From contig CACGBZ010000002.1 in assembly GCA_902571425.1 (NCBI GenBank), positions 141,380 through 205,379 on the forward strand: a stretch of DNA of 64,000 nucleotides, read 5' to 3'. Origin of the DNA: an uncultured Pelagibacteraceae bacterium. GTDB lineage: Bacteria > Pseudomonadota > Alphaproteobacteria > Pelagibacterales > Pelagibacteraceae. Shown in pieces: positions 1-64,000 of this stretch. How positions within the stretch are numbered: position 1 is the first letter of the stretch; every line of letters starts with the position of its first letter. The notes under the pieces were generated by a model, which saw nothing but the letters and a program-made list of their open reading frames with translations, was not told the DNA's origin and ran no database searches. Made by a program: the position numbers and the translations under genes.

Positions 1-907
1 GTCAATATCTAGGCAAAATTTAACTGTAGTGATTGTAAGCTTTATGAGCGATAACGTTATTCATGACTGTATTAAATCAATTCCTGAGGATATTAAAATT
101 ATTGTAATTGATAACTCAAATAATAAATTATTTAAGGACAGAATAGAAAAGCAATATGACAACATTACATGCTTATTGTCGTCAGAAAATTTAGGAATGG
201 GATCTGGAAATAATTTAGGTTTAAAAGAAGTTAGTACAGAATTTGCATTTATTTTAAATCCAGATACTATTCTAAAAAAAAATACAATAGACGAAATTAT
301 AAAAGCTTCTAATAATTTACCTTCATTTAGTATAATTGCTCCAATTTTAGATGATGATAAATTCCCAAATTATAAATTATCTGAAAAAAAAGAAACACCA
401 CCAAATTATATAGATCCATATAAAGTAAAAAGTGTTGACGGTTTTGCTATGATTTTAAACCTAAAAAGAATTAACAGCTTAAATACTTTTGAAAATTATC
501 AATATTTTGACGAAAATTTTTTTCTTTATTTGGAAAATGACGATTTGTGTAAAAGAATTAATGAAAATAATGAGAATATTTATATTGTACCAAAAGCAAA
601 AATTAAACATCTTGGCGCAGGTGCGGTCGACAAAAAATATGCTTATGAAATTGAGCTGACTAGAAATTGGCACTGGCTGTGGTCTAAATTTTACTTTAAT
701 AAAAAACACTATGGTTTTTTTAAGTCACTAATTAAATCTTTACCCACATTTTTTTCTGCAATTTCGAAATATATTTTTTATTCTCCATTTGACAAAAAAA
801 AAAAAGAAATTTATCTTTATAGAGCTTTAGGATTTTTAAATGCAGTTTTAGGAAAAAAATCTTATTTGAGACCAAAAATAAAAATTAGTGACCAGGAAAA
901 TCGATAA
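1..907 (+). CDS. family 2 glycosyltransferase, probably 5'-truncated by the window edge
   Basis: ORF 29..907 starts at a GTG, but the frame is open to the window edge (..SISRQNLTVVIVSFMSDN); GT2-like N-terminus, 'FILNPDT' and 'FFLYLENDDLCKR' motifs. Confidence 0.85.
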   Translation, partial: SISRQNLTVVIVSFMSDNVIHDCIKSIPEDIKIIVIDNSNNKLFKDRIEKQYDNITCLLSSENLGMGSGNNLGLKEVSTEFAFILNPDTILKKNTIDEIIKASNNLPSFSIIAPILDDDKFPNYKLSEKKETPPNYIDPYKVKSVDGFAMILNLKRINSLNTFENYQYFDENFFLYLENDDLCKRINENNENIYIVPKAKIKHLGAGAVDKKYAYEIELTRNWHWLWSKFYFNKKHYGFFKSLIKSLPTFFSAISKYIFYSPFDKKKKEIYLYRALGFLNAVLGKKSYLRPKIKISDQENR

Positions 908-1412
908 GATTTTCAACTTTATAATTTTTTTTAGTTAGATTTTCTGATCCACCAAGATCAAACAAATTGATCACAAAAATAAAAGCAGCAACTTTTCCTC
1001 TCGAAATTTCTACGAGTTTTGCTGCTGCTTCAGCTGTACCACCTGTTGCTATTAAATCATCGATTATGAGAACAGTATCATTATCGTTTATAGAATCTTT
1101 ATGGACTTCTATGGTCGCTGTTCCATATTCTAATTCAAAATCAATTGAATGAACTTCAGCAGGTAATTTATTTTTTTTCCTAAGCATTATAAAAGGTTTT
1201 TTCAAAATATATGAAACTGCAGATGCAAAAACAAAACCTCTTGACTCAATTGCAGCTATTTTAGTGAAACTAAATTTTTTTGATCTTTCAACAATTTGAT
1301 TAATAGTTTCAGCAAATGCACCTTCATGTTTTATTAATGTTGTAATATCTCTAAATAAAATACCCTTTTTTGGATAATCAGGAATTGATCTAATATATTC
1401 TTTTAAGTTCAT
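885..1412 (-). CDS. apt: adenine phosphoribosyltransferase
   Basis: PRPP motif VLIIDDLIATGGTAEAA; IPDYPKKGILFRDITTL N-terminus. Confidence 0.95.
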   Translation of the reverse strand: MNLKEYIRSIPDYPKKGILFRDITTLIKHEGAFAETINQIVERSKKFSFTKIAAIESRGFVFASAVSYILKKPFIMLRKKNKLPAEVHSIDFELEYGTATIEVHKDSINDNDTVLIIDDLIATGGTAEAAAKLVEISRGKVAAFIFVINLFDLGGSENLTKKNYKVENLIDFPGH

Positions 1413-1453
1413 AATAGTTAATTATAAAAGTATAAATAGATATTTTTAAAATT

Positions 1454-2326
1454 ATGACAACAAATAAATTAGCAATAATCGGCGGAAGTGGTCTTTATGA
1501 TGTTGAAGAATTTATAGATAGAGAATTGCTTAATTTAAAAACACCATGGGGGATTCCATCCGATCAGATATTAAAAACTAAATATAATGGTAAGGAAGTT
1601 TATTTCTTACCAAGACATGGAAGAGGGCACTTTGTTTCTCCATCTAATATTAATTTTAGAGCAAATATAGATGCACTTAAACAACTAGGAGTTACAGATA
1701 TTGTTTCTGTTTCAGCTGTAGGTTCACTCAAGGAAGAGTTACAACCAGGAAAATTTGTAATTGTCGATCAATTTATAGATAGAACTTTTGCAAGAGTAAA
1801 AACATTTTTTGACGATGAGATTGTTGCTCATGTATCAATGGCACATCCAACATCTAATGGATTGATGAATGCATGTGAGGAGGCAATTAAAAGATCTAAT
1901 ATAGAATATCAAAGAAATGGAACTTATATAGTTATGGAAGGTCCACAATTTTCAACACTTGCAGAGTCTAATTTATACAGATCATGGAAAGCAGATGTAA
2001 TTGGAATGACAAATATGCCAGAGGCGAAACTTGCAAGAGAAGCTGAAATTCGATACGCGTCTGTTTCAATGGTAACTGATTTTGATTGCTGGCATCCAGA
2101 TCATGAGAATGTTGATGTTCAGCAAGTAATAAAAGTTTTATTGGGTAATGCTGAAAAAGCAAAAATTATGATTAAAAATTTGATTAATAATTTTGAAAAT
2201 CATATTGATCCAAATGATCCCACAAATAATTGTTTAGACGTAGCAATTATTACTGCTCCAGAAAAAAGAACAAAAAAGACTATAAATAAATTAAAAACTG
2301 TAGCAGGTAGAGTTTTAAATAAATGA
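1454..2326 (+). CDS. mtaP: S-methyl-5'-thioadenosine phosphorylase
   Basis: IIGGSGLYD, FLPRHGRGH, GMTNMPEAKLAREAEI motifs. Confidence 0.93.
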   Translation: MTTNKLAIIGGSGLYDVEEFIDRELLNLKTPWGIPSDQILKTKYNGKEVYFLPRHGRGHFVSPSNINFRANIDALKQLGVTDIVSVSAVGSLKEELQPGKFVIVDQFIDRTFARVKTFFDDEIVAHVSMAHPTSNGLMNACEEAIKRSNIEYQRNGTYIVMEGPQFSTLAESNLYRSWKADVIGMTNMPEAKLAREAEIRYASVSMVTDFDCWHPDHENVDVQQVIKVLLGNAEKAKIMIKNLINNFENHIDPNDPTNNCLDVAIITAPEKRTKKTINKLKTVAGRVLNK

Positions 2327-3393
2327 GAATAAAGGGAAAAGAGTATCGAACTATTTGGTTTGAGCATAATATTGTTAAGATTATTGATCAAACAAAACTT
2401 CCTCACCAATTTGTAATAAAAGAACTTAAAACTATAAATGATGCAATAAATGCAATTAAAGTAATGGAAGTAAGAGGCGCACCTCTAATTGGAGGAACAG
2501 CTGCTTATGGTCTAGCTTTGGCAGTTCAAAAAAATAATGATCCAGAATTTATAAAAAAAAGTGCAAAAGAATTAATTCAATCAAGACCTACAGCTATTAA
2601 TTTAAAATGGGCTGTAGACCGAATGATAAAAAAATTATCAGGTATAAATAGTGACCAAATTTTAGATATCGCTTTAAAAGAAGCTAAAGAAATCTGCGAT
2701 GAAGATGAAAAGTTTTGTGAAAATATTGGTATTAATGGACTTAAAATAATTGAAGAAATTTATAATAAAAAGAAAGATACAGTAAACATATTAACTCATT
2801 GTAATGCTGGATGGTTGGCAACAATTAATTGGGGTACAGCCACATCACCAATTTATCATGCTCACAAAAAAGGTATACCAGTGCATGTATGGGTAGATGA
2901 AACAAGACCAAGAAATCAAGGTGCAAATTTAACTTCATATGAATTAAATGAAGAAGAAATTCCTAATACTATTATCGCAGATAATACAGGTGGGATTTTG
3001 ATGCAGAGAGGCGAAGTTGATATGTGCATTGTTGGAACTGATAGAACTTTATCCAATGGAGATGTTTGCAATAAAATTGGAACTTATCTTAAAGCATTAG
3101 CTGCATATGATAATAACGTTCCTTTTTATGTAGCCCTTCCAAGCTCAACAATTGATTGGGATATTAAAGATGCAAAAGATATTCCCATCGAAGAAAGAAA
3201 TTCAGAGGAATTATCTCATGTTGAAGGTATAGATGAGAATAATGAAATTAAGAAAGTTTTGATATACCCAACTAAAAGTAAAGCTATGAATTTAGCTTTT
3301 GATGTAACACCTGCAAAATATGTTACTGGATTAATAACTGAAAGAGGGATTTCTGAAGCTTCTTTCGATGGATTAAGCAAATTATTTAAATGA
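2323..3393 (+). CDS. mtnA: S-methyl-5-thioribose-1-phosphate isomerase
   Basis: MEVRGAPLIGGTAAYG, ILTHCNAGWLAT, VWVDETRPRNQGANLT; 4-nt overlap with mtaP. Confidence 0.94.
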   Translation: MRIKGKEYRTIWFEHNIVKIIDQTKLPHQFVIKELKTINDAINAIKVMEVRGAPLIGGTAAYGLALAVQKNNDPEFIKKSAKELIQSRPTAINLKWAVDRMIKKLSGINSDQILDIALKEAKEICDEDEKFCENIGINGLKIIEEIYNKKKDTVNILTHCNAGWLATINWGTATSPIYHAHKKGIPVHVWVDETRPRNQGANLTSYELNEEEIPNTIIADNTGGILMQRGEVDMCIVGTDRTLSNGDVCNKIGTYLKALAAYDNNVPFYVALPSSTIDWDIKDAKDIPIEERNSEELSHVEGIDENNEIKKVLIYPTKSKAMNLAFDVTPAKYVTGLITERGISEASFDGLSKLFK

Positions 3394-4055
3394 AAAATTT
3401 AAAAGAAAGGAAAGAGGTAATTGAGTATTCAATTAAACTGAATACAACTAATTTATCTCCTTTAAGATCAGGAAATATTTCTGTGAGAGGAATTGAAGAT
3501 GGTATTGAGGGTTTTTTTATAACTCCATCTGGAAAGAAGTATGAATCTTTAAAACCAGAAGATATTGTTTTTTTATCTTTAACCGAGGAAAAAGACTTCT
3601 TATCTTGGTTTAATTCTGGAAAAAATCCATCATCAGAATGGCGTTTTCACCAAGATATTTATAAAAACAAGTGGGAAGCAAAAGCAATAGTCCATGCTCA
3701 TTCACCTCATGCTACAGCAGTATCTACTCATGGAAAATCTATTCCACCATTTCATTATATGATTGCTCTTGCAGGTGGTGAAGATATTAGATGCTCTGAG
3801 TATGCAACTTTTGGTACCCATGAACTTTCCACAAATATGATTAAAGCTTTGAAAGATAGAAAGGCATGCCTTATGGCAAATCATGGACAAGTTGCATTTG
3901 GAGAAAATTTATCTAAAGCTTTCGAGCTTGCTCAAGAGGTAGAAAATATTTGCTATCAATATATTATTGCTTTAAAGATGGGTGAACCTAAGAATCTTTC
4001 ATTAGCTGAAATGAAAAAAATCTTAGAAAAAGTTAAAAATTATAAAAGTAGTTAG
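3390..4055 (+). CDS. class II aldolase/adducin family protein (MTA/5'-deoxyadenosine salvage aldolase or MtnB-like)
   Basis: SGNISVR, SEWRFHQDIYK, VHAHSPHATAVS, NHGQVAFG; translationally coupled to mtnA. Confidence 0.85.
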   Translation: MKNLKERKEVIEYSIKLNTTNLSPLRSGNISVRGIEDGIEGFFITPSGKKYESLKPEDIVFLSLTEEKDFLSWFNSGKNPSSEWRFHQDIYKNKWEAKAIVHAHSPHATAVSTHGKSIPPFHYMIALAGGEDIRCSEYATFGTHELSTNMIKALKDRKACLMANHGQVAFGENLSKAFELAQEVENICYQYIIALKMGEPKNLSLAEMKKILEKVKNYKSS

Positions 4056-4059
4056 TTAT

Positions 4060-5100
4060 ATGACTAAAGTTGGGGAGCATATTACTCTAGACATCATTGG
4101 AACAACTAAAGAGTATGATCCATCTGTATTTGAAAAAGTAATTCATGATATTGCAAAAACTGCGAAAGTAACAATTTTAAATGTTTCAAAATATAAATTT
4201 AAACCCCAAGGTTTTACAATTCTTGCTTTATTAGCCGAAAGTCACATTAGTTTTCACACATTCCCTGAAAAAGGAATAATAAGTTTTGACTTTTTTACAT
4301 GTGGAAAAGTTAGTCCATCCGTTGCAGTAGAAATAATAAAGAAAGAATTTGAACATAAAAGAATAGTTAAAAAAGAATTTAATAGAGACACAAAATCTCT
4401 TTATCATGACATTTATAGTTCACCAGGCTTACAAAAATCATATGTAGTGAACGATGTTTTAGAAGATTTTAAATCTAAAGTTGGTCAACATATAGAAATT
4501 TTAGACTTAGAACAATTTGGTAAATCTTTATTTATTGATGGCGAAATACAAGTCGCGTCAACTGACGAGCATTTATATAGCTCAACCTTTGTAGGTTCTG
4601 GTTTAGATTTAAATAAAGACAATGAAAGAGTGGCAATTATTGGTGGAGGAGATGGAGGAGTTGCAAGAGAATGTATTTCAAAAAATTTTAACTTTATCGA
4701 TTGGTATGAATTGGATCCAGAGGTTGTAGATGTTTGCAATAAACATCTTGGAGATATTGGGAAAAAAGCAACTGAAAAAAATTCAGTAAAATGTGTTTGG
4801 GGAGATGCATTTGAAAGCATTAAATCAGTAAGTGATGATACTTACGATCATATTTTTGTTGATCTAAACGATGATCAATTTTGTATAGACTTAGCAGCTA
4901 AAAATATGGACTCACTTGTAAGAATTTTAAAACCAAAAGGAGCTATTACCGCACAAGTCGGAAGTCAAGATAAAAAACCACATCAGGTTGAAAATTGGTT
5001 AAATGTATTTAACCAAAACTTTGGAAACGCAAAATTATCAAGAGTTTACATACCTAGTTTTGATTGTTCTTGGAATTTTTCCTCTTCTATAAATCATTAA
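4060..5100 (+). CDS. fused S-adenosylmethionine decarboxylase proenzyme / spermidine synthase
   Basis: N-terminal SpeD-like part (SHISFHTFPEKGIISFDFFTCG) followed by SpeE-like part (GGGDGGVARE, DEHLYSSTFV). Confidence 0.88.
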   Translation: MTKVGEHITLDIIGTTKEYDPSVFEKVIHDIAKTAKVTILNVSKYKFKPQGFTILALLAESHISFHTFPEKGIISFDFFTCGKVSPSVAVEIIKKEFEHKRIVKKEFNRDTKSLYHDIYSSPGLQKSYVVNDVLEDFKSKVGQHIEILDLEQFGKSLFIDGEIQVASTDEHLYSSTFVGSGLDLNKDNERVAIIGGGDGGVARECISKNFNFIDWYELDPEVVDVCNKHLGDIGKKATEKNSVKCVWGDAFESIKSVSDDTYDHIFVDLNDDQFCIDLAAKNMDSLVRILKPKGAITAQVGSQDKKPHQVENWLNVFNQNFGNAKLSRVYIPSFDCSWNFSSSINH

Positions 5101-5159
5101 TTTTTCTTTTTTCTTATTTAAAACTGTGAAATAATTATTCCTAATTAAAGGAGAAAATA

Positions 5160-6011
5160 ATGAATATATTCAAAAAAACTATTTTAACAGTTCTAGCTTC
5201 TTTATTATTAATCGGAAACGTTTATGCTGATAAAATAAAAATTGGAACTGAAGGTGCTTACCCACCATGGAATTCAAAAGATGCATCTGGCAATCTTATT
5301 GGTTTTGAGGTTGAGTTAGCTCAAGAGCTTTGTGCAATCATGAAACATGAATGTACGATAGTTGAACAAGATTGGGATGGAATGATCCCTGCATTATTAA
5401 TGAGAAAGTTTGATGCGATAATGGCAGGTATGTCAATTACAGCTGAAAGACAAAAAACAATTACGTTTTCTCAAGGATATGCGGATGAAGTTGCGTCTCT
5501 TGCAGTAATGAAAGGTTCAAGTTTAGAGGGAATGGATACACCGGAAGGTATCAATCTTTCTTTAGGTGGCTCTGATGTTAAAAAAGCTCTTAAAACTTTA
5601 ACAGGAGCACTTGCTGGTAAAACTGTTTGTACGCAAACAGGAACTATTCACCAAAACTTTTTAGAGTCAGGTGATGTAGGAAGTGTAAATGTTAGAACTT
5701 ATAAAACTCAAGACGAAGTTAACTTAGATTTAACATCTGGTAGATGTGATGTTGCATTAGCTGCAGCAGTTGCATTTACAGACTATGCTGATAAATCAGG
5801 TAAACCAGTTGTGTTAGTTGGACCAACATTTTCAGGTGGCGCATTTGGTAATGGTGTTGGTGTTGGAATTAGACAAGGTGGTGATGATGCAATTGGAAAA
5901 AGAGATGCAAAATTACTTAAAGATTTCAACAGAGCGATTAATACAGCTCGAAAAAAAGGTATTATTAGCAAACTTGCTATTAAACACTTTGGTTTCGACG
6001 CATCTATGTAA
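5160..6011 (+). CDS. polar amino-acid ABC transporter substrate-binding protein (Lys/Arg/ornithine/octopine type)
   Basis: signal peptide; IGTEGAYPPWNSKDASGNLIGFEVELAQELC. Confidence 0.9.
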   Translation: MNIFKKTILTVLASLLLIGNVYADKIKIGTEGAYPPWNSKDASGNLIGFEVELAQELCAIMKHECTIVEQDWDGMIPALLMRKFDAIMAGMSITAERQKTITFSQGYADEVASLAVMKGSSLEGMDTPEGINLSLGGSDVKKALKTLTGALAGKTVCTQTGTIHQNFLESGDVGSVNVRTYKTQDEVNLDLTSGRCDVALAAAVAFTDYADKSGKPVVLVGPTFSGGAFGNGVGVGIRQGGDDAIGKRDAKLLKDFNRAINTARKKGIISKLAIKHFGFDASM

Positions 6012-6023
6012 TCATTTTCAGAT

Positions 6024-6050
6024 TTGGCGACTATATTATATAGTCGCCAA
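6024..6050 (+). terminator. perfect intercistronic hairpin between SBP and permease genes
   Basis: TTGGCGACTATA-TTA-TATAGTCGCCAA, 12-bp stem, 3-nt loop, weak T tract. Confidence 0.7.
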
Positions 6051-6055
6051 TCTAT

Positions 6056-6748
6056 ATGGAACTTCTAGCATTTGGTAAAACTGGTTGGGGTGATGAGTTA
6101 TTTTACGCAACCCTAATGACAATTGCTGTATCGATTACAGCAATGTTAGTTGGTTTTTTTTTCGCTTTAATTTTTACTCCTTTAAAACTTTCAAAATATA
6201 AAACTTTAAATTTAGTTGGTAATTTTTATACAACAGTTATTCGAGGAGTCCCTGAGCTATTAGTAATTTACCTTTTCTTCTTTGGGGGGAGTGGAGCTAT
6301 CATGTATGTAGCTTCAATTTTTGGTTATTATGAATATATAGAAATTAATGCATTTATTACGGGATCAATGGCCATAGGTATTATTTCTGGCGCTTATTCA
6401 ACAGAAGTGTTTAGAGGAGCAATTCAATCAATAGACAAAGGTCAATTTGAAGCTGCAAAGGTACTTGGAATAAATAAATTTGGGCAATTTTATAAAATAA
6501 TATTACCTCAAATGTTAAGACTTGCCATTCCAAATTTAAGTAATGTTTGGCAAATAACTTTAAAAGACACTTCTCTGATTTCAGTAACAGGATTGGTTGA
6601 AATAATGAGACAGTCTTATATTGCGGCAGGATCTACTAGAGATCCATTATTCTTCTATTCATTTGCAGCAGTCTTATATCTTTTGCTTACTTACGTGAGT
6701 ATGAAATTAATTAACAAGTTAGAAGTAAGGTATAGCAGGGGGTATTAA
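6056..6748 (+). CDS. amino-acid ABC transporter permease (HisQ/OccQ type)
   Basis: VIRGVPELLVIYLFFFG, AYSTEVFRGAIQSIDKGQFEAAKVLG (EAA motif). Confidence 0.9.
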   Translation: MELLAFGKTGWGDELFYATLMTIAVSITAMLVGFFFALIFTPLKLSKYKTLNLVGNFYTTVIRGVPELLVIYLFFFGGSGAIMYVASIFGYYEYIEINAFITGSMAIGIISGAYSTEVFRGAIQSIDKGQFEAAKVLGINKFGQFYKIILPQMLRLAIPNLSNVWQITLKDTSLISVTGLVEIMRQSYIAAGSTRDPLFFYSFAAVLYLLLTYVSMKLINKLEVRYSRGY

Positions 6749-7425
6749 TGGATTTTGATTTAATGTTTACTAGTTTCCCTAAGCTTTTAGGAGCAACAGT
6801 AGTTACTCTAAAATTATTATCTGCATCATTATTTTTTGGATTATTCCTAGGTCTTTTTTTTGCAATTTTAAGATTAAATAAAAATATATTTATTAATAAA
6901 TTTGCTTATGGCTATTCATATATATTTAGAGGAACACCATTATTGGTCCAGATTTTCATAATTTATTTTGGATTAGGACAAATCGAATATTTAAGAACAA
7001 CATTTCTATGGGTAATTTTAAAAGAGCCTTATTGGTGTGCAATAATAGCATTTACTTTAAATACTGGGGCATATACGTCTGAAATTTTAAGATCAGCATT
7101 TCAAACAATAAAACCAGGTATTATTGAAGCTGGAAAAAGTTTAGGAATATCAAACAAAATAATTTTTTATAAAATTCAAATTCCAATCGCCATCCGACAA
7201 TCGTTACCAGCATACGGAAATGAAATAATACTAATGATGAAAGGGACTTCTCTAGCAAGTACAGTAACTTTGATGGATTTAACTGGTGTTGCTAAATATA
7301 TAATTTCAACAACTTTTAAACCAATCGAAGTATTCATTGTTGCTGGTGGAATTTATTTATTCATGACTTTTATCATTCATAATGTGATTAAATATTTAGA
7401 GAAAAAGTATAGCTTTCAACAATAA
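6748..7425 (+). CDS. amino-acid ABC transporter permease (HisM/OccM type)
   Basis: FRGTPLLVQIFIIYFG, AYTSEILRSAFQTIKPGIIEAGKSLG. Confidence 0.9.
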   Translation: MDFDLMFTSFPKLLGATVVTLKLLSASLFFGLFLGLFFAILRLNKNIFINKFAYGYSYIFRGTPLLVQIFIIYFGLGQIEYLRTTFLWVILKEPYWCAIIAFTLNTGAYTSEILRSAFQTIKPGIIEAGKSLGISNKIIFYKIQIPIAIRQSLPAYGNEIILMMKGTSLASTVTLMDLTGVAKYIISTTFKPIEVFIVAGGIYLFMTFIIHNVIKYLEKKYSFQQ

Positions 7426-7427
7426 AA

Positions 7428-8216
7428 ATGTTTTTATCAGAGAAAAAAATCAAAGATTATCAAAACGATGGTGTAATAATAATTAAATATGTATTTAAAG
7501 ATTGGATTGAGCCACTTAGAAAAGGATTTCAAAAAGTTTTAGATAATCCAAGTAAGCATGGTAGAGAAAATGTAACTGATGATAATGGAAGATTTTTTGA
7601 GGATTATTGTAATTGGGAGAGGATAGAAGAATTTAAGGATTGTTTATATAACTCACTTGGAGCTCAAATATTTGCGGAAGCAACTAATTCTAAATCTACC
7701 CAAATTTTTCATGAACATATTTTCATGAAGGATCCAGGTACTCATAAAGAAACACCATGGCATCAAGATATGCCTTATTATTGTGTTAATGGTAACGATA
7801 CCGGAAGTTTTTGGATTCCATTAGATGAAGTTGATCAGAAAAATAATCTTAAATTAATTTTAGGTTCTCACAAATGGTCAAAGTTAATTAGACCTACAAA
7901 GTGGTCCAATAATCAATCTTGGTATGATGATGATAGTGCTTTTATGGATTTACCTCCTTCAAAAGAATTTGAAGAAAATATTTTAATTCCAGAATTAACT
8001 TTGGGTGATGCTGTTTTATTTAATTTTAAAGTTGTACATGGTTCAACAGGAAATAATTCTTCTAAATCACGAAGAGCGTTTTCGATGCGATTTATAGGTG
8101 ATGATATTAAGTATATTGATAGAGGAGGGCCAACTTCACCCCCATTTGATGGGATTAATTTAAAAACTGGAGATTTGATGAGAGATGATTGGTTTCCTAA
8201 AGTTTTTAGTAACTAG
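7428..8216 (+). CDS. phytanoyl-CoA dioxygenase (PhyH) family protein
   Basis: TPWHQDMPYYCVNG, SFWIPLDEVDQKNN, GDAVLFNFKVVHGSTGN metal and 2OG ligand motifs. Confidence 0.85.
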   Translation: MFLSEKKIKDYQNDGVIIIKYVFKDWIEPLRKGFQKVLDNPSKHGRENVTDDNGRFFEDYCNWERIEEFKDCLYNSLGAQIFAEATNSKSTQIFHEHIFMKDPGTHKETPWHQDMPYYCVNGNDTGSFWIPLDEVDQKNNLKLILGSHKWSKLIRPTKWSNNQSWYDDDSAFMDLPPSKEFEENILIPELTLGDAVLFNFKVVHGSTGNNSSKSRRAFSMRFIGDDIKYIDRGGPTSPPFDGINLKTGDLMRDDWFPKVFSN

Positions 8217-8595
8217 TATATTCTTTAATTTCTTTAATACTTGATCCAGTGTGATTATTCATTTCTAATTTAATTTTCGCTCGGTCATCATTTAAAAAAT
8301 GAACATCTCTGGATAATTTTATAAATTTATCACCAAAGTCTTTATTTTTTTCACAATCTCTTTTGTCATCCTCTATAACCCATAACTTGGCATTAATTTC
8401 TTTTAAATCTTGAAATAGTTTATTTAGTTTATCGTCTGATTTAACATTTTTTTCGAACTGATCTTTAAGAATCGAATGTTCATTTGATATAAATTTTAGT
8501 TTTTCAGGATCTTTAATTTTTTCTTTTTTAATTTCTAATATTGAAATTTTGTCTAAAAGCTCGCCAACTGATACTTCTACTATAATTTTATTCAT
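8206..8595 (-). CDS. DUF6165-like protein
   Basis: VSVGELLDKISILEIKKEKI; conserved small protein beside a GT9 gene. Confidence 0.6.
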   Translation of the reverse strand: MNKIIVEVSVGELLDKISILEIKKEKIKDPEKLKFISNEHSILKDQFEKNVKSDDKLNKLFQDLKEINAKLWVIEDDKRDCEKNKDFGDKFIKLSRDVHFLNDDRAKIKLEMNNHTGSSIKEIKEYTSY

Positions 8596-8627
8596 TAAAT
8601 TTTATACTATGTTAAATTGTTAAAAAT

Positions 8628-9569
8628 ATGTCTAATATTTTAATCATTAAACATGGATCTTTGGGTGATATAGCTCAAGCTTGTGGTGCAATTCAAGATA
8701 TTTCTGAGAATCATAAAGGTGATGAAATTTATTTGCTCACAACTAAACCATACTTTGACTTATTTAAAAAAAATCCACATATTTCTGATGTTATTTTAGA
8801 TAAGCGATTATCAAGACTAAACCTAATTTATTTATATTCATTAATGAAAAATATAAAAAAATATAATTTTTCTAAAGTTTACGATCTTCAAAACTCAAGT
8901 AGAACAGCTTTTTATAAAAAAATTTTATTTCCAAAAACAACAAAAGATACTTGGTCATCTACTGATACAACATTACCCGAAGGAACATCAAAAGAAGATT
9001 TTGATAAAGACTCTGTTCTATCTAGATTTGATCATCAATTAAAAAGTTCAGGCATAAATACAAATCATACTTTAAATCCTGATTTTTCATGGAGCACAAC
9101 AGACATATCTCAAATAAAAAATCACCATCAATTAGATACATATATTCTTCTTTTTCCTTTTTGTTCTCCTCATTTAACTTCAAAGAAATGGCCTTATTAT
9201 AATGAGTTAATTGCTATGATTAATGAAAAGTCAGATAACAAATTTAAAGTAGTTATTGCACCTGGACCGAGTGAAATTAAAGAAGCATCAAATATTAATG
9301 CACTTTGCGTTTTAGATAATGGTAAAGCTTTAGATATTTCTCAGTTAGCAACATTAATTAAAGATAGTTCATTTGTTGTTGCAAATGATACTGGACCAGC
9401 ACATATGACAGCGCATTTAGGATCAAAAGGAATTGCTTTATTTGGATCTCATACAACTCCTTTTAAAGTAAGTATCGAAAGAGAAAATTTCAAAGCAATA
9501 CAAGCCCCTGAATTATCTAAACTTTCAGCAGAAAAAGTTTTTGAAAGACTTTCTGAAATTATTTCTTAA
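8628..9569 (+). CDS. family 9 glycosyltransferase (heptosyltransferase-like)
   Basis: ILIIKHGSLGDIAQACGAIQDI, VANDTGPAHMTAHLGSKGIALFG. Confidence 0.88.
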   Translation: MSNILIIKHGSLGDIAQACGAIQDISENHKGDEIYLLTTKPYFDLFKKNPHISDVILDKRLSRLNLIYLYSLMKNIKKYNFSKVYDLQNSSRTAFYKKILFPKTTKDTWSSTDTTLPEGTSKEDFDKDSVLSRFDHQLKSSGINTNHTLNPDFSWSTTDISQIKNHHQLDTYILLFPFCSPHLTSKKWPYYNELIAMINEKSDNKFKVVIAPGPSEIKEASNINALCVLDNGKALDISQLATLIKDSSFVVANDTGPAHMTAHLGSKGIALFGSHTTPFKVSIERENFKAIQAPELSKLSAEKVFERLSEIIS

Positions 9570-10635
9570 TTTTTTCAATTACTCTTAAAAATACAGGAAC
9601 TGTAAAAAGTATGAAAAGTAATCTTATTATATGGTGAAAAGCAACAAAGTCTGGGTCTAAATCAAAAGCAATTGCTATTACTGCCACCTCATAAATTCCA
9701 CCAGGACTAAATGATAATATTAAAGTTAAAATATTTGTATCAACAAAGAATGCTGCAACATAGGCTGCAACTAAACCTAGTACAACCAAAATAGTAGTAG
9801 CTACAATACTATGAAGAGAATTATTGGCTATCTCTTTAACGGTTTTTTCTGCAAACCTACAGCCCACAGATGCACCAAGAATTAGCAAACAAAAATTCAC
9901 TGTTTCATCTGGTAATTTGTATGAGGCTATATCTGTAATTTGTAACAAACCACTCGCAAATAATGTTCCAGATAGTAAAGCTGCAGGTATTCTAATTTTA
10001 TCAAAAACAAATATAAAAAAGAAAGAAACAATAATAAGTAAAATTAAATTGAAATGATTTTGATCTAAATAATTGAAGTCATCATTTAACAAAATACTGT
10101 TGTCAGTATTATTAACTATAATAAATGGAATGACAGTTATTATGATGATTAATCTAATTAAGTGAGAAGTTGCAACTTGAGATAAATCTGTTTTTTCATT
10201 TTCTGCTAAAATCATTAAAGGACCCAGTGCACCAGGTGCTGCTGAAAATATTGAAGCTTTTTGTCCATAACTTGCAAATTTTTGGAGGTATTTAGCGACA
10301 ACTAAAATACAAATTATTATGTAGATTAACATAATTAATGAAGTCCAAATCCAATCAAGCATTTGATTAAACAGATTTTGGTCTATGTAATTTCCAATAT
10401 GCAAACCTAAAATTATCAAGATAAAGCTTAATACAATTTTAGGCATAATAATTTTTAGACCTGATAAAGCTGCAATTGAAGTGATAATCATAGGTCCCAA
10501 AAACCAAGCTAGTGGAATATTAAAATATTGAGCAATGATTGCACTAGCAAAAGAAATTATTACAACAGAAATAAATTTAATTGAAAATACTTGTTTTGCA
10601 TTTTCAAGATAATATTTGATTTGATGATTAATCAT
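9559..10635 (-). CDS. AbrB family membrane protein
   Basis: multi-TM; FNIPLAWFLGPMI and SFSPGGIYEVAVIAIAFDLDPDFVAFHHIIRL typical of the AbrB/ammonia monooxygenase regulator family. Confidence 0.8.
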   Translation of the reverse strand: MINHQIKYYLENAKQVFSIKFISVVIISFASAIIAQYFNIPLAWFLGPMIITSIAALSGLKIIMPKIVLSFILIILGLHIGNYIDQNLFNQMLDWIWTSLIMLIYIIICILVVAKYLQKFASYGQKASIFSAAPGALGPLMILAENEKTDLSQVATSHLIRLIIIITVIPFIIVNNTDNSILLNDDFNYLDQNHFNLILLIIVSFFFIFVFDKIRIPAALLSGTLFASGLLQITDIASYKLPDETVNFCLLILGASVGCRFAEKTVKEIANNSLHSIVATTILVVLGLVAAYVAAFFVDTNILTLILSFSPGGIYEVAVIAIAFDLDPDFVAFHHIIRLLFILFTVPVFLRVIEKIKK

Positions 10636-10858
10636 TTATTAAGCTTCTATCATCAACTTTTTAAAAGATAAGAAAAAAGAAATTAGAAACTAGTGAATTA
10701 AGTGAATCTTTAATTTGTAAAAAAAATAAAACATCATATTTGAACTATATTTTTTTTGTTAAAGTAGTTTCAATTAAAAGTTGTGTTACTTAATTACAGG
10801 TTGAATAAACATTAAGACTATAATTAACTAACGTTTTTAAATTAGAGAGGGATAAATA

Positions 10859-11839
10859 ATGAAAAACTTAAAAAAAATAGTTTCAGTATTATTCTCAGCA
10901 ATCCTATTATTCTCAGCAACAACTACAAGTTCTTTAGCAATTGACAAATTGCACTTTGTAATTGGTGGTGGTGCTGGTGGTGGTTGGGATGGAACTGCTA
11001 GAGGTACTGGAGAAGCTTTAACAAAAGCTGGAATGTTAAGTAGTGCATCATTTGAAAATATGTCAGGTGGTGGTGGTGGTAAAGCTTTAGCTTACATGAT
11101 CAATACTAAACCTGCTAATACAGTTTTAGTTCAATCAACACCATTAGTATTAAGATCAATTACTAGACACAAAGGTTATGTAAAAGGAAGTGGAACTTTA
11201 TCTTATAAAGATGTTGTGCCAATCGCTGGTGTAATTGGTGATTACGGTGCTATCGCAGTTGCAAAAAGTTCATCTTTTAAAAATTTTAAAGATGTAGTTG
11301 ATGCATATAAAAAAGATCCAAATTCAGTTAAGATGGCTGGAGGATCAGTAAGAGGAAGTATGGACCATTTAATTGGTGCTTTAGCTTTCCAAGCTGCAGG
11401 TGCAGATCCGAATGCTGTTCAATACATTCCTTATGATGCTGGTGGAAAAGCTTTAGCTGGACTTTTATCTGGAGAAACTCAAATCATATCAACTGGTTTA
11501 GGTGAATTGATGGGTGCAAGAGACCAAGTAAGAATTATTGGTATCACTGCGCCTTCAAGAGTTTCTGATGCACCAGATGCACCAACTCTTAAAGAACAAG
11601 GATATGACGTGCAATTCGTTAACTGGAGAGGTTTCTTTGGCCCTCCGGGTATGAGCAATGCTGATAGATCAGCCATTGCAAAAATGCTTGGCGATGTGCA
11701 AAAAACTCCTGAATGGGAAACTGTCAGAGCAAGAAATGCTTGGGTTAATATTTATAATCCAGAAGGCAAGTTTGTTTCTTTCTTAGAAAAACAAACTCAA
11801 GAAATGACAGCTCTTATGAAAAAACTAGGAGTGATATAA
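10859..11839 (+). CDS. tctC: tripartite tricarboxylate transporter substrate-binding protein
   Basis: signal peptide; IGGGAGGGWDGTARGTGEAL, AGLLSGETQI; followed by tctB and tctA. Confidence 0.9.
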   Translation: MKNLKKIVSVLFSAILLFSATTTSSLAIDKLHFVIGGGAGGGWDGTARGTGEALTKAGMLSSASFENMSGGGGGKALAYMINTKPANTVLVQSTPLVLRSITRHKGYVKGSGTLSYKDVVPIAGVIGDYGAIAVAKSSSFKNFKDVVDAYKKDPNSVKMAGGSVRGSMDHLIGALAFQAAGADPNAVQYIPYDAGGKALAGLLSGETQIISTGLGELMGARDQVRIIGITAPSRVSDAPDAPTLKEQGYDVQFVNWRGFFGPPGMSNADRSAIAKMLGDVQKTPEWETVRARNAWVNIYNPEGKFVSFLEKQTQEMTALMKKLGVI

Positions 11840-11860
11840 TCCTTAGGGTTATTTGAAATA

Positions 11861-11908
11861 AGAGCAGTGAATATAAATACTACAAAAATTATATCACTGC
11901 TCTTTTTT
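11861..11908 (+). terminator. intrinsic terminator/attenuator hairpin overlapping the tctB start codon
   Basis: AGAGCAGTGA-A-TATAA / TTATA-TCACTGCTCT followed by TTTTTT; GTG start of tctB (11867) lies in the 5' arm. Confidence 0.8.
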
Positions 11909-12337
11909 ATTTTTTCAGCATTTTATTTATATACTGCTTACCAAATTCAAGTTTTTGCATTTGATGAAAATGCACCATTTAATGCGCGAACATTTCCAAT
12001 TTATTTAGGTTATGCAGGATTATTTTTTTCTGGATTAAAACTTATTTTACTAGATCCAAATACTATTAAAGTTGATCATAAAAATTTAGAATATAAGAAA
12101 ACAGGTATACTTATACTTATTGCTATTATTTATGGAGCTACAATTTTAAAAGTTGGTTATTTTTTAACTACGTCTTTATTTTTATTTGCGTCATATTATT
12201 TTTTAGGAGAACGAAGATGGATTTTAATGTTTTTATTATCCTTTCCATTTGTTGCTGCCTTTATGTATCTCCTACATGGTATTCTTGATATATATTTGAG
12301 AGATCCATTCTTACAATCAATAGGAGTTATGGGATGA
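11867..12337 (+). CDS. tctB: tripartite tricarboxylate transporter TctB family protein
   Basis: 4 TM; position between tctC and tctA. Confidence 0.8.
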   Translation: MNINTTKIISLLFFIFSAFYLYTAYQIQVFAFDENAPFNARTFPIYLGYAGLFFSGLKLILLDPNTIKVDHKNLEYKKTGILILIAIIYGATILKVGYFLTTSLFLFASYYFLGERRWILMFLLSFPFVAAFMYLLHGILDIYLRDPFLQSIGVMG

Positions 12338-13833
12338 TTGAAGGAATATTAATTGGATTAAAAACAGCACTTACTTTTCAGAACATATTAATGGTTATGG
12401 TTGGTTGTTTTTTTGGAACAATTATTGGAATGCTTCCTGGTCTTGGGCCAATGACAGCTATCGCATTGATGATACCGATTACCTATGGTTTTGATCCTGC
12501 AACAGGATTAATTTTGATGGCTGGTGTTTATTATGGAGCAGTATTTGGTGGTTCTACTTCTTCTATATTGTTAAATGCACCCGGTGTTCCTGGAACAGTT
12601 GCAACTTCATTTGATGGTTATCCTATGGCACAACAAGGTAAAGCGGGTAAGGCTTTAGCGATTGCAGCTTGGAGTTCGTTTGCAGGTGGAACTTTATCTG
12701 CAATTTATTTATTGTTTATGGCACCAAGTTTATCAAAAGTAAGTTTGTCTTTTAGATCACCAGATTATTTTGCTTTAATGATTTTAGGTTTAACAGCAAT
12801 TGCTGCTTTTTCTTCTAAAGGACAATTTTTAAAAGCAATGATGATGGTAGTACTTGGCTTGATGTTAGCATCTGTGGGTCAAGATAGTTTGTCTGATATT
12901 ACAAGATTTACATTTAACAATATGAACTTAACTGATGGTATTAGTTTTGTGCTTGTTGTGATGGCAACATTTGCAATGAGTGAAGCCTTAACAATTATTT
13001 TAAAAAGAAATGATCCAACTAGTGCTGCTAAACAAGTTTCATTAACTGAATTAGGCTCAATTAAGATTAATAAAGAAGAACGAACTAAAATGTATAAAAC
13101 AATTCCAAGATCATCAGTAATTGGTTTTTTAATTGGTGTTTTACCTGGAGCTGGTGCAACAATAGCATCTTTTTTAGCTTACGGAATGGAACGAAACGTA
13201 GTTAGTGATGTGGAAAAAGAAAAATTTGGTAAAGGAAGTGTAAATGGTTTGTCGGCACCAGAAACTGCAAATAATGCCGCTTGTTCAGGCTCATTTGTAC
13301 CAATGCTGACTTTAGGAATTCCAGGAAGTGGAACAACTGCAGTAATGTTAGGAGCACTTCTAGGTTTTGGTGTTCAGCCTGGTCCTAGACTTTATATGAC
13401 AAACCCAGAAATCTTTTGGTCTATTATTATGTCTATGTACATTGGAATGGTAATTTTATTGATATTAAATTTACCACTTATACCTTATATCGCTAGAATT
13501 CTTGCAGTTCCTAAAAATTATTTAATTCCTCTTATTTTATTTTTCTCTGTTACTGGGATTTACGTAATGTCATTTAATAATTTTGATATTTATTTAATGA
13601 TTGGAATAGCTGTTGTAGCAACTTTTTTAAGATTATATGATTTTCCAATGCCACCTTTAATATTAGCTTTTGTTTTAGGTGGATTGATGGAAGAAAACTT
13701 GAGACGATCTTTATTATTAAGTAATGGTTCATGGGAATTTTTGTGGGACAGAACATTAACTGCATGTATCCTAGTAACTACAATTTTAATTGTAGTTTGG
13801 CATATTTACAAAACCTTTAAGAGGAAAAATTAA
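12334..13833 (+). CDS. tctA: tripartite tricarboxylate transporter permease TctA
   Basis: GTIIGMLPGLGPMTAIALMIPITYG, YYGAVFGGSTSSILLNAPG. Confidence 0.96.
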   Translation: MIEGILIGLKTALTFQNILMVMVGCFFGTIIGMLPGLGPMTAIALMIPITYGFDPATGLILMAGVYYGAVFGGSTSSILLNAPGVPGTVATSFDGYPMAQQGKAGKALAIAAWSSFAGGTLSAIYLLFMAPSLSKVSLSFRSPDYFALMILGLTAIAAFSSKGQFLKAMMMVVLGLMLASVGQDSLSDITRFTFNNMNLTDGISFVLVVMATFAMSEALTIILKRNDPTSAAKQVSLTELGSIKINKEERTKMYKTIPRSSVIGFLIGVLPGAGATIASFLAYGMERNVVSDVEKEKFGKGSVNGLSAPETANNAACSGSFVPMLTLGIPGSGTTAVMLGALLGFGVQPGPRLYMTNPEIFWSIIMSMYIGMVILLILNLPLIPYIARILAVPKNYLIPLILFFSVTGIYVMSFNNFDIYLMIGIAVVATFLRLYDFPMPPLILAFVLGGLMEENLRRSLLLSNGSWEFLWDRTLTACILVTTILIVVWHIYKTFKRKN

Positions 13834-14720
13834 GATTTAATATCTATACGTTTTCTAATGATTTCTTTATCAAGCTTCATTTCACGATATGACATGATTA
13901 AAACACCTAAAAATATAACACTAGCACCAATCCAAGTGAAGAGATCAGGTGTTTCACTAAAAACATAATATCCAATTAAAGAAGCAAACACTAAACTTAG
14001 AAACGAGTATGGTTGTGTCATACTAACATCTACTAATTTGTATGCGTGATTTATGCAAAGATGTAACAATGTACCAAATAAACCTGCAAAAAATAAATAA
14101 ATCAAAGTTTGAAAACTAGGTGTTTGCCAATAAAACAACGCAATAATCAAACTAAAAATTGTCATATACGTGTATCCATAAGATAATATCGTAATCGAAC
14201 TATCATTTTTTGCGATAGTTTTTGTAATTATAATCACTATTGACCACATAAAAGACGATGCCAGTGCCATATAAACTCCAAGAGAGATTTCAATTATTCC
14301 TGGTCTTAAAATTATTAACATTCCTATAAATCCTAAAACCAGTGCAAAACTCCTGTAAATGTAAATTTTTTCTCCTAGAAACAAAACTGCCAATATTGTT
14401 ACTATGAAAGGAACCACAAAAGATATAGCTGTAGCTTTTTCAATCGGCATCATTACTAAGGCTGAGAAATATAATAACATTGAAGGCAAGTTTAAAACCG
14501 CTCTAAGAAAATGTTTTTTATGATGATTTGTTTTAAAAACTGTAAATTTAGATTTTAACATATAAGGAAAAATAATTAGTAAACCGAATAAAAATCTAAA
14601 AAAACCTGCAACATAAACATTAACTTCTTCTTGTGCTAATTTTAAAAAGGTTAACATCAATGTTCCACAAAAAACTGAGATTATAATTAAAAAAATTGCT
14701 AATTTATTATTTGAAATCAA
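13830..14720 (-). CDS. EamA/DMT family transporter
   Basis: 10-TM pattern, two EamA-like repeats. Confidence 0.85.
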   Translation of the reverse strand: MISNNKLAIFLIIISVFCGTLMLTFLKLAQEEVNVYVAGFFRFLFGLLIIFPYMLKSKFTVFKTNHHKKHFLRAVLNLPSMLLYFSALVMMPIEKATAISFVVPFIVTILAVLFLGEKIYIYRSFALVLGFIGMLIILRPGIIEISLGVYMALASSFMWSIVIIITKTIAKNDSSITILSYGYTYMTIFSLIIALFYWQTPSFQTLIYLFFAGLFGTLLHLCINHAYKLVDVSMTQPYSFLSLVFASLIGYYVFSETPDLFTWIGASVIFLGVLIMSYREMKLDKEIIRKRIDIKS

Positions 14721-15799
14721 TTTAGTATCTTTTTGTATTCTTCAATTATTTTTGACCATTGAAATTTATTCACAAATTCTTTCGCATTTTTCCCAAGCTC
14801 TAAATATTTTTTATTTTCCAACATTAAGTTAATTGAAGAATAAATGTCATCAAGATTATTTCCATCACATATCAGACCTGTCTTTTCATGATCAATTGCA
14901 TCTGCTGCACCACCATCTTTACCACCTATAGATGGAATACCGTATTGTGCAGCTTCAACATATGCAATACCAAAACCTTCAACTGATTTTCTATGGATTA
15001 TGGATGGCATTACAAAGATATTTGATTTTGAAACTAGAGCATTTTTTAGATCATTACTAATATTTTTAAAAAACATAACTTGCGCTTCAAGATCTAATTC
15101 TTTTACTAGTTTTTTAATATTTTCTTCTTCTTCTCCATATCCAACACAAATGTAAACAATGTCATGATATATTTGTTTCAAATTTCTTAAAGCCATCACT
15201 ACTTTTTCATGATTTTTACGCTTATCAAATCTTGAAACTGTAATTAGTCTTGGATTTTTAACTTTAAGTATACTTTCAACTTTATCTAAAGTTTTTTTAT
15301 TTAATTCTTCAGCAGGATCCACACCTGGATTTATTACAATTATTTTATTTGCATTAACACCAAGTTCTATTGCTAGATTTTTTGTAAACTGAGAATTTGC
15401 TATAACGTTTTCAACATTATTTAAAACACTAACCACTCTTTTATTTTGACTAGAACCTTTAGGATGGTTGATTTCTTTACTATGAATTAAACAATATTTT
15501 TTCTTAGAAGTTTTAATAAGTTCTAAACTCTTCCAATGATCAGCAATAACACCATCAATTTTATTTTCTTTGGTATATTCATTAATTAATTGTGCTTTTC
15601 TATATTTTCTAAGCAATTTAATTCCTCCAACTCTTTCGATCGAAAAAGAGGCTTGCTCATCAAATTCTTTATGACCTTCTATATGATCTGCAAAAACTTT
15701 TATCATAAAGTTTTTAGACAGTTCTCTTGAAAGTCCCCACATTAGATTTTGCATACCACCAAGTTCAGGTGGGAATGATCTAGTTACAATAAGATACAT
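14717..15799 (-). CDS. family 4 glycosyltransferase
   Basis: RSFPPELGGMQNLMWGLS, ITVSRFDKRKNHEKV, SVEGFGIAYVEAAQYGIPSIGGKDGGAADAI. Confidence 0.9.
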   Translation of the reverse strand: MYLIVTRSFPPELGGMQNLMWGLSRELSKNFMIKVFADHIEGHKEFDEQASFSIERVGGIKLLRKYRKAQLINEYTKENKIDGVIADHWKSLELIKTSKKKYCLIHSKEINHPKGSSQNKRVVSVLNNVENVIANSQFTKNLAIELGVNANKIIVINPGVDPAEELNKKTLDKVESILKVKNPRLITVSRFDKRKNHEKVVMALRNLKQIYHDIVYICVGYGEEEENIKKLVKELDLEAQVMFFKNISNDLKNALVSKSNIFVMPSIIHRKSVEGFGIAYVEAAQYGIPSIGGKDGGAADAIDHEKTGLICDGNNLDDIYSSINLMLENKKYLELGKNAKEFVNKFQWSKIIEEYKKILN

Positions 15800-16353
15800 T
15801 AATCATACTTCCATTTAATACCACACCCCGCACTGGGTATTTGATCTTCAGGACCTTTTCCAGTTTCAGCTATTTGTTTCATAGCTTTTAGTAGATCACT
15901 TTCTCCGTCTTTAACTGGAATAAATTTTTTAAGCTCTCTTAATCGTCCTCTGTATTGAAGTTCTAGATTTTTATTGTAGCCAAAGAAATCTGGAGTACAT
16001 ACTGCATCATATGCTTTAGCAATTTCTTGAGTTTCATCATGCAAGTAAGGAAAATTGAAATGATTTTCATTTGAAAACTTGATCATGTTATCAAATGAGT
16101 CGTCTGGATAATTAACAAAGTCATTTGAGCAGATAGCAACTGAGTTGATACCAATTTTTTTTAATTCACTACAATCTTCAACTAATTCTTTTGTTATAGC
16201 TTTTACATATGGACAATGATTGCAAATGAACATTATCAAAGTTCCACTTTCACCTTTGATATCATTTAAAGACAGAATTTTATTATCAGTAGATTTTAAT
16301 TCAAATGGAATAGCTTTTTGACCAAAATCACATATTGGAGTTTGTAAAGGCAT
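15799..16353 (-). CDS. thioredoxin-fold (AhpC/TSA-like) protein
   Basis: TLIMFICNHCPYVKAITKEL, YDAVCTPDFFGYNK. Confidence 0.85.
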   Translation of the reverse strand: MPLQTPICDFGQKAIPFELKSTDNKILSLNDIKGESGTLIMFICNHCPYVKAITKELVEDCSELKKIGINSVAICSNDFVNYPDDSFDNMIKFSNENHFNFPYLHDETQEIAKAYDAVCTPDFFGYNKNLELQYRGRLRELKKFIPVKDGESDLLKAMKQIAETGKGPEDQIPSAGCGIKWKYD

Positions 16354-16372
16354 AATGTAAAATATATAGATT

Positions 16373-16885
16373 ATGTTTTATGATTTAAAAGATAAAAAAC
16401 CAAAAAACTCTGGCGAAAATTGGGTAGCTCCGAATGCTACAATAATAGGAGATGTTACTTTAGAAAAAAATACAAGTATCTGGTTTAATGCAGTTCTTAG
16501 AGGAGATATTGAAAATATTCATATTGGTGAAGGTTCAAATGTGCAAGATGGAAGTGTTTTACACACAGATCCTGGATGTCCTTTAAAGGTAGGAAAAAAT
16601 GTTACGGTTGGTCATTTAGTTATGCTTCATGGATGTACCATTGGAGATAATAGCTTAATTGGGATTGGAGCTGTCATTTTAAATAAAGCTAATATTGGAA
16701 AAAATTGTATTATTGGAGCTAAGGCCTTAATTACCGAAAATAAAGTTATACCTGACAATTCTTTGGTTGTGGGCTCTCCAGGTAAAGTTATTAGAGAAGT
16801 TTCAGAGGAAGAAAAAAAAGCAGTGTTTGAAAACACAAAACATTATCAAAACAATTGGAAAAAATATTCTAAATCAATTTTTTAA
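16373..16885 (+). CDS. gamma carbonic anhydrase-like hexapeptide-repeat protein
   Basis: left-handed beta-helix repeats; NAVLRGDIENIHIGEGSNVQDGSVLH, VGHLVMLHGCTIGDNSLIGIGA. Confidence 0.88.
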   Translation: MFYDLKDKKPKNSGENWVAPNATIIGDVTLEKNTSIWFNAVLRGDIENIHIGEGSNVQDGSVLHTDPGCPLKVGKNVTVGHLVMLHGCTIGDNSLIGIGAVILNKANIGKNCIIGAKALITENKVIPDNSLVVGSPGKVIREVSEEEKKAVFENTKHYQNNWKKYSKSIF

Positions 16886-16896
16886 AGGAGAAAAAT

Positions 16897-17187
16897 ATGC
16901 CAGCAGGTTACGTCATTGTACAATTAAAAATAACAGATCCTGAAAATTATAATGAGTATGTACAGAAGGTGCCAGAAGTAATAAAGAAATATGGTGGAGA
17001 GTATCTTGCTAGAGGAGGAGAACATCAAGTAGTTGAAGGAGTAGATAAGTTTCCTAGAATAGTTATAATTAAATTTCCATCATACGAAAAAGCATTAGAA
17101 TGGTACAATTCTGAAGAATACAAACCAATAAAACAAATAAGATTAGATAATTCCGAAGGTATAAATATAATTATTAAAGGTATTTGA
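16897..17187 (+). CDS. DUF1330 family protein
   Basis: GYVIVQLKITDPENYNEYVQKVPEVIKKYGGEYLARGG. Confidence 0.85.
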   Translation: MPAGYVIVQLKITDPENYNEYVQKVPEVIKKYGGEYLARGGEHQVVEGVDKFPRIVIIKFPSYEKALEWYNSEEYKPIKQIRLDNSEGINIIIKGI

Positions 17188-17200
17188 AATAATAATTTAA

Positions 17201-17404
17201 TTACTTAAATAATAGATCGTTCATCGAATAAATTATCAATCCAATTATTACTATAAATAAAATTAAAAAAGATAATTGTCCACTTAACCTAGATTTAATT
17301 TTAGTTTTACCATCTTTAAATTTTTTAAAATGAATACTCCCAAATCTCATTATAGCCAATCCTAAAATTATAAGAAATGATGTAAATATAAATCCAGTAA
17401 CCAT
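17201..17404 (-). CDS. small two-TM protein, unknown function
   Basis: 67 aa, two hydrophobic helices, abuts the downstream gene. Confidence 0.55.
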   Translation of the reverse strand: MVTGFIFTSFLIILGLAIMRFGSIHFKKFKDGKTKIKSRLSGQLSFLILFIVIIGLIIYSMNDLLFK

Positions 17405-18010
17405 TTATGGAATTAACCAAGTATCTTTATTATTTTCCAAATTAAATTTAGCTCTTCGATGGCCTTTAGCTGCTAAGTAAAGCCATTCCATAGATTTAAT
17501 TTTACACTGAATAACAGTAAAGTTTTTGTAACCCTCTTCGCTTTGTTCTTTGGTATAATCAAAATTATCTAATTCTGGTTTTAGGCCAGACGTTGGTAGA
17601 TCTGACTCAGTTCCTGGACCATTATCAACCAAATAACATTTTCTACTAATATGTTGGGTTTTAGACCAAGATTCTTTTGTTACATCATTATTGTGATTAA
17701 CCGTGCATTCAACTTTCAATCTAACCTGTATTTTTTCATCTTTATCGTAAAATAACATTGCTCCATTTTTATTTGCTTTTAATTTTTCAATTTTATCTGA
17801 CCTAATATCGCTATGATATTGTACTAAATTATTTGATTGATCAGATTTTCTCAGAACAACAATTCTTCCATCAAAATCTGACTGATCACCACAAATGAAT
17901 ACCGGTATTCTAAAAGGAGAACTTCTATCTTTAACTGCATTGTCTAACATTGACCAAATTTTCTTTTTGATCTCTGCAAAGTCCTCGTAATAAGGAACTG
18001 TATCCTTCAC
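17405..18010 (-). CDS. pyridoxamine 5'-phosphate oxidase family (FMN-binding) protein
   Basis: GRIVVLRKSDQSNNLVQYHSDIRSDKIEKLKANKNGAMLFYD. Confidence 0.75.
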   Translation of the reverse strand: MKDTVPYYEDFAEIKKKIWSMLDNAVKDRSSPFRIPVFICGDQSDFDGRIVVLRKSDQSNNLVQYHSDIRSDKIEKLKANKNGAMLFYDKDEKIQVRLKVECTVNHNNDVTKESWSKTQHISRKCYLVDNGPGTESDLPTSGLKPELDNFDYTKEQSEEGYKNFTVIQCKIKSMEWLYLAAKGHRRAKFNLENNKDTWLIP

Positions 18011-18015
18011 AAATA

Positions 18016-18891
18016 TTATTTTTTCTTTTTTAATCGAGCAATCAAACCTGAACTATCCCAACGGTTTCCACCCATTTCTTGAACCTCAGCATAATAACCA
18101 TCAATAATTTCTGTTATAGGCACAGGTGAACCATTTTTTTTTGCTTCCTCGATTGCAATTTTTAGATCTTTTCTCATCCAATCAATAGCAAAACCATAAT
18201 CAAACTTATCATCAGTCATAGTTCGGTATCTATTTTCCATTTGCCAAGATTGTGCCGCACCTTTAGATATTGTTTCCATAACTTTATCCATATCTAAACC
18301 TGCGTTTATTCCAAAATTGATTGCTTCAGATAGACCTTGGACTGTTCCAGCAATACACATTTGGTTCATCATCTTTGTTAATTGACCACTTCCACAAGGA
18401 CCAATTAATTTTACTTTTTTACTGTAACAATCAATCACAGGTTCAGCCTTCTTAAACACTTCTTCATCACCACCAACCATCACTGTTAGTATTCCTCCTT
18501 CAGCGCCAGCTTGTCCACCAGAAATAGGGGCATCTAAAAAACTAAACCCTTTATCATTTGCTTTTTTATTTAATTCTCTTGATACTTCTGCAGATACAGT
18601 CGAGTTATCAATAAAAATAGACCCAGCTTTTGCAGTGTTAAATAATCCATTTTCTCCAGTTGCCACTTCTCTTAAATCATCATCATTACCAACACATGTA
18701 AAAATGAAATCAGCACCATCTGCAGCTTCAGCAGGTGTATTTGCCATTTTACCTGAATATTCACCAATCCATTTTTCAGCTTTAGATTTAGTTCTATTAA
18801 AAACAGTTACATTGTGTCCGGCTTTTGATATATATCCAGCCATTGGGTAGCCCATAACACCAAGACCTATGAAAGCAACATTACAAGTCAT
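18016..18891 (-). CDS. NAD(P)-dependent 3-hydroxyisobutyrate dehydrogenase-family oxidoreductase
   Basis: VAFIGLGVMGYPMAGYISKAGHNVTVFNRT; DAPISGGQAGAEGG. Confidence 0.92.
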   Translation of the reverse strand: MTCNVAFIGLGVMGYPMAGYISKAGHNVTVFNRTKSKAEKWIGEYSGKMANTPAEAADGADFIFTCVGNDDDLREVATGENGLFNTAKAGSIFIDNSTVSAEVSRELNKKANDKGFSFLDAPISGGQAGAEGGILTVMVGGDEEVFKKAEPVIDCYSKKVKLIGPCGSGQLTKMMNQMCIAGTVQGLSEAINFGINAGLDMDKVMETISKGAAQSWQMENRYRTMTDDKFDYGFAIDWMRKDLKIAIEEAKKNGSPVPITEIIDGYYAEVQEMGGNRWDSSGLIARLKKKK

Positions 18892-18902
18892 AATTTTTTT
18901 CT

Positions 18903-20108
18903 ATGTTTAAAAGTTTAAGTTTAAAAGTAATTGTATTTGGATTTATTTTTACATTTTTTTCAAGTTTTGGACAGAGTTTTTTTCTTGGCCTATTTAATTC
19001 TAGCATTAGAGATGCTTTATCAATTACACATGGACAATTTGGCTCAATTTATGCCTCTGCCACTTTATTAAGTAGTATTGTTTTAGTTTGGATTGGAAAA
19101 AAAATTGATGATGTAAATATATTAAAATTTGCATCTTATGTAATAATTTTTTTATCAGCTTCCTGTTTTATATTTTCAAAAATTTCATCAGTTATTTTTT
19201 TATTTGTAGGAATTTTTTTAATGCGATTAGCTGGACAAGGTTTGTCAAGTCATACAGCAACAACAACCTTATCTCGTTTTTTTGAAAAAAATAGAGGAAG
19301 AGCTTTAAGTACAGGTTGGTTAGGTTTGTCATTAGCTGAATTTATAATGCCAGTTTTAATTGTTTTTTTATTAACTTTTATAGAATGGAGAGATATTTGG
19401 GTTTCAATATCTATTTTAGTTATACTTGTTTTACCTGGTGCAACTTTTCTTTTAGTTAAAGATGTTAAGCTTAATACGAGAGAAGAGTCTAAAATAGAAG
19501 AGAATAATAAAGAAATTAAACAATGGAAAAGAATAGAAGTTTTAAAAGATTATAGATTTTACATCATGTGTATGACGATGTTAGCAATGCCATGGATTGC
19601 AACAGGATCTTTTGTTTATCAGTCATTTATATCTTCTTCTAAAGAGTGGGGACCCTATGTGATTCCACAATCATTTATGGCTTACTCTATTTTATCAGTA
19701 ATTACTCTTTTTATATCTGGTTTTTTAATTGATAAATTTTCAAGTAGAAAATTATTAATCTATATGAATATCCCACTTCTTTTTGGTACTATAGTTCTCT
19801 ATTATTTTGATGCACCGCTGTCTTCTTTTGTATTTTTTGGATTAGTAGGGGTAACAAATGGTTTGGCAAACGTACTTGGTTCTTCAACTTGGGCTGAGAT
19901 TTATGGTGTAAAATATATTGGGTCTATAAAAGCCTTAACAACTGCATTGATGGTATTTTCAACAGCATTTGGTACGGCTCTATTTGGTTTTCTGATTGAT
20001 ATTGGTTTTTCAATTGAAGAAATAGCCGTTGTTTCAGGAACTTATATCTTTGGCTCAATTATTCTTCTTTATTTGGTTAAAAATAAGTTAAATCCTCATT
20101 ATTTATAA
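18903..20108 (+). CDS. MFS transporter
   Basis: 12-TM pattern, MFS N-terminal half signature. Confidence 0.85.
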   Translation: MFKSLSLKVIVFGFIFTFFSSFGQSFFLGLFNSSIRDALSITHGQFGSIYASATLLSSIVLVWIGKKIDDVNILKFASYVIIFLSASCFIFSKISSVIFLFVGIFLMRLAGQGLSSHTATTTLSRFFEKNRGRALSTGWLGLSLAEFIMPVLIVFLLTFIEWRDIWVSISILVILVLPGATFLLVKDVKLNTREESKIEENNKEIKQWKRIEVLKDYRFYIMCMTMLAMPWIATGSFVYQSFISSSKEWGPYVIPQSFMAYSILSVITLFISGFLIDKFSSRKLLIYMNIPLLFGTIVLYYFDAPLSSFVFFGLVGVTNGLANVLGSSTWAEIYGVKYIGSIKALTTALMVFSTAFGTALFGFLIDIGFSIEEIAVVSGTYIFGSIILLYLVKNKLNPHYL

Positions 20109-20117
20109 AAATAGCCC

Positions 20118-20153
20118 TTGATTTTTAAAGACTCACTGTGTAGATACTCCGCA
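20118..20153 (+). promoter_or_regulatory. candidate sigma70 promoter giving a leaderless rpoZ transcript
   Basis: TTGATT-N17-TAGATA-N6-ATG. Confidence 0.5.
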
Positions 20154-20689
20154 TGGCTAGAGTTACTGTAGAAGACTGTATAGATAAAGTAGAGAGTCCT
20201 TACGAATTAGTACTTGTTGCTAAAGAAAGAGCTACTCAACTTAATGCAGGAATAGAACCAACAATTGATAGAGATAACGATAAAAATACAGTTATTTCAT
20301 TAAGAGAAATTGCCGAAGAAAAAATTAAAGTTTCTGATTTAACTGATAGCGCTGTTTACAAACTTAGAAAACATGTTGAGCAAGTTGACGATACTGCTGA
20401 GGATGATGAAGAAATAGGTGATGATTTTGAAAATCTATATAAAGGTGAAATATCAAAAAGTGGTACCCCAATTTTACCATCTAAAAGAGCAAGAAAAACT
20501 CCAGAAAAAATTCAAGTAACAAAAGAAGATTTGGCTGAGCTATCTGAAACAGCTACAGCAGAAGTTGATAATTCAGTAGGAGAAGAAACGATGAATGAGC
20601 AAGGAGAAGTTTCTTTAGATGAAGTTTCAGAATCAGAAAATCAAGAAGCAGACGTATCTTCTGATGACACTGAAGCTTCAAACTCATAA
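20153..20689 (+). CDS. rpoZ: DNA-directed RNA polymerase subunit omega with acidic C-terminal extension
   Basis: MARVTVEDCIDKVESPYELVLVAKERATQL N-terminus. Confidence 0.92.
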   Translation: MARVTVEDCIDKVESPYELVLVAKERATQLNAGIEPTIDRDNDKNTVISLREIAEEKIKVSDLTDSAVYKLRKHVEQVDDTAEDDEEIGDDFENLYKGEISKSGTPILPSKRARKTPEKIQVTKEDLAELSETATAEVDNSVGEETMNEQGEVSLDEVSESENQEADVSSDDTEASNS

Positions 20690-20711
20690 AAAAATAATAT
20701 AAAGTTATACC

Positions 20712-21704
20712 ATGAATAGGAAAGTATCAGTTGCTCCTATGATGGATTGCACAGATCGTCATGAACGATTTTTTCTTAGACTAATATCTAAAAACACCCT
20801 TCTTTATACAGAAATGGTGGTCGATGAAGCTATAAATAGAGGAGATAAAAAAAAGTTATTAGAATTTAATATTAATGAGAAACCTGTAGCACTTCAATTA
20901 GGAGGGTCTTCACCAAAACTTTTAGCTGAAGCCACTAAAATAGGTGAAGATTTTGGTTATGATGAAATCAATCTAAACTTAGGGTGCCCTAGTAAAAAAG
21001 TTGAAAAAAATAGATTTGGTGCTTGTTTAATGAAAGAGCCAAATTTAGTGGCAGATTGTTTAAGTAAAATGCAATCAGTTACAAAACTACCAGTAACTAT
21101 AAAAACAAGAATTGGTTACGATGATGTAGAAGATTATGAAAATTTACATAGTTTTATTTCTACTCTTAAATCAACAGGGGTTAAAACTTTTATCATTCAT
21201 GCAAGAAAAGCAATGTTAGGTAAATTTACACCTAAGCAAAATTTAAATATTCCTCCTTTAAAATACGAATATGTTTATAAATTAAAAAAAGATTTTCAAA
21301 ATGAAGAGATTATTATAAATGGAGGAATAACCTCGGTAGATGAAATAAAACCTCATTTAGAAAAAACTGATGGTGTGATGATTGGAAGAGCTGCGTATCA
21401 TACTCCTTATTTATTAGCAGATGTTGAAAGAGAAATATTTAACAATGATGATGTTCCAAGCAGACAAGATGTAATTGAACAACTTATTCCTTATGTTAAA
21501 GAAGAATTAAAAAAAGGAACAAGATTAAATCAAATCATGAGACATACTCTTGGCCTATTTCATGGTCAAACAGGTGCAAGTTATTGGAAAAGATATTTAA
21601 GTGAAAATATGTGTGTAAGAGATGCTGATGTAAAAAAAATTGATCACATTATGGATAAAATTAAATACAATAATGTAGATACTAGAGTAGGGCATTCTGC
21701 TTAA
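20712..21704 (+). CDS. dusA: tRNA-dihydrouridine synthase A
   Basis: VAPMMDCTDRHERFFLRLI, LNLGCPSKKVEKNRFGACLM, NGGITSVDE. Confidence 0.95.
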   Translation: MNRKVSVAPMMDCTDRHERFFLRLISKNTLLYTEMVVDEAINRGDKKKLLEFNINEKPVALQLGGSSPKLLAEATKIGEDFGYDEINLNLGCPSKKVEKNRFGACLMKEPNLVADCLSKMQSVTKLPVTIKTRIGYDDVEDYENLHSFISTLKSTGVKTFIIHARKAMLGKFTPKQNLNIPPLKYEYVYKLKKDFQNEEIIINGGITSVDEIKPHLEKTDGVMIGRAAYHTPYLLADVEREIFNNDDVPSRQDVIEQLIPYVKEELKKGTRLNQIMRHTLGLFHGQTGASYWKRYLSENMCVRDADVKKIDHIMDKIKYNNVDTRVGHSA

Positions 21705-21744
21705 TTCAATTATATCAAACGAATACAGTTATATTATTTTATTA

Positions 21745-22530
21745 ATGGCTTTAACGGCAATACCAGTTGGCTTTGTTGCTGGATTATTTGGTATTGGTGG
21801 GGGACTAATAACCGTTCCATTCTTATATTATATATTTGGCCAATTGGGGATTGATCAACAATATATTATGCATTTAGCTGTAGGAACTTCTTTTGCAATT
21901 ATAATTCCAACATCAACCGTATCAGTTCTAACACATCACAAATTTAATGCTGTAGACTTTAATATTGTAAAAAATTATGGAATATTTGTTATTACAGGCG
22001 TTGTAATTGGAACTATTTTTGCAGCAACCTTAAAAACAAAATCTCTAGTTTTGTTTTTTTCAATTGTAATATTATTTTTAGGTATTTATTTACTTTTAAT
22101 AAAAGAAAGAGAGCAAAATATTGTTTCTGAAATGAAACTATATTTAAAATTTATACTTGGAGTTATTGTAGGCTTTATTTCAGCAATTATGGGAATTGGT
22201 GGAGCCGTTATGAATGTCCCAATTTTCAAATACTTCGGCTATTCAATTAATAAAGCAATTGGCAGTGCAGCAGCAATTGGTTTTTTAATTGCTCTATTCG
22301 GAGCCATTGGTTTTCTAATTTCAGGAAGTTATTTAAAAACTAATTTACCACTAAGCATTGGTTTTCTAAATATTCCTGCTTTTTTAATCTTTATTCCTAT
22401 CACCACTTTCATGGCAAGGCTTGGTGCCAGAACTGTTCATAAAATAGATAAAAACAAGATTAGTAAAATTTTTGGACTTTTTTTACTTCTGGTTGCTGCT
22501 AAGTTTTTGTTTGAATATATGAAATTGTAA
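21745..22530 (+). CDS. TauE/SafE family membrane protein
   Basis: GFVAGLFGIGGGLITVPFL and repeat VGFISAIMGIGGAVMNVPIF. Confidence 0.9.
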   Translation: MALTAIPVGFVAGLFGIGGGLITVPFLYYIFGQLGIDQQYIMHLAVGTSFAIIIPTSTVSVLTHHKFNAVDFNIVKNYGIFVITGVVIGTIFAATLKTKSLVLFFSIVILFLGIYLLLIKEREQNIVSEMKLYLKFILGVIVGFISAIMGIGGAVMNVPIFKYFGYSINKAIGSAAAIGFLIALFGAIGFLISGSYLKTNLPLSIGFLNIPAFLIFIPITTFMARLGARTVHKIDKNKISKIFGLFLLLVAAKFLFEYMKL

Positions 22531-22534
22531 ATAA

Positions 22535-22936
22535 ATGACCTTTAAAATTAACAAAAAGTTTTATAATTCTTCATACCATATTACAGACTTAAAATTATGT
22601 TCGCTAAGACTTCATGATAACTTTAGATTCCCATGGGTTATTTTAATTCCTAAAAGAAAAAATATTAAAGACATAAGTGAGCTTAGTTCTAAAGATCAAA
22701 TTTTGCTAATTAAAGAGATAGTTAAAGTTAGTAAATTTATGAAGAAGTTATTTAAAACAAATAAACTTAATGTTGAAAAAATTGGAAATATAGTTCCTCA
22801 GCTACATATACATATTATTGCAAGAAGAAAAAAAGATAAAACTTGGCCTCTTTCAGTTTGGGTTGTTAAAAGCAAAAAATACTCAAAAAAGGATTTAAGT
22901 AATATTTTAGAAAAGTTTAAGAAAGTTCTTAAATAA
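22535..22936 (+). CDS. HIT domain protein
   Basis: VPQLHIHIIARRKKDKTWP histidine triad. Confidence 0.88.
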   Translation: MTFKINKKFYNSSYHITDLKLCSLRLHDNFRFPWVILIPKRKNIKDISELSSKDQILLIKEIVKVSKFMKKLFKTNKLNVEKIGNIVPQLHIHIIARRKKDKTWPLSVWVVKSKKYSKKDLSNILEKFKKVLK

Positions 22937-23096
22937 AAAGAGGTGACTTCAGTCTCCCTCCATCACCTCACGTATCCAAATTAAGTGATTCTTTAAATAT
23001 TTATGAACACTTATTAGTTGAAAATGCACTTTATCAACCGATTTAACCTAAACAATCTTAAGTTGCATCTAGTTTTAAATTAAAACTCAATTTAGC
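22937..23096 (-). ncRNA. candidate structured small RNA (about 160 nt) ending in an intrinsic terminator
   Basis: minus strand: TATAAT at 23102-23107; hairpins AGTTTTA..TAAAACT, GTTGA..TCAAC, AAGTGTTC..GAATCACTT and GAGGTGA..TCACCTC followed by TTTTTATT (22932-22939); no ORF. Confidence 0.5.
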
Positions 23097-23141
23097 CATA
23101 CATTATATTTAAGCTTTTAATTCTAATTGATACTTTAAACT

Positions 23142-24245
23142 ATGGTCTCAATAAAAGATATTAATAAAAATATTAAAAAAAATTTATTTGATCCATTAGA
23201 TAAAACCAAAAATAAATTCTCCTCATTAGTAAACAATATAAAAAAAAACAAAGCTAAAAAAGATCAGGTACTACAAAAAAAATTAGAAAAAGAAAAAAAA
23301 AGAGAAGCAATTTTAGAAAAAAAATTAGCAAAAAAAGCTAAACAAGATGAACTAAAAGAAGAAAGAAAGAAACTTCTTTTTCAAAAAAAATTAATAATTG
23401 AAAATGAAAAGCAAGAAAAGAAGAATGAAGAAAAAAGACAAAAAATAGAAGCTCAAAGAATCAAAATAGAACAGAAAAAAATTAAAGACGAGGAAACAAG
23501 AAAGCTTAGAGAGGAAGCTAGAAAGCTTAAACAAGAAGATCTAAGGCTTAAAATGTTAGAAAGACAAAGAATTAGAGAAGAAAATTTTAAAATTAAAGAA
23601 GAAGAATTAAAAAATAAAGAAATTGAAGCTCAAAAGAGAAGAGATGAAAAAGAAAAAGAAAGACAAGAAAAAATAAGATTAAAAGAAATTGAAAGGAAAA
23701 ATAGACTTGAGGAAGAACAAAGATTAAGAGAGGCAGCTAGGAAGCTGAAATATGAGCAAGAAAAACTTAAAGAACTGGAAGAAAGATTAAGAGATCTAGA
23801 AACTGAAAGACAGCAAGAAATTCAAAGACAAATTTTAAAAGAAGAGGCTGAGCAAAGAGCTAAGGAGGAGGAATTAAAAAATAAAGAAAAAGAACTTAAA
23901 GAAGCTGAACGAGATAGAATAAATAAAGAAAATGAAAGGCGTCAAAGAGAAAGAGAATTGAAAATTGAGGAGGAAAGACAAAAAAGAATTGAAGAAGAGA
24001 ACGAAAGGATCAGATTAGCCGAAGAAGCTCAAAAAGAGAGAATTGAAGAGGAAAATAGGCGAATGAAAGAATGGGAGAAAAAATTTGATGAAGAACAACG
24101 ATTAAAAGAGGAGGAATTAGTTAGAAAGTTTTATAACGATGAAGCTCCTGAACAAGAAAACAATCAGGATGGCGATAATTTAGAAAATAAACCTGATGAG
24201 GATAATATGGGAACTAAAGCTGATGATGATAATTATAAAAATTAA
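23142..24245 (+). CDS. highly charged long coiled-coil protein of unknown function
   Basis: long continuous K/E/R-rich helix, acidic C-terminal tail. Confidence 0.7.
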   Translation: MVSIKDINKNIKKNLFDPLDKTKNKFSSLVNNIKKNKAKKDQVLQKKLEKEKKREAILEKKLAKKAKQDELKEERKKLLFQKKLIIENEKQEKKNEEKRQKIEAQRIKIEQKKIKDEETRKLREEARKLKQEDLRLKMLERQRIREENFKIKEEELKNKEIEAQKRRDEKEKERQEKIRLKEIERKNRLEEEQRLREAARKLKYEQEKLKELEERLRDLETERQQEIQRQILKEEAEQRAKEEELKNKEKELKEAERDRINKENERRQRERELKIEEERQKRIEEENERIRLAEEAQKERIEEENRRMKEWEKKFDEEQRLKEEELVRKFYNDEAPEQENNQDGDNLENKPDEDNMGTKADDDNYKN

Positions 24246-24262
24246 GTTTTAGATCAGTAAAA

Positions 24263-24544
24263 TCAAAGATTTTTTTCACAATATAATGAAGCAAATTTTG
24301 TAGCCTCCATAATATCTTTAGGTTTTTGCTTAAATATTTCCTTAATTTCATCATCTGTAAATTTTTCATTAAGTTTTTTTAATGTACACAAGCAATAGGA
24401 TTTTGCTTTTTCAGGACCTATATATTGTTTTGAACTTCCGTAACAGCCAATATAAATTTGTTGTTCAATTTCAGGGCTAAAACTTTGACTTTTTGAGCTT
24501 AAAAATAAAAAAAAAAATAATAAAATATTAAATTTTTTGATCAT
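24263..24544 (-). CDS. small secreted protein, unknown function
   Basis: start re-assigned to ATG at 24544 (MIKKFNILLFFFLFLSSKSQSFS signal peptide); conserved-looking Cys pattern IGCYG..YCLC..YCEK. Confidence 0.6.
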   Translation of the reverse strand: MIKKFNILLFFFLFLSSKSQSFSPEIEQQIYIGCYGSSKQYIGPEKAKSYCLCTLKKLNEKFTDDEIKEIFKQKPKDIMEATKFASLYCEKNL

Positions 24545-26030
24545 ACTCACCGATTTTTCCAGTTTCCTGAAGCAATCTATCAATAAAATCGAATATTTTT
24601 TTCTTTCGTTCATCTGATGTTGGGCTTTCAGTTACTATTACTAAGGATGGCTTGTTTGATGATGCTCTTATCAGTCCCCAAGAACCATCTTCAAATGAAA
24701 ACCTAACTCCATTAACAGTTAAAATATCATTAATGACTTGGCCATCTATTTCAGTTTTGTTGTCTTGCAAATTTTTAATTTGTTTAACGAGTTCTTCAAC
24801 AACAATATATTTTTCTTCATCTTTGCAAAAAGGAGCCATTGTTGGTGTTTGAAATGTGCTAGGTAATTCACTAATAATTTCACTCATTTTTTTATTTTGA
24901 GCATCTAATAAGTGACATACTTGAATTGCTGAATTGATACCATCATCATAACCAAAACCCAATGGCTGGTTGAAGAAAAAATGGCCACTTTTTTCAAATC
25001 CAGCTAAAGCTTTTTCAGTGTTTACTTTCCTCTTGATGTGAGAATGGCCTGTTTTCCAATAAATTGTTTCACAATTGTTTTCTAATAAGATTTTATCTTT
25101 TGAATATAAACCTGTTGATTTTACATCTACTACAAACTTTGAATTTTTATGTTTGTTTGATAAATTTCTAGCTATCAAGAGACCTATCTTATCTGAAAAT
25201 ATTTCATTACCATTATCGTCAATAACACCGACCCTGTCTCCATCACCATCAAATCCGAACCCTATATCAGCATTGTTTTCTTTTACTACTTTTGCTATTT
25301 CATGAAGCATTTCTAGATCTTCTGGATTTGGATTGTATTTAGGAAAATCCCAGTCTAGGTTACAATCTAACTCTATTACCTCACATCCAATACCTCTTAG
25401 AATATCTGGGGCAAAAATACCCGCCGTTCCATTACCACAAGCAACCACAGCTTTAATTTTTTTTTTAATTTTATTCTTTTTAGTTAAGTCATCCTTATAA
25501 ATTTTATCAAAATCTTTTATTTGTTTTTCGTTACCTTCACCTTTAATAAATTTTTCATTTAAGGTGATTTCTTTCAATTCTTTCATTTCCTCAGGTGCGT
25601 GAGTTAATCCTTTTCTGATTCCCATTTTGACACCAGTCCAACCATTTTCATTATGACTTGCCGTAACCATAGCAACTGCATCGGCATCTAAATTAAATTG
25701 TGCAAAGTAAACCATTGGAGATAATGACAAACCAATATCCTCAATATTGCATCCTGTAGACAATAATCCTTTTTTAAGAGCTGTTTTTATTTCCTCACTA
25801 TATGAACGATAATCATGACCTACTATGATTCTTGGATTTTCTTTTTTAGTATGAGTTTTTATTTGTGTTCCTAGTCCTTTACCAAGATTCTCTATTCCAG
25901 CTGAATTTATGTCTTTTTCATACAACCAACGAGCGTCATATTCTCTAAAACCATAGGGATCTATTTTTATATTTTGATTCATTAAGTATTTAATTAGCCT
26001 TTTTATGTTAATTTCTTTAAAAAAATTCAA
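24528..26030 (-). CDS. phosphomannomutase/phosphoglucomutase
   Basis: TASHNENGWTGVKMG, FGFDGDGDRVGVID, FEKSGHFFF. Confidence 0.93.
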   Translation of the reverse strand: MNFFKEINIKRLIKYLMNQNIKIDPYGFREYDARWLYEKDINSAGIENLGKGLGTQIKTHTKKENPRIIVGHDYRSYSEEIKTALKKGLLSTGCNIEDIGLSLSPMVYFAQFNLDADAVAMVTASHNENGWTGVKMGIRKGLTHAPEEMKELKEITLNEKFIKGEGNEKQIKDFDKIYKDDLTKKNKIKKKIKAVVACGNGTAGIFAPDILRGIGCEVIELDCNLDWDFPKYNPNPEDLEMLHEIAKVVKENNADIGFGFDGDGDRVGVIDDNGNEIFSDKIGLLIARNLSNKHKNSKFVVDVKSTGLYSKDKILLENNCETIYWKTGHSHIKRKVNTEKALAGFEKSGHFFFNQPLGFGYDDGINSAIQVCHLLDAQNKKMSEIISELPSTFQTPTMAPFCKDEEKYIVVEELVKQIKNLQDNKTEIDGQVINDILTVNGVRFSFEDGSWGLIRASSNKPSLVIVTESPTSDERKKKIFDFIDRLLQETGKIGEYDQKI

Positions 26031-26081
26031 TTTTTTTATTGAATATTATATTGTCGCGTTCTATAAATGTTCTGTTGTTAA

Positions 26082-26128
26082 AATGTTTATATAGTGTATT
26101 TACAACAAACGCCTACAACATATAGTTG
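26082..26128 (+). promoter_or_regulatory. tandem NrdR-box-like operators upstream of nrdAB
   Basis: AATGTTTATATAGTGT (26082) and CTACAACATATAGTTG (26113), starts 31 bp apart; both contain ATATAGT. Confidence 0.55.
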
Positions 26129-26162
26129 TTTTCGTACTAATAACAAAATATATTAAACTTTT

Positions 26163-28103
26163 ATGAATAAGATTCTTTCTCAAGCACTCAAAAAAGCTGT
26201 CTCTGAATATAGCCCACAAGTTAAGGAAGTTTCTAAGATAAATAAGCCTGATCTTTTCTCATTAAATAATGAAACAGAACTATTTCAAAATGACAAAGGC
26301 ATCATAATTAAAATCGATCGTTCGAAAGATGCGAATCTTACAGACTTTGGTAAAGCAACTTTAAAAGACAGATATTTAGGTTTGAACGAATCTTATCAAG
26401 ATTTATTTGCAAGAGTAGCAAGTACTTATGCAGATGATAATTTACATGCTCAAAGAATTTATAACTACATCAGTAATCTTTGGTTTATGCCAGCTACTCC
26501 AGTATTATCAAACGGTGGTACAAAAAGAGGATTACCAATTTCATGTTTTCTAAATGAAGCATCTGATAGCTTAGGAGGCATTCTTGATTTATGGAGCGAG
26601 AATGTTTGGTTAGCAGCAAAGGGTGGAGGAATTGGAAGTTACTGGGGTAACTTAAGATCTATTGGTGAAAAAATAGGAAGAGTTGGAAAAACTTCTGGAA
26701 TAATTCCTTTTATAAAAGTTATGGACTCTTTAACAATGGCTATAAGTCAAGGATCACTAAGAAGAGGTTCTGCAGCATGTTATCTTCCAATAGATCACCC
26801 TGAGATAGAAGAGTTTATTGAAATGAGAAGACCAACAGGTGGTGATCCAAATAGAAAAGCATTAAATTTACATCATGGAGTTTTAGTATCTGATGCATTT
26901 ATGAGAGCAGTAGAAACTGATGAGCAGTGGGCATTGAAAAGTCCAGCAGATGGTAGCATTCAACAAACCATTTCTGCAAGAAATTTATGGATAAGATTAT
27001 TAACCGCAAGAATTGAAACTGGTGAACCGTATATCATTTATATTGATACTGTTAATAGACAAATTCCACAGCATCACAAGTTAGCAAACCTTACAGTTAA
27101 AACTTCCAACTTATGTAGCGAAATAACTTTACCAACAGGAATTGATAAAGACGGAAGAGATAGAACAGCAGTATGTTGTTTGTCTTCGTTAAATTTAGAA
27201 AAATATGATGAGTGGAAAGATGATCCAGACATGATTAATGATGTTATGAGATTTTTAGATAACGTTTTATCTGATTTTATTAATAAAGCACCAGATCAAT
27301 TTAAAGATGCGAAATATTCAGCTGAAAGAGAAAGAAGTGTTGGATTAGGCGTAATGGGCTTTCACTCATTTTTACAAAAAAATAGAATTCCACTTGAATC
27401 AGTAATGGCAAAGTCATGGAATAAAAAAATATTTAAAAATATTGATGAAAAAGTTAATCAAGCATCTAAAGATTTGGCCGAGGAAAGAGGTGCCTGTCCA
27501 GATGCTGCTGAGTATGGTTATAAGGAAAGATTTTCAAACAAAACAGCTATAGCTCCAACAGCTTCTATTTCAATTATTTGTGGTGGAGCATCTCCAGGAG
27601 TTGAACCAATTGCAGCAAATAGTTACACACACAAAACCCTATCAGGTTCTTTTAATGTCAGAAATAGATATCTAGAAGAAATATTACAAAGTCATGGTAA
27701 AAATGATGATGAAACATGGTCTACCATTACTACAAATCAAGGATCTGTAAGTCATTTAGATTTCTTAACTGATTTAGAAAAAGATGTATTTAAAACAGCA
27801 TTTGAGCTTAACCAAAATTGGATAATTGAATTAAGTGGTGATAGAACTCCTTATATTTCACAAGCGCAATCAGTAAATTTGTTTTTACCAGCAGATGTTC
27901 ATAAAAAAGAATTACACAAAATTCATTTTGATGCATGGAAGAAAGGCTTAAAAAGCCTTTATTATTGTAGGTCAAAATCAATTCAGAGAGCTGAAAATAT
28001 CAATGATGCTAAATCAACTGATATTACGGCAAATGTTTATAAATCTAAAAATCAACAATCTAACGAACAGCAAGAGTACGAGGAGTGTTTATCATGTCAG
28101 TAG
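26163..28103 (+). CDS. nrdA: ribonucleoside-diphosphate reductase, alpha subunit (class I)
   Basis: NLCSEITLP, AVCCLSSLNL, PTASISIICGGASPGVEP; C-terminal CLSC pair. Confidence 0.95.
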   Translation: MNKILSQALKKAVSEYSPQVKEVSKINKPDLFSLNNETELFQNDKGIIIKIDRSKDANLTDFGKATLKDRYLGLNESYQDLFARVASTYADDNLHAQRIYNYISNLWFMPATPVLSNGGTKRGLPISCFLNEASDSLGGILDLWSENVWLAAKGGGIGSYWGNLRSIGEKIGRVGKTSGIIPFIKVMDSLTMAISQGSLRRGSAACYLPIDHPEIEEFIEMRRPTGGDPNRKALNLHHGVLVSDAFMRAVETDEQWALKSPADGSIQQTISARNLWIRLLTARIETGEPYIIYIDTVNRQIPQHHKLANLTVKTSNLCSEITLPTGIDKDGRDRTAVCCLSSLNLEKYDEWKDDPDMINDVMRFLDNVLSDFINKAPDQFKDAKYSAERERSVGLGVMGFHSFLQKNRIPLESVMAKSWNKKIFKNIDEKVNQASKDLAEERGACPDAAEYGYKERFSNKTAIAPTASISIICGGASPGVEPIAANSYTHKTLSGSFNVRNRYLEEILQSHGKNDDETWSTITTNQGSVSHLDFLTDLEKDVFKTAFELNQNWIIELSGDRTPYISQAQSVNLFLPADVHKKELHKIHFDAWKKGLKSLYYCRSKSIQRAENINDAKSTDITANVYKSKNQQSNEQQEYEECLSCQ

Positions 28104-29101
28104 CAGAAAAAATTAATAAAGAGATTATTCAACCAAAAAAAATGGGTCTATTAGTAGAAAACCCAGTTTACAAACCTTTTAGATATCCATGGTGTTATGA
28201 TGCATGGTTAACCCAACAAAGAATTCATTGGTTGCCAGAAGAAGTCCCTTTAGGAGATGATGTTAGAGATTGGCAAAAAAATTTATCTCAACCAGAAAAA
28301 AATTTATTAACACAAATTTTTAGGTTTTTTACTCAAGCAGATGTAGAAGTTAATAATTGTTATTTAAGGCATTATACAACTGTATTTAAACCAACAGAGG
28401 TATTAATGATGATGACGGCATTTGCAGCAATGGAAACAGTCCATGTAGCTGCCTATTCTCATCTTTTAGATACTATTGGTATGCCTGAGTCTGAATACTC
28501 AGCTTTCATGAAATATAAAGAGATGAAAGACAAGTACGATTACATGCAGGGTTTTAATGTAAATTCTAAAGAAGATATTGCAAAAACAGTTGCAGTGTTT
28601 AGTGCATTTACAGAAGGGTTACAGTTGTTTGCAAGTTTTGCAATTTTGTTAAATTTTCCAAGACATAATAAAATGAAGGGAATGGGACAGATAGTTACTT
28701 GGTCTGTAAGAGATGAAACACTTCATTGTAATTCTATGATCAGAATTTTTAAGGAGTTTATAAAAGAAAATCCTGAAATCTGGACACCTAAACTTAAAAA
28801 AGAACTTTATGAAGCTTGTAGAGTAATTGTTGAGCATGAAGATGCTTTTATTGATTTAGCTTTTGAAATGGGTCCAATGGAAGGTTTAACTGCTCAAGAA
28901 GTTAAAGATTATATTAGATTCATTGCTAATAGACGACTTATTCAATTAGGATTAGAGCCAATTTATGATGTTCAAAAAAATCCGCTAACTTGGTTAGATA
29001 CTATGCTTAATGCAGTTGAACATATGAATTTCTTTGAAGGTCGTGCAACAGAATATTCTAAGGCATCGACACAAGGTACTTGGGCAGAAGCTTTTAGTTA
29101 A
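28094..29101 (+). CDS. nrdB: ribonucleoside-diphosphate reductase, beta subunit
   Basis: ferritin-like E/H ligands (AMETVHVAAYSHLLD, VRDETLHCNSMI); ATG at 28094 preferred over listed 28085. Confidence 0.94.
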   Translation: MSVAEKINKEIIQPKKMGLLVENPVYKPFRYPWCYDAWLTQQRIHWLPEEVPLGDDVRDWQKNLSQPEKNLLTQIFRFFTQADVEVNNCYLRHYTTVFKPTEVLMMMTAFAAMETVHVAAYSHLLDTIGMPESEYSAFMKYKEMKDKYDYMQGFNVNSKEDIAKTVAVFSAFTEGLQLFASFAILLNFPRHNKMKGMGQIVTWSVRDETLHCNSMIRIFKEFIKENPEIWTPKLKKELYEACRVIVEHEDAFIDLAFEMGPMEGLTAQEVKDYIRFIANRRLIQLGLEPIYDVQKNPLTWLDTMLNAVEHMNFFEGRATEYSKASTQGTWAEAFS

Positions 29102-29109
29102 TATAAACA

Positions 29110-29283
29110 ATGTTAAGAAAATATTTAATAATATTTATTTTCTTATTTAGTTCAGCCTGTAATACAGTTACTGGCACAGTTGAGGGAACTGCATTAGGAG
29201 TGGTTAAAGATGTTAAAACCACATACCACTATTCAACTTGTATTTTTACAAAAGTAACTTGCGGAGATCTAGATCTGGACTGA
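29110..29283 (+). CDS. small (57 aa) putative lipoprotein missed by the ORF cutoff
   Basis: MLRKYLIIFIFLFSSACNTVTGTVEGTALGVVKDVKTTYHYSTCIFTKVTCGDLDLD; lipobox-like FSSAC. Confidence 0.55.
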   Translation: MLRKYLIIFIFLFSSACNTVTGTVEGTALGVVKDVKTTYHYSTCIFTKVTCGDLDLD

Positions 29284-29284
29284 T

Positions 29285-30409
29285 CTATCTTTGATTTAAC
29301 TGCATCACTTTTCTGTGCTTGTTACCTTTGTAGCTAGCCAAAGGTCTTATCAGTTTATTCGCAGCGTGTTGCTCCATTATGTGAGCGGACCAACCTGTAA
29401 TTCTTGAAATTACAAATATGGGAGTGAAAAAATCAGTATCAAATCCCATTAGATGATAAGTAGGTCCTGTTGGATAATCTACATTAGGGTGAATATTTTT
29501 CTCTTTGATCATCACTTTTTCAACAATGTCATAGATTTTTTCAAATTTTTTATCTTTCTTAAGTTTAGCCACTTTACCAAAGTATTTTCGCATAGTTGGA
29601 ACTCTCGAGTCACCTGATTTATAAACTCTATGACCAAATCCCATCACCACTTCTTTATTTTTAAGCGCATTGTTTATCCATTTTAATGCATTTTCTGGTT
29701 TTTTAATTTTATTCATCATATGCATCACTTCTTCATTAGCCCCGCCGTGAAGTGGGCCTTTTAAACTTGCAATTGCACCTGTAATTGCTCCGTGTATGTC
29801 AGATAAGCTACTGGTAATTGTTCTTGCTGTAAAAGTTGAAACATTAAAACTATGTTCTGCATATAAAATTAAAGATACATCAAAAGCTTTAACAATTTCT
29901 TTTTGTGGAACTTTTCCAAAACACATATAAAAAAAGTTTTCAGCAAAGGTTAATGTTTTTTTAGGTTTAATTATTTTTTTACCTTTTCTTATTCTATAAA
30001 AAGCAGCTAAGGCAGTTGGAGTTTTTGCAAAAATTCTTAGAGCTTTTCTCATATTTGCTTCTGGTGAAGAATCTGTAGTTTCTTTATCCTCTAATCCCAT
30101 TACACTCACAGCTGTTCTTGCAACATCCATTGGATGAGATTTCTTTGGCATATGTTTTATTATTTCATATAAATTTTTTGTTAGTTCTCTGTTGTTTCTT
30201 TCTTCTTTTTCAAATTGTCTAAGTTGGATAGTATTCGGGAGATCCTTATTAAGAATAAGATATGCAACTTCCTCAAATCTACAATATTCACATAAATCTT
30301 GAGCTGCATACCCTCTATAAGTAAGAGAATTTATTTCTGGCATTACTTTTGAAACTTCCGTTTCATCTACAACAATACCTAGTAAGCCTTTTTTAATATC
30401 ATCACTCAT
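29285..30409 (-). CDS. prpC: 2-methylcitrate synthase / citrate synthase family
   Basis: LHGGANEEVM, GFGHRVYKSGDSR; operon with prpB and prpD. Confidence 0.9.
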   Translation of the reverse strand: MSDDIKKGLLGIVVDETEVSKVMPEINSLTYRGYAAQDLCEYCRFEEVAYLILNKDLPNTIQLRQFEKEERNNRELTKNLYEIIKHMPKKSHPMDVARTAVSVMGLEDKETTDSSPEANMRKALRIFAKTPTALAAFYRIRKGKKIIKPKKTLTFAENFFYMCFGKVPQKEIVKAFDVSLILYAEHSFNVSTFTARTITSSLSDIHGAITGAIASLKGPLHGGANEEVMHMMNKIKKPENALKWINNALKNKEVVMGFGHRVYKSGDSRVPTMRKYFGKVAKLKKDKKFEKIYDIVEKVMIKEKNIHPNVDYPTGPTYHLMGFDTDFFTPIFVISRITGWSAHIMEQHAANKLIRPLASYKGNKHRKVMQLNQR

Positions 30410-31305
30410 TATTCATGTCCTTCCGTACTAAAATTATAAATTTTTTCATCTAATGAATTATATTTTTCATAATCGACTAATTCGTAAAGTCTTTTCCTAG
30501 TTTGCATCTTATCAATAATGTTATTTTGATGTCCATTTGCATAAATGTCTCTCAATCCGTCTTCGACATTTTTCATTGCTAATCTTTGTGAGGTTACTGG
30601 ATAAATAACTATATTATACCCAAAATTTTCTAATTCTTTGTAATTAAACAATTTCGATTTACCAAATTCAGTCATATTAGCTAACAAGTAAACAGACAAT
30701 TCTTTACGAACTTTTTCAAAATCTTTTTCATCTTCAAGAGCTTCTGGGAAAATAATTTCAGCACCAGCATCAATGTAGGCTTTGCATCTTTCAATCATTT
30801 TATCTAAACCTTCAACACTTTTAGCATCTGAACGTGCAATAATTTTAAAATTTCGATCTTTTTTAGTAGCAACACATTCTTTTATTTTTTTAACCATAGC
30901 ATCAGTTGAAATAAGTTCTTTATTATCAAGATGCCCACATCTTTTTCTTTCAATCTGATCCTCTAGGTGAACACCTGTTATTCCAAAATCTTCAAATGTT
31001 TCTATGGTTTCTTTACAAGATTTAAATCCTGTATCGATATCAACTATTGTTGGAAGATTAGTTACTCTCGAAATTAGATAAGATCTTGTGCTAACATCTT
31101 GTAGAGTTGTTAAGCCAATATCAGGAAAACCAAGATCATTAGCCATTACTCCACCGGATACATAAACTGCATCATATCCAATTTCTTCTATAAGCTTTGC
31201 TGTCAAAGGATTGTATGCACCTGGCACTCTTAATATTTTATTTGATTTTAATTTTTGATCAAAATCTAATCTTTTTTGACTTGGTTCTTTTTCTACAAAG
31301 TGCAT
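30409..31305 (-). CDS. prpB: methylisocitrate lyase
   Basis: VPGAYNPLTAKLIEEIGYDAVYVSGG, KKRCGHL-like catalytic motif (ERKRCGHLDNKEL). Confidence 0.93.
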   Translation of the reverse strand: MHFVEKEPSQKRLDFDQKLKSNKILRVPGAYNPLTAKLIEEIGYDAVYVSGGVMANDLGFPDIGLTTLQDVSTRSYLISRVTNLPTIVDIDTGFKSCKETIETFEDFGITGVHLEDQIERKRCGHLDNKELISTDAMVKKIKECVATKKDRNFKIIARSDAKSVEGLDKMIERCKAYIDAGAEIIFPEALEDEKDFEKVRKELSVYLLANMTEFGKSKLFNYKELENFGYNIVIYPVTSQRLAMKNVEDGLRDIYANGHQNNIIDKMQTRKRLYELVDYEKYNSLDEKIYNFSTEGHE

Positions 31306-32807
31306 TAAAAAATTCCTTTTTTATTATTTCGTTTTAATTTATTTCTTCTAACTTTAATATTCAATTTATGAAGTTGACCTGATTTTAAATTTCTTAAATT
31401 TTGTACTGTTTTTAAAAAACGATTGCTTTCTTTCTTATCCAAAATACCCTCAGTTAAAGTTAAAAATTTATTTATATAATTTTCTCTCTTAAACGGTCTT
31501 GCTCCATATGGATGTGCGTCTGCTCTATCAAGTTTCTCTGTTATTTTTTTTCCATTGTTAAGTGTTACAACTACTTTAGCTCCAAAAGCTTTATTTTTTG
31601 GATTTGGATCATGATATTTCTTTGTCCATTTTTTATCTTCATATGTTTTAATTGATCTCCAAATTTTAATTGTACTTTTTCTATTTGCTCTTGCTTTAGT
31701 ATAAGATTTAACATGATGCCAATCTCCGTCTTCTAAAGCTACAGCAAATATATACATTATAGAATGATCTAATGTTTCTCTACTAGCCTTGGGATCCATT
31801 TTTTGTGGATCATTAGCACCTGTTCCAATCACATAATGAGTGTGATGACTTGTAAAAATATCAATTTTTTTTATATAATTTAGATTATTAATTTTTGTTT
31901 TTAGCTTTTTAGCTAGATCAATTAATGCCTGGGATTGATATTCAGCAGAATATTCTTTTGTATATGTCTCTAATATAGTTTTTTTACTCTCACCTTTTTT
32001 TGGTAAAGGGACTTTGTAGTTTGCTTTTTTTCCATCCAATATTCTTGCTATTACACTATCTTCACCTTCATATATTGGACTTGGAGCACCTTCACCTCTC
32101 ATAGTTCTATCTACAGCTTCGATAGCAAGCTTACCAGCATGAGCAGGAGCATAAGCTTTCCAACTTGAAATTTCTCCTTTTCTAGATTGTCTCGTAGATA
32201 TTGATGTATGTAATGCCTGTTGAACAGCTTGATATATAGTTTCAGTATTTAATTTTAGCATTGTTCCTAATCCAGCAGCAACACTAGGGCCTAAATGAGC
32301 AATGTGGTCAACTTTATGCTTATGTAAACAAATCCCTTTTACTAAATTAACTTGAACTTCGTATGCAGTAATTATTCCTCTTAATAAATCCAATCCACTT
32401 TTTTTGTTTTGTTGTGCTACACTAATAAGAGGAGGAATGTTGTCACCTGGATGACTATAATCTGCAGCTAAGAAAGTATCATGAAAATCTAATTCTCTAA
32501 CAGCTGTACCATTTGACCATGCTGCCCATTCACAATCAAATTTTAATTTTGAGTTTACACCAAATAAAGTTGCACCATTTTTTCTAGGGTGTCTTAAAGC
32601 CATTTCTCTAGATGAGATTACTGGCTTTCTGTTTAATGAAGCAATTGCAACAGAAGCATTATCAATAATTCTATTGATAACCATTTCAATAGCATCTTTA
32701 TTTAATTTAGCATTATCGCTTGCTATCTCTGCAATTTTCCACGCAAGCTGTTTCTTCTTTGGAAGATTAATTTTTGATGGATATACTTTAACTGTGTGTA
32801 ATAACAA
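31305..32807 (-). CDS. prpD: 2-methylcitrate dehydratase (MmgE/PrpD)
   Basis: [40 protein letters not shown]. Confidence 0.93.
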
Positions 32808-32860
32808 AATTACTCCTTATTTGTGATTTTGTTTTAATAGTTAAAATAAATTAATCAATA

Positions 32861-33526
32861 TTAAAGATATTCTGATACTATTTTCTCAATGCCTACAAAG
32901 TCTTTTATAATGTGATTATGATAAATTTCCTCAGATCTTTTTTCTGTATATCCATATTTTAGTAATATTATTGGAATTTCAGCAGCCTTAGCAGCATTAG
33001 CATCTGTCTCGCTGTCACCGATCATAATCGATTTATTTTTATCTCCATCTAAAATCTCAATTGTAGTTGTTAAATGTCGAGGGTCTGGTTTGCAATATTC
33101 AAAAGTATTATAACCCGCAACATATTCAAAATAATCATAAATCCCAATTTTTTTTAAAAGATCAACTGCTAAGTGTTCAGTTTTATTTGTACATACTGCC
33201 ATAGAAATATTTTCATTTTTACACCAATTTAAAAATTCCTTAACACCATTAATTAATTTACTTTCATGTAAAATATTTTTTCCATAATAGGATAAAAATT
33301 CATCAGTCATTTCGTTTTGAATTTTTTCATCAAACCACTTCCATTGACCATTAGCTTTTGCCATCATAGCTTTTGCTCCTTTGCCAACAGCATTTTTTAA
33401 TTCTCCTAAAGTTTTTGTAGGATAACCAAATTTTTTCATTACATGGTTATGTGCGCGTATTAAATCTGGAGCGGTATCCACTAATGTGCCGTCTAAATCA
33501 AATAAAATTGTAAATTTTTGTTTCAT
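32861..33526 (-). CDS. gph: phosphoglycolate phosphatase (HAD)
   Basis: FDLDGTLVDTAPDL, MIGDSETDANAAKAAEIP. Confidence 0.88.
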   Translation of the reverse strand: MKQKFTILFDLDGTLVDTAPDLIRAHNHVMKKFGYPTKTLGELKNAVGKGAKAMMAKANGQWKWFDEKIQNEMTDEFLSYYGKNILHESKLINGVKEFLNWCKNENISMAVCTNKTEHLAVDLLKKIGIYDYFEYVAGYNTFEYCKPDPRHLTTTIEILDGDKNKSIMIGDSETDANAAKAAEIPIILLKYGYTEKRSEEIYHNHIIKDFVGIEKIVSEYL

Positions 33527-33653
33527 TATTAAAGTATTTTAAAGAAATAAATTGTGAATTAATCAAACAATATACTTAATATAAATAAGGTCAAAATGAA
33601 AGACTCAAGTCAAAAAAAAACTCAGAGAAAAATTTATAAAATCAGGAGTTAAG

Positions 33654-34208
33654 ATGATTGGCCCTGAAACTATTTTTTTTTCGAAAGATACAAAGATTGG
33701 AAAGAAAGTAACTATAGAACCTTATGTCGTTATTGGTTCTAAGGTTAAAATTGGGAACAATGTAATTGTAAAATCTTTTTCACATTTAGAGTCATGTAAA
33801 ATTGAGAATAAAGTTGAGATAGGTCCATATGCCAGAATAAGACCCAATACAATTTTAAAAGAAGGATCCAAAGTAGGTAATTTTGTAGAGATTAAAAAAA
33901 GTACTTTAGGGAATAAATCTAAAGTTAATCATTTATCTTATGTGGGAGATGCTCAAATAGGAAAATCTGTAAATATTGGAGCAGGTACAATTACTTGTAA
34001 TTATGACGGAGTAAACAAGAATAAAACAAATATTAAAGATAAAGTATTTATAGGTTCAAACTCTTCCTTAGTTGCCCCAGTCACTATAAATAAAGATAGT
34101 ATTGTTGGAGCTGGATCAGTAATAACAAAGAATGTTAGAAAAAAATCTTTGGCACTTACAAGGTCACCACAATTAGAGGTTAAGAATTACAAAAGAAAGA
34201 AAAAATAA
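33654..34208 (+). CDS. GlmU C-terminal (left-handed beta-helix acetyltransferase) domain only
   Basis: [56 protein letters not shown]; no uridylyltransferase domain. Confidence 0.85.
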
Positions 34209-34211
34209 TTT

Positions 34212-36032
34212 ATGTGTGGAATTATTGGAATATCTAGCAACAAACCTGTTTCTGCAAATATAATTAATTCATTAAAAAAATTAGAATACAGAGGATATGA
34301 TTCAGCAGGTATAGCGACACTTTCAGATGGTGAAATTAATGAAATAAAATCCGAGGGAAGAGTAGATAAATTAGAAAATAATTTTGATTTAAAAAACTTA
34401 AGAGGAAACATTGGTATAGGGCATGTAAGATGGGCTACTCATGGAATTCCTAACAGTTTAAATGCACATCCTCATTCCTCTCACAATGTATCAGTAGTTC
34501 ACAATGGAATTATTGAAAACTCTACAATATTAAAAAAACATTTAACTAACAAAGGACACAAATTTAAATCACAGACAGATACCGAAGTAATCGTTCATTT
34601 AATAACAGAAAATTTAAAAACTTCAGAACTCGAGGAAGCTATAACAAAAACATTAAAACAGCTCCATGGTAGCTTTGCTCTTGGAATTGTTTTTAAAGAG
34701 ATGCCAGACTTAATAGTTGGTGCTAGAAGAGGATCACCGCTAGCTGTTGGCTATGGTCCAAATGAAAACTATCTAGGATCAGACTCCTATGCTTTGAAAT
34801 CTATGACGAATAAGATCACGTATCTTGATGATGGTGAATTCTGTTTTGTAAAAAAGGATGAAGTTCTTTTTTTTAATGAAGAAGGAAAAAAAGTTAATAA
34901 AAAAATATTAGAATTATCATTAGATGAAGCTAGTTATGACAAAGGTGATTTCAAACATTTTATGGCAAAAGAAATTGAAGAACAACCAACAACAATTAAA
35001 ACTGGAATAAAAGAATACGTAGATAATGTAAATAAAGAGATAAATATTTTTAATTTTCCATGGAAAATAGAAGAGATTAATTCAATAACTTTAATTGGAT
35101 GTGGAACTGCATACCATTCTTGTTTAATGGCTAAATATTGGTTTGAGGAACTTACAACTTTAGATGTAAACATAGATATAGCGTCAGAATTTAGATATAG
35201 AAAAAATAGATTTAAAAAAGACACTTTATATATCTTTGTTTCTCAATCAGGTGAGACTGCAGATACTTATGCAGCTTTAGATATATGTAACAAAAACAGC
35301 ATGAAAACATGCGCTGTAGTTAATGTAATCGAGAGCTCAATAGCAAGAGATTCTAATTTTGTTTTACCAATTCATTGTGGACCTGAAATCGGAGTTGCTT
35401 CAACAAAAGCATTTCTAGGTCAAATACTTGTTTTATATATTTTAGCTTTAAAACTTGGATCAATCAGAAATGAAATAGAAAAAAAACAATACCAAGAAAA
35501 ACTTAAAGACTTAAAAGCTTTGCCTGGCTTAATAGAAAAAACATTACTTCATGATAATGACATCCAGGCAATATCCTCAACATTTAACGAGGCAAAGGGT
35601 TCAATGTTTTTAGGAAGAGGTTATTCATATCCGATAGCTTTAGAAGGTGCACTAAAACTTAAAGAACTTTCATATGTTCATGCTGAAGGATATCCAGCGG
35701 GGGAAATGAAGCATGGACCTTTAGCTTTAATAGAAGAGGGAATGCCTGTAGTGGTTTTGGCACCTAGAGATAATTATTACAAAAAAACAATTTCGAACAT
35801 GCAGGAAGTGATTGCTAGAGGGGCAAAAGTGTTATTGATAACCAATAAGAGTAAAGATGAAGTTGTGTCTGAAAATATATGGGAAACTATTGAAGTTGAG
35901 AATACAAATGATGACTTACTTCCATTCCTTTTGACTATTCCACTTCAAAAACTTGCTTATTACTCTGCTCTTAAAAAAGGTTATGACATTGATAAGCCTA
36001 GAAATTTGGCTAAATCTGTCACTGTTGAATAA
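34212..36032 (+). CDS. glmS: glutamine-fructose-6-phosphate aminotransferase
   Basis: CGIIGISS, YRGYDSAGIA, SQSGETADTYAAL, DKPRNLAKSVTVE C-terminus. Confidence 0.97.
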   Translation: MCGIIGISSNKPVSANIINSLKKLEYRGYDSAGIATLSDGEINEIKSEGRVDKLENNFDLKNLRGNIGIGHVRWATHGIPNSLNAHPHSSHNVSVVHNGIIENSTILKKHLTNKGHKFKSQTDTEVIVHLITENLKTSELEEAITKTLKQLHGSFALGIVFKEMPDLIVGARRGSPLAVGYGPNENYLGSDSYALKSMTNKITYLDDGEFCFVKKDEVLFFNEEGKKVNKKILELSLDEASYDKGDFKHFMAKEIEEQPTTIKTGIKEYVDNVNKEINIFNFPWKIEEINSITLIGCGTAYHSCLMAKYWFEELTTLDVNIDIASEFRYRKNRFKKDTLYIFVSQSGETADTYAALDICNKNSMKTCAVVNVIESSIARDSNFVLPIHCGPEIGVASTKAFLGQILVLYILALKLGSIRNEIEKKQYQEKLKDLKALPGLIEKTLLHDNDIQAISSTFNEAKGSMFLGRGYSYPIALEGALKLKELSYVHAEGYPAGEMKHGPLALIEEGMPVVVLAPRDNYYKKTISNMQEVIARGAKVLLITNKSKDEVVSENIWETIEVENTNDDLLPFLLTIPLQKLAYYSALKKGYDIDKPRNLAKSVTVE

Positions 36033-36067
36033 ACTTTAAACTCTGTTAAAACACCCTTAGGTTGAAT

Positions 36068-37447
36068 ATGAAAAGTTGGAAAAAAAATAGTTGGAGAAAA
36101 TATTCTGTAAAACATATTCCAGAATATCCAGATAAAAAAGAACTGGATAATGTTTTGGATAAGATAGGAACATTTCCTCCATTAGTATTTGCTGGAGAAA
36201 CAAGACATCTTAAAACTCAATTAGCTGATGTGGTTGATGGGAAAGCCTTTTTGCTTCAAGGTGGAGATTGTGCTGAGAGTTTTGCAGAATTTAATCCAGA
36301 TAACATAAGAGATACATTTAAACTAATGTTGCAAATGTCATTAGTTTTAACATACTCAGCTTCATTACCAGTAGTAAAAGTAGGAAGAATAGCTGGTCAA
36401 TTTTCAAAACCTAGAAGTGCACCAACTGAAACAAAAGATGGAGTAGAGCTTCCGAGTTATTTAGGTGACAACATAAATGCTATGGAATTTACTGAAAAAG
36501 CTAGAGTTCCAGATCCTAAAAGATTATTCAAAGCATACTCACAATCGGCTGCAACTTTAAACTTAATCAGAGCATTTTGTCATGGAGGTTTTGCAGATCT
36601 TAAGAATGTACATAATTGGAATTTAGGATTTATCAAAAATTCACCAGAATTAAAAAGATTTAAAGAATTAGAAGATAATATTGCAAATGCATTAGCTTTT
36701 ATGGATGCATGTGGAATTACCTCAGAATTTAATAGAAGATTAAAAACGGTTAATTTTTGGACTTCACATGAAGCTTTATTACTTCCATTTGAAGAGACTA
36801 TGACCAGAGTGGATTCTACTACTGGAGAAAATCATGACACATCCGCTCACTTTGTTTGGATTGGAGACAGAACAAGACAATTAGATGGTGGTCATGTTGA
36901 ATTTTGTAGAGGTATAGAAAATCCAATAGGAATTAAATGTGGACCAACCTTAAAGGCCGATGATTTAATTGATCTTTGTAATAGAATAAACCCAAAGAAT
37001 GAAAAAGGTAAAATCACACTAATATCAAGATTTGGTGCAGATAATGTTTCAAAATTTTTACCAAAATTAATTAGGGCAATAAAAAAAGAAGGTTTAAATG
37101 TAATTTGGTCATGTGATCCTTGTCATGGAAATACAGTAAAAGCTGCGACAGGATTTAAAACAAGACCATTTAACAGTGTTTTAAAAGAGGTTAAAAATGT
37201 TTTTGCATGCCACCAAAGTGAAGGAAGTTACGCAGGTGGTCTTCATATAGAACTGACAGGTCAAAATGTAACCGAATGTATTGGTGGAGCACAAAAGATA
37301 TCAGAAAAAGATTTATCATCAAGATATCACACGCATTGTGACCCAAGACTAAATGCAAACCAAGCTTTAGAATTAGCTTTCTTGATTTCAGATGAGATAA
37401 AAAAGAATAGCTCTTATTCTAAAAATGCAGATAGAGCGGCATCTTAA
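36068..37447 (+). CDS. class II 3-deoxy-7-phosphoheptulonate synthase
   Basis: FLLQGGDCAESFAEF, KVGRIAGQFSKPRS; ATG at 36068 preferred. Confidence 0.95.
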   Translation: MKSWKKNSWRKYSVKHIPEYPDKKELDNVLDKIGTFPPLVFAGETRHLKTQLADVVDGKAFLLQGGDCAESFAEFNPDNIRDTFKLMLQMSLVLTYSASLPVVKVGRIAGQFSKPRSAPTETKDGVELPSYLGDNINAMEFTEKARVPDPKRLFKAYSQSAATLNLIRAFCHGGFADLKNVHNWNLGFIKNSPELKRFKELEDNIANALAFMDACGITSEFNRRLKTVNFWTSHEALLLPFEETMTRVDSTTGENHDTSAHFVWIGDRTRQLDGGHVEFCRGIENPIGIKCGPTLKADDLIDLCNRINPKNEKGKITLISRFGADNVSKFLPKLIRAIKKEGLNVIWSCDPCHGNTVKAATGFKTRPFNSVLKEVKNVFACHQSEGSYAGGLHIELTGQNVTECIGGAQKISEKDLSSRYHTHCDPRLNANQALELAFLISDEIKKNSSYSKNADRAAS

Positions 37448-37485
37448 GACATTGTAAAATTTTAAATATTTAATACTTTTGAAAC

Positions 37486-38223
37486 ATGAACGCCTCAGAA
37501 AAAGTAAATTTTATTTCTAATTGGATTAAAGATTATGTAAATAATATGCCAAGAACGGCTGAGTCATTAGTTATTGGAATTTCTGGAGGAATAGATTCGT
37601 CAGTTTCTAGCACATTAAGCGCAATGACAGGTTTAAAAACTATTGTTTTGTCAATGCCAATCAAACAGAAATCACATCAACATGATTTAAGTTTAAAGCA
37701 TCAAGAGTGGTTAGTTAATAATTTTAAAAATGTTGAAGCACATACTATTAATTTAGATGAGTTATTTTTAGCTTTTAGTTCTAGTTTATCAAATTTTGAT
37801 AACGAACATGGGATGGCGAACTCTAGAGCTAGATTGAGAATGACAACGCTTTATCAAGTTGCTGCAGCGAATAAAGGGATAGTAGTTGGAACTGGAAATA
37901 AAGTTGAAGATTTTGGTGTTGGGTTTTACACAAAATACGGAGATGGTGGTGTAGATATATCTCCTATAGCTGATTGTAACAAAACTGAAGTTTGGGAACT
38001 TGGAAAAGAGCTTAGAATTTTAAAAGAAATTATAGATGCGGCCCCTACGGATGGTTTATGGGACGATGGAAGAACTGATGAAGGTCAACTTGGACTAAAA
38101 TATGAGGAATTAGAAGAAGCTATGGATAATCCTAATTCAGCTAATCGAGCTAAATACGAAACTATAAGAAAACAAAATTTGCATAAAATGGAGCCAATTC
38201 CTGTATGCAAAATTCCAAATTAA
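37486..38223 (+). CDS. nadE: ammonia-dependent NAD synthetase
   Basis: VIGISGGIDSSVSSTLS, VVGTGNKVEDFGVGFYTKYGDGGVDISPI. Confidence 0.93.
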   Translation: MNASEKVNFISNWIKDYVNNMPRTAESLVIGISGGIDSSVSSTLSAMTGLKTIVLSMPIKQKSHQHDLSLKHQEWLVNNFKNVEAHTINLDELFLAFSSSLSNFDNEHGMANSRARLRMTTLYQVAAANKGIVVGTGNKVEDFGVGFYTKYGDGGVDISPIADCNKTEVWELGKELRILKEIIDAAPTDGLWDDGRTDEGQLGLKYEELEEAMDNPNSANRAKYETIRKQNLHKMEPIPVCKIPN

Positions 38224-38226
38224 TCA

Positions 38227-38250
38227 AATAGATTCACAAATCTATTTTTT
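38227..38250 (+). terminator. intrinsic terminator downstream of nadE
   Basis: AATAGATT-CACA-AATCTATT-TTTT. Confidence 0.75.
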
Positions 38251-38268
38251 AAGTATATTCCTAAAATA

Positions 38269-39624
38269 ATGAGTAAAGATATTTTTTTAACAAACAATCT
38301 AACAAATAAAAAAGAGAAGTTTGTTCCACTTGATAAAAATAACATTAGAATGTATGTGTGTGGTCCAACAGTTTATGATGATCCCCATATTGGGAATGCG
38401 AGACCAATAGTTGTATTTGATATTCTATTTAAAATTTTTAAAAAAAATTATCCTAAAGTTACTTATGTACGAAATATTACAGATGTAGATGATAAAATTA
38501 TTAAATCTTCAAAAGAAAATAACATTTCAATTTCAGAATTAACAAGCAAAGTAACTGAAAGTTTTAGTAAAGATTGTCATTACTTAAATTGTGAGGAGCC
38601 AACCCATCAACCTAAAGCAACAGAAAATATAGATTTGATGATTGAAATGATTTCTGAATTAATAAAAAAAGAATTTGCTTATGAAAATAATAAGCATGTT
38701 TATTTTGAGGTTAAAAAATTCAAGGATTATGGTCAACTCTCAAATAAAAAATTAGATGAACTTATTGCTGGATCAAGAGTAGAAGTCAGTGAAAATAAAA
38801 AAAATTCAGAAGATTTTGTTTTATGGAAACCTTCAGAATCTGATGAACCATCATGGGAGTCTCCATGGGGAAAAGGAAGGCCAGGATGGCATCTCGAGTG
38901 TTCAGCAATGTCAAAGAAATTTTTAGGAGATGAGTTTGATGTTCATGGAGGTGGTATAGATTTGTTATTTCCTCATCATGAAAATGAAATAGCTCAATCA
39001 ATATGTGCTAATGATACAAAAATATTTGCAAAATTTTGGATGCATAATGCATTCATCACTATGTCTAATGAAAAGATGGCCAAGTCTCAGGGAAATATTT
39101 TAAAAATAAAAGATTTTAGAAATAAGATTAGCGGCCAAGTTTTAAGATTAGCTTTACTAAGCGCAAATTATAAACAACCATTAGATTGGAGTGATAAACT
39201 TCTGGACGATTGTCAAAACACGATAAATAAATGGTACAATTCATATTTAGATATTGAAAATAATTCTAAAGTTTCTGATGAAATTCTTCAGCCACTTTAC
39301 GATGATTTAAACACACCTGGATACATTGCTAATTTACATCAATTATATGACAAAGCTCAAAAAGGTAACAATGAAGATAAATCTTTATTTGTTTCTGCTT
39401 GTCAATTTGTAGGACTATTAAATGAAAGTAAAGAAAATTGGCTTAAATTTAAAATTAGCAAAGCTTTAATTTCTGAAAAAGAAATTTTACAAAAAATTCA
39501 GGAAAGAAATAAGGCCAGAGAGAACAAAAATTACGAAGAAGCTGATAAAATTAGAAATGAGCTTTTAGACAAAGGTGTTTTAATAGAAGATAAAGATGGT
39601 AAAACGACATGGAAATTTAAATGA
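38269..39624 (+). CDS. cysS: cysteinyl-tRNA synthetase
   Basis: YVCGPTVYDDPHIGNARP, GWHLECSAMS, KMAKSQGN. Confidence 0.97.
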   Translation: MSKDIFLTNNLTNKKEKFVPLDKNNIRMYVCGPTVYDDPHIGNARPIVVFDILFKIFKKNYPKVTYVRNITDVDDKIIKSSKENNISISELTSKVTESFSKDCHYLNCEEPTHQPKATENIDLMIEMISELIKKEFAYENNKHVYFEVKKFKDYGQLSNKKLDELIAGSRVEVSENKKNSEDFVLWKPSESDEPSWESPWGKGRPGWHLECSAMSKKFLGDEFDVHGGGIDLLFPHHENEIAQSICANDTKIFAKFWMHNAFITMSNEKMAKSQGNILKIKDFRNKISGQVLRLALLSANYKQPLDWSDKLLDDCQNTINKWYNSYLDIENNSKVSDEILQPLYDDLNTPGYIANLHQLYDKAQKGNNEDKSLFVSACQFVGLLNESKENWLKFKISKALISEKEILQKIQERNKARENKNYEEADKIRNELLDKGVLIEDKDGKTTWKFK

Positions 39625-41222
39625 GCAAAGAACAACTTTATATATTTGACACAACACTACGTGATGGCGCACAAACCCAAGGTATAGATTTTTCAATTGA
39701 TGATAAGGAAAAAATCTCATCAGCATTAGATAAATTAGGTGTGGATTATGTTGAGGGAGGATGGCCAGGAGCAAATCCAACCGATACTGAGTTTTTCAAT
39801 AAGGATCATAATTTTAAAACAACGAAATTAACTGCATTTGGAATGACTAAAAAATCTGAACATAGTGCAGAAAATGACCCTATGCTCTCATCATTAATTA
39901 ATTCAAAAAGTACTTCTGTTTGTTTGTTTGGAAAATCATGGGATTTTCAAGTGGATGTCGCATTAGGAATAAGCAATGAACAGAATTTAATGAATATAAG
40001 TGAAAGTACAAAACACATTGTTAAATCTGGCAAAGAGTTCATGTTTGATGCCGAACATTTTTTCGATGGATATAAAGCTAATCCAGAATATGCAATGTCA
40101 TGTTTAAAAGCTGCTTTTGATAATGGTGCTAGATGGATTGTATTATGTGATACTAACGGTGGTACACTTCCACACGAGATAACAGAAATTGTATCTAAAG
40201 TAAGCAAGCAAATTCCAGGAAAAAATTTAGGAATACATGCTCATAATGATACAGAAAATGCAGTTGCTAATAGTCTTGCAGCTGTCCAAGCAGGTGTTAG
40301 ACAAGTCCAGGGTACTATCAACGGTTTGGGTGAAAGATGTGGAAATGCTAATTTAATGTCATTAATTCCCTCTTTTTTTTTAAAAAAAGATTTTTCAGAT
40401 AAGTTTGAATTAAGCATCAAAAGAGAAAATTTAAAAAATTTAACTCAATGCTCGAGATTATTAGATGAGATATTAAATAGAAAACCTAATAAACATTTAC
40501 CTTATGTTGGAGCTTCTGCTTTTTCTCACAAGGGTGGTATGCATGTTTCTGCAGTTCAAAAAGATCCAAAAACTTATGAACATATAAATCCAGAAGAAGT
40601 TGGAAACTCTAGAAATATAGTTGTTTCAGATCAATCGGGACAATCAAACATAATGTCGAGATTGAATTCGATAGGAATTAAAGTTGAAAAAAGCGATCCA
40701 AAAATTAAAAAACTTTTAGATGAAGTGAAAGATCGAGAATTTATTGGTTATAGTTATGATGGTGCCGATGCATCCTTTGAGCTGTTAGCTCGAAGATTAA
40801 TGGGGGAGATACCAAGATATATTTCAATTAATGAATATGATGTTTCGGTAAAGAAAGATAATGCAGGAGAAATAGTTTCATATGCAAAAGCTCAATTAGA
40901 AGTAGATGGAGACAAAATTTTGTGTGAAGGACAAGGAAATGGACCTGTTAATGCTCTAGATAATGCAATTAGAAAGAATGTTAACAAGCTTGCTAAATAT
41001 TCAGAATATTTGAAAGATTTAAGACTGGTTGATTACAAAGTTAGAATTTTGAACACTGGTACAGAAGCTGTCACAAGAGTTAGTATTGAAAGTACAGATT
41101 CGAAGGGTGTTAATTGGTTTACTATTGGAGTATCACCAAATATCATTGATGCATCTTTCAAAGCTCTTGTTGATAGTTTAGATTATAAGTTATTTAAAGA
41201 TAAAGCTCCTGGAAGTTCTTAA
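39621..41222 (+). CDS. cimA: (R)-citramalate synthase
   Basis: FDTTLRDGAQTQGIDFSIDDK, GTINGLGERCGNANL, FSHKGGMHVSAV. Confidence 0.93.
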   Translation: MSKEQLYIFDTTLRDGAQTQGIDFSIDDKEKISSALDKLGVDYVEGGWPGANPTDTEFFNKDHNFKTTKLTAFGMTKKSEHSAENDPMLSSLINSKSTSVCLFGKSWDFQVDVALGISNEQNLMNISESTKHIVKSGKEFMFDAEHFFDGYKANPEYAMSCLKAAFDNGARWIVLCDTNGGTLPHEITEIVSKVSKQIPGKNLGIHAHNDTENAVANSLAAVQAGVRQVQGTINGLGERCGNANLMSLIPSFFLKKDFSDKFELSIKRENLKNLTQCSRLLDEILNRKPNKHLPYVGASAFSHKGGMHVSAVQKDPKTYEHINPEEVGNSRNIVVSDQSGQSNIMSRLNSIGIKVEKSDPKIKKLLDEVKDREFIGYSYDGADASFELLARRLMGEIPRYISINEYDVSVKKDNAGEIVSYAKAQLEVDGDKILCEGQGNGPVNALDNAIRKNVNKLAKYSEYLKDLRLVDYKVRILNTGTEAVTRVSIESTDSKGVNWFTIGVSPNIIDASFKALVDSLDYKLFKDKAPGSS

Positions 41223-41224
41223 GA

Positions 41225-42088
41225 ATGAAAATAAAAAAATTTTCAGAAAAACCATCTGATCTTAAAAGTAGAGTAGGAGCAAAACCAATAGTTTGTTATC
41301 CAAATACCAATATTGAAGAAAAAAATTTAAAAATCTTACATTCTGCTCGAGAACACTTAGTTAAAAAAGATGAGATAATAATCCCCCCGAGAGATGCAAA
41401 AACTTTTGAAGTTAAATTTGGAGAGTTTTTTAGAGTCGAGAGTGTAGAGGGACCTCAAGTAGGAGATTTAAATTTATTTAATTTAAATAATTTAGATGAA
41501 AAATTTTACTCAGGTAAAACAAGAGCACTTTATGGTACTCATCTTTCAGTAGGAGATAAAATGTTTAGTAGTTTTCCCTATCTTAGATCTTTAGCAACAA
41601 TTACTTGGGACACTTTAGATTGGTATGATTATGATAAAGACGGAGGTTCGGTTCATGATGTCATTGGTACTAGATGTGATCCTTATACATCAAAACTTTT
41701 GAGCAATAATGATTATCACTATTGTTGCCATTCAAATTTAACAAGAGCTTTGGTTAAAGAAAAAAATATTCAATTAGATCATGCAGAAAAAATAGTTCAT
41801 GATGTATTAAATGTTTTTATGTTAACTGGATTTACCAATGATACTAAACAATATTTTATGAAAGCAAGTCCTGTAAGACCTGGTGATTACTTAGAGTTTT
41901 TTGCTGAAACAGATTTATTAGGCGCACTTTCTGCTTGTCCAGGTGGTGATTGTGGATCTGAACATTCATCTGATGTTGCAAAATGTTATCCTTTAAAAGT
42001 TTCTATTTGGACAATAGATCCAAAATATTTAAATGATATTAAACCATCAGCTATTTCAAACTATAACAGAAATCATGGCATAGATTAA
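41225..42088 (+). CDS. DUF1989 / urea carboxylase-associated family protein
   Basis: GPQVGDLNLFNLNN, GGDCGSEHSSDVAKCYPLKVSIW. Confidence 0.8.
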   Translation: MKIKKFSEKPSDLKSRVGAKPIVCYPNTNIEEKNLKILHSAREHLVKKDEIIIPPRDAKTFEVKFGEFFRVESVEGPQVGDLNLFNLNNLDEKFYSGKTRALYGTHLSVGDKMFSSFPYLRSLATITWDTLDWYDYDKDGGSVHDVIGTRCDPYTSKLLSNNDYHYCCHSNLTRALVKEKNIQLDHAEKIVHDVLNVFMLTGFTNDTKQYFMKASPVRPGDYLEFFAETDLLGALSACPGGDCGSEHSSDVAKCYPLKVSIWTIDPKYLNDIKPSAISNYNRNHGID

Positions 42089-42801
42089 TGTCTGTTAAGA
42101 ATATTTCTTTCATTTTACACAAACCTCAACTCTCTGAAAATATTGGAGCGTGTGCAAGAGGAATGAAAAATTTTAATTTTAATAAACTTATTGTTATTGA
42201 TCCTAAACCAATATTTCCAAATGATAAAATTTTAGCAACTTCAGTAGGGGCAAAAAATATAATTAACAAAGCAAAGAATTTTGAAAATTTAGAAAAATCT
42301 TTAAAAAATATTGATATTGTAATTGCAACATCAGCACGATTTAGAAATAAAAATATTAAACATATTCAGTTAGAAGATTTAAAAAAGATAAATTATAAAA
42401 AGAAAATAGCTTTTTTATTTGGTTCAGAAGCATCTGGTCTATCAAATAATGAGATAAGCTATGCAAATTATACTCTTCAAATCCCGACTAATCCAGATTT
42501 TAAATCATTAAATCTATCTCACAGCTTAATAATAATTGCTCAATATCTATCAAGCATAATTAATTCAAAAGAATCTTCTTTTAATAAATCAAATAAAGTT
42601 AAATCAGCATCTAAAAAAGACATAGTTGCTATTGCAAACCTTTGTATACAGAATCTTGAGGAGATTAATTTTTTTAAATCAAAAGAGAAGAAACCAATAA
42701 TGCTTGAAAACTTGAGGAATATTTTTTATAGGATGGAATTATCAACCAAAGAAACGCGTATTTTATCAGGGGTATTTGCAAGTTTAGGTAAAAAACGTTG
42801 A
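42088..42801 (+). CDS. TrmJ-like tRNA/rRNA methyltransferase (SPOUT)
   Basis: FILHKPQLSENIGACARGMKNF, FLFGSEASGLSNNEI, SLNLSHSLIIIAQY. Confidence 0.88.
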   Translation: MSVKNISFILHKPQLSENIGACARGMKNFNFNKLIVIDPKPIFPNDKILATSVGAKNIINKAKNFENLEKSLKNIDIVIATSARFRNKNIKHIQLEDLKKINYKKKIAFLFGSEASGLSNNEISYANYTLQIPTNPDFKSLNLSHSLIIIAQYLSSIINSKESSFNKSNKVKSASKKDIVAIANLCIQNLEEINFFKSKEKKPIMLENLRNIFYRMELSTKETRILSGVFASLGKKR

Positions 42802-42836
42802 TTGACAAAATGATGAGTAAGTTTATAAAGCCCACT
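42802..42836 (+). promoter_or_regulatory. candidate sigma70 promoter for rpsD with near-leaderless TSS
   Basis: TTGACA (42802)-N16-TATAAA (42824); ATG at 42842, no SD. Confidence 0.55.
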
Positions 42837-42841
42837 ATCAA

Positions 42842-43459
42842 ATGACAAAAAGATTAAACTCTAAACATAAAGTAGACAGAAGATTAAAAGTTAACCTTTG
42901 GGGAAGACCTAAAAGTCCTTTTAATACTAGAGCTTATGGACCAGGACAGCATGGTCAAACAAAAACATCAAAGCCATCTGATTATGGAATACAGCTTCAG
43001 GCTAAACAAAAATTAAAATCCTACTATGGTAACATTAACGAGAGACAATTTAGAAATATTTACAAAAAAGCAGTAATGCTAAAGGGTGATACAGGTGAAA
43101 ATTTAATTGGTCTTTTAGAAAGAAGATTAGATGCTGTGATTTACAGAGCAAAATTTGCAACAACAATTTTTTCAGCTAGACAACTAATTAATCATGGCCA
43201 CGTAAAAGTAAATGGTAAAAAAGTAAATATTGGAAGCTATTTAGTTAGAGAAGAAGATTCAATTGAGATTAGAGATAAATCTAAACAACTTGCAATAATT
43301 GATATTGCTCTTGCAAACAAAGAAAGAGAAACTCCAGAATATATTCAGATGGATGAAAAAAATAAAAAACTTAAGTTTGTTAGGGTTCCAAAATTTGAAG
43401 AAGTTCCATATCCAATTGTTATGGAGCCTAATTTAGTAATTGAATATTATTCTAGATAA
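42842..43459 (+). CDS. rpsD: 30S ribosomal protein S4
   Basis: [47 protein letters not shown]. Confidence 0.97.
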
Positions 43460-43798
43460 TTAGCTTTTAGTCTTAAAATTTATATTTTTGCTTTCAAAAA
43501 GTTTTGCCAATTCACCGCTTTCGTACATTTCTTTGACTATATCACACCCACCTATAAATTCATTTTTAATATAAAGTTGAGGAATTGTTGGCCAATCACT
43601 AAAAACCTTAATTCCCTCTCTTAAATTTTGATTTTCTAAAACATTGATACCTTTAAAATTTACTTCAAGGATCTTTAAAATATTTGAAGTAGCCATTGAA
43701 AATCCACATTGTGGAGCATCAGGTGTGCCTTTCATAAACAAACATACTTCGTTGTTTTCAATTTCATTTTTTATTAAATCATTTGTTTGTTGATCCAT
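43460..43798 (-). CDS. grxD: monothiol glutaredoxin (Grx4 family)
   Basis: [35 protein letters not shown]. Confidence 0.95.
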
Positions 43799-44029
43799 TT
43801 AACTCTCCTTTGTTTTTATTGCTAATGCGTGAAGTTCATTACCCATTCTACCTTTTAATGAATTGTAAACCATTTTATGTTGCTCAATTTTACTTTTTCC
43901 AGAAAATTGAGATGATGTAACTGTTGCTGAATAATGATTTCCATCACCTGCTAAATCTTGTATTTCAACAATTGCATCTGGCATTGCTTCTTTTATGAAA
44001 TTCTCAATTTCTTTTAAATCCATTGCCAT
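43799..44029 (-). CDS. BolA family protein
   Basis: AIVEIQDLAGDGNHYSATVTSSQFSGKSKIEQHKMVY; adjacent to grxD. Confidence 0.92.
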   Translation of the reverse strand: MAMDLKEIENFIKEAMPDAIVEIQDLAGDGNHYSATVTSSQFSGKSKIEQHKMVYNSLKGRMGNELHALAIKTKES

Positions 44030-46221
44030 TATTTACTCATATAGTTTGTGAGCCAACTTTTATTAGAAGTTGATAATTCGTCAATTGTAACTTTTGTCTT
44101 ATCGTTAATATATAGTTCATTTTCAATAATTTTGCCAAGTTCATCAAAATGGACTGCATTTTTATTCAATATATCTGCTACTTTTTTTAGATCTTTATTG
44201 TTTATTTCTATAATATACCTTCCTTGATCCTCAGCGAACAAGTATTCTATTTCATTAATCAAATATTTAGGTTTTTTAATATTTATTCCTTTATCTCCTT
44301 TAATGCACATCTTTACAACAGCAGTAATTATGCCGCCTAAAGAAACGTCATGTGCACTTTTTATTAATTTATTATCAATCAATTTAAGCAATGTTTCTCC
44401 ATTATTTTTTTCATTAAATAAATTTACTTCTGGTGGCGGTCCATTTTTTTCATCTAAAATAGTTCTTGCAAATAAACTTTGATCAATATGTCCCTCGGTT
44501 TTTCCAATTACTAAAACTAAATTATCAACTTCTTTAAAATCCATAGTAATCATATTTTTATAATCTTTGATTAACCCAACTCCACCAATTGCAGGCGTAG
44601 GTTTTATACCCAGATCTTTCGTTTGGTTATAGAAAGATACATTTCCAGAAACCACCGGAAACTTTAAATATTCGCTTGCTTCACCAATGCCTTGAACACA
44701 TTCAACAAACTCACCCATGTTTTCTTCATTTTCAGGACTACCAAAATTTAAACAATTAGTAATAGCAATTGGTTTAGCACCAACAGATATTAGATTTCTG
44801 AAACTTTCACAAACCACTTGTTTTCCACCCGTTAGAGGATGGGCCCAACAATAAACTGCAGATGAATCTACAGAAGCAGCTACAGCTTTATCCGTTCCAT
44901 GAACTCTTACAACACCAGCATCCCCACCAGGTTTTTGTATTGTATCTCCCATGACTGTATGGTCATACTGTTGCCAAATCCATTCTTTGCTACATATATT
45001 TGGATTGGCTAAAATTTTCTTTAACACATCAATAATTTTTAAATGTTTAATGTCTTCTTTTTTAATTTTATTCTTTTTAGGAAGTTTTGCTTTTTTCCAT
45101 TTACGATCATACATGGGAGAGTTTTCAACTAAAGTATTAACTGGAATATCTGCCACTTTTTCTTTATCAAAATAAAGTTCTATTTTTTTTGACTTAGTAG
45201 TTTTTCCAATCACAGCAAAATCTAAGTTCCATTTATCAAATATTTTTTTTGCTTGTTCTTCTTTGCCGTTTTCTAAAACAATCAACATTCTTTCTTGACT
45301 CTCTGAGAGCATAATCTCGTAAGGTGTCATTTTAGTTTCTCTGCATGGTACTTTGTTTAAATTAATTTCAATTCCAAGGTTCCCTTTAGATGCCATTTCA
45401 ATACTTGAGGATGTTAAACCAGCTGCACCCATATCTTGAATAGCTATAATGGAGTCTCCAGCCATTAGCTCTAAACAAGCTTCTAGTAAAAGTTTTTCAG
45501 TAAACGGATCTCCAACTTGAACTGTTGGTTTTTTTTCCTCAATTTTTTCATCAAAGCTAGCTGAAGCCATACTTGCACCATGTATTCCATCTCTCCCAGT
45601 TTTAGATCCAACATAAATAACAGGCTTATCTAAGCCGGCTGCTTTAGAGTAAAAAATCTTATCTTTTTTTACTAATCCTAATGTCATAGCATTAACCAAA
45701 ATATTTCCATTATAAGAGCTATCAAAACTTGTTTGGCCAGCAATTGTAGGAACACCCATACAATTTCCATAACCACCTATTCCATGAACAACACCTCTTA
45801 ATAAATTTTTCGTTTTTTTATGTTGCGGTGATCCGAAATGAATAGAGTTTAAGTTAGCTATTGGTCTCGCACCCATTGTAAATACATCTCTCATTATTCC
45901 TCCAACACCGGTAGCAGCACCTTGGTATGGCTCAATAAATGAAGGGTGATTGTGACTTTCTATTTTAAAAACTACAGCATCATTATCCTCAATATCGATA
46001 ACTCCAGCATTTTCCCCAGGACCTTGAATAACCTTCTTTCCTTTAGTAGGTAGTTTTTTTAGGTGTAATCTTGATGATTTATAAGAACAATGTTCATTCC
46101 ACATTGCAGAAAAAATACCTAGTTCTGTGATGTTAGGAGTTCTCTTTAATAGTTCACAAATTTTAGCGTATTCATCTTTTTTTAAACCGTGATCAACTGC
46201 TACTTGCTCGTTTACAATCAT
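44029..46221 (-). CDS. purL: phosphoribosylformylglycinamidine synthase subunit PurL
   Basis: [37 protein letters not shown]. Confidence 0.97.
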
Positions 46222-46901
46222 TTTAAGTTGTTTATTAAGTTTTTAAAAAATAATGATCCATCCTCGCCAGATAAAGATGTATCAATCATTCTTTCAGGGT
46301 GGGGCATCATTCCTAGAACATTTTTTTCTTTATTAAATACACCGGCAATATTTTTTATAGACCCATTAGGATTAAACTGGTCTACTATTTTTCCATTTTC
46401 ATCACAATAGTTAATAGCTATTTGATTATTATCTTCAATTTCTTTTAATTGATCATTGGTACAAAAATAATTCCCTTCATTATGAGCTATATGGAATTCA
46501 AAAACTTCTTTATCAACATTTTTAAAATATTTATTTTTTTTATCTTTAATTTTTACAAAAACATTTTTACAAATAAATTCTAAATATTTATTTCTAAGCA
46601 AAACACCTGGAACTAAACCAGTTTCTACCAATATTTGAAATCCATTACAGATACCCATAACTATACCTCCTGAATTTGCAAAATTAATTACAGACTGCAT
46701 TATTTTTGATTTAGATGCCATACTTCCACATCTTAAGTAGTCCCCATATGAAAAACCACCTGGTAATACAACCAAATCACTTTTTGGTAATTCAGAATCA
46801 GCATGCCAAACCATTTTGTTTTTAAATCCAAACTTCTTCAACGCGACATCCATGTCTCTGTCACAATTTGAACCAGGAAAAGTAATAACTGATGATTTCA
46901 T
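46218..46901 (-). CDS. purQ: phosphoribosylformylglycinamidine synthase subunit PurQ
   Basis: [37 protein letters not shown]. Confidence 0.97.
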
Positions 46902-46904
46902 TAA

Positions 46905-47147
46905 TTACTTTGGATCAATAATTTTATAATTTTCAATTACAAGATTTGCCAAAAGTTTTTTACACATTTCTTCAACTTTTGCTTTTGCTTTGTCGTTATC
47001 AGTTTCTTTAGTGTCTATTTCAAAATATTTACCTTGTCTAACTTCATTAACATTATCAAAACCCATTCCATCTAGAGTTTGATGAATAACTTTTCCTTGT
47101 GGATCAAGTACATCTTTTTTTAAAGTTATGATTACTGAAATTTTCAT
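46905..47147 (-). CDS. purS: phosphoribosylformylglycinamidine synthase subunit PurS
   Basis: [38 protein letters not shown]. Confidence 0.95.
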
Positions 47148-47929
47148 TTTTTCTTTCTTTTGACCGAAGATAATTTAGTTACATTTACTGCTGAAACATT
47201 GGATTGTTCATGGAGTATACCTAATCTTTTTGCAACTTCAGTATAGGCTGGAATTAAATCACCCAGATCTTGTCTAAATCTATCTTTGTCTAACTTTTTT
47301 TCTGTAATACTGTCCCATAATCTGCAAGTATCAGGACTTATTTCGTCTGCTAAAATAACTTCGTTTTTTCCATCAATTTTAACTCTTCCAAATTCTAATT
47401 TAAAATCGATAAGTTTAATTCCAACACCCCTAAACATCCCAATCATAAAATCATTAATTCTTAAAATCATTTTTTTAACTTTATCTATTTCAGTCTTTGA
47501 TGCCCAATCAAATGCTAAAATATGCTCTTCAGATATTAATGGGTCTCCAAGCTTGTCATCTTTTAAGCAGTATTCAATTAGAGGCTCTTTCAAAATAGTA
47601 CCATCCTCAATACCTAATCTTTTAGTAATTGAACCTGTTGCAACATTTCTTACAATGAATTCGATCGGAATTATTTCTACAAGCTTTATAATTTGCTCAC
47701 GCATATTTAATCTTTTAATCAAATGATTTTTAATTCCTATTTGAGTGAGGTTAGAGAGTATATGTTCTGATATTCTATTATTTAGAACACCTTTACCTTC
47801 AATGGTAGTTTTTTTTTGATTATTGAATGCAGTTGCATCATCTTTAAAATATTGAATAACTAAATTTTTATCATTTGTTGCATAAATGATTTTTGCTTTG
47901 CCTTCGTATAATTTTTTACCTTTTTTCAT
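47144..47929 (-). CDS. purC: phosphoribosylaminoimidazole-succinocarboxamide synthase
   Basis: [43 protein letters not shown]. Confidence 0.96.
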
Positions 47930-49221
47930 TATTTAAAAACTCTTCTAAAGATAAAATTTACATTTTTAAAGTGCTTAGAATAATTAAATATAGATTTTAG
48001 TTTTTTTGGTGAAATTTTACTCATTATAAATTTATCAGATGAAATTACGTCAATTAAGTTTAAATTTTCTGCAAAACATTTTTTCGCATAAGATTGAACT
48101 AATCTATAAGATTTTTCTCTGCTTAATCCTGTTTTAGTTAATTTCAACATAACTTCTTGAGAGAAAATTAAACCTTTTGTTAAATTTAAGTTTTCAAGCA
48201 TTTTTTTAGGATAGACAATCATGTTATCTATAATATTTGTAAGTCTAACTAATGCAAAATCAGTTGTTATATTAGCATCTGGTCCGATATTTCTTTCAAC
48301 ACTTGAATGAGAAATATCTCTTTCATGCCAAAGAGCTATGTTTTCAAGTGCTGGCACAACTGAACTTCTAACCATTCTAGCTAAACCGGTAAGATTCTCA
48401 CTTAAAATAGGATTTTTTTTGTGAGGCATTGCTGAGGATCCTTTTTGATTTTTAGAAAAATGTTCTTGTAGTTCATAAACTTCAGTTCTTTGTAGATGTC
48501 TTATTTCAATTGCTACTCTTTCAATAGATCCAGCAATAATACCTAAAACAGAAAAATAAAATGCATGTCTATCTCTTGGAATCACTTGTGTAGAAATTGG
48601 TTCGACTTTCAGACCTAATTTTTTTGCCACATGTTTTTCAACATTTGGATTAATGTTAGCAAATGTTCCAACAGCACCAGATATTGCGCATGTTGATACT
48701 TCATCGATCGCATTTTTTAATCTATTTCTATTTCTTTTAAATTCTTCATAAAACGAGGCTAACTTTAAACCAAATGTAATTGGCTCAGCATGAATACCGT
48801 GGCTTCTACCCATACAAGGTGTGAATTTATATTTTTTGGCTTGTTTCTTTAAAACTTTTAAAATCTGATCTATATCTTTTAAAATGATTTTACCTGATTG
48901 GACCAACTGAATATTAAAACTTGTATCCAAAACATCTGATGATGTCATACCTTGATGCAGGTAGCGTGCTTTAATTCCAGCTTTTTCAGTTACAGAGGTA
49001 AGAAATGCTATTACGTCATGTTTTACCTCAGATTCTATTTTGTGAATTCTGCTTACATTAATTCTAGCTTTTTTTCTAACGATTGAAGCAACACCTTTAG
49101 GAATTTGACCAAGTTTTTCCATTGCTTCTGCAGCCGCAACCTCAACCTCTAGCCAGATTTTATATTTATTTTCTTCTGACCAAATATCAGTTAATTCTTT
49201 ACGAGAGTATCTTTTAATCAT
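47929..49221 (-). CDS. purB: adenylosuccinate lyase
   Basis: [33 protein letters not shown]. Confidence 0.97.
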
Positions 49222-49224
49222 TAA

Positions 49225-49995
49225 TTATAAGTATGGAGGCTTTGAATAATCTTTAGCAGATTCTGTAAAGATTTCATAACCATTTTCAGTAATTCCTAAT
49301 GTATGTTCAAATTGCGCAGATAAAGATTTATCTTTTGTAACAGCTGTCCATCCATCATTCAACATTTTAACATCATATTTACCTGAATTTATCATTGGTT
49401 CTATAGTAAATGTCATACCAGGTCTTAATTCCATGCCAGTATTTTTTCTTCCGTAATGAAGAATATTTGGTGGCTCATGAAATGTAGTGCTTATTCCATG
49501 ACCACAAAAATCTCTGACAACTGAAAATCCTTTTTCTTCTACAAAAGATTGAATTTCATAACCGATATCTCCCAATTTAATTCCTGGTTTTAAAATTTTA
49601 ATTGCTTGCATCATAGAGTCGTAAGTTGCTTCAATAAGATTATTTAACTTTACTGAAGTTTTTCCTATACAAAACATTCTACTTGTGTCACCATAGTGCT
49701 CACCTACGATTGCTGTAACATCAACATTTAAAGCATCACCTTCTTGTAAAATTCTATCAGAAGGTATTCCATGACAGACAACATGATTTAAAGATGTACA
49801 TAAAGATTTTGTAAATCCTCTATAATAAAGTGGAGCAGAGTGGCCACCATTGTCTCTTATAAATTCATAACCTAATTTGTCGATATAATCAGTAGAAACA
49901 CCTTCTTTAATATAGTCAGTCAACATATCTAGCGTTCTTGCTGCCAAGTTTCCAGCAATCCTCATTTTTTCAAATTTTTCAAAATAATCATTCAT
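49225..49995 (-). CDS. map: methionine aminopeptidase type I
   Basis: NHVVCHGIPSDRILQEGDALNVDVTAI, CGHGISTTFHEPPNI. Confidence 0.96.
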   Translation of the reverse strand: MNDYFEKFEKMRIAGNLAARTLDMLTDYIKEGVSTDYIDKLGYEFIRDNGGHSAPLYYRGFTKSLCTSLNHVVCHGIPSDRILQEGDALNVDVTAIVGEHYGDTSRMFCIGKTSVKLNNLIEATYDSMMQAIKILKPGIKLGDIGYEIQSFVEEKGFSVVRDFCGHGISTTFHEPPNILHYGRKNTGMELRPGMTFTIEPMINSGKYDVKMLNDGWTAVTKDKSLSAQFEHTLGITENGYEIFTESAKDYSKPPYL

Positions 49996-50081
49996 TTAGA
50001 TAATCTTAATAATTTTAATCATAATTACTAATTTTGTTGAATTTATGATAATCTAAAGTATCAGTAAAACATTTTAATACA

Positions 50082-50831
50082 ATGACAACATCAATAATCA
50101 TTCCAGCAAGATTTGGATCGAGCAGATATAGAGGAAAGCCTTTAGTAAAAATTTTAGGTAAAGAAATGGTTATTCGTGTTGCTGATATTTGTAACAAAAT
50201 TAAAAATGTAAAAGTCTTTGTTGCAACAGATAGTAAAAAAATTGCAAATGTAGTAAAAAAGTATGGTTATGATTATATATTTACTTCCTCAAATTGTTTA
50301 ACAGGAACAGACAGGGTTGCTGAAGCATCAAAAAAGATAAGATCAAAAATTTACATAAATGTACAGGGCGATGAGCCAACAATTAATCCAAATGATATAA
50401 AAAAAGTAATTAAAACAAAAAAAAAATTTCCAAATCATGTTATTTGTGGGTATGATAAAGTTCACAATTTTGAAAATCCAAAAAATATAAACCTACCCAA
50501 AGTTGTAGTAAATTCTAAAGGGGAATTAATTTATATTTCTAGAGCATTAGTTCCTGGTGCAAAGAGAAGCAATCAAAATATTCAATATCACAAACAAGTA
50601 TGTATTTATGCATTTAACAAAAAACAACTTAAAAAATTCTATTCTACAAAAAAGAAAAGTGAAACAGAAAGTATTGAGGATATAGAGATTTTAAGATTTT
50701 TTGACTTAAATGAAAAAATTAAGATGGTTAAATTAAATTCCAATTCTGTAGCTGTTGACGAGATACGTGATGTACAAAAAGCAGAAAAATTATTGAAAAA
50801 AAGATTTCAATCAAGTGGCAGAAGAAGATAA
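50082..50831 (+). CDS. kdsB: 3-deoxy-manno-octulosonate cytidylyltransferase
   Basis: IIPARFGSSRYRGKPLVKILGKEMVIRV, YINVQGDEPTINPNDI. Confidence 0.93.
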   Translation: MTTSIIIPARFGSSRYRGKPLVKILGKEMVIRVADICNKIKNVKVFVATDSKKIANVVKKYGYDYIFTSSNCLTGTDRVAEASKKIRSKIYINVQGDEPTINPNDIKKVIKTKKKFPNHVICGYDKVHNFENPKNINLPKVVVNSKGELIYISRALVPGAKRSNQNIQYHKQVCIYAFNKKQLKKFYSTKKKSETESIEDIEILRFFDLNEKIKMVKLNSNSVAVDEIRDVQKAEKLLKKRFQSSGRRR

Positions 50832-51525
50832 ATATATTTTAGTGCTTGGATCTAAACCAGGGTCACAATTACCTAATAAAGATGTAAAAAAAATTTATAC
50901 AGCAAATGGTTCAGCTGAAAGAGCAGATCATTTTAGAAAAAAGTATCCTAATAATATATTAACTTGTATAACTGGAGCAAGAGAGTATTTGAGAAATGAA
51001 CATGTAAGTAGAAGAATTAATGAGGCAAATCCAGAGAATGTAATTATTAGATCTGGTAAAATAAAATTGCCAAAATCTCTTGAAAATAAAACAAAACTTA
51101 CATGTTTAACAAATGATGCACAGTGGGATTTTCAAGCTAAATTTTTTAAAAATAGAAAAATATCTTTATTTTTAGGTGAATTACAACATCAAAATAATTT
51201 TTTAGACAAAGCATTACATATTATAAAAAGTTTTAAAAATAAAAATATTCAAGGTATTTCAACAGGTTTTTTTTGTATCTTGACTGCTTTAGAAGAAAAC
51301 CCAGAATCTAAAATAATTATTTCTGGTATTGGTATGAAAGGTGGAAAACAATTTTATAAATCAGAAAGAAGTAATTTTTTTGTATATGATTCAAGAGCTA
51401 AAGTTGACAGATATATGATGAGATTAATCTTAAATTCTTATAAAGAAAGATTATTTACAACAGATTTAGATTTATTTGAGACCACAGGTATCAAAATGTG
51501 GCAGGGTAATTTATTACAATTGTAA
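50815..51525 (+). CDS. putative sialyltransferase-like (GT29-like) glycosyltransferase
   Basis: VLGSKPGSQLP N-terminus and STGFFCILTALEENPESKIIISGIGM motif; GTG start overlaps kdsB by 17 bp. Confidence 0.5.
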   Translation: MAEEDKYILVLGSKPGSQLPNKDVKKIYTANGSAERADHFRKKYPNNILTCITGAREYLRNEHVSRRINEANPENVIIRSGKIKLPKSLENKTKLTCLTNDAQWDFQAKFFKNRKISLFLGELQHQNNFLDKALHIIKSFKNKNIQGISTGFFCILTALEENPESKIIISGIGMKGGKQFYKSERSNFFVYDSRAKVDRYMMRLILNSYKERLFTTDLDLFETTGIKMWQGNLLQL

Positions 51526-51553
51526 TTTTCATTTTTTATTGTATTCATAAGTT

Positions 51554-53140
51554 ATGCTTAAATCACAATTTTCACAAAGAGATCCAAAAGATTTTAAAAT
51601 TTTAATATTTTATCCAAACTTACATATGAGTGCTCTCATGCCTCAATCAGTTGGAATTTTCACGGCTTTGTTAAAAAGAGAGGGGTATCAACTAGATCTT
51701 TTTGATTGTACTTATTATGAGGATATAGACTCTTTAACTTTAGGTAAAAATACAAATGATGAAAAAGTTGAGAATAGAAATGTACATAAATATGATAATA
51801 AAGAATGGCATGAAAAAGGAGTAAAGCCTAAAAGAGGTATTGTTGAAGACTTTAAAAAAAAAATAGCTACTTTTCAACCAGATTTAATTTTGGTGTCTGT
51901 GTTGGAAAGCACATACTATCTAGCACTCGATTTATTAAAATCCGTACCCGAAAATCAAAGGAATTATAAAACTTTGTTTGGAGGTGTGTTTGCTACTTAT
52001 GCTGCTGATAAAGTTATTAAGAATGAACTTGTTGATTATGTTTGTAGAGGAGAAGGTGAGGGTGCAGTAGTAGAAATGGCAAACGCTTTATGTGCTGGTG
52101 GTAGAATTGATCAAATTAAAAATTTTACAATTAAAGGAAATGGTAACATATACAAAAATGGAATGCGCCCACCAATTGATATAGATACAGTACCAATTCC
52201 AGATTGGGATCTATTTGAAGAAGGAAGTCTTTATAGACCAATGCAGGGAAAAATTTGGCGAGCAGTTGGTTTCGAAACCCAAAGAGGCTGTCCCTACACA
52301 TGCACATTCTGTAATTCACCATCGAATAATGTGGAGTATAAATCTGAGACAGGTGGAAAATTTCATAGAAAAAAAAGTATTGAGAGAATGAAAAAAGAAT
52401 TAGATTTTTTAGTAAAAAAGTATGACCCTAACCTTATATATTTTGTTGTTGATACTTTTTTAGCAATGTCAAACAGAGAGTTCGATGAAATGAAAGAATT
52501 ATACTCTGATTATAAAATCCCTTTTTGGATGAACACTAGAGCAGAAACCATAAACGAATATAGGGCAGCAGGTCTTGAAGAGATGAATATGTTAAGGATG
52601 AATATAGGTATTGAGCATGGAAACTATGATTACAGAAGAAAATATTTAAAAAGAAATGTTAAAGATGAGGTTCAAATCAGAGCATTTGAAATAGCTGCAG
52701 AACATAAATATGCATCTTGCGCTAATAGTATAATTGGAATGCCAGATGAAACTAGAGAGTTAATATTTGATACGATAAATTTTGTAAGAAAACTTCCGGA
52801 TACTATTGATGCAACAGGTGCATTTATTTTTGCTCCTTATCATGGAACACCTTTAAGAACACTAGCTATTGAAAAAGGGTATATTAAAGAAGATGAAATC
52901 TGTTCTTTATCAAATACTAGTGCAAGTATGCTCAATATGCCTACTATATCCAAAGAAGAAATTTCAGGATTAGCAAAGGTATTTAGCTTGTACATAAAGT
53001 TTCCTAAAGAACGATGGCCAGAAATTAAAATAGCTGAAAAAGATGATGATGAAGGAAATAAAATGATGACCAAACTTGGAAAAGAGTTTGATAAAACTTA
53101 CAGACAATTTTCTGCAACAGCTTTAGATCTTCACGATTAA
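51554..53140 (+). CDS. cobalamin-binding-domain radical SAM protein
   Basis: CPYTCTFC 4Fe-4S motif; N-terminal B12-binding-like Rossmann region. Confidence 0.88.
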   Translation: MLKSQFSQRDPKDFKILIFYPNLHMSALMPQSVGIFTALLKREGYQLDLFDCTYYEDIDSLTLGKNTNDEKVENRNVHKYDNKEWHEKGVKPKRGIVEDFKKKIATFQPDLILVSVLESTYYLALDLLKSVPENQRNYKTLFGGVFATYAADKVIKNELVDYVCRGEGEGAVVEMANALCAGGRIDQIKNFTIKGNGNIYKNGMRPPIDIDTVPIPDWDLFEEGSLYRPMQGKIWRAVGFETQRGCPYTCTFCNSPSNNVEYKSETGGKFHRKKSIERMKKELDFLVKKYDPNLIYFVVDTFLAMSNREFDEMKELYSDYKIPFWMNTRAETINEYRAAGLEEMNMLRMNIGIEHGNYDYRRKYLKRNVKDEVQIRAFEIAAEHKYASCANSIIGMPDETRELIFDTINFVRKLPDTIDATGAFIFAPYHGTPLRTLAIEKGYIKEDEICSLSNTSASMLNMPTISKEEISGLAKVFSLYIKFPKERWPEIKIAEKDDDEGNKMMTKLGKEFDKTYRQFSATALDLHD

Positions 53141-53141
53141 A

Positions 53142-53630
53142 TTAATTTAAAATTTTTCTTTTTAAGTATTTTTTACTAGCTAACAAGATTTCTATTATTG
53201 AGGCAAATATTATTGTAGAAACTAAAGTATTTCCAAGAAATGGCAAAGCTAGTGTATAGCAATTTATTAACCCATTTAGAGAATAACCGTAAGATCCCAT
53301 AGACCAAACGCCAAAATTTGTTAAAATAAAAAATATAAATACTCCAATTAAGCAGCCAAAAATCCTATTCTTTAAATTTTGTACAAAATATTTAGAAATT
53401 AAACCAATAAAAATTATGCTTCCCCAAGTAAAAAAAACTAATCCATGGAAACCTATAAACATGTCAGTTATCACAAAACTAATAATTAAAGCGGGTAAGA
53501 ATTTTAAACCAATTATTGCAGGAACATAAAAACTTAACGCTAATAAGCTTGTAAAATTTGGTGGATGTGGAATAAATCTACTTGCTGCTAATGCAATAAA
53601 TATACCTAAAGAAATTTTTAAATAATTCAT
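53142..53630 (-). CDS. DUF6580-like membrane protein (ECF S-component-like)
   Basis: ASRFIPHPPNFTSLLALSFYVPAI, multi-TM; downstream of the TonB receptor. Confidence 0.6.
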   Translation of the reverse strand: MNYLKISLGIFIALAASRFIPHPPNFTSLLALSFYVPAIIGLKFLPALIISFVITDMFIGFHGLVFFTWGSIIFIGLISKYFVQNLKNRIFGCLIGVFIFFILTNFGVWSMGSYGYSLNGLINCYTLALPFLGNTLVSTIIFASIIEILLASKKYLKRKILN

Positions 53631-53678
53631 TTACTCAACTATAATAATATTTTTAGTAATAAAAAGTAATTTATAAGT

Positions 53679-55607
53679 TTAAAAAGATCTATTTAAGCCA
53701 AAATTCAATGATCTTCTTAGTTGAGAATAATCTCTAGCAGTTTCATACTTCTCATCAAATAAATTATTAATTTTTAAATGCAAATTATAAGTGCTCCATA
53801 AGTTATAGTTAATTATCAAATCATTTACGATGTAATCATCAGTTTTTTCATCATTATATGTTCTATTTCCATTTCCATAATCTCTTGCCATATCAGACCA
53901 TTTTGTATTAAGAGAAATATTTAAATCATCGATATTTGGTAATAAAAAATTAGTTTTGATATTAATTAAATGCCTCGGAACTCTTACCATTTGAGAGTTT
54001 GTATAACTTGAACTTTTATCAGGATCATCTTGTTCTGCACCATCATATGTTGATGTATAAGTATAGTTTAGTGCAAAATTCATTAAATCACTTGGTGTCC
54101 ATTTAGAATTAAGTTCTAACCCTTGAGATTTAACTGTTCCAGGCATATTTTGAGTCGTGTATGCTGATCCTGAGCTATTTCCAGTTTTCCAGCCTTCCAA
54201 TACATCATCATATTTTAAATTAAAATATGTAGCCTCAATATTTAAATCTAGCTCATTTATTAGTTTTTCAAAACCAATATCAAAACTTTGACTATTTTCA
54301 GCTTTAACATTTTCAAGAGATTGAGAATTAGCCGCATAAACAAAAAACATTTCATATAAGGAAGGATACCTAAATCCAGTTCCATATGAACTTTTTATTT
54401 TTAAACTTTTGTCATCAAACAAATATGCAATAGTTGCTCGATGTGAATCTTCATTACCAGCTATAGAATGTTCGTCAAATCTCGATCCAAAAGTAAAATA
54501 AATATTATTCGTAAATCTACTTTGAAAATCAAAAAAATTTGACGTTACATAATTATGTTTATCTTTTCTACCAGATAAATCCTTATTATATCCAATCCTG
54601 TCATCTTCTCTTTCAAAACCAAAAACAATACTATTATCTAAATTGAAATTGTAATTTCCTGTGTATGACATTGCATACCTATCACCATAGTAATTATCTT
54701 GAAGAGCATTGCCACTATTCTCAGTAGCACCATATATCCTTTTAATGTAAGTATTGGCAAATGAAAGCTTATTAGTAAATTTTTTATTATAATCATAAAC
54801 AAAACTCATATTATATGAAGCTTCTGTTCCATCCACTTCTTCGTCATGTGTTGCAGTTGCTGTATCTATGACTTTATCATATTGAAGATATGTATCAGTA
54901 TACCTAAGATTACTTTTAAATATTAATTTATCTGAAAACTTATAATCATATTTAGCTATTACTGAATTATTTCTATATCTGTCTTTTTCATCGTTATGCA
55001 TCATAGCTGAAATTCCATCTGTGTGAAATCTCTCTAAACCTAAATAGAAGCTATTATTTTCATCAGCTCCAGAAAGTGACCCGGCAATATTTTGTAGTCC
55101 ATTTGATCCAGTGTTATAATGAAATTCTTTATGAAAACCTTTTTTTGGTGTTTTAGTAAATATATTTATAGTTCCTCCAATTGCACCACTACCGTAAACA
55201 GAACTTTGATTTCCTTTTAAAATTTCTACTCTTGAAATTTGACTAGTAAGAATATGGTTAAAATCAAAATCATTAGAAACACTAGATGGGTCAGACATTT
55301 TTACACCATCAATATAAACAGTGGAATATCTTTTAGGCATCCCCCTTAATTGAATTGCTGATGATGTACCGTAACCGCCACTTTGAAAAAAATTAGTACT
55401 GGTACTATTACTTGACAAAACATCTCCCAAAAATATTTCTTTAGAATTTTTGAAAAAATTCTCATCCAGAATTTTTACTGTTGTGCCAACAGTTGATATA
55501 GACTGAGGTTTTTTACTTGGTGCAATTACTATTATTGGTATTTCTTTTGAAAATAACGAAGTTGAAAATAATAAATAATAAATAACAATAAGTATTCTTA
55601 ACATCAT
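53679..55607 (-). CDS. TonB-dependent receptor, BtuB-like
   Basis: signal peptide, plug domain (IQLRGMPKRYSTVYIDGVKMSDPSS, SRVEILKGNQSSVYGSGAIGGTINIFTK), barrel ending in aromatic FGLNRSF. Confidence 0.93.
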   Translation of the reverse strand: MMLRILIVIYYLLFSTSLFSKEIPIIVIAPSKKPQSISTVGTTVKILDENFFKNSKEIFLGDVLSSNSTSTNFFQSGGYGTSSAIQLRGMPKRYSTVYIDGVKMSDPSSVSNDFDFNHILTSQISRVEILKGNQSSVYGSGAIGGTINIFTKTPKKGFHKEFHYNTGSNGLQNIAGSLSGADENNSFYLGLERFHTDGISAMMHNDEKDRYRNNSVIAKYDYKFSDKLIFKSNLRYTDTYLQYDKVIDTATATHDEEVDGTEASYNMSFVYDYNKKFTNKLSFANTYIKRIYGATENSGNALQDNYYGDRYAMSYTGNYNFNLDNSIVFGFEREDDRIGYNKDLSGRKDKHNYVTSNFFDFQSRFTNNIYFTFGSRFDEHSIAGNEDSHRATIAYLFDDKSLKIKSSYGTGFRYPSLYEMFFVYAANSQSLENVKAENSQSFDIGFEKLINELDLNIEATYFNLKYDDVLEGWKTGNSSGSAYTTQNMPGTVKSQGLELNSKWTPSDLMNFALNYTYTSTYDGAEQDDPDKSSSYTNSQMVRVPRHLINIKTNFLLPNIDDLNISLNTKWSDMARDYGNGNRTYNDEKTDDYIVNDLIINYNLWSTYNLHLKINNLFDEKYETARDYSQLRRSLNFGLNRSF

Positions 55608-55627
55608 AATACATCTTTAATTTTAAA

Positions 55628-55641
55628 CTCCACGAATGGAG
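55628..55641 (-). promoter_or_regulatory. UUCG-tetraloop hairpin in the TonB receptor leader
   Basis: minus strand CTCCA-TTCG-TGGAG about 20 nt upstream of the ATG. Confidence 0.6.
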
Positions 55642-55714
55642 CTAAATTTGTTTGTGCCGATGTTAATTTGAAATTGTAGAACTAGACTTTTCCTGGCCTT
55701 CATTCAACAGCGGA

Positions 55715-55825
55715 CTATACTGGATGGCACTCGGACTTATGTTTTTTTTAACACTTACCGTTGCAGGAACAGTTAATGACTTACACATTATTCCCCATCA
55801 CGTTTCAGTACCGCTCGAATATATT
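55715..55825 (-). promoter_or_regulatory. cobalamin riboswitch (aptamer core)
   Basis: minus strand GGGGAATAATGTGTAAGTCATTAACTGTTCCTGCAACGGTAAGTG...AAGTCCGAGTGCCATCC resembles the B12-box/aptamer core; precedes a BtuB-like gene. Confidence 0.8.
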
Positions 55826-55859
55826 GTTTAAAAAAAATCTTGTCAATAAATAAAATTTA

Positions 55860-56555
55860 TTAACTTAAAATTTTTATTTTTTTAAAAATTTTTATATTCT
55901 TTTGATTAATTTTACATTTATATGCTAAAAAATTTACACCAGCTTTTTTTGCTAAAAGATAATTTTTGTAATAATCATTATCTATATCTTCAGCTATTTT
56001 AAAATATTTCATATTTTGAATTTGTACTAAATATACTAGATAAGCTTTATAACCTTTTTTGATTGCATCAATTAAAGTTAATAAATGTTTAGAACCTCTT
56101 GATGTAATTGCATCTGGAAATTCTGCTGTATCTTTATTTCTGAACAAAGTAACATTTTTAACTTCAACAAAGCTTTTTTTTCCATTTTTTTCTATAAAAA
56201 AATCAAATCTTGTCTCTTTGTTGAAAAAAACCTCAGGCTTAATAAGATTGCTATTTGTTAGCTCATTAATTAAATTATTTTCTAAAGCATGTTTGACAAT
56301 ATGATTGGCCATGTGTGTATTTACACCAACTAAATTATTTTTAGCTTTAATGATTTCTAGGCTATATTTTAGTTTTCGTTTTGGATCATTATTAGGAAGC
56401 AAATAAACTTCATTACCTTCATCTAACAAACCTTTCATTGATCCTGTATTAGGACAATGAGCTGTGATAATTTCTTTATCAAGTTTAACGTCAGTAAAAA
56501 ACCTTTTATAACGTTTGATTAGTTTACCTTTTATTAAAGACTTGGTAAATTCCAT
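55860..56555 (-). CDS. sfsA: sugar fermentation stimulation protein homolog
   Basis: HCPNTGSMKGLLDEGNEVYLLPNNDPKRKLKYSLEII, FVEVKNVTL. Confidence 0.93.
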   Translation of the reverse strand: MEFTKSLIKGKLIKRYKRFFTDVKLDKEIITAHCPNTGSMKGLLDEGNEVYLLPNNDPKRKLKYSLEIIKAKNNLVGVNTHMANHIVKHALENNLINELTNSNLIKPEVFFNKETRFDFFIEKNGKKSFVEVKNVTLFRNKDTAEFPDAITSRGSKHLLTLIDAIKKGYKAYLVYLVQIQNMKYFKIAEDIDNDYYKNYLLAKKAGVNFLAYKCKINQKNIKIFKKIKILS

Positions 56556-56575
56556 AACTAAATTATATATTTCAT

Positions 56576-57325
56576 ATGGATAAAAAAGTAAAAGTTAATG
56601 CATCGATTTTAATTATTGGTAATGAAATTTTATCTGGCAGAACTCAAGACACAAATACTTCAACTTTAGCAATTTGGCTTAATTCAATAGGAGTAAATGT
56701 TGCGGAAGTTAGAGTAATACCTGATGTTGAAGAGACTATTGTTGAAACTTTAAATTTACTTAGATCAACACACGATTATGTTTTTACAACTGGTGGTATT
56801 GGTCCAACACATGATGATATTACAGCTCAGTCAGTGTCAAAGGCTTTTGGAATAAAATATGAAGTTCACAAAGAAGCTTTTAAAATTTTAGAAGTTTATT
56901 ACCAACCAGGTGAATTTAATGAAGGCAGACAAAAAATGGCCTGGATGCCAGAGAATGCAAAATTAATTTTAAATCCAACAAGTGGTGCACCAGGTTTTAA
57001 TGTTGAAAATGTATTTTCATTGCCAGGTGTTCCATCCATTTTGAAATCAATGTTGGGTGGCTTGACTAACAGAATAGTAGGGGGGAAGCCTATTAAAAGT
57101 CTTACTATAAGTTTAAAAACTGTTGAAAGTGAAATTGCAAATTCATTAACCAAAGTTCAAAATAACAATATAGATGTAGAAATTGGAAGTTATCCTTTCT
57201 TCCACGCAGGTAAATTAGGTGTATCAATTGTGATAAGATCAGAAGATCAAAATAAAATAGATGATTGTAATTCTCAAATTTTGCAATTTATTAATGAAAA
57301 AAAAATTGAAGTAGTAGATAGGTAA
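56576..57325 (+). CDS. CinA/MoaB-like molybdopterin-binding domain protein
   Basis: ILIIGNEILSGRTQDTN, VFTTGGIGPTHDDIT. Confidence 0.9.
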   Translation: MDKKVKVNASILIIGNEILSGRTQDTNTSTLAIWLNSIGVNVAEVRVIPDVEETIVETLNLLRSTHDYVFTTGGIGPTHDDITAQSVSKAFGIKYEVHKEAFKILEVYYQPGEFNEGRQKMAWMPENAKLILNPTSGAPGFNVENVFSLPGVPSILKSMLGGLTNRIVGGKPIKSLTISLKTVESEIANSLTKVQNNNIDVEIGSYPFFHAGKLGVSIVIRSEDQNKIDDCNSQILQFINEKKIEVVDR

Positions 57326-57732
57326 TGTTGTATTTTGCGTATGGTAGTAATCTTCATCATTTTCAGATGAAACGTAGATGTAAAGATAGTATTTTCTTAA
57401 AAAAAATAAATTTAAAAGACTTCAGATTAACTTTTAGAAGCAAGTATAGAGCTGCAGACATTGAGCCTAAAAAAAATTCTATCGTACCAGGTGGTTTATT
57501 TGAAATTTCTAAAAGTGATGAGAAAAAATTAGACGTATATGAAGATTTTCCTATCCTATATAAAAAATATTATTTCTATTATTATGGAAAAAAAGTTATG
57601 ACTTATATGATGGTTAAAAAAACACCTTTCAAATTTCCAACCGAAAGATATTTAAACGTGGTAAAGAGAGGATATAAAGATTGTAAGCTAGATAAAAAAT
57701 ATCTTTTAAACGCACTTGTGGAAAAAAAGTGA
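57325..57732 (+). CDS. gamma-glutamylcyclotransferase-like protein
   Basis: MLYFAYGSNLHHFQMKRRC, FEISKSDEKKLDVYEDFP. Confidence 0.82.
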   Translation: MLYFAYGSNLHHFQMKRRCKDSIFLKKINLKDFRLTFRSKYRAADIEPKKNSIVPGGLFEISKSDEKKLDVYEDFPILYKKYYFYYYGKKVMTYMMVKKTPFKFPTERYLNVVKRGYKDCKLDKKYLLNALVEKK

Positions 57733-58646
57733 AATTTTTTTTTATAATAATATTATTTATAAGTTTTAATGTTAGTTCAATTTCTTATGCAAAAAGTTTT
57801 ATAATAGGTGAGGAGTTGAGTGATTATTTTAATTATAATAAGCATGTAAAAATCAAATTGAGCCCTGGAGCATGGCATGTGATCAGAAAAGCTGCGGAAG
57901 GAGTTCCAAGACAGCAAATAGTAGGAATTGGAAAAGTAGAAAATAGAGAAATTCAGGAAGTCATTGAGGTCTATGAGGGAAAACTCGCTGGCTATTACGT
58001 CAAGTATGTTGATCCAATAATAATTGAATTAGTTTTTAAAAATCAATATGACGGGTGTTATGAGAGGGCAGAATATTATTTGCTTGAATTATATCGCAAA
58101 GGAAGCACTTTTAACTGCATGATTGTAAGACATACAGATATGACAAAGTTATTAAATTATCCCGATGATCCAGAAGATAGAGGAATAGCTTCAGCTTATA
58201 ATTTTTGGATCAAAAGTAAAAATTTAACCCACCCTAAGATTATGCTAGAGTCTTATCACACTTATTTTTCAAGACTAGCAGGAGGCAGATGGTATCAGAT
58301 AGTTCGATTTATAAATCCAAAAATAATAAATGCTCCTAAATCAAATTTTTTTACAGAAGAAACATCTGAATATCACAAACATAATATTTCTCAATTCCCC
58401 GATCATTCCGAAACTATGAATAGATGGATTTCAAATAGTTCTAAATTTCATATGGAATTCGAAACAATGACAAAAGCAAAGAACCGACACAAGTTATTAT
58501 TGGATAAATATATATTAAATATAAAAACAGAGGTTAAATCTGAGGATCCAATTTTAGATCAATTAAATAAATTAAATGATTTATACAAATCAGGTGCTTT
58601 AACAAAAGAAGAATTCGAAAAAGCTAAGAAAAGATTATTAAATTAA
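57729..58646 (+). CDS. secreted protein with C-terminal SHOCT domain
   Basis: signal peptide; LDQLNKLNDLYKSGALTKEEFEKAKKRLLN. Confidence 0.7.
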   Translation: MKFFFIIILFISFNVSSISYAKSFIIGEELSDYFNYNKHVKIKLSPGAWHVIRKAAEGVPRQQIVGIGKVENREIQEVIEVYEGKLAGYYVKYVDPIIIELVFKNQYDGCYERAEYYLLELYRKGSTFNCMIVRHTDMTKLLNYPDDPEDRGIASAYNFWIKSKNLTHPKIMLESYHTYFSRLAGGRWYQIVRFINPKIINAPKSNFFTEETSEYHKHNISQFPDHSETMNRWISNSSKFHMEFETMTKAKNRHKLLLDKYILNIKTEVKSEDPILDQLNKLNDLYKSGALTKEEFEKAKKRLLN

Positions 58647-58649
58647 TTT

Positions 58650-59468
58650 ATGAATGAATCTGAAATAATTAAAAGCATTAATGAAATCGGTATAGCTAAA
58701 GTTGAAAACTTTCTTGATAATGAAAATTTAAATATGGTAGAAAAAATATTATCAAAACAAAAGAGTATAAAAAATTCAGAGGATGCATTTCTTTACAGAT
58801 CAAAGGGTAATTTTTTTTTAAAGAAATTGTTATATTTCAAATTTTTTAAATTTATTAAGTGCTTAAAAATGACAAATTTATCAAAAAAATTAAAACTTCA
58901 AGAATTATCTCGTAAAATTAATGGAGGACAAACTAAATTGGTCTCTATTGATAGTTACTATTCTAAAAAATCTACCAATAAAGTCATTGATTGGCATGTA
59001 GATCAGGCTTACTCAGGTAAATTAAATCCCACAAGAATATTGGATCCAGATCATACTGTAATAAAATTTTTTGTGTATTTAACAGATGTTGGTCCTGATA
59101 ATGGATCTTTAGGCTATATACCTGGAAGTAATAAGATATTATATTATTTAAAGCTTGGAATATTTAACAAAGACATAAAATATAAACCTTACTGGCGTTT
59201 AGAAGATTTAAGAAATTTGATTCAGGAAAATGATTACAAAAATTACCTTGAGGCAAAAATTGATAAGCGTTTTGTGAGTAATTTTTTAGAGCAATCTCAT
59301 TTTATTACTACAGATTTTCAAGACACAAAAAAATACGATTACGAACTAAAGAAAGGTGATGCTTTGATTTTTGACGAAGCTGGAGTTCATAGAGGTGCTG
59401 CACCTGAAAAAAATGACAGACTTGTTCTAAGATTTGTATACAAGGACATTAATACTCCAGAAAATTAA
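58650..59468 (+). CDS. phytanoyl-CoA dioxygenase (PhyH) family protein
   Basis: DWHVDQAYSGK, VYLTDVGPDNGSLGYIPGSN, DEAGVHRGAAP. Confidence 0.82.
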   Translation: MNESEIIKSINEIGIAKVENFLDNENLNMVEKILSKQKSIKNSEDAFLYRSKGNFFLKKLLYFKFFKFIKCLKMTNLSKKLKLQELSRKINGGQTKLVSIDSYYSKKSTNKVIDWHVDQAYSGKLNPTRILDPDHTVIKFFVYLTDVGPDNGSLGYIPGSNKILYYLKLGIFNKDIKYKPYWRLEDLRNLIQENDYKNYLEAKIDKRFVSNFLEQSHFITTDFQDTKKYDYELKKGDALIFDEAGVHRGAAPEKNDRLVLRFVYKDINTPEN

Positions 59469-59534
59469 AAAATTTTACTTATTCCTCTTGTTCAATTATA
59501 AATATTAGCATAAATACTCATGAAATTCATTAAT

Positions 59535-59574
59535 GCCCTCGTGGTGAAATTGGTAGACACAAAGGACTTAAAAT
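59535..59574 (+). pseudogene. truncated tRNA-Leu 5' half (attachment-site remnant 1)
   Basis: 40 nt identical to the intact tRNA at 63686 up to the end of the anticodon loop (..GGACTTAAAAT). Confidence 0.9.
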
Positions 59575-59596
59575 AGTTTGAGTTGATTATCTCTTT

Positions 59597-59620
59597 AGTC
59601 TCTTATAGTCCCTAATAGTC
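59597..59620 (+). repeat. three 10-bp iterons (core TAGTC)
   Basis: AGTC at 59597, 59607, 59617 within TTTAGTCTCTTATAGTCCCTAATAGTC. Confidence 0.6.
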
Positions 59621-59697
59621 TTAATCCCTGATAATCTCATAACTTTAGAAATAGATAGATTATTTTTATTGGAAAATATGAATAATAAATTCTTCTA

Positions 59698-59733
59698 AAC
59701 TAGTAGCAAACTAGTAGTCAGAGAGATAAAATA
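59698..59733 (+). repeat. 36-bp direct repeat, left copy, flanking cassette A
   Basis: AACTAGTAGCAAACTAGTAGTCAGAGAGATAAAATA; matches 62085-62120 with 1 mismatch. Confidence 0.9.
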
Positions 59734-59741
59734 AATAAATT

Positions 59742-60467
59742 TTATTTTTCCCAATCAAATCTTGGAAAAGAGTCAAATATTTTAAATATTCCATCTGACC
59801 ATTGATTACAAACTTTAGAATATTCTTCATCATTAAGATTAAGACATTTTTGAGATGCAATTTTATATTCATCTTTTCTTAAAACTGTAAAATCTATTGG
59901 AGGGCCTACTGTTAGATCACTTTTTAAAGTTGAGTCCATTGATATTAATGCACATCTTGATGCATCACCGATAGAAACATCTGGTTTTATAACTCTATCT
60001 AAAATTGGTTTTCCATATTTAACTTCGCCAATTACTAGATAAGGCTTACTGTCAGCAGGTTTTATGTAATTTCCTTGTGAATATATTAAATATAATTCCA
60101 TAGGTTGACCTTTTATTTGACCTCCAAGAATAAATGTAGATCCTAATAATACTGTATCCGTATTAATTCCTTTTGGTGACGAGTGTTTAATATTTAGTGA
60201 TCCTATGTAGGAGGCAATTTGATCAAAATCTTTACAAGTATTTAAATTCATTACACCAGTTGTGTTTTTTAAATCTGTATCAATAGATTTAAATACAGCT
60301 TGAGATGTTCCAAGGTTACCAGATGTAACGATAATTACAGTTCTATCGCCAACATCATAGGTATACATTTTTGAATATATATTAACATTGTCAAGACCTG
60401 CATTAGTTCTTGAATCTGATGCAATAATTATTCCGTCCTTAGCTTTAATGCCAACACAATATGTCAT
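59742..60467 (-). CDS. proteasome-type peptidase (Anbu / COG3484 type)
   Basis: MTYCVGIKAKDGIIIASDSRTNAGLDNVNIYSKMYTYDVGDRTVIIVTSGNLGTSQAV; N-terminal nucleophile T2. Confidence 0.88.
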   Translation of the reverse strand: MTYCVGIKAKDGIIIASDSRTNAGLDNVNIYSKMYTYDVGDRTVIIVTSGNLGTSQAVFKSIDTDLKNTTGVMNLNTCKDFDQIASYIGSLNIKHSSPKGINTDTVLLGSTFILGGQIKGQPMELYLIYSQGNYIKPADSKPYLVIGEVKYGKPILDRVIKPDVSIGDASRCALISMDSTLKSDLTVGPPIDFTVLRKDEYKIASQKCLNLNDEEYSKVCNQWSDGIFKIFDSFPRFDWEK

Positions 60468-60574
60468 TATTTACTACTATTTAATAAAATCATTATTTTA
60501 TAATTAATTATTATCATATCAGATATATCTATTATGCATTTGATTATTTCCTTTAACTATTAAAAAATAACATA

Positions 60575-62017
60575 ATGGTTTCTAAATTTTGGAAAAATTA
60601 CAATTCAGGTGATGCATATGATGGTTATCTAACTAAGGATAATAAGCTTAGAAAGCATGCCTCAATAATTTCTAATATTTTAGAGAGACACGGAAAAAAG
60701 AAACTGCAAGAAATAGAAAAAAACTGTCAGAGCACTATAAGTGCTAGAGGTATAAATTTTAGAGTTTATGCTGCAAATAATAGAGCTGAACAGAAGAAGT
60801 GGCCACTAGACATAATTCCCAGAATAATACCAAAATCTCAATGGAATAAAGTTTCAAGAGGTTTGAAACAGAGAGCAAAAGCATTAAATTTATTTATAGA
60901 CGATACGTATAATCAAAAAAGAATTTTTAAAGACAATATAATACCGAAAGAGATAATTTTTAAATCTCCATACTACGTTAAAGAGTGTGAAGGATTTTCT
61001 CCCAAATATAAAGCTTGGGCAAATATTTCAGGTATAGATCTTATTAGAAACAAGAATGGTGATTATTTAGTTTTAGAAGACAATTTACGTGTACCGTCAG
61101 GTGTTTCTTATATGTTAGAAAATAGAATGGTAATGCGAGATGTCTTTCCAGAGCTTTTTACTAGATATAAAGTTGCTTCAATTCATCAATACACAAATAA
61201 ACTTTACAACTGTATGACAGAGTGTATTCCAAAAAAAACTTCTAATCCACACATGGTTTTGCTTACACCCGGTGTTTACAATTCAGCTTATTTTGAACAT
61301 GAGTTTTTGGCTGAGCAAATGGGTATAGCATTAGTAGAAGGCAAAGATCTTTTTGTAGAAAATGATAATGTGTACATGAAAACTGTAAAAGGTCCTTTAA
61401 AAGTTGATTGTATATATAGACGACTGGATGATAATTTTTTAGATCCCAAAGCATTCTTTAAAGAGTCTGTTATTGGGGTGCCAGGTCTTTTTAAGTGTTG
61501 GCTAAAAAAAAATGTTGGAATAGTTAATGCTGTTGGCACTGGTATTGCTGATGATAAAGTTGTTTATTCTTACGTAAATAAAATGATTACCTATTATTTA
61601 GGTGAACAACCAATATTAAATCAAGTGGAAACTTTTTTGTGTCATGATGATACGCACAGAAAATATGTAATTGATAATATTTCAAAACTAGTAGTTAAAC
61701 CAGCAAATGCATCAGGAGGATACGGAATACTAATTGGACCAAAAGCATCTCAAAAAGAGAAGAACGAAACTATAGACAAAATAAAACATAATCCTAGAGA
61801 ATTTATTGCTCAACCCTTAGAGGTTCTTTCAACTGCTCCAACAATAACAAATAGCGATATTGAACCACGTCATTTAGATTTAAGACCATTTATTTTAAGT
61901 GGTAAAAATAGTTATGTTACTACAGGCGGCTTAACAAGAGTTGCTCTGAGAAAAGGAAGTACAATTGTTAATAGCTCTCAAGGTGGTGGTTCTAAAGATA
62001 CTTTAATAGTAGATTAA
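60575..62017 (+). CDS. circularly permuted type 2 ATP-grasp protein
   Basis: VYAANNRAEQKKWPLDIIPRIIPKSQW, EDNLRVPSGVSYMLENR, VVKPANASGGYGILIGP. Confidence 0.92.
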   Translation: MVSKFWKNYNSGDAYDGYLTKDNKLRKHASIISNILERHGKKKLQEIEKNCQSTISARGINFRVYAANNRAEQKKWPLDIIPRIIPKSQWNKVSRGLKQRAKALNLFIDDTYNQKRIFKDNIIPKEIIFKSPYYVKECEGFSPKYKAWANISGIDLIRNKNGDYLVLEDNLRVPSGVSYMLENRMVMRDVFPELFTRYKVASIHQYTNKLYNCMTECIPKKTSNPHMVLLTPGVYNSAYFEHEFLAEQMGIALVEGKDLFVENDNVYMKTVKGPLKVDCIYRRLDDNFLDPKAFFKESVIGVPGLFKCWLKKNVGIVNAVGTGIADDKVVYSYVNKMITYYLGEQPILNQVETFLCHDDTHRKYVIDNISKLVVKPANASGGYGILIGPKASQKEKNETIDKIKHNPREFIAQPLEVLSTAPTITNSDIEPRHLDLRPFILSGKNSYVTTGGLTRVALRKGSTIVNSSQGGGSKDTLIVD

Positions 62018-62084
62018 AAAGATACTCCCAAATAAAACTTTAAAAATTCAAGATATTTTTAGTCAATCCAGGACTTTATAGGAT

Positions 62085-62120
62085 AACTAGTAGCAGACTA
62101 GTAGTCAGAGAGATAAAATA
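62085..62120 (+). repeat. 36-bp direct repeat, right copy
   Basis: AACTAGTAGCAGACTAGTAGTCAGAGAGATAAAATA. Confidence 0.9.
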
Positions 62121-62188
62121 AAAAAATTTTACTTATTAGACTTGTTGAAATATAAATATTAGCATAAACACTCATGAAATTCATTAAT

Positions 62189-62227
62189 GCCCTCGTGGTG
62201 AAATTGGTAGACACAAAGGACTTAAAA
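62189..62227 (+). pseudogene. truncated tRNA-Leu 5' half (attachment-site remnant 2)
   Basis: 39 nt identical to the intact tRNA-Leu 5' half; about 65 bp upstream is also near-identical to that upstream of remnant 1. Confidence 0.9.
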
Positions 62228-62282
62228 AGTATTCAAATCTAAGGTTTCACTAATAAACTCAACATTTTTTGATAAAATTGAA

Positions 62283-62303
62283 CTAGTGTAGTTCTAGTGT
62301 AGT
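62283..62303 (+). repeat. 21-bp direct repeat, left copy, flanking cassette B cargo
   Basis: CTAGTGTAGTTCTAGTGTAGT; an inverted copy of its 10-mer (ACTACACTAG) lies at 62326-62335. Confidence 0.9.
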
Positions 62304-62363
62304 TGGTAGAATGACGAAATGTTTTACTACACTAGAGGTAGAACGATATAAATTAGGTACACT

Positions 62364-63599
62364 ATGGTTTATTTGTCAGATAAGGATAAGAAGAAAATTT
62401 CACTACAAATAAAAAAAAATATCAAAAAAAAATTAAAGATTAAAAAAAAAATTAACACCAGAAAAATGTTTGATATCTGGTCATCTATTGCTCTTGAGTG
62501 GGAGTTAAACTTTGAAAATATAAATTTTGTAGAAATGAATAAACCTTGGGGTTTCAATTATTCAAAAATTAGAAGATATTTTTATAATAAATTTATAAAA
62601 GATTTTAGAGGAGGTAATAATTGGAAAATTTTTGAAAAAAGATTATTTGATTTGCTTGATGAGGCAAAAAATAAATCAATTCAAGATACAAAAATAGAGC
62701 GCAAATTTCCTTTTAAACAAAGAGTATTCCCAGACGAAATGAATGAAGGAGATTGGTATTCTCCTCCTGGAACAGAAGTAAAATATTCAACTAAAAAAAT
62801 AACAAATAACCCTTATCAAGTTGAATATTTCAGAAAAACTAAAATACCTTTTTTTAAAGGTCCACAGGATCAAGAGGATTTTATTTTAAAAAATAAATGG
62901 AAGAATACTTATACTTACGGTTTTATATACGGATATATAAAGGCGTGGCAAAATATGGTTTTTATAAATTGGAAAGAGGTAAGAAAAGACGACTTTAAAA
63001 ATCTATTAAGTAAAGTAAAGTTAATAAAAACACCAAATGTTAGATTAAAAACTATAAGTGATAAAGGATATTACGATTTTTTTTTCAATAAAAATTTTAC
63101 TAATTATTTAATCAATAGATTAAAATTACGAAAAAATATTGCTGATAATATTTTTATTGAATTAGAGAAAAGTATTTTTGATAGTAATCTTTCTAAGTTT
63201 CTATTTTATAAAAAAGAAAATTATTTCACTTTTAAAGAAAGAAAATTTGATAGTATATGGGGTAATATTAGGATAAAAAAAGATTATTGTCATCCACAAA
63301 TAGGAATTAAAGAATTTATTTCGGGCATATTATCAAATAGGGAATTATTTTTAGGTAAAACTAAAGATGGGAGATTTTACAATACAGTTCTAAACTCACG
63401 AATTGATAGTCGTAAAAAAAATATTTATGGTCCGGTATATAATTATGAACAATTTCTTTTATATACAATGTTTTTACAATTTATTTCACCATTGGAATAT
63501 TCAAAATTAGATATTAATGAAAGGGATATATTTTTAAGGTTTGCTGTTAATAGAGGTAAGGACGAATTTTTAACTTATGCTCACGCAAAAATTGTTTAA
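62364..63599 (+). CDS. orphan 411-aa protein, no family recognised
   Basis: single long ORF with Lys-rich N-terminus, many aromatic residues; sole gene of cassette B. Confidence 0.75.
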   Translation: MVYLSDKDKKKISLQIKKNIKKKLKIKKKINTRKMFDIWSSIALEWELNFENINFVEMNKPWGFNYSKIRRYFYNKFIKDFRGGNNWKIFEKRLFDLLDEAKNKSIQDTKIERKFPFKQRVFPDEMNEGDWYSPPGTEVKYSTKKITNNPYQVEYFRKTKIPFFKGPQDQEDFILKNKWKNTYTYGFIYGYIKAWQNMVFINWKEVRKDDFKNLLSKVKLIKTPNVRLKTISDKGYYDFFFNKNFTNYLINRLKLRKNIADNIFIELEKSIFDSNLSKFLFYKKENYFTFKERKFDSIWGNIRIKKDYCHPQIGIKEFISGILSNRELFLGKTKDGRFYNTVLNSRIDSRKKNIYGPVYNYEQFLLYTMFLQFISPLEYSKLDINERDIFLRFAVNRGKDEFLTYAHAKIV

Positions 63600-63601
63600 A
63601 T

Positions 63602-63622
63602 CTAGTGTAGTTCTAGTGTAGT
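63602..63622 (+). repeat. 21-bp direct repeat, right copy
   Basis: exact match to 62283-62303; begins 3 bp after the orphan ORF. Confidence 0.9.
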
Positions 63623-63685
63623 AATGATAAATAAAAAATTTGATTTTTGATGATAAAAAAAGTAAGTAAACACAACTTAAATAAT

Positions 63686-63771
63686 GCCCTCGTGGTGAAA
63701 TTGGTAGACACAAAGGACTTAAAATCCTTGCCGCTTGCGGAGTGCCAGTTCGAGTCTGGCCGAGGGCACCA
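63686..63771 (+). tRNA. tRNA-Leu (anticodon UAA), CCA encoded
   Basis: acceptor GCCCTCG/CGAGGGC + A + CCA; anticodon stem-loop AAGGA-CTTAAAA-TCCTT; variable arm; T-arm GTTCGAGTC. Confidence 0.96.
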
Positions 63772-63775
63772 CTAA

Positions 63776-64000
63776 ATGAGTAAATTTCAAATTATTTCAG
63801 ATAAAAATAAAAAATCATCCATGATTAAAAATTTATTATTAAAAAAAATTAAATTTAATCAATTTAAAAAAGATAACACTACAATTGTTATTGGCGGAGA
63901 TGGTTTTATGCTTCAAACTCTTAAAAAGAATAAAAATCCAAACAGGCAGTTTTATGGGATAAATTCTGGAAACTATGGTTTTCTTATGAATAAATTTTCA
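63776..64000 (+). CDS. NAD kinase, 3'-truncated by the window edge
   Basis: ATG at 63776: MSKFQIISDKNKKSS...TTIVIGGDGFMLQTLKK..FYGINSGNYGFLMNKFS (GGDG motif). Confidence 0.85.
   Translation, partial: MSKFQIISDKNKKSSMIKNLLLKKIKFNQFKKDNTTIVIGGDGFMLQTLKKNKNPNRQFYGINSGNYGFLMNKFS

Follow-up and report, generated by a model that had tools for sequence, protein, structure and literature searches.

Does the gap between a HIT gene and a coiled-coil gene in this Pelagibacteraceae genome encode a structured RNA, and if so, which part of that RNA has been kept by evolution? The gap lies in a stretch of 64,000 nucleotides, which is referred to here as the window. A preliminary description had proposed a minus-strand transcript of about 160 nt, placed behind a TATAAT at 23102-23107, containing four successive hairpins and ending in a U-tract found on that strand only. 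The letters agree with the description: the gap from the end of the HIT gene (22936) to the start of the coiled-coil gene (23142) measures 205 bp, the TATAAT and all four inverted repeats are present, and the U-tract is confined to the minus strand. Folding of the single sequence, on the other hand, yields only a modest signal relative to shuffles (z = -2.1, with 3 of 200 shuffles equally good).

A hairpin with a constant loop and a covarying stem

The genes around the gap, and the hairpin that comparison with relatives singles out within it, are as follows.

22535-22936, plus strand: HIT gene, flanking the gap
23142-24245, plus strand: coiled-coil gene, flanking the gap, without Pfam match
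24528-26030, minus strand: phosphoglucomutase/phosphomannomutase gene (Pfam PF02878-PF00408; synteny)
22940-22969, minus strand: constant-loop hairpin, GAGGTGAT-GGAGGGAGACTGAA-GTCACCTC (covariance model R1, covariation)
22948-22961, minus strand: constant 14-nt loop, GGAGGGAGACTGAA (family consensus NRAGGGAGACURRR)
22931-22939, minus strand: U-tract after the hairpin, TTTTTATTT, overlapping the 3' end of the HIT gene

The 3' hairpin has a constant loop of 14 nt (NRAGGGAGACUGAA), closed by an 8-bp stem that is free to covary, and our covariance model of the hairpin (R1) scores the window copy at 51.1 bits (22938-22971). We found that 96.8% of cells are paired among 39 diverse copies, compared with 69.0 +/- 1.7% in shuffles, and that 84 cells are altered on both sides of the stem, against 19.6 +/- 4.7 in shuffles and no more than 20 in slid structures used as a control. 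The host loop is near-invariant, with few variable positions among 47 unique host hairpins. At the six inner stem positions of 98 unique hairpins, G·U occurs 33 times and A·C once; the functional molecule is therefore the RNA of the minus (hairpin) strand. Thus the proposal of a structured minus-strand RNA stands, on the strong covariation of this one hairpin. Covariation across the homologous gaps, which had been suggested as a check, lends nothing to two of the remaining three: the GTTGA/TCAAC hairpin is paired in only 47% of cells, and the AAGTG/CACTT hairpin in 76% as against 74% in shuffles, which is no gain. The AGTTTTA hairpin falls outside the conserved region of about 95 nt, and in the nearest relative (L002) its pairing is disrupted.

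The hairpin is GC-rich, and together with its U-tract it has the layout of an intrinsic terminator in the window and in many relatives, but not in others: the U-tract is absent or interrupted in many of them (for example L009, L012, L015 and L019), and many phage copies likewise lack it. Two further candidates were considered for this region and rejected. A short peptide (MEGD, then stop) read from ATGGAGGGAGACTGA loses its ATG in relatives, and the GGAGG required for mimicry of a Shine-Dalgarno sequence is not preserved in the loops TAAGGGAG and CAAGGGAG.

The host unit, its locus and its distribution

Beyond the closest relative, BLAST in 60 relatives matched nothing of the gap but its 3' ~100 nt, and three parts of the resulting unit of about 95 nt are kept: the hairpin and two conserved, unpaired boxes upstream of it.

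22932-23023, minus strand: proposed RNA of about 92 nt (from how far conservation reaches in relatives; predicted 5' end)
23006-23022, minus strand: box 1, TTCAACTAATAAGTGTT (consensus TWCAAYTAnnAMGWGTT)
22982-22992, minus strand: box 2, AGAATCACTTA (consensus MGAATCRnnTA; information profile)
23055-23050 and 23035-23030, minus strand: putative promoter-like pair, -35-like TTGTTT and -10-like GATAAA, with a 14-nt spacer

The distance between the boxes is nearly fixed and that between box 2 and the hairpin varies (about 10-15 nt); comparison of relatives revealed no pairing of the boxes. Box 2 is present at 77 of the 78 Pelagibacterales hairpin loci among the GTDB matches listed, the remaining locus being cut by a contig end. 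As the conserved unit begins near 23022, the TATAAT at 23102, previously read as the promoter, and the first ~80 nt of the supposed ~160-nt transcript are not evolutionarily kept. A promoter nearer to the unit is a guess from weak similarity, given a spacer of only 14 nt; a comparable TTGTTA-N14-TAATAAA is found in relatives whose RNA and phosphomannomutase gene are separated by other genes. Alternatively, boxes 1 and 2 could act at the level of DNA, as a promoter-like element; the transcript would then shrink to about 40 nt.

Two genera carry the unit. In the first, it lies downstream of the phosphoglucomutase/phosphomannomutase gene on the same strand, often 60-95 nt past the stop, and is convergent with HIT or TauE/SafE genes. 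Upstream of the RNA, the phosphomannomutase gene is the neighbour that is conserved, and two genes intervene in the window; there and in some relatives the intervening position is taken by a coiled-coil gene, a small gene or both. The presence of the coiled-coil gene (23142-24245) beside the RNA varies between relatives. In the second genus the unit often follows the end of a tRNA-Ser, and TTATCCACA precedes box 1. We note that this DnaA-box-like word (TTATCCACA/TATCCACA) is strongly conserved just upstream of box 1 in that genus (L213-L236). In genomes that lack the RNA, 13 phosphomannomutase loci were examined; none of them holds any part of the unit, and most pass directly into the next gene. 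Such clean empty sites indicate that the unit behaves as one gene, either present or absent.

We ran R1 on Pelagibacterales genomes, accepting matches at E <= 0.01, and recovered the hairpin in 224 of 397 (about 56%); this and our other presence counts are lower bounds, because many genomes are incomplete and the collections limited. Copy number per matching genome is nearly always one, with two copies in G243 and G146. All matching genomes belong to the two genera, which are members of a single family, and 11 other genera yielded none. A class-wide sample of 385 genomes gave three Pelagibacter-like matches and one at 30.8 bits; the latter, a weak one, is the sole match among the roughly 380 other Alphaproteobacteria sampled, none of which has a convincing copy. 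A pattern scan of GTDB contigs returned at least 120 matches, and 78 of the 80 listed are Pelagibacterales sequences with the stem. Two non-SAR11 matches, one in a MAG of Bacteroidia and one in a MAG of Patescibacteria, do not form the stem and were taken as chance.

Single copies in pelagiphages

The constancy of the loop and its occurrence in phages are features that the preliminary description had missed. Scanning IMG/VR with the pattern GGNNNNNRAGGGAGACTGAANNNNCC produced at least 120 matches, and the inner stem is formed in 115 of the 120 listed, where about six would be expected. The stem-swapped control (CC..GG) matched a single contig; an alternative stem pattern (GC..GC) gave 42 matches, all but one with a stem. 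The constancy of the viral loop owes something to the search pattern, but most host copies and isolated phages were recovered by BLAST or the covariance model instead, and their loops differ in few places. Isolated phages show the loop variants AGACTAAA and AGACTGGA, and one inserted G.

Of 19 pelagiphage records, which are isolates or complete genomes, 15 have exactly one match, among them HTVC019P, HTVC022P (at 8213-8246), HTVC031P and HTVC027P (at 1829-1862); HTVC010P, HTVC200P, HTVC119P and Eistla gave no match. Exactly one was also found in each of 17 IMG/VR viral contigs, which were selected for holding a match. Phages of several types are represented, and a Blast comparison of two phage groups with named phages gave no match. 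The hairpin occupies the lysozyme/primase, capsid/tail tubular protein A or SSB/primase gap, and in HTVC027P, an unrelated phage, it directly precedes primase. In most phages the copy lies within an operon, 10-50 nt past a stop codon; the genes that end ahead of phage copies encode SSB, capsid, Hsp20 or lysozyme. One viral group (L059, L103, L141 and others) has a free-standing form, alone in gaps of 700-900 bp on the strand opposite to the genes, with TTGATY-N17-TACAAT ahead of it and a run of U behind.

The capsid/tail gap always contains some hairpin, with other loops when the constant-loop hairpin sits elsewhere. A second constant-loop hairpin is found in the pelagiphage capsid/tail tubular protein A gap, with a loop of about G(A/C)TTAACAC(A/T)GACAA on changing stems (L175:21083, L177:15408, L178:18717, L371, L372, L376 and L143:1287); its carriers have the AGGGAGACTGAA hairpin elsewhere or not at all. 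Terminator-like hairpins after pelagiphage lysozyme genes have the loop TAGAAATA in common (L174:6670-6742, L175:8866-8917). HTVC200P, which is without the hairpin, has a noncoding, seemingly structured gap of ~240 nt between thymidylate synthase and primase (L178:9172-9416).

Host and phage sequences have 34-36 bp in common, which led us to consider whether the hairpin is part of an attP/attB pair. This was rejected: only the hairpin is shared with the host, the phage stems differ and the phage copy lies away from the integrase. In HTVC019P (L175:8866-9055) the hairpin adjoins a tRNA-like stretch resembling an attP core, and integration at tRNA-Cys is described for its relative HTVC022P (PMC12753301). 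That pelagiphage transcriptome study, which has RNA-seq of HTCC1062 infected by HTVC022P and by HTVC027P, makes no mention of noncoding or small RNA in its main text (PMC12753301).

Known RNAs and possible functions

As the preliminary description had supposed, the RNA corresponds to no known Rfam family. A search of the window region against Rfam 15 gave nothing above the gathering threshold, and none of 12 phage loci matched a family above threshold. The best match in the window region, AniS (RF02274), resembles the SAR11 RNA in having a hairpin and a U-tract, but at 20.8 bits (E 1.4) it is far under the cut-off of 50. The remark that no clear 6S RNA was recognised is likewise sustained, as the RF00013 model found no match in the source genome and did match the controls. 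Searching the open literature for the loop sequence returned unrelated papers only.

RNAs of the CsrB/RsmY type also carry GGA-containing loops on stems of free sequence and bind protein, as we propose for the constant-loop hairpin. Unlike them, the SAR11 RNA has one hairpin instead of many, and its loop of 12-14 nt is fixed. CsrA is the best-known reader of GGA loops; it is absent (PF02599) in 21 genomes examined and present in control genomes. Terminator-hairpin small RNAs (Hfq-type or derived from 3'UTRs) are similarly small, located in intergenic regions or 3'UTRs, and U-tracted as in many of our copies; in the SAR11 RNA, however, the invariant part is the loop of the terminator-like hairpin itself, it is shared with phages, and no recurrent antisense target was found in the host genomes searched. 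The PeSL promoter/stem-loop cassettes of T4-like phages also place stem-loops in intergenic gaps, but in the SAR11 RNA it is the loop that stays fixed and the stem that varies, and a copy resides in the host chromosome too. Candidate RNAs reported from Cand. Pelagibacter ubique include SAR11-specific intergenic motifs, one of them U-tracted in about half of cases (PMC2704228). As described there, the motifs of Meyer et al. (2009) adjoin rhtB, pntA, rnhB and SAR11_0635/0636 instead of a phosphomannomutase gene, and the description includes no phage copies (PMC2704228). Overlap with our RNA is unlikely on this comparison of genomic contexts. Small RNAs as such are a known kind; a constant-loop hairpin of which a host and its unrelated phages each keep a single copy is, to our knowledge, new.

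The explanation that we favour, tentatively, is that the hairpin belongs to a Pelagibacteraceae small RNA acting in trans, an RNA that phages mimic or exploit and in which a SAR11 factor recognises the loop. Host and virus each have a single copy, both have a free-standing form, and the phages concerned are unrelated; together this points to a trans product that acts on a shared host factor. The stem would serve as a scaffold only, for which any pairing sequence suffices, and the 14-nt loop would be the recognised part. Its reader would most likely be a SAR11 protein or ribonucleoprotein, rather than one conserved mRNA recognised by base pairing. Unrelated pelagiphages would deliver the same loop, either as a free small RNA or within untranslated gaps and 3' ends of their transcripts, and during infection the phage loop may capture or block the host factor, or mimic its control. 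Transcription of the unit, action in trans, a protein partner and a benefit to the phage are inferences. Only about 56% of the sampled Pelagibacterales carry the RNA, so that the factor must manage without it elsewhere, which counts against this reading. Two further observations speak against it: phage hairpins within operons, shortly past stop codons, fit a cis-acting signal too, and four pelagiphage records are without a match.

A cis-acting transcript signal is the chief alternative, though we consider it rather unlikely. The hairpin would then be a special terminator, or a site of processing or 3'-end protection, with a loop recognised by an RNase or an RNA polymerase factor of SAR11; in phages it would stand behind strongly expressed genes, and in the host it would simply form the end of the RNA. 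The positions of the phage copies after SSB, capsid, Hsp20 and lysozyme stops agree with this, as do the U-tracts on many host and some phage copies and the capsid/tail gap, which is never without some hairpin, other loops included. However, a general signal should recur, yet each host and phage has a single copy; many copies lack the U-tract, and the host unit has additional conserved boxes and is gained or lost whole.

It is also improbable that the loop acts as an antisense, pairing with a host mRNA or another RNA. Antisense small RNAs usually present a long, exposed and invariant loop, rich in purines, on a terminator-like hairpin, but the 12-nt complement TTCAGTCTCCCT, allowing one mismatch, recurs at no gene in eight genomes beyond the locus itself, and matches to the 8-mer AGTCTCCC are not common to genomes, except for one pair within a coding region. 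As a separate observation, AGTCTCCC, which is complementary to part of the loop, occurs less often than the reversed word in the host genomes G000, G012, G063, G067, G070 and G078 (34 against 78; raw counts that include self sites and are uncorrected for composition).

A hairpin of DNA, folding on single strands as a replication, priming or recombination site, is already disfavoured and in our estimation very unlikely. It would account for the single copy per genome, the frequent position beside phage primase or SSB genes and the DnaA-box-like TTATCCACA ahead of box 1 in the second genus, but not for the excess of G·U over A·C in the stem, the free-standing form with promoter and U-tract, or the many copies distant from replication genes. 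That the hairpin is an ordinary intrinsic terminator, frequent through GC-richness, is least probable of all and barely credible: the source-genome copy makes a good terminator, yet across copies the stem changes while the loop is invariant, and the U-tract is often missing.

Returning to action in trans, we suggest with some reserve that this may be a SAR11-specific system, in which an accessory host RNA and one-copy phage mimics both act on the same SAR11 factor. Near-identity of the loop, letter for letter, between a host and unrelated viruses that each keep one copy points to a factor that matters in infection. The 34-nt hairpin RNA offers a concrete bait for the factor that reads the loop, and existing transcriptomes of pelagiphage infection could be re-read with this RNA in mind.
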